Assembly (NCBI RefSeq): GCF_021183825.1
Contig: NZ_CP089211.1
Coordinates: 3,633,501-3,697,500, forward strand
DNA from: Sinomicrobium kalidii
GTDB taxonomy: Bacteria; Bacteroidota; Bacteroidia; Flavobacteriales; Flavobacteriaceae
Direction of reading: 5' to 3'
Length of the DNA stretch: 64,000 nucleotides
A program made the translations under genes and the position numbers. Below are positions 1-64,000 of this stretch, piece by piece. Under the pieces are notes generated by a model that saw only the letters and a program-made list of their open reading frames with translations, searched no databases and was not told the DNA's origin. Numbering within the stretch: the stretch's first letter is position 1; each line of letters starts with the position of its first letter.

Positions 1-1317
1 ACGGCTTTTGGTTTTCTTTTTGTGAAAATCCTTTGCCAGTTTTATGCGGTATTTTACAAAACCTTTTGTGGAGTCGTATTCCTTGATATTTTTTTGTTCA
101 CTGCCCGGAAGATAGATGTTCTTAAAGGTGAAAATGGCCTTTTTGTCGGTAAAGGTAGTGTCGATACAGCTATATGTAATATTCTCTTCTTTCGGGCAAA
201 CGGGACATTCGGGATAGAGGTCTTCGATCTCCAGGGTGTTTTTGTCGAACATATCGGGAATATCGGTTTCCAGGCGTATGGTATTGGCAGGACCTTCGCC
301 GTTGTTCTGAAACCTGATCTTAAAGCGGAAGGTCTTGAACCGTACCAGCCGATAGTTCATCACCGTGGCGTTGGATGACATTTTATTGGGATCGTGTGAA
401 GTGACGATCTCCATTTCCATTTCCCTGACCTTGTGGTTGTCGTAGTTTTCATCCGGGACATAGATGCTTCTTACGGAGACAATAGCGCTGGTATCCTTGA
501 GCATTTCCGGCGTAGTGCGCAGGGTGAAGAAAACGTTGCGTTCCTCTCCGGGCGACATGTGGTCGAACTCAAGAATGCTCCGGTCCTTGTAACGGGCTTT
601 GGCCTCTTCCAGGGTAAGAGGCAGGTTTACCCTTTCGGTGGAGTCCTGCCATTTTTGGGTGAGGAATAAGGTGCCTTTTTCCGCAGAGGCCAGTAAGGCA
701 GTTTCCCGGGAGATGTCCCCGGTGTATGCAAAACCGTCTTCACGGACGGACTTCTCTCCGTGATAGGTTCGCGTATCGGTGAGCTCAAAGTTTTTGTCCT
801 TGTATTGCTGTTCGTTGTAAAAGAGGTAGATCTTTCCGCCGGTTACGTATGCTTTGGGATTTTTGTAGCTCAGGACAACTGCGATATCTTCTTCAGGAAC
901 AGGTTCCCGGTTGCGCTGCAGGCTCAGGTCGTCTTCAAGTGAAGCCCGGGCTTCATAAGTTTCCGTTACTTTGTCCACCTTTACCTTTTGCGGACGGGTG
1001 GCGGGTGTTTTGCCGTTGTCGTAGTGATTGGTGGCCCATAGGTTCACTTCGTATTCGCCTTCTTTTTTATACACGTGCCGGGGGTGTTCTTTCCTGCTGA
1101 AATTGCCATCCCCGAATTCCCAGAAATAGGAGTAATAGGCTTTCGGTGCTCCCGCGATCTGTATGAGCGGGGGAGGTTGGGGGATGAGTTCCACAGCGTT
1201 CCCGGATATGTTGTAATCAAAAGTAGCCGTACGTTGTACGCTGTCGGCAGATTGTTCTTCCTGTGCAAAGATGCAGCAGGAGGTGAGTATAAAAAGTAAG
1301 GAACCCGGAATTCGCAT
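1..1317 (-). CDS. PKD-domain secreted protein, partial (3' end beyond left edge)
   Basis: An open frame of 439 codons runs off the left edge with no stop inside the window. It starts at the ATG at 1317. The first 19 residues (MRIPGSLLFILTSCCIFAQ) form a signal peptide; LTSC could also be read as a lipobox, but cleavage after FAQ is the more usual Bacteroidota pattern. Residues about 45-85 carry a PKD fold (WEFGDG, then HVYKKEGEYEVNLWATN), typical of surface or secreted proteins. The later part contains an NNGEGPANTI stretch like the DUF11/conserved-repeat modules of large flavobacterial surface proteins. A sigma-type promoter candidate lies about 250 bp upstream. Substrate and exact role cannot be told; the missing C-terminus may hold a sorting domain. 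Confidence 0.8.
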   Translation of the reverse strand, partial: MRIPGSLLFILTSCCIFAQEEQSADSVQRTATFDYNISGNAVELIPQPPPLIQIAGAPKAYYSYFWEFGDGNFSRKEHPRHVYKKEGEYEVNLWATNHYDNGKTPATRPQKVKVDKVTETYEARASLEDDLSLQRNREPVPEEDIAVVLSYKNPKAYVTGGKIYLFYNEQQYKDKNFELTDTRTYHGEKSVREDGFAYTGDISRETALLASAEKGTLFLTQKWQDSTERVNLPLTLEEAKARYKDRSILEFDHMSPGEERNVFFTLRTTPEMLKDTSAIVSVRSIYVPDENYDNHKVREMEMEIVTSHDPNKMSSNATVMNYRLVRFKTFRFKIRFQNNGEGPANTIRLETDIPDMFDKNTLEIEDLYPECPVCPKEENITYSCIDTTFTDKKAIFTFKNIYLPGSEQKNIKEYDSTKGFVKYRIKLAKDFHKKKTKSR

Positions 1318-1651
1318 GTGGTTGGTTGTTTAATTAAAATAAAGGTACGAAAAGTGATGACATTTCAGTATCGCCGCTTTTCGGGATACTTCCTGTTCCG
1401 GAAGATCGTTGCTAATGGAAATGAGCCCTTTCTGCATTGGTTGCTTCCGTGTGTTCCCGGTAGGACTTAACGAATAGTTATTACTAAACATGTTCATGGT
1501 ACTTTTCTGGTTTTGTATGGTTTTTATAAATACGGGGTTTGCCATGTATTGGAATTGTAACTTTATATCAACAGGGAGTTTTGATTGTTACCCCTTTTTT
1601 TATTTTTTTCTGGAAGTTGAAAAAAGCAGGTGTTATTCAGGAAGTTGAAGT
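1318..1651. other. Intergenic region with an ECF-type promoter candidate
   Basis: This 334-bp gap lies between the lipoprotein stop at 1652 and the PKD gene start at 1317. It contains one copy of the bipartite motif (1564-1594, minus strand). A 71-codon minus-strand open frame (1330-1545) starts 19 bp after that motif. A direct repeat GGAAGTTGAA occurs twice near 1612-1647. I see no RNA gene or terminator. Confidence 0.5.
1564..1594 (-). promoter_or_regulatory. Bipartite promoter-like element, copy 1
   Basis: On the minus strand GGGGTAACAA (1594-1585) is followed after exactly 15 bp by GATATA (1569-1564). The same layout occurs at 3848-3878 and 3955-3985. It resembles an ECF sigma -35/-10 pair (GTAAC-type -35). 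The next annotated minus-strand gene is the PKD protein at 1317. Confidence 0.5.
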
Positions 1652-2623
1652 CTATGGCAGTTCCCCGATCACGGATAGAAGTTCTTCCAGGGTAGCAGTC
1701 GTCGTTTCGCTGTAAGCAATGGTATAGACCTGGTTTTTTCCTGTGGTGACATTTTTTATGGCGTAGCGCCACAGCCCGCTATCTGCAGAGACAAATATGA
1801 GGTGTACTTCCCGGTCACGGGGAATTTGCCTGAACGGGTCTGAAAACACATTTGTTTCCGCATCAAAGGCCGGAAGTTGAGCCAATCCGTGTTTTTCACC
1901 GGAATAGGCGATATATACCGATGCGTTTTCCGCGTTATAGCCTTCGGTTACCAATACCCGTAAACCCGTTTTGGGTTCTGCAAAGTCACGGGGCCGGGCA
2001 ATACCAACCCAGCCGGGACCACCGGAAAAAAAGGTGACGTAACGGTCGTTTTCCACAAAGAGTTCACCCTGGGGGTCGGGTTGCCAGATAAAAATTCCGT
2101 TGTCGTCTTCCATGCCGTTCCACAGGATCATGTCCTGATCCGGGCCTCCTGTGAGGGAAACGGGGACCTGTAATTGTGTACCGCAGTTGTTGGTGATTTG
2201 TTGTTCGTTTTGTATAATGTTTATGTAAAAAATCCCGCCCGATACCAGAAATGCCCTTTCTTCTGTTGCGGTCAGTCCTGTTGTGGGCTTGCCGGAAGCA
2301 AGCATATCACCATGGTTGTACAGTTCCGTGAATTGCAGGGTGACGTTTCCGGATACCGGTTCTCCTGCTCCAACAGAGAGGCAGCCCGGGGCGATCTGCA
2401 GCACAGTTCCGTTGTCTGATGTAAATGTTATACCTTCTTCTGCATTAAACTGTATTTCCTGCCGGGAAGTATTTCGGGCATTTTCCTGTATATCCGTGAA
2501 CTCCAGGGGCGCGGGCGCTTCAAAGCTTGTTTCTTCTGCCGGGTCGTCACAGCAGGTATCCCGGTCACAGCCGGAGAGCATGAGCAGGGAGAGGAAAAGG
2601 AACGGAAAGGAGGCAGGTTTCAT
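1652..2623 (-). CDS. Lipoprotein, tandem paralogue of the next one
   Basis: A 323-residue protein. I start it at 2623 because the residues from there (MKPASFPFLFLSLLMLSGC) form a lipoprotein signal peptide with lipobox LSGC; the open frame continues upstream without any sensible N-terminus. The mature part resembles the product of 2820-3812 along its whole length. Shared landmarks are FNAEEGITFTSDNG, a GGPDQDMILWNG segment, DDNG followed by a Trp, and a closing ATxEELLSVI-like helix. This points to a tandem duplication. The domain is not one I can name. It is probably anchored to the outer membrane. A TACATTTG -7 box lies 26 bp upstream. Confidence 0.85.
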   Translation of the reverse strand: MKPASFPFLFLSLLMLSGCDRDTCCDDPAEETSFEAPAPLEFTDIQENARNTSRQEIQFNAEEGITFTSDNGTVLQIAPGCLSVGAGEPVSGNVTLQFTELYNHGDMLASGKPTTGLTATEERAFLVSGGIFYINIIQNEQQITNNCGTQLQVPVSLTGGPDQDMILWNGMEDDNGIFIWQPDPQGELFVENDRYVTFFSGGPGWVGIARPRDFAEPKTGLRVLVTEGYNAENASVYIAYSGEKHGLAQLPAFDAETNVFSDPFRQIPRDREVHLIFVSADSGLWRYAIKNVTTGKNQVYTIAYSETTTATLEELLSVIGELP

Positions 2624-2648
2624 AACAGTACGGGTTTGGCCGGCTTCC

Positions 2649-2656
2649 CAAATGTA
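2649..2656 (-). promoter_or_regulatory. -7 promoter element for the 1652-2623 lipoprotein
   Basis: TACATTTG on the minus strand matches the Bacteroidota -7 consensus TAnnTTTG. It lies 26 bp before the ATG. No TTG is found at the usual 17-23 bp further upstream. Confidence 0.4.
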
Positions 2657-2747
2657 ACAAAAAAGTTTTATCCCGAATGAGACAAAAGGGATAAGCGGGC
2701 AGTGAAAAATAGAGGTGACAGGGATATGATACGCCGTTATAAAAAAG

Positions 2748-2785
2748 AAAACCCCGCAAGCTGTGATCGAACGGAGCGGGGTTTT
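2748..2785 (-). terminator. Rho-independent terminator after the 2820-3812 lipoprotein
   Basis: The arms AAAACCCCGC and GCGGGGTTTT pair over 10 bp around an 18-nt loop. On the minus strand the stem is followed by CTTTTTTATAAC. It sits 34 bp after the stop codon. Confidence 0.85.
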
Positions 2786-2819
2786 CTGCACTAACAAACC
2801 TAAAGAGCCGGATATATTT

Positions 2820-3812
2820 TTACGGCAACATGTTTATGGCGTTTACAAGATCTTCTTCGCTTCCCGTGGTCGTGTCTTCGAGTGCAAAGATGTAAATGTC
2901 GTTCTCGGCTACGGTTACCCCCTGGATGGCATAGCGCCACTGGTCGTCTTCTTCGGTGACGAAGATGACGTGCATTTCCAGTCCTACCGGAATTTGCCCG
3001 TAGTGTTCGGAAAAGGTACCGGTGTTGGCATCAAAGGTGTCCAGCTGGGCCAGGGCATTTTCCTCACCGTCGTAGGAAAGATACACGGCACAATTTTCAT
3101 TGGTGAAACCTTCCGGTACCTGCACCTGCAAGGTGGTTTTCGGCCTCGGGTCGTTGTAAAAGCGATCTACGTTGGTCCAGCCGAATTCCCCAAAGAATGC
3201 GAAATACTGGTCACCTTCTGCAAATACACCCTCTTCCTGTCCGATGGCACCTTCCTCCCTTTCATCCCATACCAGGTTGCCGTCATCGTCTATGGTCCCT
3301 GCCCAAAGCGTCATATCCTGGTCGGGCCCTCCGGTCAGGTCTGCCGGGATCATCATCTGCATGTTGCAACCGGACTCCAGCGCTTCACCGTTTTGGGTGA
3401 CATTTACATAGAATTCTCCCCCGGATATCAGAAGCGCTTTGTCACCTTCCGTAGTGAGCCCCACAGTAGGTCTGTTGGCAGGAAGCATATTTCCCTTTTC
3501 AAAAAGTTCGACATACTCCAGGTCCACTTCTCCGGTTACCGGATCGCCGTTCAGGGATAGACATTCTCCGGAAATGTTCAGGACTACCCCGTTATCCGAA
3601 GTAAAACTGATGCCGTCCTCCGCATTGAACTGGGCGGTTTGTACCCGGTCTTCCAGAGCAGCATCTCTCAGTGCATTAAACGCTTCGGCTGTGGGGGCTT
3701 CGAACGGAGGTTCTTCTATAGGTACGATCCCTTCGTCATCGCTCAGGGAACAGGCAGTGAACAGAAGTGTTGTCAAAACTAAGATCGCCAATGGTGTTTT
3801 TACATTTTTCAT
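2820..3812 (-). CDS. Lipoprotein, tandem paralogue
   Basis: A 330-residue lipoprotein: the signal peptide ends in the lipobox FTAC (MKNVKTPLAILVLTTLLFTAC), followed by an acidic linker (SLSDDEG). The mature part parallels the product of 1652-2623 (FNAEDGISFTSDNG, GGPDQDMTLWAG, VIFVTEEDDQWRYAI against VIFVSADSGLWRYAI), so the two are tandem duplicates. The function is unknown. A bipartite promoter-like element ends 36 bp before the start codon and a second copy lies 107 bp further out, so this is the best candidate target of the divergent ECF sigma factor at 4028. A strong terminator follows. Confidence 0.85.
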   Translation of the reverse strand: MKNVKTPLAILVLTTLLFTACSLSDDEGIVPIEEPPFEAPTAEAFNALRDAALEDRVQTAQFNAEDGISFTSDNGVVLNISGECLSLNGDPVTGEVDLEYVELFEKGNMLPANRPTVGLTTEGDKALLISGGEFYVNVTQNGEALESGCNMQMMIPADLTGGPDQDMTLWAGTIDDDGNLVWDEREEGAIGQEEGVFAEGDQYFAFFGEFGWTNVDRFYNDPRPKTTLQVQVPEGFTNENCAVYLSYDGEENALAQLDTFDANTGTFSEHYGQIPVGLEMHVIFVTEEDDQWRYAIQGVTVAENDIYIFALEDTTTGSEEDLVNAINMLP

Positions 3813-3847
3813 GATTTCTACTTTTTAATTAATATCTCGTTTTATCC

Positions 3848-3878
3848 TATATCCGCCCATCCTGTTATTTGTTACCCC
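3848..3878 (-). promoter_or_regulatory. Bipartite promoter-like element, copy 2
   Basis: On the minus strand GGGGTAACAA (3878-3869), N15, GATATA (3853-3848). It lies 36 bp upstream of the lipoprotein start at 3812, an ordinary promoter distance. Confidence 0.6.
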
Positions 3879-3954
3879 CTTGCCCGGATTTATTTTCTTT
3901 CCTTTGTGTATCTCCGGCCTTTTGTGCGGGGAGCATGGATGGCAGTTATATCCC

Positions 3955-3985
3955 TATATCAAATAGCGGCTTATTTTGTTACCCC
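3955..3985 (-). promoter_or_regulatory. Bipartite promoter-like element, copy 3
   Basis: On the minus strand GGGGTAACAA (3985-3976), N15, GATATA (3960-3955). It lies in the divergent gap between the lipoprotein (start 3812) and the sigma factor gene (start 4028). Confidence 0.55.
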
Positions 3986-4027
3986 TCTGCAAAAACTTTT
4001 TTATTTTAGTCCGGTAATACTGTTTGC

Positions 4028-4612
4028 ATGGCAGAAAAGAAGGTACATGAGGACCAGAAATATATAGATGGCCTGCTGAAGAACAATTCGATAGTCATAC
4101 GGTCCATATACGAAAGGTTTGCACCGAAAGTGGTACGTTATATCCGAAACAATAGCGGGGATACGGGCGATGCGGAAGATATTATCCAGGAAGTCCTCGT
4201 TATTATATATAAACAGGCCAGGGACAAGGGACTGCAACTTAGCTGTCCTTTTGACGCTTACTTTTTTCTGCTCTGTAAAAGGCAATGGTTCAACGAACTG
4301 AAAAAATCTTCCCGGAAAGAGGTAACAAGAGAAGGTGAAAACGTATATAAGGACGAAGGGGCGGAAGCACTGGTCATGGAGACGGATATTTTCAATGAAA
4401 AAGAGAAACTTTTTACCGCGATGTTCGACCGGCTGGGAAAAGCCTGCAAGGAACTGCTGCAAACGTCATTCCGGTTAAAATCCATGGAAGAGGTTGCCGA
4501 AAAGCTGAACATATCCTATGCCTATGCACGCAAGAAGAAATCACTGTGTATCGGAAAGCTTACGGAAATGATACGCCAATCGCCCGGATATAAAAAAATA
4601 AAATCCTCCTGA
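4028..4612 (+). CDS. ECF-type RNA polymerase sigma factor
   Basis: A 194-residue sigma-70 family protein. Region 2 covers about residues 20-90: the YERFAPKVVRYIRNN helix, then GDAEDIIQEVLVIIYKQA, the core-binding DAEDIxQE motif. Region 4 covers about 125-180 and ends in a helix-turn-helix (SMEEVAEKLNISYAYARKKK). It lacks a zinc-binding anti-sigma domain and other extra domains. The TGA stop overlaps the ATG of the next gene, so it is translated with a membrane TPR protein that may act as its partner. It faces a lipoprotein gene whose upstream region holds two copies of a bipartite promoter-like motif. I found no TAnnTTTG box directly upstream of this gene. Confidence 0.9.
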   Translation: MAEKKVHEDQKYIDGLLKNNSIVIRSIYERFAPKVVRYIRNNSGDTGDAEDIIQEVLVIIYKQARDKGLQLSCPFDAYFFLLCKRQWFNELKKSSRKEVTREGENVYKDEGAEALVMETDIFNEKEKLFTAMFDRLGKACKELLQTSFRLKSMEEVAEKLNISYAYARKKKSLCIGKLTEMIRQSPGYKKIKSS

Positions 4613-5352
4613 TGATGGAAGAGCGTGATTATATATTGTTTGAAGCCTATCTTTCGGGGGTAATTTCCCCGGAGGAAAAAGAGAAGCTTAAAATGAGGCT
4701 GGAAAAGGACGGGGAACTGAAAGCGTCCTTCGAGCTCTACAAAGAGACTTCCGCCCACCTGGAAAACAGGTTCGGAAAGGAAAAAGATACTATAGCTTTC
4801 CGGGAAAAGGTGTCCGGTATTTCAGAAGTGTATTTTCGTGATGCGCCGGGCAGGAAAAAAGGGTTCCGCAAATTGCGCCCGTGGCAGATGGTCGCGGCGG
4901 CCGGTGTGCTGGTGATCCTCGGTATTTTCTTATCGCGCAGGATGAGTGTTCCCTCTTATGACGACTATGCCGGTTACCCGGAAATTAGCCTGGCCGTACG
5001 CGGGGAAAGCAATACCGTTTTACTGCAGGCAGAGACCGCCTTTAACAACGGGGATTACGGGGAAGCGGCCACACTGCTCGGAGAAATAGTGAAAGGAGGC
5101 AATACCAATCCGGAAATACAACTGTATCGCGCTATTTCACTGGTAGAGCTCAACCGGTTCGGGGAGGCAGATGCCGTATTGGACAGACTTATGGATTCCG
5201 GTTCCGTAATCCGGTATGATGCCATGTGGTATGCGGCCCTGAGTAAACTGAAACAAAAGGACTTTTCGGCCAGTGCGGATATCCTGGAAAGAATACCCGA
5301 AAGTGCAGATCGGTACAAAAGGGCGCAAAAATTGCTTAAAAGACTGGAATAA
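4612..5352 (+). CDS. Membrane-anchored tetratricopeptide protein, partner of the sigma factor
   Basis: A 246-residue protein whose ATG shares its A with the TGA of the sigma gene. Residues 1-90 are charged and presumably cytoplasmic, residues about 91-108 form one transmembrane helix (WQMVAAAGVLVILGIFL), and residues about 135-240 hold TPR-like helices (ETAFNNGDYGEAATLLGEIV, then further A/L-rich pairs). This layout, a cytoplasmic N-terminus, one helix and an outer domain, is that of an anti-sigma-like protein, and such sigma plus TPR pairs are frequent in Bacteroidota. No zinc-binding anti-sigma motif is visible, so the anti-sigma role is inferred from position and topology. Confidence 0.8.
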   Translation: MMEERDYILFEAYLSGVISPEEKEKLKMRLEKDGELKASFELYKETSAHLENRFGKEKDTIAFREKVSGISEVYFRDAPGRKKGFRKLRPWQMVAAAGVLVILGIFLSRRMSVPSYDDYAGYPEISLAVRGESNTVLLQAETAFNNGDYGEAATLLGEIVKGGNTNPEIQLYRAISLVELNRFGEADAVLDRLMDSGSVIRYDAMWYAALSKLKQKDFSASADILERIPESADRYKRAQKLLKRLE

Positions 5353-5379
5353 TAATCGTCTTTTCGGCAATACTTTTCG

Positions 5380-6681
5380 TTAGTCAAATCTTATAAACAT
5401 ATCCTTAAAGTTAAAAGTTACCCTGTTAAATTTTTTCATAAGGTCCTGGCCCAGGTTGCCGAGGTAGTGATTGTCCGGCTTCAGGGGTTCTTTTAATACC
5501 ATAATGGAATCCATCCTGATCTCCCGGTTGCCGATCTCCGGTGTAAAGGTGATGTACATGCCCCTTTTGGTGATATTTCCGCCCGCACCGCCGATGCCCA
5601 CCTCGGTTTCTTCATAAACGCTATCCAGCACTTTTTTGTTTTTCTCGTAGTACGTATCGTATAACATGCTGCCCATAGCCCCGGTATCCATGGTGTAGGT
5701 ACCCCAGCCGCTTTTGTCTTTCAGGTATATTAAGGGGGTGAGGAAATCAATGGCCATGTTTTTTTCTGCTGAAGTTGTTTGTTGTCTCGGTACTATGAAC
5801 CTGTTGTCCCTGGTGATCTGTATTTCCTTCATGGCTTCGATAACGGGAAAACCGATAATACCGTGAATCTGGTAGTCTATTTGCGGAAAGGCAAGCGCCT
5901 CATCGGGGAAAACCAGAAAAACCGCATTACGAATGATAAGACTGTCAAGGAAAAGTTCGGGAGCTATGGCTATCCGGGATTTTATTTCATGACCGGCTAT
6001 GCCGTCTACGTTAACCGTACCGTCCAGGAGAATGAGGCCGAAACGTTGTGCGGCGGTCTCCGTGATTGTAGACAGGTTGGCCCCGGTATCAAGAACAAAT
6101 TGTTGCTGCACCGTATCGCGGGAAACCAGAAGATTCTGGAGTTGTGCTTTGTCCCTTGTGATTTTCAGGTTTACGGTATTGTTGATCGCTATCTGTTGCT
6201 TGGGCTGATCTTTCAGGGCAGACCATATGACCAGGGTGTTTTTGTGGTCTTTTTCTTCTTCATCGGTGAGCCAGTCCGGATATTCGGAAATGAGACGTGC
6301 CAGAGCATCCCTGGCTTTTTCGTATTCACATAGCTTGGAATAATTAACATGTCCAATGGAAAGTATCCTGAATTTCAGACTGTCCGATATTTCAGAACCG
6401 TGCTCGTTCAGGAGGAGGTTCATTTTGTGGATGGACGAGTCCGGACGGTTAAAGACATTATTCAAAAAAACACCGGTTTTGAGCCTGTGGAGTTCGGAAA
6501 GATGGTTGAGGTTTTCCTTATATATTTTCCGGGCGCGGAAATAATCTTTCGCGTTGATCAGGGAGTCGATTTTAAGATAGATTTCTTCGCTACCTGCCTG
6601 TTTTACCTGGCCGTTGACTATTGTGGCGAGCAGCAGGAAAATGGTTGTTATTGTTCTGTAAACAGAATGTTCCGGGTTCAT
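5380..6681 (-). CDS. Retropepsin-like aspartic protease, secreted
   Basis: A 433-residue protein with a signal peptide (about residues 1-25, ending VNG-Q). Residues 35-160 are helical and TPR-like. Two aspartic protease signatures follow: VLDTGA (D198) and MDTGAMG (D332), each in a pepsin-type half with downstream hydrophobic-Gly strands (IHGIIGFPV near 275). The protein therefore appears to contain both halves of the active site, and acts in the periplasm or outside. It is convergent with the sigma/TPR operon, with 27 bp between stop codons. A second, PDZ-containing relative lies at 35205. Confidence 0.8.
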   Translation of the reverse strand: MNPEHSVYRTITTIFLLLATIVNGQVKQAGSEEIYLKIDSLINAKDYFRARKIYKENLNHLSELHRLKTGVFLNNVFNRPDSSIHKMNLLLNEHGSEISDSLKFRILSIGHVNYSKLCEYEKARDALARLISEYPDWLTDEEEKDHKNTLVIWSALKDQPKQQIAINNTVNLKITRDKAQLQNLLVSRDTVQQQFVLDTGANLSTITETAAQRFGLILLDGTVNVDGIAGHEIKSRIAIAPELFLDSLIIRNAVFLVFPDEALAFPQIDYQIHGIIGFPVIEAMKEIQITRDNRFIVPRQQTTSAEKNMAIDFLTPLIYLKDKSGWGTYTMDTGAMGSMLYDTYYEKNKKVLDSVYEETEVGIGGAGGNITKRGMYITFTPEIGNREIRMDSIMVLKEPLKPDNHYLGNLGQDLMKKFNRVTFNFKDMFIRFD

Positions 6682-6800
6682 TTTCAGATTTTTAAAGGTT
6701 ATCGATCGGATAAGCTAAAATTAGAAAATAAATCCGTAACCCGCGTGTTCTTCAGGTGTTTTTAATTTGTATAAAAGGCGTATATAAAAAAAATATAATC

Positions 6801-7499
6801 TTATTTTCCCGACCTGAATCCGGTTGCTTTCTTTTTCCCCGAAGCAAAATCGTAAGCTATGCCTGCCATACATCCCCAGGAAAAATACCAGAGCAGTTCG
6901 GTTAAGGGGACGTTTCCCAGGACGGTAGCCCCGTACGGTGTTCCGGAAAGCAATCCGTATGAATCCCAGTAGGTAGGCGATATGAGGTTAAAAATAATCG
7001 CATAAACCGGAATGATGATCAGCAGGGTAAGTATTCCGGAGACCAGTAAAGGTATCCACAGGTCTTTCCGGATAGAAGCCATTATGACTGAAAAGATGAT
7101 AAAGGCGATGGAACTGACAAAAATGGAATTGAACCCCAGCCAGTTGTTAAAAAGAAAAAGCGCCCCGATCCCCGTCAGAAAAAGAAAGGCAAAGTGTTTT
7201 TTCCTGCGTTGTTCCCCGTTGGAAAAGGTTCTCCGGAAAACCACGTCATATACCGAGACGGCCAGGCCCGTAATGAAAAAACCGAACAAAAAATCTTCCG
7301 GGGAAACGGTGGCCAGACCTACTGAAGAAGGAGGACGCCAGTAATCGCGGAAATACCAGAATTCCGCGATCAATCCCGCAAGACCGCCCATTACACTTGC
7401 TTTTAACATTTTTCTTCTTAAATCGGGCCTGGAGCGAAAGAAAATAAGCCAGGGCACACATAAAAACACGGAAATGAACAAGTAGATGAATTGATCCAT
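6801..7499 (-). CDS. Polytopic membrane protein, possibly lycopene-cyclase-domain-like
   Basis: A 232-residue integral membrane protein with about six to seven hydrophobic segments, starting MDQFIYLFISVFLCVPWLIFF. Two repeated features recall the lycopene cyclase domain fold: AEFWYFRDYWRPP followed by PEDFLFGFFITG, and near the C-terminus VPLTELLWYFSWGCMAG. In that fold, proline/acidic pairs at the start of helices recur in two halves. There are no carotenoid genes nearby, so an enzyme role is not supported and the similarity is tentative. The start is the ATG at 7499; the nearest neighbour, the M23-like gene, ends 74 bp upstream. Confidence 0.65.
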   Translation of the reverse strand: MDQFIYLFISVFLCVPWLIFFRSRPDLRRKMLKASVMGGLAGLIAEFWYFRDYWRPPSSVGLATVSPEDFLFGFFITGLAVSVYDVVFRRTFSNGEQRRKKHFAFLFLTGIGALFLFNNWLGFNSIFVSSIAFIIFSVIMASIRKDLWIPLLVSGILTLLIIIPVYAIIFNLISPTYWDSYGLLSGTPYGATVLGNVPLTELLWYFSWGCMAGIAYDFASGKKKATGFRSGK

Positions 7500-7573
7500 G
7501 GAAGGGTGATAATGGTTGGTTTAATGCCCGTAAAGTTAATAAATTCGTTTTATATCAGGGGATTTTCCATTTT

Positions 7574-8710
7574 TCAAAACCTGATAACAGTGTTGGGAGA
7601 CGGCCTTTCCCGGTATTTTTCCTGCCCGGAATCCTTTTTTGCCGGTGTCCATGGTATTTTTCCGAAGCGGGAAAAATCTTTATAATAGCCGAGAAGGGTG
7701 AAACGTTCAAACAAAAAGGGAAGGCCTTCCGCGCCCAGAGGTGAATCGGTATCGGCTACGTGCAGGTGCAGGTGAGGCCCTGTGGACTGCCCGGTAAAAC
7801 CGAGAGAAGCGATAACTTCACCTTTTTTGACTTTCTGTCCCGGTCTTACCCGGATGCTTCCCGGTTTAAGGTGTTCGTAAAATACGTAACGATCGTTACC
7901 GATGTTCAGGGATACGTAATTTCCGGTGGCTTTGCCCGCCGGGTATTTCGGGTGACCGGAAATGGTGGCACTTTCCGTAAAATCATCCCTGGCCGATGCT
8001 ACCGTACCGTCTGCAACGGCAAGTACATCAACGCCGTATCCGTACCAGTTTTTAACCAGGTCTTTATCGCCTTTTACCAGTTTGCCTTCACTATCCGTTT
8101 GCATAAAGTCAATGGCAAAACGCCCGGGTATCCGTGCTTTTCCCTCCACGGTATAGAATACCCTGCGGTGCCCGCGTTCCCAGTCCGGGCTGTAGATCGC
8201 TACCCAGGGGCCGCCGCGTAACGGAGGACCGAGAACAATTGTTGTTTCCCGGAGGTCAAATGCCGGCCCCGTAAATGAAACCGGTTTGTTGGCTCTGTCC
8301 GGATGTATAAACTGAAAGTTGTGTACAAGTGTCTTATTTTTTACTCCGGCCGGCAGGGTAAACTCCATAAATATGACACTCGCTCCTCCCGGAGGTAATA
8401 CATTGTCCGGGAGTTGCTTTGCCGTGTCTGTTGTTTTATGCCGAAACTGCCATTGGTCGCCTGTGATCGAGAAAACAGGAATGCTGTCTGCTTGTCCCCG
8501 GACTTCCAGTCGGGTGAACTTTACGGGGCTATCGGAGAAATTGGTGAGGTGCAGTTCGTAATAAATCGTGGGTTTTCCATCTATGGTAACAATTTCCGGC
8601 AGGTGCCCTATGCGTACATCCGGGGTTTGCACATATTCCTGTCCGGCTACCTTTTCCGTAAAAAGGATACACATCGAGAGGAACAGAAGTAGGGTAGCTA
8701 ATGGTTTCAT
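7574..8710 (-). CDS. M23 (LytM-like) family protein, periplasmic
   Basis: A 378-residue protein with a signal peptide (MKPLATLLLFLSMCILFTEKVAGQ). An N-terminal beta-rich region (about 25-165) is followed by a LytM/M23 fold. This shows YGYGVDVLAVADGTVASA near residue 225, YVSLNIGNDRYVFYEHL, a biotinyl-like GQKVKKGEVIASLGFTG, and the HLHLH motif near 315. M23 enzymes cut peptidoglycan cross-links with a zinc held by HxxxD and HxH. Here the His of the first motif is replaced (Gly-Tyr-Gly-Val-Asp), so activity is uncertain. It may be a degenerate regulator or use another ligand. Confidence 0.8.
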   Translation of the reverse strand: MKPLATLLLFLSMCILFTEKVAGQEYVQTPDVRIGHLPEIVTIDGKPTIYYELHLTNFSDSPVKFTRLEVRGQADSIPVFSITGDQWQFRHKTTDTAKQLPDNVLPPGGASVIFMEFTLPAGVKNKTLVHNFQFIHPDRANKPVSFTGPAFDLRETTIVLGPPLRGGPWVAIYSPDWERGHRRVFYTVEGKARIPGRFAIDFMQTDSEGKLVKGDKDLVKNWYGYGVDVLAVADGTVASARDDFTESATISGHPKYPAGKATGNYVSLNIGNDRYVFYEHLKPGSIRVRPGQKVKKGEVIASLGFTGQSTGPHLHLHVADTDSPLGAEGLPFLFERFTLLGYYKDFSRFGKIPWTPAKKDSGQEKYRERPSPNTVIRF

Positions 8711-8878
8711 CAGTGCTTTTTTGTTATTTCTATGCTAATGTATTCATTATTTGGGTATTATCCGGTTACGATATCCTTTTTAACTTTTCTGGGGCTATTT
8801 TAAATTTATATATAAATCTCTGTGGTAAAATAAAGCCCATGACATAACAGATCACGGCTCTCTGAGTTTTTAAAAGCT

Positions 8879-8930
8879 CCTCCCTTCATCCCGATTGTCC
8901 CGATATCCATCGGGATCGGGAGAAGGGAGG
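8879..8930. repeat. Imperfect inverted repeat
   Basis: CCTCCCTTC at 8879-8887 pairs with GAAGGGAGG at 8922-8930. The inside also pairs (TCCCGAT copies against ATCGGGA copies), giving a long stem with small bulges. It abuts the REP-like hairpins to its right. Confidence 0.6.
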
Positions 8931-9060
8931 TGGCACGACTTTAGTCGTGACGGAGGGTTTGAAATCCCAAACCATTGGATAAACAAAGTGTTTGGGTGCA
9001 ATTCCCAGGGCTTGGGCTGGTCAAACTCCCCGTCCTGCACAGCAGGACATCCCTTATTTC
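8931..9060. repeat. REP/BIME-like hairpin cluster
   Basis: Consecutive short hairpins fill this gene-free stretch. They are CACGAC-TTTA-GTCGTG (8934-8949) followed by ACGGAG on the plus strand, GGTTTG/CAAACC (8957-8974), CCCAAAC/GTTTGGG, and GTCCTGC-ACA-GCAGGAC (9032-9048), which on the minus strand is followed by GGGGAG. Two hairpins with a GGAG flank in opposite orientation resemble the REP pairs mobilised by RAYT transposases. No transposase gene is in the window, so this would be a non-autonomous copy. The 401-bp gap 8711-9111 holds nothing else I can name. Confidence 0.5.
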
Positions 9061-9111
9061 TTATCCATTGTTCACGTTAACCCAATTAACTTTTTGTGAG
9101 TAACGGGACTG

Positions 9112-9345
9112 TCAATCTGTATACAAGGAACAACACACTTCCATGGCTGCAAGGAGGTCAATGATCTTTCGGATATTGATATGATACCCTTCTACACGGA
9201 GTATCCTGTCGCAATCTTCCAGGTCGAAATTGATATGCGTGTTGGGAAAATGATGTGACAATACGAGGATGCAACTGTCTGCCGTAGTGGCGTCGGTAAC
9301 ATCGGTTTTAAATATTTCTACGGTGGTGCGGGCAGTTCTCATCAT
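9112..9345 (-). CDS. HMA-like mini-protein without CxxC (paralogue A)
   Basis: A 77-residue protein that aligns without gaps over its core with the product of 11197-11430; about half the residues are identical by eye. The shared core is TVEIF, then HFP, then HINFDLEDCD and ILRVEG. The order of strands and helices fits the beta-alpha-beta-beta-alpha-beta ferredoxin-like fold of heavy-metal-associated (HMA) domains. The metal-binding MxCxxC loop is replaced by KTDVTDATTA, so metal binding in the usual way is excluded. It is the last gene of a same-strand run, 21 bp after the beta-barrel gene. The role is unknown. Confidence 0.75.
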   Translation of the reverse strand: MMRTARTTVEIFKTDVTDATTADSCILVLSHHFPNTHINFDLEDCDRILRVEGYHINIRKIIDLLAAMEVCCSLYTD

Positions 9346-9366
9346 ACCTGTTTTCGGTGATGTGGT

Positions 9367-10230
9367 TCAGTCTAAAGTATAGCGGATACCGGCGTTCAGG
9401 TAGAGCGAATTTTTAAGGTCAAAATCGTAAAGGACGTTATCGTCCAGTTTATAGGTTTGGATCTGCAGTTCGTTGAATATGGAATATCCGCCCTCGGCAA
9501 AGAGGGAAAATGATTTCCCGATCTTGTAATGGTATCCCAGTCCGCCTATTACAGCCAGGTGTGACAGTCTGCTCTTTTCCTTTTCCTGGTCGGGAAGTAC
9601 GGGTTTGCCGATATTGGCCAGCGTCCAGTCCAGTTTGGCAAAGGGTTGTATGGCACTGCGTTTGCTGAAGTTATAGTTGAGGTAAAAGCTGGGCACGCCC
9701 AGGTGATAGGACAGTTTTTCATTAACGATACGATAGTAAGAGACTACCCCGACGGGAAAACCGAGTTGCAGGTCGTAAGCCATGCCGAAGGAAAAAAATG
9801 CGGTGTGCTCTTTATTGGACATGGTGGCCACAACATAGGCGGTAAGGGTAAAATCCCTGAACTTCACCGCGCCGTCAAAATTTGAGGAGACCCCGGGTTC
9901 TGCGACGGCCCTGAGACTCCATTTGGAATTGAGTATCCTGAGATACCCGGCCTTTACAGAGGCGGCGTGAAACCTTTCTAATTCTGAAGTAGGGAAAGAT
10001 TGACGCCTGTCTTCAAAATCAAATGAAGAATGAATGTAGCGGGCACCTAATATCAGGGAATTGCCTTTTTCATTGACGGGAATGGTCTTCTGAAATGAAA
10101 ATTCAGACCGGTGGATACCCGCTCTGTCATTTTTGGAAAGCAGGGAAGAAGATACGGAAAGACCGTCTCCCATCTGGGCGTAGCCGGTATTAAAGCCTGC
10201 TAATACGGCTACTGCAATGAGTTTTTTCAT
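9367..10230 (-). CDS. Outer-membrane beta-barrel protein (DUF6268-like, tentative)
   Basis: A 287-residue protein with a signal peptide (MKKLIAVAVLAGFNTGYAQ). The rest is made of alternating aromatic/hydrophobic strands with turns, e.g. SLILGARYIHSSFDF, WSLRAVAEPGVSS, YHYKIGKSFSLFAEGGYSIF, and a final LNAGIRYTLD ending close to an aromatic strand, as in outer-membrane barrels. The pattern recalls DUF6268 proteins, but I am not certain of the family. It lies 16 bp after the AraC-type regulator and 21 bp before an HMA-like mini-protein, suggesting cotranscription. Ligand and function are unknown. Confidence 0.75.
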   Translation of the reverse strand: MKKLIAVAVLAGFNTGYAQMGDGLSVSSSLLSKNDRAGIHRSEFSFQKTIPVNEKGNSLILGARYIHSSFDFEDRRQSFPTSELERFHAASVKAGYLRILNSKWSLRAVAEPGVSSNFDGAVKFRDFTLTAYVVATMSNKEHTAFFSFGMAYDLQLGFPVGVVSYYRIVNEKLSYHLGVPSFYLNYNFSKRSAIQPFAKLDWTLANIGKPVLPDQEKEKSRLSHLAVIGGLGYHYKIGKSFSLFAEGGYSIFNELQIQTYKLDDNVLYDFDLKNSLYLNAGIRYTLD

Positions 10231-10246
10231 GAATTTGCCTGTTTTA

Positions 10247-11140
10247 TCAGTTTTTCAGGCAAACATAGGCATCGGTAGACTGTAGAAATTGTACGATTTC
10301 GACAACAGTACGGCAGGAAAAAGCAATGTTATCAGTAGATTGTACCATGGCGAAATTTTTTTCCCGGAATTGTTTCGGTGTAAGGGTGGTAACCTGCTTG
10401 AATTCCCGGATAAAGTGCGATTGGTCGTAATACCCGCAGGCATATGCCGTTTCCGTGAGCGAAACCGTATCGGAAGTGTGCATGAAACGCGCTGCGTTGT
10501 TAACGCGTTTGATCTTTACGAGTTCAGAAGGGCTCAGCCCTGTAATTTTATTAAACTTTCGTTCGATGGTTTTATAGCCGGTACGGTACAGTTTTCCGAG
10601 TTCACTTATTTTCAGCGGAGCATTTCCCAGCAACAGGGTATTGGTGCACGATTTCACAAAATTATAATCATCCGAAGCGTTCGAATTTTGCAGTTTTTTG
10701 AGCAAGAAGGCTTCAACCAGTTCAATTCTGGCGGCATCATCCGGGGCTTCGTGTACCTGTTCTTCCAGCAAAACGTATTCCCGGCCGAAAAAAATATCCA
10801 GGGCATAGTTGCGGTTGGCAAACAAACGGGCCGGAATCCCGAAAAAGGGAAAGGACCCGCCGGGCCTGAACCTTACGCAGAAATGTTTCAGCCTTCCGGG
10901 AAGGATAACGTGCGAAGACCTGTTTTGAATACCGGAGATATGGGAACCCTCGACAACTTCTTTTTTTCCGTTTTTCACTTCGGTATGACCGTCTCCGAAA
11001 TTGAAGACGAGTTCAATATTGCCGTCAGGAAGAAACGATTCCATTTCCCGGGCAGATACGGCACTGGTGACATCTGTACTCCAAAAACACTCCACGTATT
11101 CCGAAAGTACCGGATGTGGTTTGTATTCAACATATTTCAT
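10247..11140 (-). CDS. AraC-family transcriptional regulator
   Basis: A 297-residue protein. The N-terminal part (about 1-150) has the cupin-like DUF6597 pattern: YKPHPVLSEYVECFW, FLPDGNIELVFNFGD, and PGRLKHFCVRFRPGG. The C-terminal 100 residues are the AraC/XylS double helix-turn-helix: GNAPLKISELGKLYRTGYKTIERKF, then SLTETAYACGYYDQSHFIREF and LTPKQFREKN. Such regulators sense a small ligand or stress and act on nearby promoters. It is the third gene from the end of a same-strand run and could control it, for example the adjacent barrel gene. No operator can be told by eye. Confidence 0.9.
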   Translation of the reverse strand: MKYVEYKPHPVLSEYVECFWSTDVTSAVSAREMESFLPDGNIELVFNFGDGHTEVKNGKKEVVEGSHISGIQNRSSHVILPGRLKHFCVRFRPGGSFPFFGIPARLFANRNYALDIFFGREYVLLEEQVHEAPDDAARIELVEAFLLKKLQNSNASDDYNFVKSCTNTLLLGNAPLKISELGKLYRTGYKTIERKFNKITGLSPSELVKIKRVNNAARFMHTSDTVSLTETAYACGYYDQSHFIREFKQVTTLTPKQFREKNFAMVQSTDNIAFSCRTVVEIVQFLQSTDAYVCLKN

Positions 11141-11196
11141 TTGATGAAGGAATGTAACTTAACAACGGGAAAGGAGGTATTGTAGTATGTTCGGCC

Positions 11197-11430
11197 CTAA
11201 AACAAAACCTCTGCATGGATGTGAAGGGAATATAAAATATCTTCTACCTTTTTGATGCTAACATACGGTCCCTCTACCCGCAATATCTTGTCACAATCTT
11301 CCAGGTCGAAATTTATATGTGCTTCAGGAAAATGATCGTTCAATACCGAGACGACCTTACCGGCAACGGCCGTGTCCGGTACATCGGTCCGGAAAATTTC
11401 CACGGTAGATTTAAAATTGTAGACAGGCAT
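11197..11430 (-). CDS. HMA-like mini-protein without CxxC (paralogue B)
   Basis: A 77-residue protein. The start at 11430 (MPVYNFKSTVEIF) is chosen because the similarity to paralogue A begins there; the frame is open further upstream but the added residues are not protein-like. It shares HFP, HINFDLEDCD and ILRVEG with paralogue A and has the same length. The expected metal loop reads RTDVPDTAVA, with no cysteine pair; the single Cys lies in the LEDCD turn. Two copies in one gene run suggests a pair with distinct partners, or subunits of one assembly; both are guesses. Confidence 0.75.
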   Translation of the reverse strand: MPVYNFKSTVEIFRTDVPDTAVAGKVVSVLNDHFPEAHINFDLEDCDKILRVEGPYVSIKKVEDILYSLHIHAEVLF

Positions 11431-11486
11431 AATAATTTTTTTTGGGATGTGCCTATTAGTTCTTGTTTTAAGAAAAATGTTACAGT

Positions 11487-11822
11487 TTACCATGTTATAA
11501 TTTGTCCGTTTTCCATCACGTGGCCCGGTGCTATCACAGAGGTCATGATAAAAATGTCTTCTTCTTTCAGGTGCAGGCTTCCGGAAAGGATATCCAGGAG
11601 ACTTTGCTGTATGTTCCGTATGTCCTGTTCGGCCCATAGGTTGGGAAGGAAGAGGTTTACAATTACCTCATAGGATCTCCCGGCCTGTACGAAACCGCTG
11701 ATGAGGTTAAGGCAGATGTCCTTTTCCGCCACACCAATACGCATGCCCCATTCCCTGACCATGGTGTCCAGCAGGGTTTCCGGGATATCCTTTCGTTTTA
11801 CAAAACAGTTGGCAATGGGCAT
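11487..11822 (-). CDS. Tautomerase-superfamily-like protein
   Basis: A 111-residue protein starting Met-Pro (MPIANCFVKRKD). After Met removal the N-terminal proline would match the catalytic Pro-1 of 4-oxalocrotonate tautomerase/MIF enzymes. A beta-alpha-beta order follows, with YEVIVNLFLPNLW as the second strand and QDIRNIQQSLLDIL as a helix, which fits one tautomerase-type unit with a longer tail. The arginines of the classical 4-OT active site are not clearly placed, so I cannot give a substrate. It lies 10 bp after the SRPBCC gene and 56 bp before HMA-like paralogue B. Confidence 0.6.
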   Translation of the reverse strand: MPIANCFVKRKDIPETLLDTMVREWGMRIGVAEKDICLNLISGFVQAGRSYEVIVNLFLPNLWAEQDIRNIQQSLLDILSGSLHLKEEDIFIMTSVIAPGHVMENGQIITW

Positions 11823-11832
11823 GGGCGGTATT

Positions 11833-12261
11833 TTAAAACTTGCGTTCCTGGAAAGGCAGGCCTTTTCCGTCTTCGCAATAGGTTTTCAGGCTCAGGAGGA
11901 ACATTCCCCAGTTATAGTTACACCAGCGGTAGAATTCGGTCACTTCCTTCCAGTTGGCGTGGTTCAGGGTCACTGTGGTCACCCCGTCTTTTTCGGTGAG
12001 GTTGAAAATTACCGAGGTGCCTATCCATTCCGGATCGGATGCCACGCAATTCCACACGATCTTCCTGTTTTCGTCAAGATGATCTATTTTCATTTTGGTT
12101 GCGTAGCCGTCGTCAAAATCAAATTCGTTGATAAAACCTTCTTCGGGACGTACCTTCAGTTCTCTGGTCCACACTTCAGAAAGACCTTTTTCCGTAGTCA
12201 GCGCTTTATATACTTCAGAGGCGGGGACTTTTATATAGTTTATATGTTCGATGTTTGCCAT
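11833..12261 (-). CDS. SRPBCC (AHSA1-like) domain protein
   Basis: A 142-residue single-domain protein of the START/Bet v1-like superfamily. It shows the usual opening strand and helix (INYIKVPASEVYKALTTEKGLSEVW), the run of beta strands (FDFDDGYATKMKIDHLDENRKIVWNCV, TSVIFNLTEKDGVTTVTLNHANW), and the long C-terminal helix (FYRWCNYNWGMFLLSLKTYCEDG). These proteins bind hydrophobic ligands in a cavity; the ligand here is unknown. It is the first gene of the run 12261 to 9112. Confidence 0.85.
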   Translation of the reverse strand: MANIEHINYIKVPASEVYKALTTEKGLSEVWTRELKVRPEEGFINEFDFDDGYATKMKIDHLDENRKIVWNCVASDPEWIGTSVIFNLTEKDGVTTVTLNHANWKEVTEFYRWCNYNWGMFLLSLKTYCEDGKGLPFQERKF

Positions 12262-12345
12262 GGGGGAAGTTATTTTTAGTGGTTGTTTATTAGAGAATTT
12301 TTTCAGTAGATGACAAAAATTGAATTTCGATAATTTCTCGATTTG

Positions 12346-12407
12346 TTACCCCGGCCCTAAAGGGAGCAAATCGAGGAAAATCAGGCTCCCTTATAGGGTC
12401 GGGGTAA
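12346..12407. repeat. Imperfect 22-bp inverted repeat
   Basis: TTACCCCGGCCCTA at the start of the left arm (12346-12367, ending GGGAGC) pairs with the right arm 12385-12407 (from GCTCCC to GGGGTAA), with one mismatch and one bulge. The loop is A-rich (17 nt). It is in the 181-bp gap between the VOC and SRPBCC genes, both on the minus strand, so it may terminate the first or control the second. No T-tract follows. Confidence 0.5.
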
Positions 12408-12442
12408 AACCGATTTTTCTTTAATCCCGGTCAAAACAATTT

Positions 12443-12850
12443 TTAGTATTCGGCAGGCGCATTGATCATCCACTGTTTGCCGAATTTGTCGGTAAGCTGA
12501 CCGAAATAGGCATTCCAGAACTGCTTTTCAAAAGGCATGTCGACCTTGCCGCCTTCTGCCAGTTGGCCGAAAATCCTTTCTGCCTGTTTCCCGTCGGGAA
12601 TTTCCACGGTGAGTGATATACTGTTGGTATTGTGGGCTACGGGCTGTCCGGGAAAGCTGTCGCAGGCCAGTATGGTGTTGTCGTTAAAGGTAAGCTCGGC
12701 ATGCATTATTTTGTTTTTGTGGCTTTCCGGCACATCCATGGGGGCCTCGGTAAAACGGCGAAAGCTGGTCTCCCCGCCGAAAACGGATTGGTACCATTGG
12801 AGGGCTTCCTCACAATTATCCTGAAATCGGAGGTAAGGCATGAGTTTCAT
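12443..12850 (-). CDS. VOC-family protein (PhnB/YjdN-like)
   Basis: A 135-residue protein of the vicinal oxygen chelate superfamily, of the PhnB/YjdN type. It opens MKLMPYLRFQDNCEEALQWY and contains the VFGG turn, the HAELTFND strand, LTVEI, and the closing WNAYFGQLTDKFGKQW with final strand MINAP. These small proteins are often annotated as glyoxalase-like. PhnB-like members usually lack a proven activity, so I give no reaction. A TTG-N18-TACTTTAG promoter precedes it. It is divergent from the GlxA-type regulator at 13124. Confidence 0.85.
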   Translation of the reverse strand: MKLMPYLRFQDNCEEALQWYQSVFGGETSFRRFTEAPMDVPESHKNKIMHAELTFNDNTILACDSFPGQPVAHNTNSISLTVEIPDGKQAERIFGQLAEGGKVDMPFEKQFWNAYFGQLTDKFGKQWMINAPAEY

Positions 12851-12886
12851 AATATTGTGTTTATTTGGTTTTGTTATTACAATATG

Positions 12887-12915
12887 CTAAAGTAAAGCGT
12901 AATTTTGGCATTCAA
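12887..12915 (-). promoter_or_regulatory. Promoter of the VOC gene
   Basis: On the minus strand TTG (12915-12913), 18 bp, then TACTTTAG (12894-12887), one mismatch from TAnnTTTG. It ends 36 bp before the ATG at 12850. Confidence 0.45.
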
Positions 12916-13123
12916 GGAGGTTATTCCGCCATTTTATAGGGGGATTCGGGACAAAATTGTATCTTTAGAGGCTCCTTTGGACGGTTTTTTCCGTAAATAA
13001 GTGGTTGTTATTTAATTGTTTAAGCTACAATTAAAGACCGGCCATTTTCGGGAAACGTCAAAAAAGGGGAAAGCACCCGCAGCTTTATTTTATACGATCT
13101 GTTTAAAAAACGCAATATACCCA

Positions 13124-14098
13124 ATGGAACTATCTATTTTACTGACATCCCACCACCGCCTGCTCAGTGTGGCGGCCATGCTGGATGTTTTTCAATCTGT
13201 TAACCGCTATTTTACCGAAGCGGGAAAAGCGCCTTTCTTTGACATTCAACTGCTTTACGGGGCAAGCGAAGACTATAAGGACCGGTATAACGGATTTAAC
13301 ACGAAACCCATAAACGGGGTCAGCCGTACGGACCTGGTCCTTATTCCGGCTTTTGCCTCGGAAGATATCAGAACTCTTATTGCCGGGAACAAGGATATTA
13401 TCTTTTGGCTGAACACACAATATAAGCAGGGGGTGGAAATAGCCAGCTTCTGTACCGGGGCCTTTTTATTGGGGGCATCCGGATTGCTTAACGGCCGGAA
13501 AGCCACTACGCACATCAATGCCACGACGGCCTTTGCCAACAGCTTTCCGAATGTGTTGTTACAGGCCAGGGAAATCCTTACCGAAGACGGCGGGGTGTAT
13601 ACCAGCGGTGGCGCCACCAACAGTTTTCACCTGATGCTGCACCTCATCAAAAAATACTGCGGGGTGGAAGCGGCCATTTACATTTCCAAAATGTTCGCTA
13701 TTGATATGGACCGCGAACAACAGGCCTGCTACGGGACGTTTACGCCCAACCGTAACCACGGCGATGAACTGGTAAAGGGCATTGAACAGTATATCCATGA
13801 AATGTACCCGGAAATACACACTATAGAGGAAATTGTAAACGAAGTACCCTCCAGCCGGCGAAACATGGTACGGCGGTTTAAAAAGGCCACGGGAGTTACG
13901 CCCATTGTCTACCTTCAGAAGATACGTATGGAAGCCGCCAAGAAAATGCTGGAACAGACCAATAAAAGCATTATGGAGGTGATGCTTGAAGTGGGGTACC
14001 GGGATGAAAAATCGTTCCGGAAGCTGTTTAAAAAGAATACGGGCACCACACCCGTGGCCTATAGGGAAAAGTTTAAAGGGGTGGTACTGAATGCGTAA
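13124..14098 (+). CDS. GlxA-type transcriptional regulator (DJ-1/PfpI plus AraC HTH)
   Basis: A 324-residue protein started at 13124 (MELSILLTSHHRLLSVAAML), where the DJ-1/PfpI-like domain begins; the open frame extends upstream but without similarity. Residues about 1-195 form the DJ-1-like domain with the nucleophile-elbow region EIASFCTGAFLLGASGLL. Residues about 220-320 form the AraC double helix-turn-helix (HTIEEIVNEVPSSRRNMVRRFKK, then SIMEVMLEVGYRDEKSFRKLFKK). Members of this type respond to small metabolites. The nearest genes are the VOC and SRPBCC proteins on the other strand. Confidence 0.9.
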   Translation: MELSILLTSHHRLLSVAAMLDVFQSVNRYFTEAGKAPFFDIQLLYGASEDYKDRYNGFNTKPINGVSRTDLVLIPAFASEDIRTLIAGNKDIIFWLNTQYKQGVEIASFCTGAFLLGASGLLNGRKATTHINATTAFANSFPNVLLQAREILTEDGGVYTSGGATNSFHLMLHLIKKYCGVEAAIYISKMFAIDMDREQQACYGTFTPNRNHGDELVKGIEQYIHEMYPEIHTIEEIVNEVPSSRRNMVRRFKKATGVTPIVYLQKIRMEAAKKMLEQTNKSIMEVMLEVGYRDEKSFRKLFKKNTGTTPVAYREKFKGVVLNA

Positions 14099-14223
14099 AA
14101 TGTGATGTGTTGATTTGATAATGTGCCAATGTGATAATTGTGTGGTGTTGTGCCGGGCAGAATGGCGGATTGCTTTGTGAAGTTCTGCGATAAAATAAAG
14201 ATATATTGTGATAAAAAACAGCT

Positions 14224-14463
14224 GTTTTTAGCTAAAGTGAAGTTGTTTTTGGCTGATGTAACAAAAGTTTGGGCTCCTGAACCGGAAGTTTTAGCCAAAA
14301 TGAAGTAATTTTTAGGATAACTGACTAAAATTTTAGGTTTTTCACCTGAAAAGAACACCGTCTTTGCTAAACGGAACCTTTTTTTACCTGAACGGGACAT
14401 TATTTTACCTAAACACTATTTCATTCTACCTGAAAAGAAGGCTATCTGACTTAAAATTTTTGC
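14224..14463. repeat. Degenerate 21-bp tandem repeat array (about 11 units)
   Basis: Five 21-bp units (14224-14328, core TTTTTAGCTAAAGTGAAG) are followed by a 9-bp remnant (14329-14337) and six further 21-bp units (14338-14463, core TTTTACCTGAA followed by a G/A-rich part). The two blocks are clearly related, differing mainly in AGCTAAA against ACCTGAA. The unit is two turns of B-DNA. There are no spacers, so it is not a CRISPR array. The rest of the gap 14099-14606 holds a run of short TGTGAT/TGTGNN words (14100-14150) and the promoter of the nuclease gene. Confidence 0.7.
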
Positions 14464-14574
14464 ATTTAACACTTCTGAAAGAAAACAAAAATAATTTTGA
14501 AAAGACAGTGTAAAGTGAATGTTATTTTAAGGATAAACCTGACCCTGTTATAAAGGGTTTTGGGATATTATTAG

Positions 14575-14582
14575 TAGTTTTG
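14575..14582 (+). promoter_or_regulatory. -7 promoter element of the large nuclease gene
   Basis: TAGTTTTG matches TAnnTTTG and lies 24 bp before the ATG at 14607. No TTG is found at the expected distance. Confidence 0.4.
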
Positions 14583-14606
14583 ATAACGTTAAAAAAACAC
14601 TAATAT

Positions 14607-17600
14607 ATGATGAAACACTACGCTGCCAAATTATGTACCCTTTCCGTAGCCCTGCTGTTCAACAGTTTTTTGTTGTTGGCCCAGGTGCCGGCTTATTACA
14701 ACGGAACGGACATTTCCCAGACAGGTAATAACCTTAAAAACGAGCTTGCTGCGCTCATTACTCAGACGCATACCACCAACCTGAGTTATACTCCGGGCGT
14801 ATGGGAAGCACTGAAACAGACCGACCTCGATCCGGGCAACCCGGAAAACGTACTTCTGATCTACGGTTATAACGATAATGACGGCAACCTGCAAACCGAC
14901 CGTACCCGCGACAAGGATAGTAACGGCGGAAGTACAGGCGACTGGAACCGTGAGCATGTATTTGCAAAATCATTGGGAAATCCCAATCTGGGGACTTCCG
15001 GTCCCGGGGCTGATGCCCATCATCTCCGTGCCTCCGATGTGAGCATGAATTCCAGCAGGGGAAATCTCCCTTTCGAAGATGCCAGCGGAAATGCCCGGAG
15101 GATAAACAACTCCTGGTATCCCGGCGATGAATGGAAAGGCGATGTGGCCCGGATGATCATGTATATGTACCTCCGGTACGGCGACCGCTGCCTGCCGTCT
15201 GCCGTAGGTGTGGGGGCTCAGACTTACAGCAGCGACATGATGGATGTGTTCCTGGAATGGAATGCCGAAGACCCGGTGTCGCAATACGAACGTAACCGTA
15301 ACAATATACTCGAAAATATTCAGGGCAACCGTAACCCTTTTATTGACAATCCGGTCTTTGCTACTTCCATCTGGGGAGGGCCACAGGCCGAAGACCGTTT
15401 CGGAGACAGCACACCGGCTCCCGTTGCCGAAGTACTGATCAACGAGATCGATGCCGATACGCCCGGCAGTGACGCGATGGAATTCATAGAACTGTACGAC
15501 GGCGGTGCGGGAAATACTTCGCTGAACGGTATGGTACTGGTATTGTACAACGGTTCCATTGACGAGAGTTACAGGACCATTGACCTTAGCGGATATTCCA
15601 CCGATGCCGATGGTTATTTTGTACTCGGTAATGAGGGTGTGGCCAATGTATCATTGACGTTTCCGGGAAATACCTTACAGAACGGTGCCGATGCGGTAGC
15701 CCTGTATTCCGGTAGTGTGGCCGATTTCCCGAACGGTTCTTCCGTCACTACGGAAAACCTGCTGGATGCCATAGCCTATGATACGAACGATAGTGATGAT
15801 GCCGAGATCCTCACGCTGTTAAATGCCGGGGAACCCCAGGTCAATGAAGGTGAACTGGGCGATAAGGACAACCACTCCCTGCAACGAATGCCCAATGGTG
15901 GTGGCGGGGCCAGGAATACATCGACCTATTCACCGGCTGTTCCTACCCCCGGAATAGCCAATACTAACGGCGGGGACGATAAAACCGGGGTGCTGATCAA
16001 CGAGATCGATGCCGATACGCCCGGCAGTGATGCTCTTGAATTTATAGAATTGTACGACGGCGGTACGGGAAATACTTCGCTGGACGGACTGGTACTGGTT
16101 TTATACAACGGTTCTATTGACGAAAGTTACCGGACCATTGACCTCAGCGGATATTCCACCGATGCCGATGGTTATTTTGTACTTGGTAATGAAGGTGTGG
16201 CCAATGTATCACTTATTTTTCCCGGTAACACCTTACAGAACGGTGCCGATGCAGTAGCCCTGTATTCCGGCAGTGCGGCCGATTTCCCGAACGGTTCGGC
16301 CATTACCACGGAAAACCTGCTGGACGCCATAGCCTATGATACGAACGATAGTGATGATGCCGAAATCCTCACGCTGTTAAATGCCGGGGAATCCCAGGTC
16401 AACGAGGGCGAACTGGGCGATAAGGACAACCACTCCCTGCAACGGATGCCCAATGGTGAAGGCGGAACAAGAAATACCTCTTCCTATACCCCCGCCATAC
16501 CTACACCGGGAACCGCCAATGGCAACGGGGGACCCGGAGCAGAAAATGTACTGATCAACGAGATTGATGCCGATACGCCCGGCAGTGATGCTCTTGAATT
16601 TGTAGAATTATACGACGGCGGTACGGGAAATACTTCGCTGGACGGACTGGTATTGGTATTGTACAACGGTTCTATTGATGAAAGTTATGCTACATTCGAC
16701 CTGAGTGGTTACACTACGGATGCCAATGGTTATTTTGTATTGGGTAACGAAGCAGTAGCCAACGTTTCTTTGATATTTCCGGGGAATACCTTACAGAACG
16801 GTGCCGATGCGGTAGCCCTGTATTCCGGCAGTGCGGCCGATTTCCCGAACGGCTCGGCCATTACCACGGAAAACCTGCTGGACGCCATAGCCTACGATAC
16901 CAATGATGACGATGATGCCGAGATTCTTACGTTGTTAAATGCAGGAGAACCCCAGGTCAACGAAGGCGGGGAAGGCGATAAAGACAACCATTCCCTGCAA
17001 CGGATGCCCAACGGGGAAGGCGGGGCCAGGAACACTTCTTCCTACAGTCCGGCCATACCGACGCCGGGAGCGTCTAACGGTGGTACTACGGAACCTACAG
17101 AGCCGGTTACCATCGCCGAAGCAAGGAGCCTTCCGAACGGGACTACCGTAACAATTTCCGGCATATTGACCGTTACTGACCAGTTTGCGGGTTCCGCATA
17201 TATTCAGGACAGTACCGGGGCAATTGCCGTGTTCGACCAGTCCGTTCACGGCGATGGGGTATTTACTGTAGGAGATTCCATTACCCTTACCGGAACGCGG
17301 AGTTCCTATAATAACCAGCTACAGATAAGCCCCGTATCATCGGTTACCGATAACGGTACGCCCAATGTTCCCGTAATGCCTGTGGAAATAACCCTTGCCG
17401 AAATGGGCGAGCATCCCGCAGAGCTGGTCAGTATCTCCGATGCAACCTTTCCGCGTCCGGGGGATATGCTGTTCGGTAATTCCAATTATGTGTTGTCCGG
17501 TGACGGTGGCACAGGGGAATTGCGCATTGACAACGATGCGGAAGATATTGTAGGGTTGGCTCAACCCGACACCTGTACAACAATTACAGGGGTAGTGGGC

Positions 17601-19472
17601 AAATACCAGGAAATATACCAGCTGTTGCCCAGGATGAAAACCGACCTGCCCTGTGCTGAAGCATATATCCCCGAAGGAGACGACCTGAATATTCCCAGAG
17701 ACCAGACACTGGATGTAGCTACCTGGAATATTGAATGGTTTGGCGACGAGTCCAATTCACCTGCGGCAGGTGATCCGGATTCGGATATGATCCAGAAAGA
17801 TAGCGTAAAAACGATCATTGCCGCCATGGATGCCGATGTCATTGCGGTGGAAGAGATATCGGATGATGCCCTGTTTGCGCAGATGGTAAGTGAAATGGAT
17901 GGGTATGATTATGTATTGTCCGATCATACCTCTTATCCCAATAGCCCCGGGGTAAAACAAAAAGTAGGTTTTATCTATAAGACATCAACGGTGGTTCCTG
18001 TAGCTACCAAACCTTTGCTGGCCAGTATCCATCCTTATTATAACGGCGGGGATGACAGCGCCCTTACCGATTACCCCAACGACCCCACCCGTTTTTTTGC
18101 CAGTGGCCGCCTGCCTTTTTTGATGACGGCCGATGTAACCATAGACGGAAGTACGGAACAAATCAGCTTTATTGCCCTTCACGCCAGGGCAAACAGCAGC
18201 AATGACCCCCAGTCCAGGTACGATATGCGGAAATATGATGTGGAAGTGCTCAAAGATAGCCTGGACGCCATGTATGCAGATGCCAATCTTTTTGTGCTGG
18301 GCGATTATAACGACGATGTGGACGAAACGGTAGCTGATAATGTGAATACCACAATAACATCCTACGAAGCCTATATGAATGACGGTATCAATTACAATGT
18401 TGTTTCGTCTTCCCTGAGTGACGAGGATTTCCGGTCGTACGTGTTCCGTGAAAATATGATAGACCATATTATGGTTTCCAATGAACTGAATGATAACTTT
18501 ATCGAAGGATCGGCAAGGGTCGGCTATGAACACTACGATAGTGATTATACCTATACCGCTTCCGATCACTTCCCGGTTTCGGCCCGGTTCAGGATGCAGG
18601 CCCTGGAACTGGCAGGTACGGAAACTACCTATGTTAGCTGTAACGGCGCGGAAGACGGGAGTGCATCCGTAATGGTTTCGGGAGGTCTGCCGCCGTACAC
18701 CTATGCCTGGAGTAACGGGGAAGAAACGGCCGGTATAAGCGGACTCCCTGCAGGGACCTACAGCGTAACCGTAACCGATGCTTCGGGAACAAAAGTCATG
18801 GCTGAAGTGGAGATCACAGAACCCGAAGCCATGGTCATCACGATAGACGGGAACAAAAAAGTATATCCGGGATACGATCCCGAAGCATCCGCTATCTTGT
18901 CTGCCGAAGTTACCGGAGGAAAGCCCGGGTACACCTACACGTGGAGTACAGGAGATACCGGTCCCGATATCACCGTAAGGCCGGAAGAAACTACCGTTTA
19001 TACCCTTACGGTAACTGATGACAACGGTTGTTCAGCAGATAAGGAGATTACCGTAGAAGCAGAAAACATCCTTTGTGGCAATGACGGCTTCTTCAATAAA
19101 ATACAGATCTGTTACAAGGGCAAAACACTTTGCCTTCCCGAAATAGCTGCGAAGCAGCTACTGCGTATAGGAGCTACACTGGGGGCTTGTGACAACAATG
19201 CTGACGGACCGGTGATCTCCGGAGTTTTCATATTCCCCAATCCGGTGATCCGGGATGCGAATATCGTATTCAGAAGCAGCACGGAGACGGCAGTAACGGT
19301 AGAACTTTACGACCGCAGCGGCAATCTTGTGTATACGGACCAGAAAGCTGCTGGAGAAGGAAGAAACCGTATAGCGATCGACCTTTCCGGTTACAGAAGG
19401 GGAATGTATATCTGTAAACTGATCCCCGGAGACGGAGGCTGTACCGTTACCAAAAAGATACTTAAACTTTAG
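14607..19472 (+). CDS. Giant secreted double nuclease with lamin-tail repeats and T9SS tail
   Basis: A 1621-residue secreted protein. The order is: signal peptide (1-26); endonuclease I/NucM-type His-Me finger domain (about 30-250, motif WNREHVFAKS); three near-identical lamin-tail units (from about 276, 462 and 648, each starting LINEIDADTPGSDA); OB-fold-like segment (about 830-1025, TISGILTV, YIQDSTGAIAVF); endonuclease/exonuclease/phosphatase domain (about 1035-1330, ATWNIEWFGD, IAVEEIS, LGDYNDD, ASDHFPV); two SprB-like units (YTYAWSNG, YTYTWSTG); and the type IX secretion tail (from about 1540, FPNPV, GMYICKL). It should degrade DNA outside the cell for nutrient or phosphate gain or biofilm turnover. 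A second ATG one codon on is equally possible. Confidence 0.9.
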   Translation: MMKHYAAKLCTLSVALLFNSFLLLAQVPAYYNGTDISQTGNNLKNELAALITQTHTTNLSYTPGVWEALKQTDLDPGNPENVLLIYGYNDNDGNLQTDRTRDKDSNGGSTGDWNREHVFAKSLGNPNLGTSGPGADAHHLRASDVSMNSSRGNLPFEDASGNARRINNSWYPGDEWKGDVARMIMYMYLRYGDRCLPSAVGVGAQTYSSDMMDVFLEWNAEDPVSQYERNRNNILENIQGNRNPFIDNPVFATSIWGGPQAEDRFGDSTPAPVAEVLINEIDADTPGSDAMEFIELYDGGAGNTSLNGMVLVLYNGSIDESYRTIDLSGYSTDADGYFVLGNEGVANVSLTFPGNTLQNGADAVALYSGSVADFPNGSSVTTENLLDAIAYDTNDSDDAEILTLLNAGEPQVNEGELGDKDNHSLQRMPNGGGGARNTSTYSPAVPTPGIANTNGGDDKTGVLINEIDADTPGSDALEFIELYDGGTGNTSLDGLVLVLYNGSIDESYRTIDLSGYSTDADGYFVLGNEGVANVSLIFPGNTLQNGADAVALYSGSAADFPNGSAITTENLLDAIAYDTNDSDDAEILTLLNAGESQVNEGELGDKDNHSLQRMPNGEGGTRNTSSYTPAIPTPGTANGNGGPGAENVLINEIDADTPGSDALEFVELYDGGTGNTSLDGLVLVLYNGSIDESYATFDLSGYTTDANGYFVLGNEAVANVSLIFPGNTLQNGADAVALYSGSAADFPNGSAITTENLLDAIAYDTNDDDDAEILTLLNAGEPQVNEGGEGDKDNHSLQRMPNGEGGARNTSSYSPAIPTPGASNGGTTEPTEPVTIAEARSLPNGTTVTISGILTVTDQFAGSAYIQDSTGAIAVFDQSVHGDGVFTVGDSITLTGTRSSYNNQLQISPVSSVTDNGTPNVPVMPVEITLAEMGEHPAELVSISDATFPRPGDMLFGNSNYVLSGDGGTGELRIDNDAEDIVGLAQPDTCTTITGVVGKYQEIYQLLPRMKTDLPCAEAYIPEGDDLNIPRDQTLDVATWNIEWFGDESNSPAAGDPDSDMIQKDSVKTIIAAMDADVIAVEEISDDALFAQMVSEMDGYDYVLSDHTSYPNSPGVKQKVGFIYKTSTVVPVATKPLLASIHPYYNGGDDSALTDYPNDPTRFFASGRLPFLMTADVTIDGSTEQISFIALHARANSSNDPQSRYDMRKYDVEVLKDSLDAMYADANLFVLGDYNDDVDETVADNVNTTITSYEAYMNDGINYNVVSSSLSDEDFRSYVFRENMIDHIMVSNELNDNFIEGSARVGYEHYDSDYTYTASDHFPVSARFRMQALELAGTETTYVSCNGAEDGSASVMVSGGLPPYTYAWSNGEETAGISGLPAGTYSVTVTDASGTKVMAEVEITEPEAMVITIDGNKKVYPGYDPEASAILSAEVTGGKPGYTYTWSTGDTGPDITVRPEETTVYTLTVTDDNGCSADKEITVEAENILCGNDGFFNKIQICYKGKTLCLPEIAAKQLLRIGATLGACDNNADGPVISGVFIFPNPVIRDANIVFRSSTETAVTVELYDRSGNLVYTDQKAAGEGRNRIAIDLSGYRRGMYICKLIPGDGGCTVTKKILKL
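15435..15992 (+). repeat. 558-bp direct repeat, unit 1 (lamin-tail)
   Basis: Unit 1 of three in-frame repeats inside the nuclease gene. Each begins CTGATCAACGAGAT and encodes 186 residues: a lamin-tail domain and a linker. Confidence 0.85.
15993..16550 (+). repeat. 558-bp direct repeat, unit 2 (lamin-tail)
   Basis: Same length as unit 1 and nearly the same at DNA level, with long identical runs; it starts exactly 558 bp after unit 1. Confidence 0.85.
16551..17085 (+). repeat. 558-bp direct repeat, unit 3 (lamin-tail, more diverged)
   Basis: Starts exactly 558 bp after unit 2. It is more diverged in its middle (e.g. SYATFDLSGYTTDANG instead of SYRTIDLSGYSTDADG), and its end merges into the OB-fold part. 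Confidence 0.8.
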
Positions 19473-19500
19473 GACTATTTGGCCCGATAAACTATTGGAG

Positions 19501-19541
19501 ATCCCCGGTTTCATTTCAGGAACCGGGGATTTGCTTTTTAT
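19501..19541 (+). terminator. Terminator of the nuclease gene
   Basis: ATCCCCGGTT (19501-19510) and AACCGGGGAT (19521-19530) pair perfectly over 10 bp around a 10-nt loop, followed by TTGCTTTTTAT. It lies between the convergent nuclease and VOC genes. Confidence 0.9.
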
Positions 19542-20008
19542 TCTTCCGGTTGCTGATATTGAACGATATCCACACCGATCCCGTTCGGATCGGTAACGGC
19601 AAAGTGGCGGTCTCCCCAGGGTTCGTCACGGAGGTCTATGGTTATGGGCACTTGTTTGGCCATCAGTTCCCGGTAGATCTCGTCCACGTTCTCAACTTCA
19701 ATGGTAAGGTATACGCCTTTTCCGGTATAGGCAGACTGGAACAAGGGCTGTTGTGACGGGTGGTCAGGAAGCAGAAAACTCAGTTCGGCTTCCCGGTCCG
19801 GAGTGTGGAGCAGGAGGTAAAAATCATTTTCAAAAGTAACACCAAACCCCAGTACCCCGGTATAAAAATCCTTGCTTTCCTCGAGTTTGTGGGTAATGAT
19901 GCCCGCATTTAGTTTCATTTTGTGTTTTGGTTTCATAACAGTGTCGTTTTGTGCTTTAATAGTTGTTGTAAAACAGAGTATGCCGAATACTATCAGTGCT
20001 GTTTTCAT
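19538..20008 (-). CDS. Exported VOC-family (glyoxalase-like) protein
   Basis: A 156-residue protein. The start at 20008 gives a clean signal peptide (MKTALIVFGILCFTTTIKAQ); the frame is open 12 codons upstream. The mature part is one glyoxalase/bleomycin-resistance unit. It opens KLNAGIITHKLEESKDFYTGVLGFGVTF and closes with VENVDEIYRELMAKQVPI, the DPNGIGVDIVQY strand being the typical end. An exported VOC protein is unusual, as most are cytoplasmic. The ligand is unknown. Confidence 0.8.
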   Translation of the reverse strand: MKTALIVFGILCFTTTIKAQNDTVMKPKHKMKLNAGIITHKLEESKDFYTGVLGFGVTFENDFYLLLHTPDREAELSFLLPDHPSQQPLFQSAYTGKGVYLTIEVENVDEIYRELMAKQVPITIDLRDEPWGDRHFAVTDPNGIGVDIVQYQQPEE

Positions 20009-20120
20009 TTTTCCTGTAATTTGGTTCCGTACAAAGTTGCGCATAACTGTTTATACAGGATAGTAAAAAACGGACAAAAATATGACCTAAGACTACAGGA
20101 TAACGCAGGCTGAAAACAAA

Positions 20121-20153
20121 AAAGCCGGAAAGTGTTATCACTCTCCGGCCTTT
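20121..20153 (-). terminator. Terminator after the zinc-ribbon-like gene
   Basis: On the minus strand AAAGGCCGGAGAGTG pairs with CACTTTCCGGCTTT (one bulge) around a TGATAA-type loop and is followed by TTTTTTGTTTT. It is 21 bp after the stop at 20175. Confidence 0.85.
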
Positions 20154-20174
20154 GTACGTATTGTCAGATGTTTT

Positions 20175-20954
20175 TTAGAGCGAACGGAACAGTTCTTCCA
20201 TTTTCTCTCTTTCCTCGTCGGCCAGGTTCGGGTCTACGAGAATACGCCCGCTGTGTTCATCGGTGATGATCTTCTTTCGCGATGCGATTTCCATCTGTAC
20301 CTGTGGCGGAATCGTAAAGAAAGAACCTCCGGAAGCGCCTCTTTCAATGGCTACTACCGCAAGCCCGTTCTTGACATTTTCCCGGATCCTTTTATAGGCT
20401 TTTACAAGCCTTTCCTCAATGAGGTCTTCAAACTCTCCCGATTTTTCCTTCAGGGTGTTTTCCTCTTTTTCTGTTTCCGCAAGGATGGCATCGAGTTCGC
20501 CTTTTTTGTGTTTCAGATGGCTTTCGCGCTCCTTGAGACGTTCTTTGGTTTCGGTGATAACCTCTTTTTTCTGCTCTATCTGCACCTTGAATTCCCGGAT
20601 GTGTTTTTCGGAAAGCTGTATTTCCAGTTCCTGAAATTCTATCTCTTTGCTGAGGGAGTTGAATTCCCTGTTGTTCCGAACGTTTTTCTGTTGCTCGGAG
20701 TATTTTTTGATAAGTCCCTTAGACTCTTCGATTGCATTTTTCTTATTGGCAATTTCCTGTGTAAGGTTTTCCTGTTCTACGTTCAGCTTATCCAACCGTG
20801 TTTTGAGTCCTTCCACTTCGTCCTCCAGATCATTCACTTCCAGAGGGAGCTCCCCTCTTACATTGGCTATTTCATCTATTCTGGAGTCAATTAATTGCAA
20901 ATCGTACAAGGCTCTTAATTTCTCTTCTACAGTAGCGTCGGTTTTTTTTGCCAT
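20175..20954 (-). CDS. Coiled-coil protein with a cysteine-less C4 zinc-ribbon domain (DUF164-like)
   Basis: A 259-residue protein. Residues about 10-195 form a long coiled coil (heptads rich in Glu/Lys/Leu, e.g. VNDLEDEVEGLKTRLDKLN). The C-terminal 60 residues match the C4-type zinc ribbon that follows this coiled coil in many bacteria (FFTIPPQVQMEIASRKKI, then SGRILVDPNL). All four zinc cysteines are replaced: the first pair reads SGGS and the second DEHS. The fold probably persists without metal. It is cotranscribed with the Nif3-family gene (3 bp apart), a pairing common in Bacteroidota. A role in nucleic acid binding has been proposed for the family but is not shown here. Confidence 0.85.
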   Translation of the reverse strand: MAKKTDATVEEKLRALYDLQLIDSRIDEIANVRGELPLEVNDLEDEVEGLKTRLDKLNVEQENLTQEIANKKNAIEESKGLIKKYSEQQKNVRNNREFNSLSKEIEFQELEIQLSEKHIREFKVQIEQKKEVITETKERLKERESHLKHKKGELDAILAETEKEENTLKEKSGEFEDLIEERLVKAYKRIRENVKNGLAVVAIERGASGGSFFTIPPQVQMEIASRKKIITDEHSGRILVDPNLADEEREKMEELFRSL

Positions 20955-20957
20955 AGG

Positions 20958-22073
20958 TTATAAATACTTGATGGAATTTGTATTGTATTCTGATAAAACG
21001 ACCTTACCCCCCGGCAAGGCAGGTGCAAAATTATGAATTTTTTTTGTAAGATGCTCAAACAAAAGGTTTTTTGTATATTGCTCGCTTTCGTAGTGCCCTA
21101 TATCGGCGATAATCATTTGTTTTTCGGCCTTATAAAACTCGTGATATTTTATGTCACCGGTAATAAAAACGTCTGCTCCGGCGTTTTTTGCGTGCGAAAT
21201 GGCAAAGGCACCGCTGCCTCCCAATACAGCCACTTTTTTTATTTTCCTGTTCAGCAGGCCCGAATAACGGATGCATTCCAGCTTCATTTTTTGCTTGAGC
21301 TGCTTTAAAAAATCGATATCCTGCAGGGGAACGGTCAACTCGCCCGTCATGCCAATACCTATGTGTTGGTTCCTGTTTTCCAATGTGGTCACTTCATAGG
21401 CCACTTCTTCATACGGATGGTTTGTAAACATGGTTTTCAATATTCGGCTTTCGAGATGCCTCGGGTAAGTAACCCCTATCTGGGTTTCCGGTTCATGCCG
21501 GGTGATACCGCGTTCCCCGATAACAGGGTTGCTGTTTTCCTCTCCGCGGAAAGTGCCTGTCCCTTCTAGGTTAAAACTGCAGTTACTGTAATTGCCTATG
21601 GTCCCTGCTCCCGCGGCAAAAAGGGCTTCCCGGAGGTGATCGGCATCCTTGTTGGGGACAAAGACAAGCAGTTTTTTGACGGTTCCTTTCTGCGGGATCA
21701 GTATTTTTCTGTTTTGCAGGCCAAGGGCGTCACACAGGGCGGCGTTTACCCCGTTAAAATTATTGTCCAGGGCCGTGTGAACCGCATAGATGGCAATGCC
21801 GTGGCGTATGGCCTTGATAACCGTTCGTTCCACATAGGAAGATCCGTTCAGTTTTTTCAGTCCGGAAAAGATTATGGGGTGAAAGCTCACAATGAGGTTG
21901 CAGTCCTTTTCAATGGCTTCGTCCACTACTTCCTCCAGGGTGTCGTGAGTGACGAGTACGCCTGTAAGCTTGTTGTCCCGGTTACCCACAAGCAGCCCGG
22001 TGTTGTCAAAATCTTCGGCATAGGCCAGGGGGGAGAGCTCCTCCAGACAGGCCATGACGTCTTTGATATACAT
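20958..22073 (-). CDS. Nif3-like dinuclear metal-centre protein
   Basis: A 371-residue protein of the Nif3/YqfO family (GTP cyclohydrolase I type 2 homologue in many annotations). Metal-site motifs are visible: SFHPIIFSGLK, YAVHTALDNNFNGVN, and near the C-terminus ITGDIKYHEF and IADIGHYESEQ. The central insertion (about 120-230), a PII-like domain, includes VFVPNKDADHLREALFAAGAG. Family members assemble as hexameric toroids. The reaction in vivo is not settled. The start follows the usual family N-terminus (MYIKDVMACLEELSPLAYAE). It is divergent from lpxK. Confidence 0.9.
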   Translation of the reverse strand: MYIKDVMACLEELSPLAYAEDFDNTGLLVGNRDNKLTGVLVTHDTLEEVVDEAIEKDCNLIVSFHPIIFSGLKKLNGSSYVERTVIKAIRHGIAIYAVHTALDNNFNGVNAALCDALGLQNRKILIPQKGTVKKLLVFVPNKDADHLREALFAAGAGTIGNYSNCSFNLEGTGTFRGEENSNPVIGERGITRHEPETQIGVTYPRHLESRILKTMFTNHPYEEVAYEVTTLENRNQHIGIGMTGELTVPLQDIDFLKQLKQKMKLECIRYSGLLNRKIKKVAVLGGSGAFAISHAKNAGADVFITGDIKYHEFYKAEKQMIIADIGHYESEQYTKNLLFEHLTKKIHNFAPALPGGKVVLSEYNTNSIKYL

Positions 22074-22237
22074 GTTGCTCTTTTTTGGTTAAACAGGGAT
22101 AAACCCGGTGGGGTGATTTGCCGGCTCTAATATACATTGAAAAATCCGGAATCCTCAAAAGTAAAAAAATTAACCGTTATTTGTAGTGCGAAAGCAAGTT
22201 GGCGGAGTAGTGGAACCCGTCCTTAGAGAAAAGTTGT

Positions 22238-23266
22238 ATGTGTATACTCCGAAAAATACTCTGGCCTTTTTCTGTGCTTTACGGACTGGCAGTAAAGGTC
22301 CGGAACCTTTTATACGACAGGGAAGTATTCCGCTCGGTTTCTTTTGATATTCCCGTTATTTGTGTGGGAAACCTCAGTGTGGGCGGAACGGGCAAGACAC
22401 CTATGGTAGAGTACCTGGTGCGATTGTTGAAGACCGGTTTTCATACGGCAATCCTGAGCCGGGGCTATCGGCGGAAATCCGAAGGTTTTGTATTGGCCGG
22501 CCCGGAAACAGGGGTGGAGGAACTGGGGGACGAACCCTGCCAGTACCACAGGAAATTCCCGGATATTACCGTAGCCGTGGATGCCGACCGGGTCAATGGT
22601 ATCAACCGTCTCGTTACGGCACATCCGTCTCCCGAAGTTGTAGTCCTTGATGATGCCTTTCAGCACCGCAGGGTAAAGGCGGGGTTTAATATCCTGCTTA
22701 CGTCCTGTGATTCCCGTTATACCGGCGATATTTTTCTGCCGGCGGGTAACCTTAGGGACAGCAGGAAAGAAGCAAAACGGGCAAATGTGATCATCGTGAC
22801 CAAATGCAGGGAGGACATGAGCACTGCTAAGAGGGATGCCATTTTAAAGCAACTGGCCCCGGAAGACCATCAGCACGTATTTTTTACAACGATAGCTTAT
22901 GACGAAAAGATCGATTCGGCAGCAACCACAATTCCGCTGACGGACTGGCGAAAGGAACACTTCACCCTGGTAACGGGGATTGCAAATGCCGCGCCACTTG
23001 TGAAATTCCTGAAAGACAAGGGGCTCTCTTTCGAACACTACAACTATCCGGACCATCATGACTTTAATGAAAAGGAACTGAAAATGCTGCGTAAGAAAAG
23101 CAGGATACTCACCACCGAAAAGGATTTTATGCGCCTGAAGGACCGTCTGGACGGGATATTTTTTATTGGCATACAACCTGTTTTTCTCTTCGGGCAACAG
23201 GAGGAATTTGATCGTCTGGTGTTTCAGTATGTGTCCGGGAAAGGGGCAGGTAGTGAAGGGAATTGA
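22238..23266 (+). CDS. lpxK: Tetraacyldisaccharide 4'-kinase
   Basis: A 342-residue membrane-associated kinase that adds the 4'-phosphate to the lipid A disaccharide precursor in the inner membrane. The Walker A region CVGNLSVGGTGKTPMVEYL is at about 45-60, with an N-terminal membrane-associating helix (LRKILWPFSVLYGLAV). Further family motifs are LSRGYRRKSEGF, the VLDDAFQHRRVK segment containing the catalytic Asp/His pair, and LPAGNLRDSRKEAKRA. The length is normal. The gene is divergent from the Nif3 gene, with 164 bp between the starts and no clear TAnnTTTG box. Confidence 0.95.
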   Translation: MCILRKILWPFSVLYGLAVKVRNLLYDREVFRSVSFDIPVICVGNLSVGGTGKTPMVEYLVRLLKTGFHTAILSRGYRRKSEGFVLAGPETGVEELGDEPCQYHRKFPDITVAVDADRVNGINRLVTAHPSPEVVVLDDAFQHRRVKAGFNILLTSCDSRYTGDIFLPAGNLRDSRKEAKRANVIIVTKCREDMSTAKRDAILKQLAPEDHQHVFFTTIAYDEKIDSAATTIPLTDWRKEHFTLVTGIANAAPLVKFLKDKGLSFEHYNYPDHHDFNEKELKMLRKKSRILTTEKDFMRLKDRLDGIFFIGIQPVFLFGQQEEFDRLVFQYVSGKGAGSEGN

Positions 23267-23374
23267 TCTTTAGTTTTTATTCCGGTTCGGCAATTACTTC
23301 GGGGCATTCAAATAAAACAGGTCATAAACTCATTCCCGGCGTTATCATGTCACTTCTCGGGTTCATTGCCTCAG

Positions 23375-25600
23375 TCAGTTTTGCGGCGGGACGTTTCTCC
23401 TGAGGTTGTTTTTTATTTTTTTGTAGAAAATTTCAGGCTTGAACGGTTTGGTGATGATGTCGTTACACCCGGCGCTGTACAGGTCGTCCATATTTTCTTC
23501 GAGGGAAATGGCGGTAAGGGCAACAATAGGGACTTTTTTGTTGAATTTCCGTATTTCCGCCGCGGCCTTTATTCCGCTTATACCGGGCATATGGATGTCC
23601 ATTAAAATAAGGTCGTAGTTTTTCTTTTTTGTCATGTCGATGGCTTCATACCCGTTATTGGCCACTTCTGAAGAGATGTTTTTCCGCGCCAGCATTTTCT
23701 GGGTAACGATCTGGTTGATTTTGTTATCTTCCACAAGAAGGACGTGGATATCGTCAAAAACGATCTCTTCGTCTGTCCAGTCTTCCCGGGCTACTACCTG
23801 TTGCGGAGGCTGCGTACCTTTTTTACCTGCGGTTTCAAGGGCAATGTCAAAAGTAAACAGGCTTCCCTTACCGGATTCGCTTTGTACCTTAATATCACTG
23901 TCCATAAGGTGCAACAGGTTTTTTACAATGGTGAGTCCGAGTCCGGTACCACCGTATTTCCGGTTGATCTGTGTAGAGCCCTGGGCAAAGCTCTCGAATA
24001 TACGGGGAAGTATATCGGGTTCGATACCCATACCGTTGTCCTGCACCTCAAAGCGAATGTTGATCTTTTCCCGTTCCCGGTCCAGTATCCTGCCTCGTAT
24101 CATCACTTTGCCGTTTTCCGTAAATTTAAGCGAATTCCCGATGAGGTTGATGAATACTTGCGACAGTTTCAACGAATCGCCGAGGAGTTCTGCCGGGATG
24201 TTTTTGTCCAGGTCCAGTTCAATGGTGTTATTGTTCTCTTTGGCCGAATGCTCCAGTGAACGCACCACTTTCATGAGGATCTGTTCCAGGTTAAAAGGCC
24301 CTTTCTTTATTTTTAACTGGTTGGCTTCCGACTTGTTGACCTGGAGAATATCGTTGATAAAGTTCAGCAGGTATTCCCCGGAGAACTTTAGCGAGTTGAG
24401 GTATTCTTTCTGGCTTTCTTTGGGGTCTTCCTCCAACAGTAAATGCGTAAGCCCGGTTACGGCATACAGTGGGGTTCGCAGCTCGTGGCTTACCGTTGAC
24501 AAGAACTTGGCTTTGACCTGAAGGGCATTTTCCGCTTCTTCCTTGGCGGCCTGCAGTTCCCTGTTCTTCTTGAGCAGCAGGTTGTTGGTCTTTAATTTTA
24601 TCTTGTTGTTCCGGTAAAGGGAAATGGTGAGTATAAAAATGATAATGAGCAATACCGAACTCAGTATGGAGATCATTTTTGCAATATTGACCTGCCGGGA
24701 CTGTTTTTCCGCGTCAATTTTGTACTGATCGATTACCCTGTCCTTGAAATCGGAAGTATTGTGATAGGCAATGTTGTTCCGGGCCTCAATACTTTCAATA
24801 TTAAAATATACTTTCTTCAGGCTGTCTGCCTTTTGCCGGTGCCTGTTAGCTTCGTTCCGGTTTTTTTGGCTGTCGAATATTGCAGAGAGTAGCTGATGCC
24901 GTTTTAGTTCGAGTTTGGGGAAATCGAATCCCTTTAACATCCGGGAAGCTTTTTCCATATATGGCACGGCCTTGTCTGTTTCCTGTAATTTCAGGTGAGC
25001 GAATGCCAGATCCAGTAAAATGCCGGTATTTATGTATTTTTCCTCATAAGGGTCCTTGACCGGAAAAATACGTTGGAGTATGGAGGCGGCCCGGGCATAT
25101 TCTTCGCGGATAAGGAGTACCTGTGCTTCGTAATAGAGTACTGTATTGAGAACGGTATCTTTTTTCCGGACAATAACAGATTTGGCTTCGTCAATGTATG
25201 ATGATGCCTGCCGGAGATCTCCTTTTTTGGCGGCGATCAGTGCCTTCAGGGCAATGAGTCGGGTCTCTTTTGCTATTTTGGGGTTGGGTTTGAGGTGCGA
25301 CTCACTCAGGAATTCATAGACTTCCAGATCATCGCTCCTGTCAAAATCGATATATAAACGGATAAAAAGGGTGTAGCATTGAAAGAGGTAATCGGAACGT
25401 TTCCGTTTTAAGGTATCTGCCATGGCCACGGTCTCTTTCAGTTGGGCCACTGCTGCTTCAAAATCAAATTGGTTCTTGTAACCGTATACCTTTTTTATGG
25501 CAGTTTCAACAGCATCTTCCGGCGCATTGCCATACTGCCCGGACACCATGACCGGAAAGAGCAGTAAGAAAAATAAAAAATAGCAATAGAGTCCCTTCAT
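23375..25600 (-). CDS. Hybrid sensor histidine kinase/response regulator with TPR region
   Basis: A 741-residue protein. It has a signal peptide (1-21), a periplasmic TPR-like region (about 30-300), one transmembrane helix (about 308-329) and a short coiled coil. HisKA follows with phospho-accepting His372 (STVSHELRTPLYA), then HATPase (about 480-600, VFINLIGNSLKF, DNGMGIEPD, GGTGLGLTIVKNLL). A C-terminal receiver domain has the phospho-acceptor Asp668 (LILMDIHMPG). There is no output or Hpt domain, so phosphate must pass to another protein. The periplasmic TPR as a sensor is a common Bacteroidota type. No partner gene is adjacent. Confidence 0.92.
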   Translation of the reverse strand: MKGLYCYFLFFLLLFPVMVSGQYGNAPEDAVETAIKKVYGYKNQFDFEAAVAQLKETVAMADTLKRKRSDYLFQCYTLFIRLYIDFDRSDDLEVYEFLSESHLKPNPKIAKETRLIALKALIAAKKGDLRQASSYIDEAKSVIVRKKDTVLNTVLYYEAQVLLIREEYARAASILQRIFPVKDPYEEKYINTGILLDLAFAHLKLQETDKAVPYMEKASRMLKGFDFPKLELKRHQLLSAIFDSQKNRNEANRHRQKADSLKKVYFNIESIEARNNIAYHNTSDFKDRVIDQYKIDAEKQSRQVNIAKMISILSSVLLIIIFILTISLYRNNKIKLKTNNLLLKKNRELQAAKEEAENALQVKAKFLSTVSHELRTPLYAVTGLTHLLLEEDPKESQKEYLNSLKFSGEYLLNFINDILQVNKSEANQLKIKKGPFNLEQILMKVVRSLEHSAKENNNTIELDLDKNIPAELLGDSLKLSQVFINLIGNSLKFTENGKVMIRGRILDREREKINIRFEVQDNGMGIEPDILPRIFESFAQGSTQINRKYGGTGLGLTIVKNLLHLMDSDIKVQSESGKGSLFTFDIALETAGKKGTQPPQQVVAREDWTDEEIVFDDIHVLLVEDNKINQIVTQKMLARKNISSEVANNGYEAIDMTKKKNYDLILMDIHMPGISGIKAAAEIRKFNKKVPIVALTAISLEENMDDLYSAGCNDIITKPFKPEIFYKKIKNNLRRNVPPQN

Positions 25601-25720
25601 GGTAAAAAGATTAACATAAATATAATAGGGTTCTCTATAAAATCAAAAATTAAGGGTTTAAAAGTTATTACGGATTTACCTTGGTTTTTTTGTATTAATA
25701 GTATATAGTTCCCTAAAAAA

Positions 25721-26752
25721 TTACCGTACACCCTCTGTTTGATTTTTTTTCTTCAGGGTACTGATAAAAGATAGCAGGTCGACGATCCTGTTGCTGTACC
25801 CGTATTCATTGTCATACCACCCTATTATTTTTACCATTTTACCGATAACGGAAGTCATCTCTGCATCAAAGACACAGGAATGGGGATTGTTGATCACGTC
25901 TATGGAAACAATAGGGTCTTCCGTATACGATAAAATGCCTTTCAGCTTGTGGCGGGCGGCTTCTCTGAAAGCATTGTTTATTTCGGCGATGGAGGTTTCC
26001 CTGGCTACATTAAAGGTAATATCGGTGAGGGACCCGTCCGGTACCGGTACGCGGATACCGCATCCGCCAATGACTTCGCTGAGGTCGGGGAAAATGCCGG
26101 TCAGGGCTTTTGCCGCACCTGTTGTAGTGGGTACGATAGACTGTGAGGCCGCTCTCGCCCTCCGGAGGTCACGGTGGGGCTGGTCGTGCAGGCTCTGGTC
26201 AGTGGTATAGGAATGGACCGTGGTGATATAGGCCTGTTCGATGCCGCAAAGCTCGTGAATGACCTTGATCATGGGGGCGGCGTTGTTCGTGGTACAGGAA
26301 GCATTGGATACGATATCTTCCGAACCTTCCAGGATATGCTCGTTGACACCGAGAACCACCATTTTTATGTGGTCGTCTTCCGGCGGGACGGAAAGCAATA
26401 CTTTTTCTGCGCCGTTGCGAAGATGGTGTTCCAGTTGCTCCCTTTTCTTGAATTTTCCGGTAGATTCGAGCACAAAATCCGGTTGGAAAGCCGACCAGTC
26501 CAGCTTTTGAATATCGGCCGTATTGAGGAGCGGATAATGGTTGTTGTTTACTATGATGGCTCCGGCATCGTGCCGTACATCGTGTTGCAATATGCCATGT
26601 ATACTGTCATATTTCAACAGGTGACTCAGTGTTTTGCTGTCTGCAAGGTCATTAATGGCCACCACTTCGATATGGGGGTGATTAATAAGCAACCGGAAGA
26701 CCGTTCTGCCTATACGGCCGAAACCGTTTATCGCTATTTTTACTTTATCCAT
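25721..26752 (-). CDS. gapA: Glyceraldehyde-3-phosphate dehydrogenase
   Basis: A 343-residue type I enzyme that oxidises glyceraldehyde 3-phosphate with NAD(P) and phosphate in central glycolysis. The Rossmann motif INGFGRIGR is at 8-16, the catalytic Cys153 in SNASCTTNNAAPM, and the catalytic-domain motifs HSYTTDQSLHD and WYDNEYGYSNR follow. The residue after the second strand reads AINDLAD, a form often associated with NAD use. The length is normal. It is next to lipA (97 bp) on the same strand. Confidence 0.95.
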   Translation of the reverse strand: MDKVKIAINGFGRIGRTVFRLLINHPHIEVVAINDLADSKTLSHLLKYDSIHGILQHDVRHDAGAIIVNNNHYPLLNTADIQKLDWSAFQPDFVLESTGKFKKREQLEHHLRNGAEKVLLSVPPEDDHIKMVVLGVNEHILEGSEDIVSNASCTTNNAAPMIKVIHELCGIEQAYITTVHSYTTDQSLHDQPHRDLRRARAASQSIVPTTTGAAKALTGIFPDLSEVIGGCGIRVPVPDGSLTDITFNVARETSIAEINNAFREAARHKLKGILSYTEDPIVSIDVINNPHSCVFDAEMTSVIGKMVKIIGWYDNEYGYSNRIVDLLSFISTLKKKNQTEGVR

Positions 26753-26848
26753 TCCCGAGAAGTAAAGGAATTAATGGTTTGTTGTCCGGACCGGGAGCAC
26801 ACAATACGCATGTAAGGTGTGCCGAGATGAAATGAGGTTGTCTTCACT

Positions 26849-27745
26849 TTATACAATATGCTTATGGGCCTTATAGGACGATCTAACCAGGGCCCCGCTT
26901 TCTACGTGGCGGAATCCCATGTCGAGTCCTGTTTCCCTGAGCCTGTCAAATTGTTCGGGCAGGATAAACTGCTTTACGGGAAGGTGTTTTTTAGAGGGTT
27001 GAAGGTATTGCCCGATGGTTACGATATCTACCTCGGCTTCCCGGAGATCTTTCATGGTCTGTACCACTTCTTCTTCGGTTTCACCCAATCCCAGCATAAT
27101 TCCGGACTTGGTCCGGCGAACACCCTGTTCTTTCAGGTAACGTAAAACACCCAGGCTCCTGTCGTACTTTGCCTGTATGCGCACCTCACGGGTGAGTCTC
27201 CGTACGGTTTCCACGTTGTGCGACACGACTTCGGGAGCAACTTCCACAATGCGGTCAATATTTCTTTCCACGCCCTGAAAATCCGGTATAAGGGTTTCCA
27301 TGGTAGTTTCGGGATTCATTCGTCTTACGGCCTTGACGGTCTCGGCCCATATGATCGATCCCATATCCTTCAGGTCATCCCGGTCTACGGAAGTAAGCAC
27401 GGCGTGTTTGATCTTCATGATCTTAATGGACCGTGCCACTTTTTCGGGTTCCTCCCAGTCAATAGTATCCGGTCTCCCGGTTTTTACACCGCAGAAACCG
27501 CAGGACCTGGTACATACATTTCCGAGAATCATAAATGTGGCGGTACCTTCACCCCAGCATTCCCCCATATTGGGGCAGCTTCCGGAGGTACATATGGTGT
27601 GCAGGTTATATTTGTCAACGAGTCCCCTTAACTCCGTATATTTCTTACCGGTAGGCAGCTTTACCCGCAACCATTTCGGCTTGCCTTTGGGTGGAGCTGC
27701 TTTTGCAGCGGTATCTACACTCATAGCTTTGTTTTTGTTGGACAA
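26849..27745 (-). CDS. lipA: Lipoyl synthase
   Basis: A 298-residue radical SAM enzyme that inserts two sulfurs into octanoylated carrier proteins. It has the auxiliary cluster cysteines CTSGSCPNMGEC and the radical SAM CTRSCGFC motif, and the closing RSSYKAHKHIV. The start at 27745 is uncertain. A perfect -7 box (TATCTTTG on the minus strand, 27750-27743) overlaps it, so the true start may be the ATG at 27724 (MSVDTAAKAAPPKGKPKW), which also fits the family's shorter N-terminus. Confidence 0.95.
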   Translation of the reverse strand: MSNKNKAMSVDTAAKAAPPKGKPKWLRVKLPTGKKYTELRGLVDKYNLHTICTSGSCPNMGECWGEGTATFMILGNVCTRSCGFCGVKTGRPDTIDWEEPEKVARSIKIMKIKHAVLTSVDRDDLKDMGSIIWAETVKAVRRMNPETTMETLIPDFQGVERNIDRIVEVAPEVVSHNVETVRRLTREVRIQAKYDRSLGVLRYLKEQGVRRTKSGIMLGLGETEEEVVQTMKDLREAEVDIVTIGQYLQPSKKHLPVKQFILPEQFDRLRETGLDMGFRHVESGALVRSSYKAHKHIV

Positions 27746-27856
27746 AGATACAAAAGATGTATGAAGTAGCAGGTACGATATACGTGAAGTGAACGTATGA
27801 CATGTAAATGGCGGGCTGCTGACTTTTTTCCTGTTCTTTTCGCAGTTTTTCAGGGG

Positions 27857-29074
27857 TTAAAACAAGCTGATGGTATACCAGAGACTGAACCCCACGAGGA
27901 AAATGAGTCCCGTCCAGCTGATAACTTTCATGCCCGTTCCGGGGTGATATTGTTTCGGTGTATGTGAAGAACAGATAAGCCGGAAATTGATAATGGCATA
28001 AAACGGTGCGGTAACAAAAGACAATATGGTAGCGATGTCAATCAGTGTTTTCATTTCCGAGAGGAAGAAAAGAAGTATGGCCACGGTACCGGCGGCCAGT
28101 ACGGCCATCCATATGGCATAATATTGTTTGTCTTTTTGTTTCAGCAATATTTTTGTGGTATAGGACATGGCTCTGGGGGAGGCATCCAGGGTAGTCAGTG
28201 TAGTGCTGAACATGGTGGTGAAAGCGGCAACGGCGATAAGGATGTAGGCTGCTTCCCCGAGGTTTTTGGTATAGAGGGCGATGAGTTGTTCTGAAAACAG
28301 GGTGGCACTGGCACTGAAAGTTTCACCGGAGCCGAACATTACCAGAGCGCCGAGCGCCATAAATAAGATCCCCAGAATTATGGTGCTGCCATAGCCGAGG
28401 TTAAAATCGGCAATGGTGTTTTTTACGCTGTAATCCGGGATGGTCTTTTTCTTTTCCAGGGCCCAGAGGGAATGCCATATGGAAATGTCGAGCGGGGCAG
28501 GCATCCAGCCCATAAAGGCGATGAGGAAAGCAATTCCGATATCATTTTTCGGCATTACCTGGCTGAAAGTATGGGGTGCAGCACTGTTGGGAACAGCCAG
28601 GATAACGGCAATGCACGTACTTATGGTGAGCGTGAAAACAATAATTTTCATGAGGTTGTCCAGAAGCTTATACCGGCCTATCAGCAGGATTACCATACAG
28701 ACAGCGGTGATTATGGCACTCCACAGAACGGTGTTTTGGGTAATGCCGAAGAGGGTAGATGCCAGTCCCGCCGTAACAACGGTAAGTGCGGTCTGGATGG
28801 TGAACATGGTGGCAAAGGTGAGGATGAAATAAGCGACGAGAATGGATGTACCCAGTTTTTTGTACCCGTCGAGCAGGCATTCGCCGGTGGCCAGGGTATA
28901 CTTCGGCCCATACTGGAAAAAAGGATATTTGAAAAGGTGTACCAGCAACAATGCCCAGATCAGGCCGAAATCGAAATCGGCGCCGGCCCGGGTGGATTGT
29001 ACCAGGTGCGATACGCCTATTGCCGCCCCCGCAAATAACAGGCCGGGGCCGAGCTTTTTGATATACTTATACAT
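27857..29074 (-). CDS. Nramp-family transporter with altered metal motifs
   Basis: A 405-residue membrane protein of the Nramp (LeuT-like) fold with about 11 helices, opening KKLGPGLLFAGAAIGVSHL. In classical Nramp the first unwound helix carries DPGN and helix 6 the MPH motif that bind Mn/Fe. Here these positions read IGVSHLVQSTRAGADF and GWMPAPLDISIW, so the cargo is uncertain. The start at 29074 lies 8 bp inside the preceding sigma gene, indicating translational coupling. The set is glycosyltransferase, sigma factor, transporter. Confidence 0.85.
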   Translation of the reverse strand: MYKYIKKLGPGLLFAGAAIGVSHLVQSTRAGADFDFGLIWALLLVHLFKYPFFQYGPKYTLATGECLLDGYKKLGTSILVAYFILTFATMFTIQTALTVVTAGLASTLFGITQNTVLWSAIITAVCMVILLIGRYKLLDNLMKIIVFTLTISTCIAVILAVPNSAAPHTFSQVMPKNDIGIAFLIAFMGWMPAPLDISIWHSLWALEKKKTIPDYSVKNTIADFNLGYGSTIILGILFMALGALVMFGSGETFSASATLFSEQLIALYTKNLGEAAYILIAVAAFTTMFSTTLTTLDASPRAMSYTTKILLKQKDKQYYAIWMAVLAAGTVAILLFFLSEMKTLIDIATILSFVTAPFYAIINFRLICSSHTPKQYHPGTGMKVISWTGLIFLVGFSLWYTISLF

Positions 29075-29636
29075 TTTTGTTTTTGTGAATAATCTCGGCC
29101 AGTAGCTTTTTTGCCCGTAATAGCTTTACTTTTACATTGTTAAGGGGCTCGTCCAGCTCGGAGGCGATCTCCTGGTAACTCAGTTCCCTGAAATACCTCA
29201 GGTTAATGACATCCTGATAGTGGGGTTTCAGTTTTTTTATAAAGCGTTTTAGCTGTACCAGGTTCTGTTCGTAAATGAGGTTGTCTTCTGCAGAAGGCGT
29301 GTCGTCCGGAACGTCGTAAACCGTGTCTTCTTCCTGTGAAGTGGAATGGAGCAGGCTCGACTTCCGTTTTCGCAACAGGTCCAGGTGAATGTTCTTGGAG
29401 ATGGTAACAAGCCAGGTTTTGAAAGAATAACTGTTGTCAAACGTATCGATCTTGTCAAAAGCCCGGGAGAATGTCTGTATTGTGATGTCTTCCGCATCAT
29501 TTTCGTTTTTGGTGCGGATAAGCTGGAAGCCGTAAATATCATTCCAGTAATGGTCTAAAAGAAAATTAAAGGCCTTTTGATCTCCTTTTCTGGCCTTTTC
29601 TATGTTTTTTCTGATAAGTTCTGAGGTTATTTCCAA
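29067..29636 (-). CDS. ECF-type RNA polymerase sigma factor
   Basis: A 189-residue sigma-70 family protein. Region 2 covers about 10-85 (KAFNFLLDHYWNDIYGFQL, NDAEDITIQTFSRAFDKID). Region 4 covers about 120-180 (LKPHYQDVINLRYFRELSYQEIASEL). It overlaps the glycosyltransferase gene by 10 bp at its start and the Nramp-like gene by 8 bp at its end, so the three are probably one translation-coupled unit. No anti-sigma gene is adjacent. An unpaired sigma factor inside such an operon is noteworthy; the promoter it reads is unknown. Confidence 0.9.
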   Translation of the reverse strand: MEITSELIRKNIEKARKGDQKAFNFLLDHYWNDIYGFQLIRTKNENDAEDITIQTFSRAFDKIDTFDNSYSFKTWLVTISKNIHLDLLRKRKSSLLHSTSQEEDTVYDVPDDTPSAEDNLIYEQNLVQLKRFIKKLKPHYQDVINLRYFRELSYQEIASELDEPLNNVKVKLLRAKKLLAEIIHKNKNV

Positions 29637-30727
29637 CGCGTACTTTTTCTGAAACTTGTTATAAAGATATAAAATTGTACACTTATAAGGATAAGTTCAT
29701 ACAGCGGCAGCAACCAGATAAAACCCTTTTCTCCGAATTTACGTGTCAATCTGGCCATAATGATATATTGTACTAACCATTTGAATACTATAAGTGCAAG
29801 TATTACTATGGGGTTTCCGGCCAGAAAAATTAACGGAACGAACAACAGCCAGAAGAGCAACTGGGCAATGTAGAATAAATTCAACAGTACTCTTTGCCAG
29901 AGTTTGAAATTCCGGAAAACGTAAAAACCTTCGCGTTTCTGATGTATCCATTCCCGGAAGGCAGGAGCGGTGAGCGACCGTGTGCGACCGGGTTTTGATG
30001 TGCATATGGTTGTGTTCCCGGGAGTGGCTACTTCATTGATGAAAAGTTCGTCTTCCCCGTTTTTCATATCCATATGGCTTATAAAACCGTTGACTTTATA
30101 AAAGGCACTTTTGTGATAGGCCAGGTTTCTCCCTGTTCCCGAATAGGGAAGCCCGGTATTGGCAAAAGAAAGGTATTTTACCGCCCTGAGCCAGTTGTCA
30201 TAACGGATGAGTGCATTGGAAAGCACATTTTTCTTCCGCTTTACGGCACTGTAGCCAAGTATGAGTTTTTTTTCTTTGTGAAAATTGCGGCTGATTTCCC
30301 TCAACCATTTACGGGATACCGGTACATAGTTGTCTTCGGTGAAAACGAGTAAGTTGTGTTTTGCTGCCTTGATCCCCAGGGTAAGGGCGTATTTCTTTTT
30401 CCCCCAGAAGGCTTCGTTGTTCACAACATTTACGATCTTGATGTTGGAGTAACGACCGGCAAAATCTTCAATAACCTCCAGGGTGTGGTCGGAAGAAGCA
30501 TCGTTGATGAGAATAACCTGGAAATCAGGATAGTCCTGGGCGAGTATGGAAATGATGGTTTGCCGCAGTATTTCGGCATTGTTCTTTGTCCGGATGATAA
30601 CAGAAACGGGAGCAAGGTTCTCCGGTGGGGCGGATGTTCCGGAAAAGGCCAGTTTTCCGAAGATAACATAATAAGTGGCCAGGATACCTGTACTTCCAAT
30701 AAAAAGCGAAAGTAAGACGTTTAGCAT
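29627..30727 (-). CDS. Glycosyltransferase family 2, membrane-bound
   Basis: A 366-residue GT-A enzyme. An N-terminal helix (about 2-25) precedes the catalytic domain (about 40-260): PVSVIIRTKNNAEILRQTI, INDASSDHT, and TEDNYVP in the place of the DxD motif. It is followed by the GEDELFINEV segment and the acceptor-side WIHQKREGFYVF in place of the usual QRxRW. The last 100 residues hold two to three membrane helices. It may add sugars to lipid or surface polysaccharide. It overlaps the sigma factor gene by 10 bp and lies 18 bp after the small Cys-rich gene. Confidence 0.88.
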   Translation of the reverse strand: MLNVLLSLFIGSTGILATYYVIFGKLAFSGTSAPPENLAPVSVIIRTKNNAEILRQTIISILAQDYPDFQVILINDASSDHTLEVIEDFAGRYSNIKIVNVVNNEAFWGKKKYALTLGIKAAKHNLLVFTEDNYVPVSRKWLREISRNFHKEKKLILGYSAVKRKKNVLSNALIRYDNWLRAVKYLSFANTGLPYSGTGRNLAYHKSAFYKVNGFISHMDMKNGEDELFINEVATPGNTTICTSKPGRTRSLTAPAFREWIHQKREGFYVFRNFKLWQRVLLNLFYIAQLLFWLLFVPLIFLAGNPIVILALIVFKWLVQYIIMARLTRKFGEKGFIWLLPLYELILISVQFYIFITSFRKSTRWK

Positions 30728-30745
30728 AAGCGGTATCCTGCCCTG

Positions 30746-30952
30746 TTAATTTTGTTGTACTTTGGGGTCGCGGCATTCCTGTTCGTCCGGCATTTTTCCG
30801 CAAAAGCTGCACGGTTCACCGGATTTGTTCAAAAAAGGGCTCTGACTGGCACATGTGCCGGCAAATCTGCCGTCTTTTTTTGCCCATATCTTTATGGCAA
30901 TTCCCGCAAATGCTACGGCTAACAATCCTATGGTGAGTAAAATAAGTTTCAT
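30746..30952 (-). CDS. Small membrane protein with a Cys-rich tail
   Basis: A 68-residue protein. One N-terminal helix (MKLILLTIGLLAVAFAGIAIKIW) is followed by a short tail with five cysteines: TCASQSP, then GEPCSFCGKMPDEQEC. The helix and the positive residues after it suggest the tail lies on the cytoplasmic side. The Cys pattern could hold a metal or form disulfides. It stands before the glycosyltransferase (18 bp), so it is probably the first gene of that operon. Function unknown. Confidence 0.7.
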   Translation of the reverse strand: MKLILLTIGLLAVAFAGIAIKIWAKKDGRFAGTCASQSPFLNKSGEPCSFCGKMPDEQECRDPKVQQN

Positions 30953-31080
30953 TGTTATCTTCTTTACACTGCAAATTTACAAAACAAAATACTGAATAAC
31001 GAATAATAAAGAAGGAATGATGTACATTTTACCCGCAGCATCAACCTGTTCCGGAATTTTTCAGGTTACGAGTCATAAAT

Positions 31081-31842
31081 CTACCTGAGATAGATACTTG
31101 CCACCATATTTTCTTCGGTGGCATTGATATTTCCTCCCTTGGGTTCTATGGTGATGTTATAGCTTTTTGCGTCTTCCTTGAACGGAATGGACAGCAACTT
31201 GTTCTGAGCGTTTTCCAGGACGCCCAGGCTTATCATTTCACCGTCTATCTCGGCCCACATCTGAAATACCTGTTCTTCGGGAAGCTCCGGAAGGGAAACG
31301 ATATTTATCATGGAGAGTTTTTCCACGGGGTCAATATAGGCCACGGTTTTCAGGTTTTTGGCCCTCCGGTTGCCTTTGAGGACATATTTCTGGGTTTTGG
31401 GGTTGTTGAGGATGAGAAACTGGTTTTTAACATCGTCCAGTTTTGAGTTGGTGTTCAGAATGTCGCTTTTGAGCGCTGCGATCTCTTCGTTGACCAGTCC
31501 GTTTTTATGGAGCAGTACCTTGTTCTGGTACAGTAACAATATTGTAGACGTACAAAAAATCGCGGCAATTACGGCAACGGCGTTGTAATACCGGGGTGTT
31601 CTTCTTTTCTTTTCCTTTCGGATGGTCTTCATGACATTTTTTTTGACCCTGTCGGGAGCCGGACGTGAAAAGCTTCTCGTATAGTTTTCCAGGTCTTCCT
31701 GCAATTCCATATACTTTTGTTTTACCTCCGGATACTTGGCGATGCACTCTTCAACTCTATAATCTTCTTCGGGTGAAGTGGATCCGATGAGGTAGCTCTC
31801 CAGTAAATCACTTTCCAATATGGTTTTGGTATCGTTGTTCAT
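31081..31842 (-). CDS. RskA-type anti-sigma factor
   Basis: A 253-residue membrane protein. The N-terminal zinc-free anti-sigma helices (about 1-85, e.g. LESDLLESYLIGSTSPEEDYRVEECI) precede a single transmembrane helix (about 88-107, VAVIAAIFCTSTILLLY). A coiled-coil stalk and the RskA-type outer domain follow (about 150-250, VFQMWAEIDGEMISLGVL, NITIEPKGG, ASIYLR). Such proteins bind a sigma factor until cleaved after an envelope signal. It follows the sigma gene 31939 on the same strand, 96 bp apart, the standard partner order. Confidence 0.9.
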   Translation of the reverse strand: MNNDTKTILESDLLESYLIGSTSPEEDYRVEECIAKYPEVKQKYMELQEDLENYTRSFSRPAPDRVKKNVMKTIRKEKKRRTPRYYNAVAVIAAIFCTSTILLLYQNKVLLHKNGLVNEEIAALKSDILNTNSKLDDVKNQFLILNNPKTQKYVLKGNRRAKNLKTVAYIDPVEKLSMINIVSLPELPEEQVFQMWAEIDGEMISLGVLENAQNKLLSIPFKEDAKSYNITIEPKGGNINATEENMVASIYLR

Positions 31843-31938
31843 TTTATCGGTCTTTTGTCTGTCTGCAGCATTCGATCAACATATTTCTCCCGGACAAGCA
31901 GATTTTTGATCCGCAGTACTGCAGGTGTAAAAGTGAAT

Positions 31939-32475
31939 TTAAATACTTGTATTAAAAATTTTCCTGAGTTCCCTGAGTCCTATTTTCAGTCTGGATTTTA
32001 CGGTGCCCAGCGGAACGTTCAAAGCCTCACTGGCTTCCTGTTGCGTCATCCCCTTGAAAAACAGGGCGTCCAGGATGATCTGGTATTTGGCGTCCAGCGA
32101 TGCAAGATGCTTTTCCACATCAATGTGTTCCGGCTTAATGGCATCGACACTTATATTATATACGTTGGAAATGTCCTGTTGGATTTCCTGTTCCGCTTTT
32201 ATATTATGGTTTCTTACCTTGTCTATTGCTGTATTGCGGATGATCCGGTAGAGCCAGGTAAAAAGTTTGGCTTTTTTGGCATCATAGGTATGCGCTTTTT
32301 TCCAGATTTTCACAAGCCCTTCCTGCAGGGCATCCTTGGCGAGCTCTTCATCCCGGGTGATCTTATAGGCAATGCCGTAAAGGGCGTCGCCATAGTAATC
32401 ATATAGCATGGCCATGCCTTTCTCATCCTTTTCTATGAGTAAGTTCATGATGTTGATTTCCAGTAAAGACGACAT
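31939..32475 (-). CDS. ECF-type RNA polymerase sigma factor, partner of the RskA-like protein
   Basis: A 178-residue sigma-70 protein started at 32475 (MSSLLEINIMN); the frame opens 16 codons earlier but with no family similarity. Region 2: MAMLYDYYGDALYGIAYKI, LAKDALQEGLVKIWKKAHTY. Region 4: LDAKYQIILDALFFKGMTQQEASEALNVP with the helix-turn-helix PLGTVKSRLKIGLRELRKIF. This is a SigK-like type with an RskA partner. A TAACTTTG box on the minus strand lies 74 bp upstream. Confidence 0.9.
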   Translation of the reverse strand: MSSLLEINIMNLLIEKDEKGMAMLYDYYGDALYGIAYKITRDEELAKDALQEGLVKIWKKAHTYDAKKAKLFTWLYRIIRNTAIDKVRNHNIKAEQEIQQDISNVYNISVDAIKPEHIDVEKHLASLDAKYQIILDALFFKGMTQQEASEALNVPLGTVKSRLKIGLRELRKIFNTSI

Positions 32476-32549
32476 ATGCCTTTTATATTTATAGGTTGTG
32501 AAACATCCGAACAGACCGGACATATCGTATATACAAAAATGGGGCTATC

Positions 32550-32557
32550 CAAAGTTA
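32550..32557 (-). promoter_or_regulatory. -7 promoter element for the 31939 sigma gene
   Basis: TAACTTTG on the minus strand matches TAnnTTTG. It would give a leader of about 65 nt. No good TTG is present upstream. Confidence 0.35.
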
Positions 32558-32710
32558 TTAAAATTATGAGATAGTCTGCGCCCCGGTGAAGACATTTTTT
32601 GCTGCTTATCGTAAAGGTACGCTCAAGAAATCTTACCGCAAGGGAATTATTTGATTGAGCTATGGTTTTACATGTGCTGGTATGGATTAGGGTTAGTCGT
32701 ACCAGTGGAG

Positions 32711-32747
32711 AATCTCGCCGGGATCTGTGTTCCGGCGAGATTTTTTT
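32711..32747 (+). terminator. Strong plus-strand terminator with no plus-strand gene upstream
   Basis: AATCTCGCCGG (32711-32721) and CCGGCGAGATT (32732-32742) pair perfectly over 11 bp, followed by TTTTT. The T-tract is on the plus strand, yet the genes on both sides are on the minus strand. It may also help end murB, which stops 6 bp away, but in that direction the stem is followed by CTCC. See findings. Confidence 0.7.
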
Positions 32748-32752
32748 ATCGG

Positions 32753-33787
32753 TTAAAGTACATTTACTTCCGGTTCTATGGAGATGCCGAACTTTTCCCG
32801 TACGGTTTTCCGGATATCCTGTGCCAGTTGCCAGATTTCTTTTCCCGTAGCGTTTCCGTAGTTTACCAGCACAAGGGCCTGTTTGGCATGTATACCTGCC
32901 TCCCCGAAACGTTTGCCCTTAAATCCGCACTGTTCTATGAGCCATCCGGCCGGGATTTTTACTTCACTGCCGGAAACGGGATAACTGGGGATTTCAGGAT
33001 GTTGAAGTTTCAGTTTTTCGAAATCATGCGTGGAAATAACGGGGTTTTTAAAGAAACTGCCGGAATTACCGATCTTTTCGGGGTCGGGAAGTTTGCTTTG
33101 CCGGATGGAGATTACGGCATCAGAGACATCCCGGATGGAAGGGTGTTCGATTCCCAGTTCGTCCAGGCGGGAACGAATGGCCCCGTAACCGGTATGTATG
33201 CTGTGTTTGTTTTTGGTAAGGCGGACAGTAACATTGGTTATGATGTATTTTCCTTTCGCTTCCCTCTTGAATACCGAGTCCCGGTAACCAAAATCACAAT
33301 CCTGCAGGGTAAACTCTTTTATGTTCCCTGAAGAGACCTCTACAGCTTCACAAGCGGTAAAAACATCTTTTAATTCCACACCGTAAGCCCCGATATTCTG
33401 AATGGGCGCCGTGCCCGCATTGCCGGGAATCAGGGAAAGATTTTCCAGTCCCCCGTAGCCTTTCCCGAGGGTCCACAGCACAAATTCGTGCCAGTTTTCA
33501 CCGGCACCGACCCGAACAAACACGTGGTTTTCATCTTCACGTATCACCGAGATCCCCTTGATGCCCATGTGGATTACCAGGGCATTGATATCGCCGGTAA
33601 GCAGGATATTGCTTCCGCCACCGAGGATAAGCTTGTCCGGATACGCAGGTTCCCGGAGTACTTCCAGGAGTTCTTCGGTAGTTGAAACGGAAGTGAAGTA
33701 CCTGGCTTTTACATCAATGCCGAAAGTATTGTACTTTTTGAGCGATATGTTGTGCTGAATGTCCAATATTGTTTTGCGTTGGGTCAA
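32753..33787 (-). CDS. murB: UDP-N-acetylenolpyruvoylglucosamine reductase
   Basis: A 344-residue FAD enzyme of peptidoglycan synthesis that reduces the enolpyruvyl group to make UDP-N-acetylmuramic acid. The FAD-binding motif LGGGSNILLTGDI is present, with a family type I layout: the NLSLIPGNAGTAPIQNIGAYGVE segment and GYRDSVFKRE, then the catalytic Ser region (IGNSGSFFKNPV) and the C-terminal AGWLIEQCGFKGKRFGEAG. It is 10 bp after the aminotransferase on the same strand, so the two may share a transcript. Confidence 0.95.
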   Translation of the reverse strand: MTQRKTILDIQHNISLKKYNTFGIDVKARYFTSVSTTEELLEVLREPAYPDKLILGGGSNILLTGDINALVIHMGIKGISVIREDENHVFVRVGAGENWHEFVLWTLGKGYGGLENLSLIPGNAGTAPIQNIGAYGVELKDVFTACEAVEVSSGNIKEFTLQDCDFGYRDSVFKREAKGKYIITNVTVRLTKNKHSIHTGYGAIRSRLDELGIEHPSIRDVSDAVISIRQSKLPDPEKIGNSGSFFKNPVISTHDFEKLKLQHPEIPSYPVSGSEVKIPAGWLIEQCGFKGKRFGEAGIHAKQALVLVNYGNATGKEIWQLAQDIRKTVREKFGISIEPEVNVL

Positions 33788-33797
33788 TGCATTGCGT

Positions 33798-34991
33798 TTA
33801 GTTGTCCGGATACACTTTCAGTGCTTCTTTCAGGATGTTCACTGCGGTGATGAGGTCCTCTTTTTTCAGGACATAGGCAATGCGTACCTGGTTGGTGCCC
33901 ATTCCCGGGGTGGAATAAAACCCTGCGGCGGGGGCGACCATAACGGTTTCGTTGTTTACCTCAAAGCTTTCCAGCAGCCACCGGGCAAAATCGTCGGTGT
34001 TTTTCACAGGGAGTTCGGCAATACAGTAAAACGCCCCTTTGGGTTTGGCCACCCGTACACCATCTATCTTTTCCAGTTCGCTGACCAGGAGGTTTCTTCT
34101 TGAAACGTATTCCTTGCTGACCTCGTCAAAATAACTTTGCGGGGTTTCCAGTGCGGCTTCACTGGCTATTTGGGCGTAGGTCGGGGACGACAGTCTTGCC
34201 TGGGCAAATTTCAATACTGTAGTAATCACTTCCCTGTTCCGTGATACCAGACATCCGATCCGCGCCCCGCACATGCTGTAACGCTTGGAAACCGAATCTA
34301 TCATGATGGCGTGTTCTTCTATCCCTTCTTCACGCATTATGGAATAGTGTTCCACATCGTCATAGGCAAATTCCCGGTAGACCTCGTCTGCCAGGAGGAA
34401 AAGATTGTGTTTTTTCACCAGGTCGGCCAGTTTCCGGATCTCTTCTTCGGAATAAAGGTATCCCGTTGGGTTTCCGGGGTTACAGATAAGAATGGCCCGG
34501 GTTTTCGGGCTTATGAGCTTTTCAAACGCTTCTATGGGTGGAAGGGCGAAATTATTTTCTATGGAAGATACCACGGGAACCACTTTTACGCCCGATGCCG
34601 TGGCAAAACCGTTGTAATTGGCATAAAAAGGTTCGGGAATGATGATCTCATCTCCGTAGTCGGCAACGGTCCCCAGGGCAAACAACAGGGCTTCGGAACC
34701 TCCGGTAGTGACAATAATATCTTTGCCGCTGACATCCATTCCCTTACTGTTGTAATATGCAGCGATCTTTTCCCGGTATTGTTCCGAGCCTTCGCTCCTG
34801 GCATATTCCAGAATCTCTAAATTGTTGTTTTTTACGGCATCCAGAGCTACTTTAGGGGTCTTGATATCGGGCTGGCCGATATTGAGGTGATAGACTTTAC
34901 GACCGTTTTTCTTGGCTTCTTCGGCATAAGGCACCAATTTCCGTATGGGTGATTCCGGCATCTGCCTGCCTTTATCGGAGATTACTGGCAT
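33798..34991 (-). CDS. Class I pyridoxal-phosphate aminotransferase
   Basis: A 397-residue fold-type I aminotransferase resembling aspartate/aromatic aminotransferases. Visible sites are the LNIGQPDIKTP opening, TTGGSEALLFAL, YNGFATASG, the ICNPGNPTGYLY motif with its Asn, LADEVYREFAYDD, the PLP lysine in DSVSKRYSMCGARIG, and a C-terminal VRIAYVL with the substrate Arg. The substrate cannot be fixed from sequence alone. It is the first gene of a unit with murB and divergent from the PDZ-protease gene at 35205. Confidence 0.9.
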   Translation of the reverse strand: MPVISDKGRQMPESPIRKLVPYAEEAKKNGRKVYHLNIGQPDIKTPKVALDAVKNNNLEILEYARSEGSEQYREKIAAYYNSKGMDVSGKDIIVTTGGSEALLFALGTVADYGDEIIIPEPFYANYNGFATASGVKVVPVVSSIENNFALPPIEAFEKLISPKTRAILICNPGNPTGYLYSEEEIRKLADLVKKHNLFLLADEVYREFAYDDVEHYSIMREEGIEEHAIMIDSVSKRYSMCGARIGCLVSRNREVITTVLKFAQARLSSPTYAQIASEAALETPQSYFDEVSKEYVSRRNLLVSELEKIDGVRVAKPKGAFYCIAELPVKNTDDFARWLLESFEVNNETVMVAPAAGFYSTPGMGTNQVRIAYVLKKEDLITAVNILKEALKVYPDN

Positions 34992-35204
34992 AGTGTTCTT
35001 GTTATTTTAAATCCTTTAATACTATCTGAATACAAAAATTTTCACCTTCCTCATTTTACCGGAAGGCGGCAATGCAAATTTGCGAAATAATTTTGAGCCG
35101 CCTGTATATTACCTGCTATTCTGAATGAATAATTATTCATCTTCAATATTTAATAGTCTCTTAATACGTTATCATAAGACAAAACTTATACGTATATTAG
35201 TATT

Positions 35205-36560
35205 ATGCATTTTTTTAGGGGAAATATTATCAAAAACATAATTCCGGCTGTTTTTTTGACATTGTTTTTTTGTGTTTCTTCGCCGGCACAATCTTATTTT
35301 AACCTCTCGTCTTCCAGGGACTATCGTTCGGTGAGGTTTAAACTTATCAGCAATCTGATCGTACTGCCGGTAGAGATCAACGGGGTGGAATTGTCTTTTA
35401 TACTGGACACCGGGGTGAACAAACCGATATTGTTTGACCTTACCTCTGCCGATTCGCTGAAATTAAAGAATACGGAAGCCATTTATATAAGGGGACTGGG
35501 AGGCGGAGAGCCCATAAAAGCCTATAAGGCGAACAATAATGTGTTCCGGATTAAAAAGGATATAGTGAATTATAATGAGGATATATACCTGATCCTCGAC
35601 CAGGATATCAATTTCGCCCCCCGTCTCGGAGTTCCCATACACGGTATTATAGGTTTTGAGCTCTTTCGGGATTTTGTTGTGGAGATCAATTATTCGAGAA
35701 AAAAAATAAAATTTTACAGGCCCGGAACGTATAAACACAGAACATGCCGCAGGTGCCAGACGTTTCAGCTCGATCTTATTCATAACAAACCCTATCTCAG
35801 GGCTGCGGTGGACCTGAACGGAAGAAAGGACGTAGATGTTAAATTGCTTATTGATTCGGGGAGCAGTGATGCCCTGTGGTTGTTTAAAAAGGAAGAAGAA
35901 GGACTGGTCACACCCGAAAACCACTTTGCGGATTTTCTGGGCAGGGGGCTGAGCGGCAGTATTTACGGAAACAGGGCAAGAGTGGATAAGTTGAGTATAG
36001 GCCAGTTTGAGCTGGAAGAGGCCAAAGTGGCCTTTCCGGATTCCATTTCCATACAACACCTGCAGAATCTCAATGAAAGGGACGGCAGCCTCGGAGCGGA
36101 AGTGCTGAAACGGTTTAATATTGCGTTTGATTATAGTGAAGGGAAGATAACGCTCCGGCGTAACCGGTATTTCAAGGCTCCTTTTAAATACAATATGAGC
36201 GGTATTGAACTCCAGCACAACGGTATCCGGGTGGTCAGGGAACTGGAGTCGAACATAAGAAGGGGGAGGAGTGAGGACGCCCCGAGTGAAGGAGTGAAGA
36301 TACAATTGAACAGGTTTTTTAAATATTCGTTGCATCCGGCATTCGAAATTGCAGAGATCAGGGAAGGAAGCCCGGCCTGCCTGGCCGGATTACAAAAAGG
36401 AGATGTCATATTATCGGTAAACGGAAAGGCTACATTCCGGCGTTCCCTGCATGAAGTCACCGAAATGCTCAATGTCAAACCCGGAAAAAGGATACGGCTT
36501 GAGGTGGAAAGGAAAGGGAAAAACATGGAATTTCACTTTGAGCTCAAAAAGGTATTGTAA
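35205..36560 (+). CDS. Retropepsin-like aspartic protease with PDZ domain
   Basis: A 451-residue secreted protein with a signal peptide (about 1-29, cleaved near SPAQS). Two aspartic half-sites are visible: ILDTGVNKP (D68) and LIDSGSSDA (D217), each followed by hydrophobic-Gly strands (IHGIIGFELF near 147). A C-terminal PDZ domain (about 370-450: EIREGSPACLAGLQKGDVIL, then GKRIRLEVERKGK) could dock peptides. It also has a Cys pair (RTCRRCQTF near 180). It is separate from, but related in type to, the protease at 5380. It probably acts in the periplasm. Confidence 0.9.
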   Translation: MHFFRGNIIKNIIPAVFLTLFFCVSSPAQSYFNLSSSRDYRSVRFKLISNLIVLPVEINGVELSFILDTGVNKPILFDLTSADSLKLKNTEAIYIRGLGGGEPIKAYKANNNVFRIKKDIVNYNEDIYLILDQDINFAPRLGVPIHGIIGFELFRDFVVEINYSRKKIKFYRPGTYKHRTCRRCQTFQLDLIHNKPYLRAAVDLNGRKDVDVKLLIDSGSSDALWLFKKEEEGLVTPENHFADFLGRGLSGSIYGNRARVDKLSIGQFELEEAKVAFPDSISIQHLQNLNERDGSLGAEVLKRFNIAFDYSEGKITLRRNRYFKAPFKYNMSGIELQHNGIRVVRELESNIRRGRSEDAPSEGVKIQLNRFFKYSLHPAFEIAEIREGSPACLAGLQKGDVILSVNGKATFRRSLHEVTEMLNVKPGKRIRLEVERKGKNMEFHFELKKVL

Positions 36561-36600
36561 AACGAAACGTCAGGGAAGAAAAGTGCCTGATATAAAGTGA

Positions 36601-36627
36601 GAAAGCCCCCCGAAGCGGGGAGCTTTC
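36601..36627. terminator. Terminator between the convergent protease and DUF1573 genes
   Basis: GAAAGC plus a C-run (36601-36611) pairs with GGGGAGCTTTC (36617-36627) with one bulge. A T-rich tail follows on the minus strand (CTTTCTCACTTT). It is placed between stops at 36560 and 36655. Confidence 0.75.
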
Positions 36628-36654
36628 CAAAACATTCGTTTTTTCAGAGATCAA

Positions 36655-37041
36655 TTATTTACTGCTGTCTCCGAGTACCTTACCTTTAATCTTCAGGGCT
36701 ACCGTAGGCGTATCTGCATTGGAAGATACGGTTACGGTTTTCCGGATAGGACCTACCCTTTGTGTGTTATACTTTACCTCAATGGTTCCTTTTTTACCGG
36801 GTTGTACAGGCTCTGAAGTCCATTTCGGGACCGTACATCCGCAGGAACTGGAAACGTTGGAAATGACCAGAGGGGCATTTCCGGTATTGGTAAATTCAAA
36901 TACACGCAGGCCATCACTTCCTTTTGCGATTTCCCCGTAGTCTATGGTGTCTTCCTTAAAATCGATTTTCGCTACTTTTTCTTGTGCGTGTACGGCCAGG
37001 GCAAACGTACTCACAAACAGAAAGATTGCTAACTTTTTCAT
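36655..37041 (-). CDS. DUF1573 domain protein, exported
   Basis: A 128-residue protein with a signal peptide (MKKLAIFLFVSTFALAVHAQ) and one immunoglobulin-like DUF1573 domain. It shows IDYGEIAKGSDGLRVFEFTNTG, PLVISNVSSSCGCTVP and GTIEVKYNTQRVGPIRKTV. The SSCGCT motif is the hallmark. The family is common in Bacteroidota; its exact role is not established. It is divergent from valS. Confidence 0.9.
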   Translation of the reverse strand: MKKLAIFLFVSTFALAVHAQEKVAKIDFKEDTIDYGEIAKGSDGLRVFEFTNTGNAPLVISNVSSSCGCTVPKWTSEPVQPGKKGTIEVKYNTQRVGPIRKTVTVSSNADTPTVALKIKGKVLGDSSK

Positions 37042-37230
37042 AAGTTTTAAATTTGTGGTTGCTTATAAAAAACAACCTGTTTTTGTAACTTTTTAAGTTT
37101 GTAACAAGCGCTAAAATTAAACACTTTTTCCACTTCTGCAAAATTACATGTCTGTTTTTCCCTGCAAGACCGAACCCTTTTACAGTTGTTTTCTTTGTCT
37201 GCCGGGCTTTTATAATCTTACAGATATAAC

Positions 37231-37238
37231 TACTTTTG
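37231..37238 (+). promoter_or_regulatory. -7 promoter element for valS
   Basis: TACTTTTG matches TAnnTTTG and gives a leader of roughly 25 nt to the ATG at 37269. No TTG lies at 17-23 bp. Confidence 0.4.
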
Positions 37239-37268
37239 CCCAATCAAAGTCAAAAATCGTTCCAAAAC

Positions 37269-39905
37269 ATGAATATTCCATCAAGATACGATGCCGCTAA
37301 AGCAGAAGGCAAGTGGTATAATTACTGGACAGAGAACCGTTATTTTCATTCCGAACCGGACGACCGGGAGCCTTATACCATTGTCATTCCTCCTCCGAAT
37401 GTCACGGGTGTATTACACATGGGCCATATGCTCAACAATACCATACAGGATGTTTTAATACGCCGGGCACGCCTCAAGGGATATAATGCGTGCTGGGTAC
37501 CGGGAACGGACCATGCCTCGATAGCCACAGAAGCCAAAGTGGTGGCAAAACTGAAGGAAAAGGGAATTAAGAAATCCGATATCAGCAGGGAAGAATTTCT
37601 GGAACAGGCCTGGGAATGGACCAGGGAGCACGGCGGTATCATTTTGGAACAGTTAAAAAAACTCGGTGCTTCCTGTGATTGGGAACGAACAAAGTTTACG
37701 ATGGATGACGATATGTCAGCTTCGGTAATCAAGGTTTTTGTAGACTTGTTTAACAAAGGACTGATTTACAGAGGGTATCGTATGGTGAACTGGGACCCGG
37801 AGGCAAAGACCACGCTGTCTGATGAAGAGGTTATCCATGAAGAAAGGCAGGGACTGCTGTATTATCTGGCTTATCCCATAAAAGGAACGGACGAAAAGGT
37901 GATAATCGCAACGACGCGGCCCGAAACCATTTTGGGGGATACAGCCATTTGTATTAACCCGAATGACGAACGCTACAGCCACCTGAAAGGCAAAAAGGCC
38001 ATAGTGCCCGTATGCAACCGGGAAATCCCGATCATAGAGGATGAATATGTGGATATGGAGTTCGGTACGGGGTGCCTTAAGGTGACACCGGCTCATGATG
38101 TAAATGACAAAAACCTGGGAGACAAGCACAAACTCGAAGTTGTGGATATTTTTAATGATGATGCCACGCTTAATCATTATGGCCTGCACTACGAAGGTAA
38201 GGACCGTTTTGTTGTGCGAAAGGAAATCACCCGTGAGCTCGAAGAAAAAGGATATCTGGTAAGGACCGAGACACACGTGAACAAGGTAGGGACTTCCGAA
38301 CGGACCAGGGCCGTAATAGAACCGCGCCTTTCCGACCAGTGGTTTCTCAAAATGGAAGCACTTGTAAAACCTGCTTTGAAAGCAGTGCTTGAAGATGATG
38401 AAATCCGGTTGTTCCCCAAAAAGTTTGAGAATACTTACCGTCGCTGGATGGAAAATATAAGGGACTGGAACATTTCGAGACAATTGTGGTGGGGACAGCA
38501 GGTGCCTGCGTATTACTACGGAGCGGGAAAAGAAGACTTCGTGGTTGCGGAAGATGAGGCAACGGCACTGGAACTTGCCCGGGAAAAATCGGGGAACACA
38601 TCACTTTCCCCTGCCGACCTGACACAGGACCCGGATGTGCTGGATACGTGGTTCTCTTCCTGGTTGTGGCCCATAAGTGTTTTTGGAGGGGTGCTGGAAC
38701 CGGAAAACAAAGAGATACAATATTATTATCCTACGAATGACCTGGTAACAGGGCCGGATATCCTGTTTTTCTGGGTGGCCCGGATGATTATCGCGGGCTA
38801 CGAATACCGTGACGAAAAACCATTTACCAATGTTTACCTCACCGGATTGGTGCGCGACAGTCAGCGGAGAAAGATGTCCAAATCACTGGGCAATTCCCCC
38901 GATGCCCTTAAACTGATTTCCGATTACGGAGCGGATGGGGTTCGGGTTGGATTGCTACTGAGTGCAGCCGCGGGGAATGATCTCCTTTTTGACGAGGCGC
39001 TTTGCCAGCAGGGTAAAGGGTTTGCCAACAAAATATGGAATGCTTTCCGCCTGGTTAAGGGATGGGAAGTTTCGGATACGGCCAGACCCGAGAAAATTTC
39101 GGAAATTGCAACAGACTGGTACCGATCGAAATTAAGTCGGGTGCTGACTGAGATAGAAGACCATTATGCCAGGTATCGTATTTCTGATGCGCTTATGGCT
39201 ACCTATAAACTTATCTGGGATGATTTCTGCTCCTGGTACCTGGAAATGGTAAAACCGGCCTATGGGATGGCCATAAGCAGGGAAACCTACGAGAAGACGA
39301 TAGAACTGTTTGAAGCAAACCTCAAGATACTGCATCCTTTTATGCCTTTTCTTACCGAGGAAATATGGCAGCATATGGAAGACCGCACTCCGGAAGAGGC
39401 CCTGGTGATTGCCCGATGGCCGGAGCCCGGAGAGCCGGATGAGTCACTTCTCGACAGTTTTTCACTGGTTACTGAAGTAATATCGGGTATCCGTACGGTC
39501 AGAAAAGACAAGAATATATCGTTCAAGGAAGGGCTGGAGCTCTACACAGCGGAAACGGAGGAGAGTATCAGCGGTCTGGACACCGTGATTCGCAAACTGG
39601 GGAATATTACCGGGATACACTATGGCAAGGAAAAAACGGACGGTAGTGTGTCCTTCCGTGTCGGGGCATATGAATATTATATTCCGGTCAGCGGATCTGT
39701 GGATGTGGAAAGCGAAATCAAAAAGCTGAAAGAGGAACTGTCCTATACAGAAGGCTTCTTGAAATCGGTGAAAGCCAAGTTGTCCAATGAACGTTTTGTG
39801 AACAATGCCCCTGAAAAGGTGGTAGCGCTGGAAAGGCAGAAGGAAGCGGACGCCCTGGCCAAGATCAGGACTATTGAGGAAAGTTTGTCGAATTTACAGG
39901 GATAA
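37269..39905 (+). CDS. valS: Valyl-tRNA synthetase
   Basis: An 878-residue class I aminoacyl-tRNA synthetase that loads tRNA-Val. I start it at the ATG at 37269 ([20 protein letters not shown]), not at an upstream TTG. The HIGH-type motif is [13 protein letters not shown] (about 45) and the KMSKS-type is [13 protein letters not shown] (about 540). The editing domain is present ([17 protein letters not shown]), as are the anticodon-binding part (about 620 on) and the C-terminal coiled-coil arm ([23 protein letters not shown]). The length is normal. Confidence 0.97.
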
Positions 39906-40172
39906 AATAGGAAAACTCCCTCATCGCATGTTTACTTGTATTATACTTTGCGAATTTCGATTCTTGATGCTTTTTCATTTTTAACTTACTGATATATAGG
40001 TTTTTATTTTTGTTTTTTCATTTTTAACCAATTTAAATAAGGGGCAGGATGTCAAAAAAAGATGAAAAAAGTTATTAAATTTTGAGAAAACTGTATTACA
40101 TTCGCATTAACATTCGTATATTTAGGAAACAATATTTAAGAAAATTTTTTTACTAAACACTTGATTATGATT

Positions 40173-41468
40173 ATGAAAAAATTAATGTTTACATCACTGT
40201 TTGTAGGATTATTTGCTACCGGCATTACTGCGCAGGAGATGAATACTACCGAAGACTCGGGTACTACAGACGCCATGGCTCAGGACAATTTTAATAAATG
40301 GTCAATTGAAGTCAACGGAGGGGTTAATAAGCCGATGCGACCACTTGCTTCGGGATATTATACCAACACTCCCGATTTTCTCCACCTGGATCTTGGAGCA
40401 CGATATATGTTCAATGAAAAATTCGGTTTGAAACTTGACGTAGGGTACGACAAGTTCGAAGGTGACGAAGATTCCAACGATTTTGATACCAAGTATTACA
40501 GGGCAAGCTTACAAGGTGTTGCCAACCTGGGTAGGATCATGAACTGGGAAACATGGACCAGAACTTTTAACCTTCTGGGGCATGCCGGTGCAGGTTATTC
40601 ACAACTGCGTCCCGATCAGGGACCGATCTCTGACGATCATGACCAGATGATGAACTGGATTGCCGGTCTTACCGGACAGGTAAAACTCAGTGATCGTGTT
40701 GTGCTTAACGCTGATTTTACAACATTGGCACACAGCCGTCAGGACTGGACTTTTGACGGTAGCAAGAAAACCTCTACCCGTGGTTTTGACGGTATTATGT
40801 TCAATGCTACTGTAGGTGTTTCTTTCTACCTCGGAAAAGCAAAGCAACATGCTGACTGGTACCTGAGAGATAACGAAGCGCTTAATAACCTTGCGGTGCG
40901 TGTAGACGACATCGAAGGAATGCTTCAGGATACCGACAGAGACGGTGTGCCGGATTACCTGGACCAGGAGCCCAATACACCTACAGGAGTTTCTGTTGAC
41001 CGATATGGTAAAGCCAATGACCTGAACGAAAACGGTATTCCGGATGATCTGGAAAACTCACTTGATATGCGTTACGCTTCCAAAGAAAGCCTTGACGGTA
41101 TAGGTGGCGGTGGAGATCCGGTTAAAAAACTGATCGAAGACGGCTATGTAAATGTTTACTTCGGATTTGCGAGCAGCAAACCTGCAGTATACTCTTTCGA
41201 CGCTATCAACTACCTGATCAAGTATATGAACGAGAATCCTTCTGCAAAAGCCGAACTGCTCGGATATGCGGATGAGATCGGAGGCGAAAGTCAGTACAAT
41301 ACTTCACTCTCTGAAAGAAGAGCGAAAGCTGTATATGATATACTGGTTGCTTCCGGAGTTGGAGAATCAAGACTTTCTTACCAAGGTATGGGTGTAGATT
41401 CAAGTGTAGACAAAGGTTCTGCAAATGCTCGTCAGATCGTAAGAAGAGTTACCTTCAAATTGAAGTAA
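40173..41468 (+). CDS. OmpA-family outer-membrane protein
   Basis: A 431-residue protein started at 40173 (MKKLMFTSLFVGLFATGITAQ), a clean signal peptide; earlier in-frame starts exist. The N-terminal barrel (about 30-230) has KWSIEVNGGVNKP, FGLKLDVGYDKF and similar strands. It is followed by calcium-binding TSP3-like repeats (DTDRDGVPDYLD, DLNENGIPDDLE). The C-terminal OmpA domain (about 320-430, SAKAELLGYADEIG, YNTSLSERRAKAVYDIL) should bind peptidoglycan. This is probably a major structural protein. A terminator follows. Confidence 0.95.
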   Translation: MKKLMFTSLFVGLFATGITAQEMNTTEDSGTTDAMAQDNFNKWSIEVNGGVNKPMRPLASGYYTNTPDFLHLDLGARYMFNEKFGLKLDVGYDKFEGDEDSNDFDTKYYRASLQGVANLGRIMNWETWTRTFNLLGHAGAGYSQLRPDQGPISDDHDQMMNWIAGLTGQVKLSDRVVLNADFTTLAHSRQDWTFDGSKKTSTRGFDGIMFNATVGVSFYLGKAKQHADWYLRDNEALNNLAVRVDDIEGMLQDTDRDGVPDYLDQEPNTPTGVSVDRYGKANDLNENGIPDDLENSLDMRYASKESLDGIGGGGDPVKKLIEDGYVNVYFGFASSKPAVYSFDAINYLIKYMNENPSAKAELLGYADEIGGESQYNTSLSERRAKAVYDILVASGVGESRLSYQGMGVDSSVDKGSANARQIVRRVTFKLK

Positions 41469-41507
41469 CAGAACAGGATCTATCTCAAGAATAATTAATC
41501 AAAGTGA

Positions 41508-41546
41508 GCCCTCGGTATTTTTTTACCGGGGGCTTCTTGTTTTTTA
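41508..41546 (+). terminator. Terminator of the OmpA-family gene
   Basis: GCCCTCGGTA (41508-41517) pairs with TACCGGGGGC (41524-41533), one G-T wobble, with a T-rich loop, and is followed by TTCTTGTTTTTTA. Confidence 0.85.
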
Positions 41547-42089
41547 TAATAGTTTGATATGAGGATGTCTTTACAGATTCATTGTATTGTATATTCAAAA
41601 AGGTGGAGCGGAACGAAGAGCGCTATTCGTGTCTCTTGGTAAGAATCAAGATCATAAGGTTGTGGGGTGGAGTTGGATAGGAGATGTAAGACCTATGATT
41701 ATAAGATGCAGTTATTAAATCGTCAGATGGTACAGGAAGTTAGTCAGATATTGTTTTACCGGGATTTCAGCTATGTTGAAAATCTTTATGGTCTTTAAAA
41801 TGCTCTGGTGACAGTGAAAGCAAGCTGTAACCTGGAACTTGTCCATTATTCACGTTATTATTATACGTTACAGGTTACAATAATTTTTGCATAGTCCATA
41901 ACATTTGAGCGTGATCCTTAGTAAGTAGTAAAGGATAAGGATTGAAGTTAAATTGCAGGAATAATGCCCTGACGGTTCCTTTTGCTGTGTGCGGTTGTAT
42001 GGAATATGAAGGCCTTTATATGATCCTTTCTTATCCTCACGGTTATTCAGGGCGAAATTCCCTGCGGCTTTTAGATGCAGAAGTACTTT
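41547..42089. other. Gene-free stretch
   Basis: I find no gene or RNA gene in these 543 bp. An inverted repeat TGTAACCTG/CAGGTTACA (41826-41834 and 41871-41879) encloses a smaller ACGT/ACGT pair and is followed by AATAATTTTTG, which could be a terminator or a folded RNA. The sequence is without long open frames on either strand. Confidence 0.5.
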
Positions 42090-42353
42090 TTATTCGTTCT
42101 TGAGATAGGAATTTACCAGCGCTACATATTTTTCCTTGGCCTCCCTTTCATCTATGTTTCTGGCCTGAAAGAGGGCATTGGCTTTAAATGCATTGATAAG
42201 AGGCTTTCGGCTGCCCGGATTGTCGTAGTTCTTATTAGCTATTTTATAATAGGCATAAAGGCGTAACAGGAAGTCGGCGGGTAAAGGATCCGTATATTGG
42301 TTTACGAGCTCTACAGCCTCTTCAAAAGCCTTGTTTAACGCTTCTTCGGTCAT
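42090..42353 (-). CDS. Acyl-CoA-binding protein
   Basis: An 87-residue four-helix protein of the ACBP family, which binds long-chain acyl-CoA. Motifs are LNKAFEEAVELVNQY, LLRLYAYYKIANKNYD and the EREAKEKYVALVNSY helix. I choose the start at 42353 (MTEEALNKAFEE), as this is the family length and beginning; the frame extends to 42401 inside the psd gene. It is the last gene of the lipid block and fits with cdsA and psd. Confidence 0.85.
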   Translation of the reverse strand: MTEEALNKAFEEAVELVNQYTDPLPADFLLRLYAYYKIANKNYDNPGSRKPLINAFKANALFQARNIDEREAKEKYVALVNSYLKNE

Positions 42354-42378
42354 CTTACCTAAGTGTTGCAATACTTTG

Positions 42379-43029
42379 TTATTTTTCTGCAATGACATCA
42401 ATTCCTCCCTTAACCTGTTGATGGAGGTTGACCTTTATTTTTGTGTTAAGAGGCAATAAAAGGTCTACCCGGGATCCGAACTTGATAAAGCCCGAATCTG
42501 CTCCCTGGGTGGCCTGTGCTCCCGGTTTGGCATAGTTTACAATACGTCTGGCCATTGCCCCTGCAATTTGTTTGTAAAGCACTTCGCCCCATACCTTGTT
42601 TTTAACCACCACTGTTGTCCTTTCATTGTCTTCGGAAGATTTCGGGTGCCATGCTACCAGATACTTTCCGGGGTGATATTTGCTGTAAACAACTTCTCCG
42701 CCCAGGGGATATCGTGTGACATGCACGTTTACCGGAGACATAAAGATGGATACCTGAATGCGCTTGTCTTTAAAGTATTCTTTTTCGTAGACTTCTTCGA
42801 TCACGACTACCTTACCGTCAACAGGCGCAATAATATGATCGTCGTTATGTGGCGTATGTCTTTTCGGGTTTCTGAAAAACTGCAGGATAAGTATCAGAAG
42901 AATAAGTGCCGGGATTTGTATACAAACCTGCAACCACGGTATGGGAATGAGGTATTCCGCACCTAATGCCACCGCTACGACCAGCAGAAAGGTGATGATT
43001 ATGATTTTATGTCCTTCTTTATGAAACAT
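42379..43029 (-). CDS. psd: Phosphatidylserine decarboxylase family protein
   Basis: A 216-residue proenzyme that makes phosphatidylethanolamine. Two N-terminal helices (about 8-45: IIIITFLLVVAVALGAEYL and a second) precede the catalytic part: FFRNPKR, APVDGKVVVIEE, FMSPVNVHVTRYPLGG, and the cleavage site FIKFGSRVD, where the Ser would become the pyruvoyl group. This is the short type found in Bacteroidota. It overlaps the end of cdsA (stop at 43019). Confidence 0.93.
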   Translation of the reverse strand: MFHKEGHKIIIITFLLVVAVALGAEYLIPIPWLQVCIQIPALILLILILQFFRNPKRHTPHNDDHIIAPVDGKVVVIEEVYEKEYFKDKRIQVSIFMSPVNVHVTRYPLGGEVVYSKYHPGKYLVAWHPKSSEDNERTTVVVKNKVWGEVLYKQIAGAMARRIVNYAKPGAQATQGADSGFIKFGSRVDLLLPLNTKIKVNLHQQVKGGIDVIAEK

Positions 43030-43831
43030 ATATAAAAAGTTGTAAAGTCAGATAAGTAAAAGGCGCGAGAAATATAAGACTGTCCAGCCGGTCCAGAAGG
43101 CCTCCGTGTCCCGGCAGTATGGCCCCGCTGTCCTTTACACCTGCCAGCCGTTTAAACTTGGATTCGATAAGGTCTCCCAGACTTCCCGCAACAACGATGA
43201 CAAGAGCCAGGATCATCCATTCTGTCGTGCCCAGGTCGTGGTTATACATGGCAATAATATAAGCCGCGATCAGGGAGAAGATCAACCCGCCTATAAATCC
43301 TTCTACGGTTTTATTTGGCGATACGCTGGCCAGTAATTTGGTTCTGCCCATGCTTCTGCCCACGAGGTAGGCAAACGAATCGTTAACCCATACCAATATA
43401 AAAATACCAATAATTATAAATTTGGCAAAGGGGGTGTTGTGATTGTGGTAGGGGATCATGGTGAGAAAAATACAGCCCGCCCCTATATAAAACAACGTAA
43501 TTATAAACTTGTGCAAGTTGCGCTGTATCTTCAGTTTCTTTCCGGAAAACAAAAGGGCAATAAGAAAGAGGTTTATAATCAGCGTTAACAAGAGCAGGAA
43601 AAAAACTGCTGCCTCCCCCTGTACGAGGTGAACAAATAACCACCAAACCAGCAGGAATGCTATAAAAATATAATATCCGCTCAGTTTGATGAGTTTTTTG
43701 AACTCGTATATGCATATCAACCCGAAAGAAAGGAACAGGAAATCAAAAGCATCACTGCTTAAAAACACTGCCGACAACAACAGGAAAACATAAAGGATTC
43801 CCGTAATGGAACGCGTAAGGAGGTCTTTCAT
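43019..43831 (-). CDS. cdsA: Phosphatidate cytidylyltransferase
   Basis: A 270-residue integral membrane enzyme that converts phosphatidate and CTP to CDP-diacylglycerol, the branch point of phospholipid synthesis. About seven to eight helices are seen. The family signature is complete near the C-terminus: GSLGDLIESKFKRLAGVKD, GAILPGHGGLLDRLDS. It starts 1 bp before the LUD gene ends (43833) and overlaps psd by 11 bp. Confidence 0.95.
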   Translation of the reverse strand: MKDLLTRSITGILYVFLLLSAVFLSSDAFDFLFLSFGLICIYEFKKLIKLSGYYIFIAFLLVWWLFVHLVQGEAAVFFLLLLTLIINLFLIALLFSGKKLKIQRNLHKFIITLFYIGAGCIFLTMIPYHNHNTPFAKFIIIGIFILVWVNDSFAYLVGRSMGRTKLLASVSPNKTVEGFIGGLIFSLIAAYIIAMYNHDLGTTEWMILALVIVVAGSLGDLIESKFKRLAGVKDSGAILPGHGGLLDRLDSLIFLAPFTYLTLQLFIYVS

Positions 43832-43832
43832 T

Positions 43833-44441
43833 CTATAAATCTTCCAGGAGGAGCAAATATAGGTTTTTTGTGTTACTTCCGTAGTTAAGAAAGTTCTTTT
43901 CTCCCTGCGTATTGAAGTGTTTTATTGTAGTGATGTTGGTGGGGATCTGGTTTTTATTCTTATTTTTAATCCCCCTCAATCCTTCACCGATGGTGTTGAC
44001 CAGCTGACTGGTTGTGGCAAAAAGTATCAGATTATCAGGGAGTTCCTGGAGTTTGAGTTCTCCGATCTGGTTAGAACTTACCAGTATTGCTCCGTTGTCG
44101 GCTACGAGGTTCTCGCAGGTAGTAATGAAAGAACTGCTTCCGCGCAGGCTGGTGGAAAAATCACCACCGAGTTTTTCAAATTTTTCTTTGAGTTTGGGGT
44201 TTATGCAAAATATCTTCTTGTTGGTCCAGTTATTTTCCGTGAGAATACTCCGGAAACTATCGTAAATTTCTTCTATAGAATCACAATAAATGAATTTCCC
44301 TCCGTTCTTTTTAAAATTTATGGTGAATTTTTCATCTACCGGAAGATCGATATTAGGCATAAACTTGCCCCTTTCCTCAATGGGATCTTCAGCAGGCTGC
44401 GGCTTGTTTATAATGTCTAAAATCTTCTTAAATAGCTTCAT
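43833..44441 (-). CDS. LUD-domain protein (LutC-like)
   Basis: A 202-residue protein with the LUD fold: the WTNKKIFCINPKLKEKFEKLG segment, ITTCENLVADNGAILVSS, and LPDNLILFATTSQLVNTI. LUD proteins of the lutABC set take part in lactate use, but no lutA/lutB is near, so a role there is not supported. In flavobacteria a single LUD gene next to cdsA is frequent, and its function is not known. It lies between ftsH and cdsA on the same strand. Confidence 0.85.
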   Translation of the reverse strand: MKLFKKILDIINKPQPAEDPIEERGKFMPNIDLPVDEKFTINFKKNGGKFIYCDSIEEIYDSFRSILTENNWTNKKIFCINPKLKEKFEKLGGDFSTSLRGSSSFITTCENLVADNGAILVSSNQIGELKLQELPDNLILFATTSQLVNTIGEGLRGIKNKNKNQIPTNITTIKHFNTQGEKNFLNYGSNTKNLYLLLLEDL

Positions 44442-44606
44442 TCAATGTTCAACGGGAAAAAGTATGTTTTATTTTTATGTAAAGTTAAAAATATTCTTTT
44501 AGAAATTGTTGCTTATCCCTGTTATTTACGGCGATTACAATTTATTTGCAGAATTGTGCCTGCAAGGAGATCGGTATTGCGGAAAAACAGGAAAGAGGCT
44601 GCGGAG

Positions 44607-46544
44607 TTATTTCTCCGCTACCTCTTCTTCTTTTTCGAAGGGACGCTTCCCGAAGATCCTTTCCAGGTCGTCCTTGAAAATCACTTCTTTTTCCAGCAGG
44701 TGTTCTGCCAGTTCCGTAAGTTCACCTTTATGTTCCGAAAGCAGTTTTACCGCCCGTGCATATTGCGTTTCTATGATGTTGGAAATTTCTTTGTCTATAA
44801 CAATGGCAGTTTCCTCACTGTAAGGCTTGGTAAAACCGTATTCATTCTGTGAGCTGGAATCATAGTAGGTGAGGTTTCCTATCTTGTCGTTCAATCCGTA
44901 GATCGTGACCATGGCCTTGGCCTGTTTGGTCACTTTTTCCAGGTCGCTGAGGGCCCCTGTCGATATCTTGCCGAACATCACTTTTTCAGCAGCTCTTCCG
45001 CCCAGGGCGGCACACATTTCGTCGAGCATCTGCTCCGGACGTACAATAAGCCGTTCTTCGGGGAGATACCACGCAGCTCCCAGCGATTGCCCCCTGGGGA
45101 CGATAGTTACTTTTACCAACGGAGCAGCGTGTTCCAGCATCCAGCTTACGGTGGCGTGTCCTGCTTCGTGGAAGGCTATGGTTTTCTTCTCTTCCGGGGT
45201 AATGATCTTGTTTTTCTTCTCCAGACCACCGATAATACGGTCTACAGCATCCAGGAAGTCCTGTTTGTCCACTGCTTTTTTGCCATTCCTCGCGGCGATC
45301 AGGGCGGCTTCGTTACATACGTTAGCTATATCGGCACCGGAAAACCCGGGTGTTTGTTTGGCCAGGAATTCAAGGTCCAGTGCTTCCGACGTTTTTATCG
45401 GTTTCAGGTGGACTTCAAATATTTCCTTTCGTTCCCTGATGTCCGGGAGGTCTACGAAGATCTGCCGGTCAAACCTTCCGGCCCGCATCAGGGCTTTGTC
45501 AAGAACATCCGCACGGTTCGTAGCGGCGAGGACAATGACATTGGTATTGGTGTCAAAACCGTCCATTTCGGTAAGCAACTGGTTCAGTGTGTTCTCACGT
45601 TCATCGTTGGAGCCTGTAAAGTTGCTTTTTCCCCGGGCCCTGCCTATGGCATCGATCTCATCGATAAATATAATGGCAGGTGATTTGTCCTTGGCTTGTT
45701 TGAACAGGTCCCGCACCCTGGAGGCACCAACACCTACGAACATTTCCACAAAGTCTGATCCGGAAAGGGAAAAGAACGGCACTTTGGCCTCTCCCGCAAC
45801 GGCTTTGGCCAGCAGGGTTTTCCCGGTACCCGGTGAACCTACGAGCAAGGCACCTTTAGGGATCTTTCCTCCCAGTGAGGTGTATTTGTCCGGGTTTTTC
45901 AGGAATTCTACAATTTCCTGTACTTCCTCTTTTGCACCTTCCAGTCCGGCTACGTCCTTGAACGTTACTTTGGTCTCTGTCTTTTCGTCAAAGAGCCGGG
46001 CCTTGGACTTTCCTATGTTGAATATCTGTCCCCCGGCACCCCCGGCACCTCCGCCGGCCATTCTGCGCATCAGGAATATCCAGATGCCGATAATAAGGAT
46101 AAACGGCAGCAGGGTGATAATAAAATCCCCGAACAGGTTCGATTCCTGGTCATAACCGATAACGGTCTGAAGGTTATTGTCGCTTATGGTCTTTTTGATT
46201 TCGTTCTCAAAATTCTGCAGATCCCCGAACTTTACTTCATATTGCGGAGACGAACCGGAGGAAGGGAAGAGCGAATTGTCTTCCGCATCTTTGTGATCTT
46301 CCTTACTGAGTGCGTCTTTGGTAAGGAAAACCTTAGCCTGTCTTGTATTGGTGATGATCAGTATCTTTTCCACATCACCGTTTTTAAGGAAATCCTGTAA
46401 TTCGGAAGGCGTGGTCGGAGTAAGCTTTTGCCAGGTGTTGCCACCGGAAAACAGGTTTACTCCGATAATTACAAACAAAATGATTGCATAAATCCAGTAA
46501 GAACTGAATTTCGGTTTTTTGTTATTTGGGTTGTCTTTTGCCAT
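44607..46544 (-). CDS. ftsH: ATP-dependent zinc metalloprotease
   Basis: A 645-residue membrane AAA+ protease that degrades unstable and misassembled membrane proteins. The transmembrane helices are about 15-36 and 135-158, with a glycine-rich linker. Walker A is SPGTGKTLLAKA, Walker B IIFIDEIDAIG, the second region of homology has NVIVLAATNRADVLD, and the zinc site is HEAGH (about residue 455). It lies 28 bp from rsfS on the same strand. Confidence 0.97.
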   Translation of the reverse strand: MAKDNPNNKKPKFSSYWIYAIILFVIIGVNLFSGGNTWQKLTPTTPSELQDFLKNGDVEKILIITNTRQAKVFLTKDALSKEDHKDAEDNSLFPSSGSSPQYEVKFGDLQNFENEIKKTISDNNLQTVIGYDQESNLFGDFIITLLPFILIIGIWIFLMRRMAGGGAGGAGGQIFNIGKSKARLFDEKTETKVTFKDVAGLEGAKEEVQEIVEFLKNPDKYTSLGGKIPKGALLVGSPGTGKTLLAKAVAGEAKVPFFSLSGSDFVEMFVGVGASRVRDLFKQAKDKSPAIIFIDEIDAIGRARGKSNFTGSNDERENTLNQLLTEMDGFDTNTNVIVLAATNRADVLDKALMRAGRFDRQIFVDLPDIRERKEIFEVHLKPIKTSEALDLEFLAKQTPGFSGADIANVCNEAALIAARNGKKAVDKQDFLDAVDRIIGGLEKKNKIITPEEKKTIAFHEAGHATVSWMLEHAAPLVKVTIVPRGQSLGAAWYLPEERLIVRPEQMLDEMCAALGGRAAEKVMFGKISTGALSDLEKVTKQAKAMVTIYGLNDKIGNLTYYDSSSQNEYGFTKPYSEETAIVIDKEISNIIETQYARAVKLLSEHKGELTELAEHLLEKEVIFKDDLERIFGKRPFEKEEEVAEK

Positions 46545-46572
46545 TAATTATTCGTCTTAGTCTGAAAATATA

Positions 46573-46944
46573 TTAATAATTGGTCGGAACAGAGGTTACT
46601 TTAGCATCTCCCCAGAGGCCCTCGATGTCGTAATACTCGCGGATGTGTTTCTGGAAAACATGTACCACCACGTTTACGTAATCCATCAATACCCATTCAG
46701 CATTGTCCGTGCCTTCTACATGCCAAGGTTTGTCCTTGATTTCCTTGCTTACGGTTTTTTGGATGGAATTTACAATGGCATTGACTTGGGTGTTGGAGGT
46801 ACCGTTGCAGATGATAAAGTAGTCACAAACCGTGTTTTCAATCTCCCTAAGATCCAAGATATTTATATCTTTTCCTTTAACATCCTCTATCCCCTTCAAG
46901 ATTATTGCGATTAACTGGTCTGCACTACTGTTCTTTTTTGCCAT
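46573..46944 (-). CDS. rsfS: Ribosome silencing factor
   Basis: A 123-residue protein that binds ribosomal protein uL14 and blocks subunit joining in low nutrient. Family motifs are ILDLREIENTVCDYFIICNGTSNTQV, WHVEGTDNAEWVLMDY and VNVVVHVFQKHIREYYDIEGLWGD. It is divergent from birA and probably the first gene of the block that continues with ftsH. Confidence 0.95.
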   Translation of the reverse strand: MAKKNSSADQLIAIILKGIEDVKGKDINILDLREIENTVCDYFIICNGTSNTQVNAIVNSIQKTVSKEIKDKPWHVEGTDNAEWVLMDYVNVVVHVFQKHIREYYDIEGLWGDAKVTSVPTNY

Positions 46945-47121
46945 TAACTTTCATGTATTTAAATTTGTACCCGGACCTGCTGCCTCGTTGTTACACAGAA
47001 CTATTCCTCGTATTTTTGTGTTATTACCGGAGGCGAGGCCTTTTCTATTAGTTATTTTACGCAAAGTTATTACTTTTTTGTTTCTTTAACTATTCTATTT
47101 AACAGAACATTCGTATTCCGT

Positions 47122-47853
47122 ATGCATATAATCAAACTTAATGCCATTGATTCTACAAATTCTTATTTGAAAGAATTAAGTGCTACGGGTATTTTGGATG
47201 ACTATACGATTGTGGTGGCACGCCATCAGACCCGGGGAAGGGGGCAGATGGGGACTTCGTGGAACTCTGAGTCCGGTAAGAACCTGACGTTTAGCGTCTA
47301 TAAAAAAATATCCTGTATCCGTAAAGAAGAGGTTTTTTACCTGAGTATGGCCACCTCGCTTGCCATTGTGAGGGCCCTGAAGAAGTTCAATATGCCACAA
47401 GTGAAGATCAAGTGGCCGAACGACATTTTGTCAGCAAATCAGAAGATATGCGGTGTTCTGATCGAGAGCATCATAAAAAAGGGAGAATTGGACGCCGCCG
47501 TTATCGGTATGGGACTCAATGTTAACCAGACCGATTTTAACGGTTTGCCCAATGCAGGTTCATTAAAGCGCATTACGGGTATTACCTATAACCTGGATGA
47601 ACTGATGCACGGCATTGTTACCGAACTGAGGCGTTATGAAGAACTGATTGTGAGCAGAAATCTCATATCACTAAAATCACGATACGAAAGCGCTCTTTTC
47701 CGGAAAGACAAACCCTCCACATTTGAAAACGGTGAAGGTGAATTGTTCATGGGATTCATCAGGGGGATTTCCGAAACAGGGAAACTGGTAATCCAGCTGG
47801 AAAATGAAGTGCGGAAAGAATTCGACCTGAAAGAGGTGAAACTTTTGTATTGA
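47122..47853 (+). CDS. birA: Biotin--[acetyl-CoA-carboxylase] ligase
   Basis: A 243-residue enzyme that attaches biotin to carrier proteins. The biotin site is HQTRGRGQMGTSWNSESGKN (about 32-51), followed by KIKWPNDILSANQKICGVLIE and the GMGLNVNQTDF segment. There is no N-terminal DNA-binding domain, so it does not repress transcription as in E. coli. It is convergent with the SRPBCC gene across a 21-bp inverted repeat. Confidence 0.95.
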   Translation: MHIIKLNAIDSTNSYLKELSATGILDDYTIVVARHQTRGRGQMGTSWNSESGKNLTFSVYKKISCIRKEEVFYLSMATSLAIVRALKKFNMPQVKIKWPNDILSANQKICGVLIESIIKKGELDAAVIGMGLNVNQTDFNGLPNAGSLKRITGITYNLDELMHGIVTELRRYEELIVSRNLISLKSRYESALFRKDKPSTFENGEGELFMGFIRGISETGKLVIQLENEVRKEFDLKEVKLLY

Positions 47854-47861
47854 GGTTTTTT

Positions 47862-47921
47862 AGTTGGGGAGTTTTGGAGTTCATAAGGTGTGAAAACTCC
47901 GAACTCCAAAACTCCCCAACT
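47862..47921. terminator. Perfect 21-bp inverted repeat between birA and the SRPBCC gene
   Basis: Arms at 47862-47882 and 47901-47921 are perfectly complementary over 21 bp (left arm begins AGTTGGGGAGTTTTGG), with an 18-nt loop. It is placed between stops of two convergent genes. It is longer than an ordinary terminator and could be a dispersed element used as one. Confidence 0.7.
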
Positions 47922-47935
47922 TCGAACTATGCCCT

Positions 47936-48328
47936 CTACAGTTTCCCCATATTGGCGCTCAGGGTCCCTATAAAGCTGGTAATGGGGCCTTTTATCATCA
48001 TCCCCATCATGGTGTTGAATTCACCGTCGAAAACCAGTTGGGCTTCACTTTTATCTTCTTCGATAGCACTGATATGTGCCGTAAGCGTAAAGGGCAGTTT
48101 GTCACTGGCCGCTCCGAGAACTATCCGGTCAAATTCGTTTTTATCTTTCAGCTTTAAAACAATTTCGGGCATTCCTTTCAGGGCAAAGACAAAAGAATCT
48201 TCGCTCAGTACTTCAAATTTGCTGGTATTTTCCGGCATCAGGGTTTCGAAGTTTTTTGTATCGGAGAGAAAGTGAAAAAGTGCTTCCTGTGATTTGTTTA
48301 CGGATGTTTTCGGACTTTCTATGTGCAT
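47936..48328 (-). CDS. SRPBCC-family protein
   Basis: A 130-residue protein of the START/polyketide-cyclase-like superfamily: the N-terminal strand and helix (ESPKTSVNKSQEALFHFLSD), central strands, and a C-terminal helix (MMGMMIKGPITSFIGTLS). The ligand is unknown. It is 69 bp after pyrE on the same strand, an order common in flavobacteria. Confidence 0.85.
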   Translation of the reverse strand: MHIESPKTSVNKSQEALFHFLSDTKNFETLMPENTSKFEVLSEDSFVFALKGMPEIVLKLKDKNEFDRIVLGAASDKLPFTLTAHISAIEEDKSEAQLVFDGEFNTMMGMMIKGPITSFIGTLSANMGKL

Positions 48329-48397
48329 GTGAATTTTGTGTATTTAATCGGATATTTTTTTCTGATTGTTATAACGTCCGGTATATTCAGAAAATTG

Positions 48398-49051
48398 TTA
48401 ATTGACCGTTTCAGATTTCCACCCGGCCGGATTGTTTCGCCATTCTTTGAGGGTGTCCAGCTCTTTTTCACTGATGTAATTGGTTTCCACGGCCTGTTCG
48501 AGCAGGTAATCGTAATGGCTCAACGTAGTGAGGTGTACTTTGTTGTCTTCAAAGTTCCGGGTGGCCACATCAAATCCGTAAGAGAAAATGGCCATCATGC
48601 CTTTGACGTTGGCTCCGTGTTCCCTCAGGGCTTCCACAGCATTGAGACTGCTCTTTCCGGTACTGATAAGGTCTTCCACAACAACAACGTTTTGGCCGGG
48701 TTCCAGGTACCCTTCAATCTGGTTTTGCCTGCCGTGTTTTTTAGGCTCGGGTCTCACATATACAAAAGGAACACTGAGGTATTCGGCTACCAGGATACCA
48801 ATCCCTATGGCACCCGTGGCTACACCTGCAATAACATCGGGCTTGCCGTAATACTCCTCAATCTGCCTGGCAATATTCTCCCGGATAAAGTTCCTGATGG
48901 GCGGGTAAGACAACGAAATTCTGTTGTCACAATAAATGGGTGATTTCCACCCTGAAGCCCATGTAAAAGGATTTTTCGGATTCAATTTTATTGCATTAAT
49001 TTGCAATAAAAGTTCTGCTGTTTTTTTAGCGGTATTTTTGTCTAAAACCAT
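48398..49051 (-). CDS. pyrE: Orotate phosphoribosyltransferase
   Basis: A 217-residue enzyme of pyrimidine synthesis. I start it at 49051 (MVLDKNTAKKTAELLLQ), which matches the family; the frame stays open upstream. The PRPP-binding motif is VVVVEDLISTGKSSLNAVEAL, and ITERSIPICDNR-type substrate contacts are present (SGWKSPIYCDNR). It is head-to-head with a Nudix gene with only 8 bp between the start codons. A TATATTTG box for pyrE lies inside the Nudix frame. Confidence 0.95.
   Translation of the reverse strand: MVLDKNTAKKTAELLLQINAIKLNPKNPFTWASGWKSPIYCDNRISLSYPPIRNFIRENIARQIEEYYGKPDVIAGVATGAIGIGILVAEYLSVPFVYVRPEPKKHGRQNQIEGYLEPGQNVVVVEDLISTGKSSLNAVEALREHGANVKGMMAIFSYGFDVATRNFEDNKVHLTTLSHYDYLLEQAVETNYISEKELDTLKEWRNNPAGWKSETVN
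49033..49040 (+). promoter_or_regulatory. -7 element for the Nudix gene inside pyrE
   Basis: TATTTTTG on the plus strand lies in the first codons of pyrE and 19 bp before the Nudix ATG at 49060. It matches TAnnTTTG; no TTG at 17-23 bp. Confidence 0.4.
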
Positions 49052-49059
49052 GGTGACAA

Positions 49060-49647
49060 ATGTATGAAGTTTTTGTAAATGATTATCCAATTATTTTAAC
49101 AAATATACTTACCAAGGAGGTAAAACATAAACTGTTTTTACTGGAAAGTGTGCGTATGGAAGAGGTCATAAGGCAGCTCACCAAAGGGGAAATAGAATGT
49201 GCCCATTTGTATGATCCGGAAGCGGGGCAGCTGCTTAAAAAATTTCAGGAAAAAATGCCGCTGGTAGTGGCAGCAGGCGGACTGGTGACCAATGAAGCGA
49301 AGGAAGTGCTGTTTATCTACCGCAACGGTAAATGGGACCTTCCGAAGGGGAAACTCGAAAAAAAGGAATCTATTGAAGAAGCCGCCCTGAGGGAAGTAGA
49401 GGAGGAAACAGGCGTAAAGAAACTGAAACTCGGTCCGCTTTTACAAAAGACATATCACATTTTTAAACGAAACGGCACTTACAAGCTGAAAGAAACCCAT
49501 TGGTACGGCATGACCAGTACATATAAAGGAAAACTCAAGGCGCAGTGTGAAGAAGGAATTGAAAAGGCGGAATGGATGAAACCTGACGAAATTCCGGAAG
49601 CCCTCCGGAATTCATATGCCAACATAAAGGTGTTGTTTGCAAACTAG
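49060..49647 (+). CDS. Nudix hydrolase
   Basis: A 195-residue protein. The N-terminal 75 residues (MYEVFVNDYPIILTN) are typical of a flavobacterial group; the Nudix domain follows with a complete box: GKLEKKESIEEAALREVEEE plus TGV, i.e. GX5EX7REUXEEXGU. It hydrolyses a nucleoside-diphosphate-linked substrate, which cannot be named. It is head-to-head with pyrE; their promoters must overlap coding sequence. Confidence 0.93.
   Translation: MYEVFVNDYPIILTNILTKEVKHKLFLLESVRMEEVIRQLTKGEIECAHLYDPEAGQLLKKFQEKMPLVVAAGGLVTNEAKEVLFIYRNGKWDLPKGKLEKKESIEEAALREVEEETGVKKLKLGPLLQKTYHIFKRNGTYKLKETHWYGMTSTYKGKLKAQCEEGIEKAEWMKPDEIPEALRNSYANIKVLFAN
49100..49107 (-). promoter_or_regulatory. -7 element for pyrE inside the Nudix gene
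   Basis: TATATTTG on the minus strand matches TAnnTTTG and would give a leader of about 40 nt to the ATG at 49051. No good TTG upstream. Confidence 0.4.
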
Positions 49648-49713
49648 CAACATATCGGCAGTTTTAAACTGAAATTCTAATTGTATTTTAATGGAAATAT
49701 GTTTTTTGGTGAT

Positions 49714-49721
49714 TATTTTTG
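49714..49721 (+). promoter_or_regulatory. -7 element for the repeat peptide gene
   Basis: TATTTTTG ends 23 bp before the ATG at 49745. It matches TAnnTTTG; the -33 part is not clear. Confidence 0.4.
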
Positions 49722-49744
49722 CAATATCACAAAAAACAGACATC

Positions 49745-50032
49745 ATGAAGAGTACATTTGTTTTACTCCTGGCCCTGTGTTTTGTCACGGTCTCGAACGG
49801 CCAGCAAAGCGAACTTACCGGCCCCAGGGTCAAGAATGAAAAGATATGGGAAAAGGAACGCAAAACCATTGTTGTGTATCATACCCCCGACAGGAAACCG
49901 GTGACAGGACCGAAAGCCAAGAACCGAAAAATCTGGGAAAAGAAAGACACTACCCGGCAGGTGGTGGTCAGAAGAAAAAGGAATACGGTTACAGGGCCCA
50001 GATTCAAGAACAGAAAACCCTGGAAGCAATGA
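49745..50032 (+). CDS. Small secreted protein with three TGPxxKNxKxW repeats
   Basis: A 95-residue protein. The start at 49745 (MKSTFVLLLALCFVTVSNGQ) gives a signal peptide cleaved after residue 19. The mature part (about 75 residues) is very basic and has three copies of a unit: TGPRVKNEKIWEKE, TGPKAKNRKIWEKK, TGPRFKNRKPWKQ, spaced by about 30 residues. I do not recognise this family. The charge suggests binding to an acidic polymer (nucleic acid, lipid A or teichoic/capsular polysaccharide) or a structural role. It has its own promoter-like box and stands alone before the ABC exporter. Confidence 0.75.
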   Translation: MKSTFVLLLALCFVTVSNGQQSELTGPRVKNEKIWEKERKTIVVYHTPDRKPVTGPKAKNRKIWEKKDTTRQVVVRRKRNTVTGPRFKNRKPWKQ

Positions 50033-50141
50033 TAAAATAGGCCTGTAACTTGTTTGATTCCTGAATGGAACAGGAGAACAGTTATCCGGAGGGAGGCATA
50101 ATTTTAAAAAACCTAATTTTACAGGTTGAAAACATACCAAT

Positions 50142-51986
50142 ATGCCTCAGCAAAAATCCACGACCGATACCGGTACACCCAAAATAAGCTGGAGGGAACG
50201 TTTCGGTTCCCTTCAGTATATACCGCGGTTTTTCAGTAAAATAAAGGAAGTATCTCCCCGGCTGTTCTATACCAATCTTTTCGCACGTATTGTCAATTCG
50301 GCTACCCCGGTGCTCATGTTGTGGGTCGGTAAGCTGATACTTGACGAAGTTGTATTGCAGATCGATGCCCCGGAAAAGGACTTTGCAAGATTGTGGATGC
50401 TGGTGGGGGTGGAACTGGGTCTTGCGGTGCTTTCCGACCTCATAAGCCGGGCCATTAACCTTACGGATACACTGGTTGGTGATCTTTACGCCAACAAATC
50501 CTCCGTGGAAATCATCAACAAGACGGCCGAGATCGAGTTGAGCCAGCTGGAAGATGCCGATTTTTACGATAAACTGGAGCGTGCCCGCCGGCAGACCGTG
50601 GGCCGGGTTTCCCTGATGTCCAATATTATGTCACAATTTCAGGACAGTATTACGGTGGTATCCCTGGTTACCGCCCTGGTGGTGTTTGAGCCCTGGCTTA
50701 TAGTGCTGCTTGTCCTGGCGGTGATCCCCGCATTTCTGAACGAAATAAAATTCAGCCAGAAAAGCTATTCCCTTGCCCGTGGATGGACCACCGAACGCAG
50801 GGAACTGGACGATCTGAGATATGTTGGTGCCAGTGACATTACTGCGAAGGAAGTAAAACTGTTCGGGCTTACGGGGTATATTTCCGATCGTTTTAAAAGG
50901 CTGTCGGATGAATATTATAAAGTGACCCGGAAACTGGCCATCCGGAAAAACCTCTGGGGCGGGGTCTTTAATGTCCTGGGCGTCATTTCCTATTACGGGG
51001 CGTATATCGTTATTATCATCCGGGTAGTTGCGGGGGTGCTTACGGTGGGGGACCTTACTTTCCTTTCCGGTTCCTTTAACCGTCTGCGGAACCAGCTTCA
51101 GGTTATTTTTTTCAGGTTTAGCCAGATTACGGAGAGTTCCCTTTATTTAAAGGATTATTTCGATTTCCTGGATATGGAAACAGCTTCGGAAGATGCGACT
51201 ACGGCTTCTTTGGCTCCTGTGCCGGAGGACTTCCGGGACGGACTGGAATTTGTGGATGTGTGGTTTAAATATCCCGGGCAGGAAGACTATGTTTTAAAAG
51301 GAATAAATTTTAAAGTGCCTGCCGGGCAAAAACTTGCTTTTGTGGGAGAGAACGGTGCCGGAAAGACCACGCTGATAAAACTGGCATTGCGATTCTACGA
51401 ACCTGTGAAAGGGAAAATACTGCTGGACGGGACAAATATCCGGGAATTTGCCAAAGAAGAATACCAGAAACTTTTCGGGGTGATCTTCCAGGACTTTGTA
51501 AAGTATAATTTCTCTGCCGGAGAAAACATTGCCGTGGGAAATATCGAAAATGTGGATGATGGCGAAAGGATCAAAACAGCGGCAGAACAAAGCCTTGCCG
51601 ACGAGGTCATCGCTACCCTGCCGCGAAAATATGATCAGAAACTGGGCCGTAGATTTACCAACGGACTGGACCTGTCCGGAGGACAATGGCAAAAGATAGC
51701 TCTGGCCAGGGCTTATATGAAAGACGCTAAAATTGCCATACTGGACGAGCCCACCTCCGCCCTGGATGCCCGTGCGGAATATGAGGCTTTTCAAAGGTTC
51801 ATAGGGCTTACCGAAGGAAAGACCGCTATTATCATTTCCCATAGGTTCAGTACGGTACGACTGGCCAATACCATTGTAGTACTCGAAAATGGTAAAGTCC
51901 TCGAAAAAGGGCCGCACGAAACACTGATGGAAAACAACGGCCTTTATGCCGAGTTGTTCAGTTTACAGGCGGTCGGATATCATTGA
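50142..51986 (+). CDS. ABC transporter, fused permease and ATPase
   Basis: A 614-residue half-transporter of the exporter type. The membrane domain (about 40-330) has around six helices. The ATPase domain (about 365-600) has Walker A GENGAGKTTLIK, signature LSGGQWQKIALARA, Walker B IAILDEPTSALDA and the switch His in IIISHRFSTV. The substrate is unknown; candidates are a lipid, peptide or drug. It probably works as a homodimer. It follows the small repeat-peptide gene on the same strand, 109 bp apart. Confidence 0.93.
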   Translation: MPQQKSTTDTGTPKISWRERFGSLQYIPRFFSKIKEVSPRLFYTNLFARIVNSATPVLMLWVGKLILDEVVLQIDAPEKDFARLWMLVGVELGLAVLSDLISRAINLTDTLVGDLYANKSSVEIINKTAEIELSQLEDADFYDKLERARRQTVGRVSLMSNIMSQFQDSITVVSLVTALVVFEPWLIVLLVLAVIPAFLNEIKFSQKSYSLARGWTTERRELDDLRYVGASDITAKEVKLFGLTGYISDRFKRLSDEYYKVTRKLAIRKNLWGGVFNVLGVISYYGAYIVIIIRVVAGVLTVGDLTFLSGSFNRLRNQLQVIFFRFSQITESSLYLKDYFDFLDMETASEDATTASLAPVPEDFRDGLEFVDVWFKYPGQEDYVLKGINFKVPAGQKLAFVGENGAGKTTLIKLALRFYEPVKGKILLDGTNIREFAKEEYQKLFGVIFQDFVKYNFSAGENIAVGNIENVDDGERIKTAAEQSLADEVIATLPRKYDQKLGRRFTNGLDLSGGQWQKIALARAYMKDAKIAILDEPTSALDARAEYEAFQRFIGLTEGKTAIIISHRFSTVRLANTIVVLENGKVLEKGPHETLMENNGLYAELFSLQAVGYH

Positions 51987-52026
51987 AATCAGAAGTGCGA
52001 AGCCCGAAGCCTGAAGTGTTCTGATT
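51987..52026 (+). terminator. Possible terminator of the ABC transporter
   Basis: AATCAGAA (51987-51994) and TTCTGATT (52019-52026) pair over 8 bp with a 24-nt loop, followed by TTGGTTTT. Weak. Confidence 0.35.
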
Positions 52027-52054
52027 TTGGTTTTACTACGAAACTAACAACTAA

Positions 52055-53794
52055 TCAACTCCTAACACGATATACCGGGTATTGAAGATGGTCCTTTTCG
52101 TAATGGGGAGAGCGTTTGTATATCCAGTCCAGTTGTCGGTACCAGTTTCGGGCAAATGCCGTGTCTTCCGTTTTTCTGTTCTCAAATTTTTCCCGCAATG
52201 CCGGGTCATTGTCCAGCATTTCCTTGGCAATGTCTTCAAACACATAAGGTGAAAAATGTTCTTTTTGTTGCAGGATGGGGTCAAAAAAGTTCCAGTTAAA
52301 AAAAGAATCCGTAGCTTCCGGTTCAAGAGTTTCCAGGAGGTAACGGAGGGCGGGCTGGTCGGTTTTTACAATACGGTCGCCTTTGCGGAATTGTACTTTT
52401 TGCGTCTGGCTGCTTACGCTGGTGTTGTAATGGAGGTAATGGCCTTCGTAGGCCGTGTTCCGTGTCTCGTAACCTTCAATGCGGTAGGCTTCCACTTCCA
52501 TGAGGGTATCGCGTGTAACCATGTTCATCTCCACCTTATTGGCCTGCAATAATGCTATGACTCGCCACCATTGTTTCGGGATGATGTAGGCTTCGGGGAT
52601 GGATACCTCCCGGGAAGGTTTAAAATAGTCGTTATATGATACCGGTTTGGTAAAGGGCCTGTCGCGATCGTATTTTAACCGCGGGAACCCGGTAACCTCA
52701 CTGATAAGGGTGTCGGCTTCGTACCCTCTGAAATACAAGGTGGATAGCTTGGTAGAATCTATGGTCCACTGCACAGGGTAGTTTTTTGTATTGGCATAAC
52801 TTTCAAAGGCTTTTTCCCGGAGGTCCCTGATTTTCCTGGAATCCTTTTCGGTAATGTCTACCATGTTCTTCAGTAATTGATAGGTGCCTTCAACCCGTTG
52901 TTTGTAGGGTTTGAGCATATGGGTTTCCACCATCATGCCCAGGGTGTTCCAAAGGGCAGTGTAGCCGGTGGAGTATCTCGGATAATCCATAAACTGGGAA
53001 AAGCCTTTTTCCGGAACTTTATTGAATACATTTACATAAGGGGTAATGTGCCATTCCTCGTCGGCAAGATTTTTTTCGAGTTGCGGCATCATTTCCTGGT
53101 GAAGGTATTTTCCCAGTTCACCGCCAAGTTTATTGTGTTGCGTGAACAAATGGGTAAGTGTGTATTGATAATCCGCACCGTTGCTTACATGGGTGTCAAC
53201 AAAAACATCGGGTTTTACGAGATGGAAGATCTCGGCAAAGGCCCTTGCATTTTTGGAATCGGCCTTGATGAAATCGCGATTGAGGTCATAGTTCCTGGCA
53301 TTGCCCCGGAAACCGTATTCCTGCGGGCCGTTCTGGTTGGCCCGGCTGTGACTGTTCCTGTTCAGGGCCCCGCCGATGTTATAGACGGGGATGGCCACGA
53401 TAACCGTATTTTCGGGAGGGGTGAGTTTTCCAGTGGCATAGTCCCGCAACAGCATCATGGTGGCATCAATGCCGTCACTTTCCCCGGGATGGATACCGTT
53501 ATTGATGAGAAGTATGCGTTTGTCCTGTCTTATTTTTTTGAAATTGAAACTTCCGTCAGGGTTATAGGTCACGATATGTAAAGGGTGGCCGCTATCGGTG
53601 TCGCCCATGGTCTGCAGGTTGATATCGGGCAATGCCGTGGCCAGTTTCATGTAATAGTGTATAACCTCGTCATAAGTAGGGGTTTCTTTTCCGCCGGAGG
53701 TCTCATAAAAAGTGGTGAATTCCTGTTCTTCCTCCGGGTTGATATTGTTACACGCCGTTAGCAACAGGAAAAGGTATAGAAAATAGCGTTTCAT
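52055..53794 (-). CDS. M14-family zinc carboxypeptidase, lipoprotein
   Basis: A 579-residue protein. The start at 53794 gives a lipoprotein signal (MKRYFLYLFLLLTAC, lipobox LTAC). The catalytic domain has the zinc motif NNGIHPGESDGID (HxxE), the third zinc ligand in FVDTHVSNGADY, and a later Glu candidate in MMVETHMLKPYKQRVEG. The last 200 residues form an accessory beta-rich domain. It may trim peptides or peptidoglycan at the outer membrane. The neighbouring methyltransferase is divergent. Confidence 0.9.
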   Translation of the reverse strand: MKRYFLYLFLLLTACNNINPEEEQEFTTFYETSGGKETPTYDEVIHYYMKLATALPDINLQTMGDTDSGHPLHIVTYNPDGSFNFKKIRQDKRILLINNGIHPGESDGIDATMMLLRDYATGKLTPPENTVIVAIPVYNIGGALNRNSHSRANQNGPQEYGFRGNARNYDLNRDFIKADSKNARAFAEIFHLVKPDVFVDTHVSNGADYQYTLTHLFTQHNKLGGELGKYLHQEMMPQLEKNLADEEWHITPYVNVFNKVPEKGFSQFMDYPRYSTGYTALWNTLGMMVETHMLKPYKQRVEGTYQLLKNMVDITEKDSRKIRDLREKAFESYANTKNYPVQWTIDSTKLSTLYFRGYEADTLISEVTGFPRLKYDRDRPFTKPVSYNDYFKPSREVSIPEAYIIPKQWWRVIALLQANKVEMNMVTRDTLMEVEAYRIEGYETRNTAYEGHYLHYNTSVSSQTQKVQFRKGDRIVKTDQPALRYLLETLEPEATDSFFNWNFFDPILQQKEHFSPYVFEDIAKEMLDNDPALREKFENRKTEDTAFARNWYRQLDWIYKRSPHYEKDHLQYPVYRVRS

Positions 53795-53997
53795 ATACGA
53801 TCGGTTCTGGTTCAGACTTGCGGTTAGCATGTGTGCAGGTCTGTAGCCCTGTTAATTTAAACTTCACGAAGATACTAAATTTGGCAGGAGCCCGTAATGT
53901 TCCGGAAACGGAAAAAGGATAAAAGGGTTTTAATTTTGCCATGCTGTGATAATCTCCGGTGATTACGGTCGGTACTTTCTTACCGGTGCGGGTGATT

Positions 53998-54029
53998 TTG
54001 CTTTTTCAAAAGGGATTCTCATACCTTTG
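53998..54029 (+). promoter_or_regulatory. Promoter of the methyltransferase gene
   Basis: TTG (53998-54000), 21 bp, TACCTTTG (54022-54029): a complete Bacteroidota promoter, 27 bp before the ATG at 54057. Confidence 0.6.
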
Positions 54030-54056
54030 TAAGGCAACCGAAAAGACGTTTGCACA

Positions 54057-54695
54057 ATGAACCGCCGAATAAATTGTCCCTTGTGTAGTAGCAACGATGT
54101 GCGTCTGTTTTACGACAGGAAGCACCTGTTTTATTCCTGCGGATGTTGCCGTGGCATTTTCCGGGCGGAAAGTACATATGTGGGGGATGATGCGGAAAGA
54201 TCCCGCTACGAAGAGCACAACAACGACGTTTTTGACGAGCGCTATCAGCAATTTGTTTCCCCCATCACTTCATCGGTTATGCGCGATTTTGAACCGCATC
54301 ACCGGGGACTCGACTTCGGGGCAGGGACAGGGCCCGTTATTTCAAAAATGCTCGAAGACCGGGGATATGATATTGTACAGTACGACCCTTTTTTTGCCAA
54401 TGACAAAGCCTTACTGGAAGAGCGTTATCATTATATTGTTTGCTGTGAGGTGATGGAACATTTTCAACAACCGTTGCGCGAATTTGAGTTACTCAGAGGC
54501 CTGTTGCTACCGAAGGGAAAACTGTATTGCATGACGAATCTCTACGACAAAAGCGTCGATTTTCACAGCTGGAATTATAAAAACGATCCTACCCATGTGT
54601 TTATTTACCGGGAAAGGACCTTGGAGTGGATGGAGGAAGCGTTGGGTTTTTCCGGATTGACTGCGGAGGGTAGGTTAATTGTTTTTGATCGTTGA
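54057..54695 (+). CDS. Class I SAM-dependent methyltransferase with N-terminal zinc-finger-like part
   Basis: A 212-residue protein. Residues about 1-35 have two Cys pairs (CPLCSSNDV, then SCGCC), like the zinc-binding region found before many small methyltransferases. The SAM-binding domain has the motif I GLDFGAGTGPV, the post-I YDIVQYDPFF, and VCCEVMEHFQQP. The substrate is unknown. It stands alone with its own promoter. Confidence 0.87.
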   Translation: MNRRINCPLCSSNDVRLFYDRKHLFYSCGCCRGIFRAESTYVGDDAERSRYEEHNNDVFDERYQQFVSPITSSVMRDFEPHHRGLDFGAGTGPVISKMLEDRGYDIVQYDPFFANDKALLEERYHYIVCCEVMEHFQQPLREFELLRGLLLPKGKLYCMTNLYDKSVDFHSWNYKNDPTHVFIYRERTLEWMEEALGFSGLTAEGRLIVFDR

Positions 54696-54718
54696 TTTAT
54701 CGGGTTGTATGGTTACAA

Positions 54719-54742
54719 GTCACGAGTCCGGAGATTTGTGAC
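54719..54742. repeat. Dispersed hairpin repeat, copy 1
   Basis: GTCACGAGTC-CGGA-GATTTGTGAC: a 10-bp stem with a 4-nt loop. Two related copies lie at 56805 and 57310. Confidence 0.5.
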
Positions 54743-54814
54743 GATATGGGCAACGCTCCGGTCGGGCGCCATCTCTCTTCCTTCGTCACAAGGGGGGGGA
54801 GGGGTATAAAAGAG

Positions 54815-54839
54815 AAGGCTGCCTTTTCCAGACAGCCTT
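54815..54839. terminator. Bidirectional terminator between the methyltransferase and SulP genes
   Basis: AAGGCTG (54815-54821) pairs with CAGCCTT (54833-54839). ACTTTTTTG follows on the plus strand and CTCTTTT on the minus strand. Confidence 0.75.
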
Positions 54840-54865
54840 ACTTTTTTGTTTTTGATATGCAGGGA

Positions 54866-56437
54866 TCAGATCTTGTTTACCATAACCTTGTAACTCGGAT
54901 CTTCCATAATGTTTACATCAATGATGGCTTCGGCATTTTGTAACAATCTGCGGCAATCCTTGCTGAGGTGGCGAAGGTGTACTTTTTTACCCTGCTTGGC
55001 ATAGCGGTGGGTTACGGCATTGAGGGCTTCAATGGCCGACATGTCGGCCACACGGCTTTCTGCAAAGTCAATGATAATTTCCTGAGGGTCGTTGAGCACA
55101 TCGAATTTTTCGGCAAAACCCTGTACGGACCCGAAAAAGAGAGGGCCGAATATCTCGTAATGCTTTACACCGTTTTCATCCACGTGCTTCCGGGCACGGA
55201 TACGCTTGGCGTTTTCCCAGGAATAGGCCAGGGCGGAAAGTACAACACCAATAAGTACGGCCACGGCCAGGTTGTGGGTGACCACAGTGATAAGGGTAAC
55301 CAATACCATTACGATAACATCGGAAGCGGGCATTTTTTTAAAGGTCTTCAGGCTGGCCCATTCAAATGTTCCGATGGCCACCATAAACATTACACCTACC
55401 AAAGCGGCCATAGGCAACCTTTCGATCAGGCCGGAACCGAACATGATAAAGCACAGCAATCCTACGGAAGCCACGATACCGGATAACCTTGCCCTTGCTC
55501 CGGACGATATATTGATAAGGCTCTGCCCCAGCATGGCACAACCGCCCATGCCGGAAAAGAAACCGGAAACGATGTTTGCCGTTCCCTGGGCTACACATTC
55601 CTTGTTACCTCGTCCGCGGGTCTCGGTGATCTCGTCAATCAGACTTAAACTCAGCAGGCTTTCTATCATACCCACACCTGCAATAATGGCGGAATAGGGA
55701 AGGATAAGCATAAAGGTTTCCCAGGTAAAGGGGATATTGGGAATGGTAAGCGGCGGAAAACCACCCTTGATAGTTTCCCCTTCTTTAAGGGTGTCGGCTA
55801 CAGTGGTGGTGTCTATATTAAGCCCTATGACTATGGCAGAAACCGTGATGATAGCAACCAGTGATGAAGGTACGGCCTTGGTAAGCCTGGGCAGCCCCCA
55901 GATAATGAGCATGGTAAGTAATACCAGTCCCAGCATGATAAGCATGGAAGATCCTTGCAGGAGTTCTCCCTTCTGGTAAAAGCTGGGAAACTGTGAGGTG
56001 AAAATGATAATGGCCAGCCCGTTCACAAAACCGAACATTACGGATTGTGGAACCAGGCGGATAAATTTACCCAACCGCAATACCCCGGCCAGTATTTGTA
56101 TGACTCCGGCCAGAATAACCGTAGCAAAGACGAACTGCAAAATACCCTCCGGAGTAATATCCGGGTTTATGTCTTTTAGCTTTATTATAAGTCCGACAAA
56201 AATCACGGCCACGGCACCTGTTGCCCCCGAGATCATTCCCGGACGCCCGCCCAGTATGGAAGTTATCAGTCCCATGGTAAAAGCGGCGTAAAGGCCTATA
56301 AGCGGTGAAAACCCGGCTATCATGGCGAAGGCAATGGCTTCGGGCACCAGGGCCAGCGCTACGGTAAGGCCCGAAAGAACTTCGGTCTTGTAGTCCACTT
56401 TTTGCTTCAGGTCAAATAAATTGAATATTTTTTTCAT
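54866..56437 (-). CDS. SulP-family anion transporter with STAS domain
   Basis: A 523-residue membrane protein of the SLC26/SulP family. The membrane part (about 1-400) has the opening ALVPEAIAFAMIAGFSPLIGLY and the GRPGMISGATGAVAVI segment. The C-terminal STAS domain (about 415-520) includes IIIDFAESRVADMSAIEALN. These carry sulfate, bicarbonate or other anions; the substrate is not fixed by sequence. A bidirectional terminator follows the gene. Confidence 0.93.
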   Translation of the reverse strand: MKKIFNLFDLKQKVDYKTEVLSGLTVALALVPEAIAFAMIAGFSPLIGLYAAFTMGLITSILGGRPGMISGATGAVAVIFVGLIIKLKDINPDITPEGILQFVFATVILAGVIQILAGVLRLGKFIRLVPQSVMFGFVNGLAIIIFTSQFPSFYQKGELLQGSSMLIMLGLVLLTMLIIWGLPRLTKAVPSSLVAIITVSAIVIGLNIDTTTVADTLKEGETIKGGFPPLTIPNIPFTWETFMLILPYSAIIAGVGMIESLLSLSLIDEITETRGRGNKECVAQGTANIVSGFFSGMGGCAMLGQSLINISSGARARLSGIVASVGLLCFIMFGSGLIERLPMAALVGVMFMVAIGTFEWASLKTFKKMPASDVIVMVLVTLITVVTHNLAVAVLIGVVLSALAYSWENAKRIRARKHVDENGVKHYEIFGPLFFGSVQGFAEKFDVLNDPQEIIIDFAESRVADMSAIEALNAVTHRYAKQGKKVHLRHLSKDCRRLLQNAEAIIDVNIMEDPSYKVMVNKI

Positions 56438-56934
56438 AGCAATAAAAGATGAATGGGTTGTTGTATAAACAAATAGGTTTAAAAAAGCTATCTATGTGTG
56501 ATGTATATGGAAATAGGAGATTTTTCCCTGGCACAGGGAAAACCGGAACATCGGTAAAGCCCTGTAAATCAAGGCGGTGTAAGGCCTGTAAAGTATGTAG
56601 TTACTACGTGTTCCATAATTGAAGCGGCAAAAGTAAGGTTTTTGCAGGAAGTGACAACTATTACGGGTTAACAAAAATTTATGTTAAGGTGATTTTTGTG
56701 TATTTGTTAAAAAAATGCTTTGCTTTTGGTGGAGTTGGTAATTCGATGGGGGCAGATGTTGTGGTATTAATAGTGATGGGTGTTTGTTGGAAGGGGAAAT
56801 AGAAGTCACGAGTACGGAGACTCACGACAGGGTATTTTGGATGTATAAAGTGGTGTTTATATCCTGGAAATCTTATTTTTATTGCACGGAACCTCAAAGA
56901 GGTCATAAACACAGAGGCCGAAAAACAATACAAA
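56438..56934. other. Gene-free stretch with a dispersed hairpin
   Basis: This 497-bp gap precedes the SulP gene and follows the DksA-like gene (both minus strand). It holds the second dispersed hairpin (56805-56828) and A/T-rich DNA. No RNA gene is recognised. Confidence 0.5.
56805..56828. repeat. Dispersed hairpin repeat, copy 2
   Basis: GTCACGAGTA-CGGA-GACTCACGAC; related to the copy at 54719 with some mismatches in the stem. Confidence 0.45.
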
Positions 56935-57267
56935 TTACCTTGCGCATTGTACACAAAGCGTACTCTGCGGCATAGCCATAATACGCCCCATGGGAATGGG
57001 CTTTTTGCATTTTACACAGATACCGAAATCCTTATCGCCCACTTTGTCCAGCACATATTTTAATTTGGAGAGTTTTTCTTCGGCTTGCTGCAATGCAGCT
57101 TTTACGGTGCTCTGGTTGTTTATGGCATCCATGCGCGATACGCGGCCAATAGCATTTTCGGGAGCTACGGGTTTGGCCATGTCACGATAACGCTCTACCT
57201 GTTTTTCAGTGCGGTCGATTTCTTTCTGGAGGAATTCCATCCATTGTTCGTTGGTGAGGTCGGTCAT
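56935..57267 (-). CDS. DksA/TraR-type zinc-finger protein
   Basis: A 110-residue protein. An N-terminal coiled coil (about 10-75, e.g. EFLQKEIDRTEKQVERYRDM) precedes a C4 zinc finger with CVKCKKPIP and LCVQCAR. DksA-type proteins bind in the RNA polymerase secondary channel and act with ppGpp. The coiled-coil tip and full length differ from E. coli DksA, so it is a short relative. Confidence 0.88.
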   Translation of the reverse strand: MTDLTNEQWMEFLQKEIDRTEKQVERYRDMAKPVAPENAIGRVSRMDAINNQSTVKAALQQAEEKLSKLKYVLDKVGDKDFGICVKCKKPIPMGRIMAMPQSTLCVQCAR

Positions 57268-57309
57268 AGTTTTTTGGATTTTGGGTTGAACCTATGGTGG
57301 TGTTACGAG

Positions 57310-57333
57310 GTCAGGAGTCCGGAGACTTGCTAT
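57310..57333. repeat. Dispersed hairpin repeat, copy 3
   Basis: GTCAGGAGTC-CGGA-GACTTGCTAT; shares AGTCCGGAGA with copy 1 but its outer stem is broken. Confidence 0.4.
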
Positions 57334-57343
57334 GGACTATCGG

Positions 57344-59269
57344 TTAAATAAACGAGGTGAGTTTATAACGCATTTTTATGAGTTCCTGTATTTCGCGTAT
57401 GGTTTTAAAACAGCGTTTCAGTTTCATTCTTTCTTCTTTAGAGAGGGCGGCCAGTTCTATATAGCGGCCGGAGTCGTTATGCATAAGGCCGTGTTTGGTA
57501 CGGAATTTCAGCAGGGCCTTGGAGGTATAGGAACAGGAAAGGTACAGTTGTTTGTTCTCGGGTTCCAGTTCGGCGAGTTTTTCAAAGCGTTCCGCCGTGT
57601 TGTTGATGTGCCGTACCTGGTGGGAAAGAATGAGTACCCGCCCGGCGTCGGTAATGGGAGTGATGGCTCTCTTCTTCAGGTCAAAGAAGTCCTTGTATTC
57701 GCCGTTCTGTTCTACAAGGAACTGACGGAAAAAGCCGAGGGGCGAAGGATTCTGCAATACACTCTTGGCCAGCATGGCGGAAAAATAGGTGTTTTGTCCG
57801 GTTTTTTCGAAAATATGACTGCCCAGGGCATCGGTCAATGTGCTGTCTCCGTAAGAAATATCGAAATCGAAAAAAATGGAACACAGCAGTATTTCATTTT
57901 CACCGGGTTCTGCGATCCATTTGGTGAACTGCTCTTTCCATTCGTCCAGCGAAAGGCACCACTTCGGGTTGCTGGCCATCATGTCTGCCGGGCAATATTC
58001 GTAGCCCAGGGTGTTGAGGCGTTTGGTCACTTTCTGGGCCAGGGTAATGAAATAGGCCCTGGTTTTGTCCAGTATTTCGGCAGGTACATTTTCAAATACA
58101 ATGGCGTTGTCCTGGTCGGTATGTAATAGCTGTTCCTTGCGGCCCTGGCTGCCGAGGGAAAGCCAGGCGAATTTTACGGGCGGACTTTCCGGCATTTTTT
58201 TCAGCGAGAGCTCTATGCACCGTTTTATGGTGGCATCGTTGAGCTCGGTGATGATCCGGGAAATATGGGTGAGCGGTATGTTTTGCCGGATATATCCGTT
58301 GAGAAGGATCATTATTTTTTCATGGATGCGCTTCAGGTGCTTGGTCTTCGAAGCCCGTTTAATGGCTTTCATCAACACGGAGGGGTTGTTGCCCTGCGAT
58401 ACGGTGATATCGTGCTCGGAGATAAGACCTATGAGTTTGGACTTCGGTGTCCCGTCTTTGGTAATGCACAGGTGCCCGATTTTGTGTTTCATCAGGGCAG
58501 TCTGGGCCTGGGCAATGGTAATGTTCCTGGGGTAACATATTACCGGGGAGGTCATGATGTTATGTATGGGAATGTCGATAGGATAATCACCTGTTACGAT
58601 CTTGTTTTTCAGGTCGCGGTCGGTAACTATGCCGACAGGGATGTCATTTTCGGTTACAACTACAGAGCCTATGTTGTTTTCGCGCATCAGGAGGGCGATG
58701 TCGCGGGTTTTGTCTTCCTTATTACAGGTGATCACGTTTTTTACATACCTGGCGGGTTGCAGGTCGTAAAGGTCGGTAGAAGAACTGATACCGATATCTA
58801 TGCCGTTTTCGGAATATAGTTTTCTGCGGTGTTCTTCAGAATACGGGTTTTCCGTGTTGGAAGCAAAACTTTCTATGAGGAAATTACCCACCCGGAGGTT
58901 CTTTTCAACAACAGGGCGAAAGACATCGATGGGAATACCGTACAATATACTTTCTTCCCTGGTTATGGCCTTGATAACATAATTTTCCCGGGCAATGAGG
59001 GGGCGCAATCCGAAAATATCGCCTTCATCGCAGTTGTCTATGGTGATAAAATCGCCGTTCTTTCGCTTTTGCAGGGCCACGGCGCCTTTGTGTACTACAT
59101 AAAACTGGTTGTGCCCTTCGTCGTTATCGTCAAAAATGATTTTGTTCTTTTCGAAATAGAGTACCTGTACATGGGAAGAAACCTCCAGGAGCTGCTCCTT
59201 GCTGAGTACATCAAAAGGAGGGTGATTCTTCAGGAAATCGGCAATGCGGAGGGCGATGGTGTTTTTCAC
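57344..59269 (-). CDS. cNMP-binding, CBS and DUF294 nucleotidyltransferase-like protein
   Basis: A 641-residue cytoplasmic protein. In order it has a cyclic-nucleotide-binding-like domain (about 15-130, VVHKGAVALQK, CDEGDIFGLRP), a CBS pair (about 165-290, IGSVVVTENDIPVGIVTDRD, IGHLCITKDGTPKSKLIG), and the DUF294 putative nucleotidyltransferase domain (about 325-460, WLSLGSQGRKEQLLHTDQDN, with a GSxG...DxD pattern). A helical DUF294 C-terminal domain ends it. The layout is that of regulators sensing AMP/ATP through CBS. The reaction is unproven. It follows the Nudix and M42 genes on the same strand. Confidence 0.9.
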   Translation of the reverse strand: MKNTIALRIADFLKNHPPFDVLSKEQLLEVSSHVQVLYFEKNKIIFDDNDEGHNQFYVVHKGAVALQKRKNGDFITIDNCDEGDIFGLRPLIARENYVIKAITREESILYGIPIDVFRPVVEKNLRVGNFLIESFASNTENPYSEEHRRKLYSENGIDIGISSSTDLYDLQPARYVKNVITCNKEDKTRDIALLMRENNIGSVVVTENDIPVGIVTDRDLKNKIVTGDYPIDIPIHNIMTSPVICYPRNITIAQAQTALMKHKIGHLCITKDGTPKSKLIGLISEHDITVSQGNNPSVLMKAIKRASKTKHLKRIHEKIMILLNGYIRQNIPLTHISRIITELNDATIKRCIELSLKKMPESPPVKFAWLSLGSQGRKEQLLHTDQDNAIVFENVPAEILDKTRAYFITLAQKVTKRLNTLGYEYCPADMMASNPKWCLSLDEWKEQFTKWIAEPGENEILLCSIFFDFDISYGDSTLTDALGSHIFEKTGQNTYFSAMLAKSVLQNPSPLGFFRQFLVEQNGEYKDFFDLKKRAITPITDAGRVLILSHQVRHINNTAERFEKLAELEPENKQLYLSCSYTSKALLKFRTKHGLMHNDSGRYIELAALSKEERMKLKRCFKTIREIQELIKMRYKLTSFI

Positions 59270-59333
59270 TTGATTGTATTTTTAACGGATAATGCGTATC
59301 TGAAGCACACATGTTTTTTTGCCATGTGTCTGT

Positions 59334-59888
59334 TTAATGCTGTTTTAGTCGCTCCTTTATAGCTCCGAAAACCAGCTTGTAATAATCCGGGGACAATATT
59401 ACATAGCGGGTTGAAGAAGGTTCCCTGATATTGGAAAGAAAATCTTCTATGGCTATGAGTTTGATATCGTCAACTTCGGATTTCTGCAACTTTAATTGGT
59501 TTAACGGAGTGGTAAGCCTGCTTATATAGATATGGTGAAATTCACAGTCCGTCAGATTGTTCCGGTGTTTTTTGACGGATTTGGAGACGCCTATTTTTTT
59601 CAGGGATTCTTCAGAGATATGAAGCCCGAGTTCTTCTTCTGTTTCCCGAAGGGCAGAAGTGAGTGGTGCTTCTCCCGCACCGATATGTCCGGCTACCGAC
59701 ACATCCCAGTATCCGGGGAAAGTGTCCTTTTGTAAGGACCTTTTCTGTAGTAATACCTTGCCGCCGGTGGTATAGAACCAGACGTGGACAGTAGGATGGA
59801 AAAGCCCTTTTGCATGTGCTTCGGACTTCAAAAGGGCTTTTCCGGTATAATTTCCGTTTTCATCCAGTATGTCTACGTACTCGTCCAT
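59334..59888 (-). CDS. Nudix-family hydrolase (IDI-like)
   Basis: A 184-residue protein with a complete Nudix box (GHIGAGEAPLTSALRETEEE plus LGL). The opening EYVDILDENGNYTGKALLKSEAH is like the isopentenyl-diphosphate isomerase/YfcD group of Nudix proteins, but the isomerase-specific Cys and Glu are not evident, so I leave the reaction open. It is 3 bp after the M42 gene on the same strand. Confidence 0.88.
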   Translation of the reverse strand: MDEYVDILDENGNYTGKALLKSEAHAKGLFHPTVHVWFYTTGGKVLLQKRSLQKDTFPGYWDVSVAGHIGAGEAPLTSALRETEEELGLHISEESLKKIGVSKSVKKHRNNLTDCEFHHIYISRLTTPLNQLKLQKSEVDDIKLIAIEDFLSNIREPSSTRYVILSPDYYKLVFGAIKERLKQH

Positions 59889-59891
59889 TAT

Positions 59892-60983
59892 TTAGTCGAA
59901 ATAACTGAAGCTGGTTTCCGGGGTGATCTTCAGAACGGTCTCATAGATCAGCCGGATCACGTTTTCCATGTCTTCCTTATGGATCATTTCCACTGTGGTG
60001 TGCATATATCGCAACGGCAGGGAGATCAGTGCGGATGCCACACCGCCATTACTGTAGGCAAAGGCATCGGTATCGGTCCCCGTAAACCTCGATGACGCCA
60101 TGCGCTGGAAGGGGATCTTTTTCGTTTCGGCTGTTTCTATAATGAGTTCCCGGAGTTTGTTTTGTACCGCCGGGGCATAAGTGATTACGGGGCCGTCTCC
60201 TATTTTGGTCTCTCCCTGTTTCTTTTTGTCGATCATGGGAGTAGTGGTATCGTGGCATACATCGGTTACGATGGCTACGTTCGGCTTTATGGTCTGTGTG
60301 ATCATTTCCGCACCGCGCAAACCGATTTCTTCCTGTACGGAGTTGGTAATGTACAGTCCGAAGGGGAGTTCCTTCTTGTTTTCGTGCAGCAGCCGGGCTA
60401 CCTCGGCAATCATAAAACCACCCGCACGGTTGTCAATGGCCCTGCATACGAGCTTGTTTTTATTGAGTATCTCGAAAGCGTCCGGATAGGTGATAACGCA
60501 GCCTACGTGCACGCCCATCTTTTCCGCTTCCTTTTTGTCTTTGGCACCTATGTCTATAAATATGTTGTCCTGTTTCGGGGTTTCTTCTTTGGCTGAGTTC
60601 CTGGTGTGAATAGCGGGCCATCCGAAAACACCTTTTACAATACCTTTTTTGGTGTGAATGTTTACCCATTTGGACGGTGCGATCTGATGGTCGCTCCCTC
60701 CATTGCGGATGACGTAGAGTAATCCGTCGTCGGTAATATAGTTGACATACCATGAAATTTCATCGGAATGGCCTTCGATAACCACTTTATATGGAGCGTC
60801 CGGGTTGATGACACCGACAGCCGTTCCGTACGTATCGGTAATAAAAGTGTCTACATAAGGTTTCAGGTATTCCATCCACATTTTTTGCCCCTGCGATTCA
60901 TAACCGGTGGGAGCGGCATTGTTCAGGTATCGTTCGAGGAATTCCAGAGATTTCTTGTTTATGATTTCTGCTTTTTTCGCCAT
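59892..60983 (-). CDS. M42-family metallo-aminopeptidase
   Basis: A 363-residue enzyme with the two-metal set: EGHSDEISW (His), AIDNRAGGF (Asp), VQEEIGLRGA (Glu pair), VTDVCHD (Asp) and YMHTTVEM (His). M42 enzymes are tetrahedral aminopeptidases of the cytoplasm that finish peptide breakdown. It is the first gene of a unit with the Nudix and DUF294 genes. Confidence 0.92.
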   Translation of the reverse strand: MAKKAEIINKKSLEFLERYLNNAAPTGYESQGQKMWMEYLKPYVDTFITDTYGTAVGVINPDAPYKVVIEGHSDEISWYVNYITDDGLLYVIRNGGSDHQIAPSKWVNIHTKKGIVKGVFGWPAIHTRNSAKEETPKQDNIFIDIGAKDKKEAEKMGVHVGCVITYPDAFEILNKNKLVCRAIDNRAGGFMIAEVARLLHENKKELPFGLYITNSVQEEIGLRGAEMITQTIKPNVAIVTDVCHDTTTPMIDKKKQGETKIGDGPVITYAPAVQNKLRELIIETAETKKIPFQRMASSRFTGTDTDAFAYSNGGVASALISLPLRYMHTTVEMIHKEDMENVIRLIYETVLKITPETSFSYFD

Positions 60984-61152
60984 AATTCAAATTAAATTTA
61001 ATTACCGCACGAAAATAATAATATTCAATAACATACACAGTTTATACTGTAGATATTTGCCGTTGTACAAAGTGAACCGGGGGTTGACATCGGGGTGTAT
61101 TATTTTTTGTGAGGAAAACAGGATGAAGTAAATGTTAAATGAAACAGGTGTG

Positions 61153-61182
61153 TTGCCAACAGTTAGAATGTTCGTAAATTTA
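61153..61182 (+). promoter_or_regulatory. Promoter of the DUF4294 gene
   Basis: TTG (61153-61155), 19 bp, TAAATTTA (61175-61182), one mismatch from TAnnTTTG. It ends 41 bp before the ATG at 61224. Confidence 0.45.
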
Positions 61183-61223
61183 CGCCTGGAATAAAGTTGT
61201 AAAGGAGCCTTTTGAGTAAGTAT

Positions 61224-61913
61224 ATGGCCAACAAATGGATATATGGTTTCATTTTCCTGGTTTCGGGAAATTTTGTTTGTGCTCAGGACCACGGTACTTT
61301 CCGGGATTCGCTGGGACAGGAATATATTTTGCTCGAAGGGGATACGATTCTCCGGAAGGCTATTGGCCTGGAAGAGGTTTTTGTTTTTGACCGGCTTAAA
61401 TTTGATTCCAGGAAAGAACGGGCCCGCTATTATATATTAAAGAGAAAGACCCTGAAAGTGTATCCTTATGCCAAGCTGGCTTCCGAACGGTTGACGGAAT
61501 TGAACAGGAGACTTGGTATGATCGAATCCAAATCCCGGAGGAGGTGGTATACGAGAAGGATACAAAAGTATATAGAAGACGAGTTTACGGAAGAACTCAA
61601 AAAGCTTACCCGGACAGAAGGGCAGATATTGGTAAAGCTCATTCACAGGCAAACAGGATCTACTGCCTTCGACCTTGTTAAAGAGTTGCGGAACGGCTGG
61701 CGGGCGTTCTGGTACAACAATACGGCCCGGTTGTTTAAAATATCCCTGAAGGAAGAATACCATCCCGAATCGGTACATGAAGATTATCTTATTGAGGATA
61801 TTTTGCAAAGAGCCTTTGCTGATGACAGGATAGAAAAGCAGCCATCGGTACTGGATTTTGATTATGCTACCCTGACCAATAAGTGGAAAAAATCGCCTGA
61901 TTTGAAAAAATAG
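61224..61913 (+). CDS. DUF4294 domain protein, exported
   Basis: A 229-residue protein with a signal peptide (MANKWIYGFIFLVSGNFVCAQ). The start at the ATG 61224 is preferred over a TTG four codons upstream. The DUF4294 domain shows FDSRKERARYYILKRKTLKV, RRRWYTRRIQKYIEDEF, and WRAFWYNNTARLF. The family is typical of Bacteroidota and its function is not known. It is the last protein gene before the rRNA operon. Confidence 0.88.
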   Translation: MANKWIYGFIFLVSGNFVCAQDHGTFRDSLGQEYILLEGDTILRKAIGLEEVFVFDRLKFDSRKERARYYILKRKTLKVYPYAKLASERLTELNRRLGMIESKSRRRWYTRRIQKYIEDEFTEELKKLTRTEGQILVKLIHRQTGSTAFDLVKELRNGWRAFWYNNTARLFKISLKEEYHPESVHEDYLIEDILQRAFADDRIEKQPSVLDFDYATLTNKWKKSPDLKK

Positions 61914-62020
61914 TTGCCTGGTTCAAAGAAATCCGTTATATTAGCTATCCTTTTTTTCTGTCTTAATGTGTTGTTTGGCAGTATGTTGGTGAATAGGGAG
62001 AAAAAATCCTGAATTTTTCC

Positions 62021-62052
62021 TTGTATAAATGGTTTAAAGGGTTCTATATTTG
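62021..62052 (+). promoter_or_regulatory. rRNA operon promoter P1
   Basis: TTG (62021-62023), 21 bp, TATATTTG (62045-62052). It is followed by CACCCGCTTAGCGGG, a CCCGC-TTA-GCGGG mini-hairpin just after the likely start of transcription. Confidence 0.65.
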
Positions 62053-62127
62053 CACCCGCTTAGCGGGAGAATGCGTGGAGAGATTGGGGAGCGAGTTCAT
62101 TGAGAGGAAAAGTTTTGAAGAAAAGTT

Positions 62128-62158
62128 TTGCGGGAATCAAAAAGAGTTATTATTTTTG
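62128..62158 (+). promoter_or_regulatory. rRNA operon promoter P2
   Basis: TTG (62128-62130), 20 bp, TATTTTTG (62151-62158), followed by CAGCCGCTTAACCGG, clearly related to the P1 start region. A leader of about 210 bp (62160-62371) then leads to 16S. The 458-bp gap 61914-62371 holds nothing else I can name. Confidence 0.65.
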
Positions 62159-62371
62159 CAGCCGCTTAACCGGAAAGGCTAAGTTTAGCGAGGGTATACT
62201 GAGGTGTATTTTTGCTTTGGACAAAGAAAAGATAAGTTCGTTGAAATATTGTTGACAGCACTTTTTTTTCATTCTACGGAATGGGAAGTAAAGGAAGATT
62301 TAAGCAAGATTGTTTTGAGTAAGATTTACGGATTAAGGACTTTTTAGAGTTTAGACGTATAAATAATTTAA

Positions 62372-63892
<1,521 letters not shown>

Positions 63893-64000
63893 TAGAGCAA
63901 ACGCTCAAGAGGTCTTTAAGAGGTATTGCGAAAGGGATGATCTTGCTTAAAGCTGTCAATAAACAAAGATTAGCGGTTAAAGGTTTGGAGTTGGCACTAT
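63893..64000 (+). other. Start of the 16S-23S spacer (cut by the right edge)
   Basis: 108 bp after 16S. No tRNA is complete here. The AAGCTGTCAATAAACAAAG region may be part of an RNase III processing stem, but the partner would lie outside. Confidence 0.6.

Follow-up and report, generated by a model that had tools for sequence, protein, structure and literature searches.

A putative promoter code shared by a surface-protein cluster and the coding sequence of its ECF sigma factor in Flavobacteriaceae

Taken as a whole, the element GGGTAACAA-N15-GATATA of Sinomicrobium kalidii is, with high probability, a sigma-read -35/-10 promoter recognised by the ECF sigma factor encoded at 4028, serving a surface regulon and, from within the sigma gene, an anti-sigma feedback. 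The sigma factor would be produced, probably constitutively, from a housekeeping-like promoter and held by the adjoining membrane TPR protein acting as an anti-sigma factor. Once freed, it would transcribe the surface lipoprotein gene(s) that diverge from its own gene and the PKD/DUF7619/DUF7849 gene together with the TPR-CHAT gene that follows; a promoter embedded in the sigma gene would add the anti-sigma gene to these targets. The net circuit would combine positive output with built-in negative feedback.

The window, which is the whole 64,000-nucleotide stretch analysed, carries the sigma gene at 4028..4612 on the plus strand. Its 194-aa product matches Sigma70_r2 (33 bits, cut-off 24) and the TIGR02937 sigma70-ECF model (55.8 bits over residues 25-181, cut-off 42.9), with no separate Pfam match to region 4. 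This length agrees with the ~200 aa expected of an ECF (group 4) sigma factor, composed of regions 2 and 4 only, the class to which its sequence assigns it. The predicted regulon promoters also have the paired -35/-10 boxes at fixed spacing that characterise ECF promoters, with GATATA as the -10; the -10 of many ECF promoters is of the CGT/GTC type, unlike GATATA. The sigma stop is overlapped by the start of the TPR membrane protein gene (4612..5352, plus strand), the proposed anti-sigma gene.

Three minus-strand genes flank this pair. The 330-aa lipoprotein gene (2820..3812) has no Pfam match and a predicted fold rich in β structure, and a search for solved structural relatives returned none that was significant (best E 0.23). 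A second, related lipoprotein is encoded at 1652..2623, with no motif found directly before it. The 655-aa PKD/DUF7619/DUF7849 gene (1..1317) extends beyond the window edge and is complete in L132:4851-6818; an 879-aa TPR-CHAT gene begins before this gene ends and lies wholly outside the window, as does part of the PKD gene itself. The TPR-CHAT protein has a CHAT domain (E 8e-47), TPR matches and a His-Cys dyad (in the genome of the window, H708 and C747), presumably the catalytic residues, as in the CHAT and caspase families. Among relatives whose aligned DNA covers the dyad, the His is present in 27/27 and the Cys in 18/18. By eye, the N-terminus of this protein resembles a signal peptide and a C-terminal stretch is hydrophobic.

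The sigma protein was searched in 199 family genomes and in named genome contigs, and the best 80 of 169 named relatives, together with the window, form a set of 81 loci, several of which end early at contig ends or at the 6-kb flank. The closest named sigma relative among these best 80 is that of S. pectinilyticum (81%). At E 1e-4, the TPR gene is found in 80/81 loci, the lipoprotein in 77/81, the PKD gene in 74/81 and the TPR-CHAT gene in 68/81; some loci additionally carry a small secreted protein (34/81) or a 195-aa lipoprotein (5/81).

The earlier note described three minus-strand copies of GGGGTAACAA-N15-GATATA, and all three are exact, at 3985-3955 (copy A), 3878-3848 (copy B) and 1594-1564 (copy C). 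Its distances are likewise borne out, copy B lying 36 bp before the lipoprotein ATG (3812) and copy C 247 bp before that of the PKD gene (1317). Copies A and B share one downstream target, the 330-aa lipoprotein gene, with predicted starts at 3949 and 3842 that lie 137 and 30 nt from its ATG (PWM scores 40.1 and 21.7, respectively); copy C (PWM 39.1) has a predicted start at 1558, 241 nt from the PKD/DUF7619/DUF7849 gene. At up to three mismatches the window holds four motif matches against 0.74 expected from shuffles, and these three are the sole exact copies in the 5,364,211-base genome, none of them more than 2.5 kb from the sigma gene; a chance origin was rejected on both grounds. Exact copies are thus confined to the sigma locus rather than scattered over the genome. 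At up to three mismatches the whole genome contains 24 forward and 39 reverse matches, compared with 26 and 24 for the reversed pattern, so the loose matches are mostly background. A one-mismatch copy at genome position 1727764 was dropped with a PWM score below 16.

The architecture recurs in the relatives. With a PWM trained on the motif copies of the searched loci themselves, so that training and search sets overlap, 259 matches score at least 14 on real sequence and 0 on reversed sequence. The spacing of 15 is near-universal, a spacing of 14 occurring in at least two copies (L033, L103). The reported divergence of the sigma gene from the motif copies extends to orthologous loci, a divergent copy lying within 700 bp of the sigma gene in 76 of the 78 with enough upstream DNA. 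All 199 non-intragenic matches scoring at least 18 are upstream of, and on the opposite strand to, the sigma gene. The 122 strict copies have an A-rich stretch before the -35, T at -1 in 102 and a purine at +1 in every case (A 63, G 59), followed one base further on by two mostly-A positions (114/122 and 104/122). From the position of this T/purine/A signature we infer that GGG lies at -35, its first G being -35 itself, and that transcription starts at the purine six bases 3' of GATATA.

The same element is found inside the sigma gene. The earlier note had reported no own-strand copy before this gene, which is correct for the upstream DNA, where 0/81 loci have an own-strand PWM match of at least 18 within 500 bp (three loci hold less than 500 bp) and upstream autoregulation is thus not seen; it missed a copy in the gene interior, at 4319..4349 on the plus strand. 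This copy, GAGGTAACAA-N15-TATATA, has two mismatches to the full pattern and lies in the linker that joins region 2 to region 4, pointing to the anti-sigma-like gene. Its predicted start, 4355, is the first base of codon 110 and would leave a 257-nt leader before that gene. The start signature is retained across the loci, with G at +1 in 81/81 and T at -1 in 72/81. The -10 is mostly TATCTA-like and not GATATA, it does not match in L033, and 43/81 copies reach a PWM score of 18; the intragenic promoter may therefore be weak.

The off-consensus TATCTA also gives some room to a different use of a real intragenic site, namely as a holoenzyme pause or decoy site or as the source of a transcript for a region-4 sigma fragment. 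Both truncated products and pausing at sequences that resemble a -10 have precedents in other systems. We regard this as unlikely, for the -35, the spacing, the -10 and the start signature are all retained, and in 78/80 loci the start of the TPR gene lies no more than 10 bp from the sigma stop, which leaves no space for a promoter between the two genes. Nor is there a conserved internal start codon just past the predicted start: ATG stands at codon 115 in 21/103 rows (~11 of the rows being misoriented), and conserved Met codons occur only further along, at 132 and 153. A promoter directed at the candidate anti-sigma gene is the reading that we retain.

Occurrence of the motif follows that of the sigma gene. 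The pattern RGGTAACAA-N15-KATMTA was counted in the family set, with family tallies made by hand. The 27 family genomes with the sigma gene (E 1.5e-60 or better) have 91 matches, with at least one in 26/27; 72 of these, the intragenic ones included, are no more than 3.3 kb away from the sigma gene and 19 lie elsewhere. One sigma-positive genome (G156) lacks a match altogether, and two (G074 and G096) have none near the sigma gene. The remaining 172 family genomes yield 14 matches; for the reversed pattern, the total over the 199 genomes is 50. In a phylum sample of 395 genomes, 20 of the 22 with the sigma gene (E 1e-25) hold 56 matches, 36 near the sigma gene by hand count and 20 distant; the other 373 hold 19, and the reversed pattern 39. 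There is thus no motif excess in genomes without the sigma gene, neither in the 172 of the family nor in the 373 of the phylum. In two of the 20 phylum positives (G411 and G502) the sigma gene is broken, and each has a single match, which is distant.

Matches away from the sigma gene, or in genomes lacking it, point to similar targets. Twelve of the 33 such family matches were retrieved, picked by eye; all have a PWM score of at least 16. Judged by eye, the gene downstream encodes a secreted- or lipidated-looking product in 11 cases; in the remaining one (G094) it is sugar-epimerase-like. Twelve of 39 were retrieved from the phylum sample, two of them from G127, also in the family set; 11 score at least 14 and stand before a gene whose product has the look of a secreted protein or lipoprotein, and one (L151) scores below 14. 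Pfam searches of six distant-match products identified DUF4082 lipoproteins, curlin repeats, OmpA/CarboxypepD proteins and a T9SS-tail protein. In four distant sigma genes from other families (35-44% identity), the -35 box of the intragenic copy is retained in 4/4, the intragenic -10 is perfect in one and mismatched in three, and a divergent motif copy adjoins the sigma gene in 3/4. Sigma relatives at 30% identity (L147 and L148) have neither motif nor cluster.

Natural loss of the sigma factor bears on the same relationship. G502 and G411 each have a sigma gene without region 4, fused in frame to a TPR gene missing its first 50 residues, and no lipoprotein, PKD or CHAT proteins are found in the 7 kb around either. 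The otherwise invariant intragenic box reads GATGTAACAA and GAGGTGACAA in these broken genes, and remnants of the full motif in the 7 kb amount to one 3-mismatch site in L149 and none within three mismatches in L150. The two genomes are related, so they may reflect a single event.

Paired conserved boxes near genes can also be operators, and sigma recognition is deduced here from linkage, so the boxes might instead bind another transcription factor. This is quite improbable. The motif is directional and terminates in a start-site-like signature, its presence follows that of the sigma gene, and the boxes are altered where the sigma factor is broken. The predicted start lies a median of 46 nt from the ATG (137 genes) and 28 nt or less in a quarter of them, and such short distances leave little room for a separate core promoter. 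The proposal of the earlier note, that the 4028 sigma factor reads this promoter and thereby controls a lipoprotein and PKD regulon, accordingly gains support from several sides: exact copies limited to the locus, co-occurrence with the sigma gene, the same downstream genes in relatives, the start-like signature and the changed boxes in genomes whose sigma factor has lost region 4.

The intragenic copy has left a mark on the codons in which it is embedded. The six seed peptides of the named-contig search exclude the sigma codons considered here. Among 102 distinct sigma genes drawn from 107 loci, some genomes being present twice among the loci, codons 98-100 read nnG-GTA-ACA and codon 106 reads nnA in 102/102; codon 107 is TCT in 90, TAT in 10 and TTT in 2, hence T(C/A)T in 100/102. 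The letters GGTAACA and AT-T are unvarying in all 102. On a tree of 81 sigma genes, built with codons 94-112 omitted, the third bases of codons 98, 99, 100, 106 and 107 have changed zero times, against a median of 18 over 193 columns; the only other zero-change columns are start, Met and Trp codons. Fixation of GTA-ACA and TCT for protein or translation reasons has the invariance of V99 and T100 in its favour and is of negligible probability, since the third base has stayed fixed through 8 amino-acid changes at codon 98 and 12 at codon 106, which excludes protein constraint as the cause, and since the fixed letters equal those of the extragenic promoter at identical spacing.

Expression of the sigma gene itself would follow another route. 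A near-match, TATTTTAG, to the housekeeping -7 box TAnnTTTG lies at 4002..4009 on the plus strand, 26 bp 5' of the sigma ATG, and is the probable promoter of the sigma gene. The relaxed form TAnnTTnG, a pattern picked after inspection, occurs within 60 bp upstream in 75/79 loci against a shuffle mean of 13.5, mostly 22-28 bp before the ATG. The exact form TAnnTTTG is not enriched there (6/79 against 6.6 expected within 60 bp; 15/79 against 14.1 within 130 bp). The box is consistent with housekeeping transcription, and since it is kept and no own promoter is found upstream, the sigma gene is probably constitutive and its product held by the TPR protein.

The earlier note missed both the anti-sigma-like TPR gene and the TPR-CHAT gene that follows the PKD gene. 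Several features of the TPR protein suggest an anti-sigma role. A class I anti-sigma factor has a helical anti-sigma domain at its N-terminus, ahead of a single TM helix, and binds and inhibits its partner sigma factor; the TPR protein is a candidate for this class. Its most hydrophobic 17-residue segment begins at residues 80-109 in 80/80 proteins. The predicted structure (mean pLDDT 79) comprises four N-terminal helices within residues 4-75 (block pLDDT 50-87), a hydrophobic helix at ~90-112 modelled with low confidence (about 52-54) and TPRs. Two NCBIfam anti-sigma models match 24/27 and 15/27 TPR proteins at E ≤ 0.1, the best at 5.6e-9; the window protein scores 19.5 bits, far below the curated cut-off of 100.

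The closest known circuit is SigH/RshA of Corynebacterium glutamicum, for which PMC3489674 describes one operon transcribed from sigma-independent promoters and a SigH-controlled promoter inside the sigma gene that drives the anti-sigma gene only, as established by Northern blot, reporter and primer extension. The locus described here has the same trait, a sigma-type promoter within the sigma gene directed at an anti-sigma-like gene, the nature of the latter being deduced from its features. It differs in belonging to another phylum, in its -35 (that of SigH is of the GGAA type) and in its evidence, which is codon-level conservation. RshA, in a further difference, is a cytosolic anti-sigma factor of the redox type.

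In Bacteroidota, ECF sigma control of surface or secretion genes is described for PorXY-SigP of Porphyromonas gingivalis (PMC4800418) and for the Flavobacterium psychrophilum motif SM6, whose -10 box is CGT and whose targets belong to the T9SS (PMC9723704). The present system resembles both in that an ECF sigma factor would govern surface or secretion genes; unlike SM6, it combines a GATATA -10 with a local lipoprotein/PKD/CHAT cluster. The F. psychrophilum start-site map, in the portion of PMC9723704 covered, reports no such motif, for a species that may lack this sigma gene, and the portion of PMC7366714 covered contains no relevant motif. A whole-word literature search on the motif spellings matched only work on a bean microRNA, and the top matches of the literature searched included no published account of the cluster, the promoter code or the codon fixation. 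The feedback loop is already known from SigH/RshA; the promoter code, the cluster and the element-driven fixation of third codon positions look new.

The CASP/Craspase system offers a second comparison, in which the TPR-CHAT protease Csx29 cleaves the sigma inhibitor Csx30 in company with an ECF-like CASP-sigma (PMC10028731). In both systems one locus unites an ECF sigma factor and its proposed inhibitor with a TPR-CHAT protein, and sigma motifs lie within that locus. CASP is CRISPR-guided, with Cas7-11 as its effector, whereas the TPR-CHAT protein here has the signal-peptide-like N-terminus and C-terminal hydrophobic stretch described above, and its cleavage of the anti-sigma factor is conjecture by analogy. 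A complete, CRISPR-free counterpart of the CASP pathway is a tentative, rather doubtful extension. In it, the TPR-CHAT protein would be a caspase-like protease of the periplasm, anchored in the membrane and sharing an operon with the PKD/DUF7849 protein of the outer membrane. It would cut the anti-sigma factor in its periplasmic TPR arm and free the sigma factor; protease and surface proteins would rise, and the codon-locked promoter would replace the anti-sigma factor and reset the switch.

For a sigma factor that occurs across Flavobacteriaceae and in further families of the class, and that is apparently uncharacterised, these results supply a promoter code, a regulon and a feedback design that can be put to the test. 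Should the TPR-CHAT protein prove to be the activating protease, the CRISPR CASP pathway would be linked to ordinary envelope signalling. Third codon positions can be locked throughout a family by a regulatory element that lies within a coding sequence, and the DNA of the sigma gene would therefore carry both the factor and the signal that it reads.

The two related lipoprotein genes, at 2820..3812 and 1652..2623 on the minus strand, are separated by a GC-rich inverted repeat (AAAACCCCGC...GCGGGGTTTT, window 2748-2785) that looks like a terminator. The window search found no motif copy before the second gene (1652..2623). Left of the window, the last bases of the PKD/DUF7849 gene are shared with a TPR-CHAT gene (L132:2224-4863), which encodes an 879-aa protein and is present in 68 of 81 related loci. 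Judged by eye, the protein has a signal-peptide-like region near its N-terminus and a hydrophobic one near its C-terminus. At locus L119 (810-1310), open frames built from short tandem repeats (CLRRKGLCSPRK / RTQPLTRRTQ) overlap on both strands, with a transporter-like gene, recognized by eye, nearby.

In two genomes of one genus (g127) within the same family, an in-frame fusion joins the sigma gene, which is without its region 4, to the TPR anti-sigma-like gene (L149:2919-3890 and L150:2505-3476). The TPR part of these fusions is missing its N-terminal helices, and the promoter boxes at both loci are changed or absent.

Four genomes of the phylum sample (G560, G200, G533, and G457) share a near-identical stretch, GGTAACAA-CCCGACCG-CA-AATATCTA, which matches the pattern and probably lies within some conserved gene unrelated to the sigma system. 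At three further loci (L153, L155, and L161), a distant copy is positioned upstream of a ~520-aa secreted-looking protein; L153 and L155 also have spacer letters in common, including a second GTAAC, with L161 less alike. The two genomes carrying the broken sigma gene are the source of L155 and L161, so this distant site may be read by another factor.
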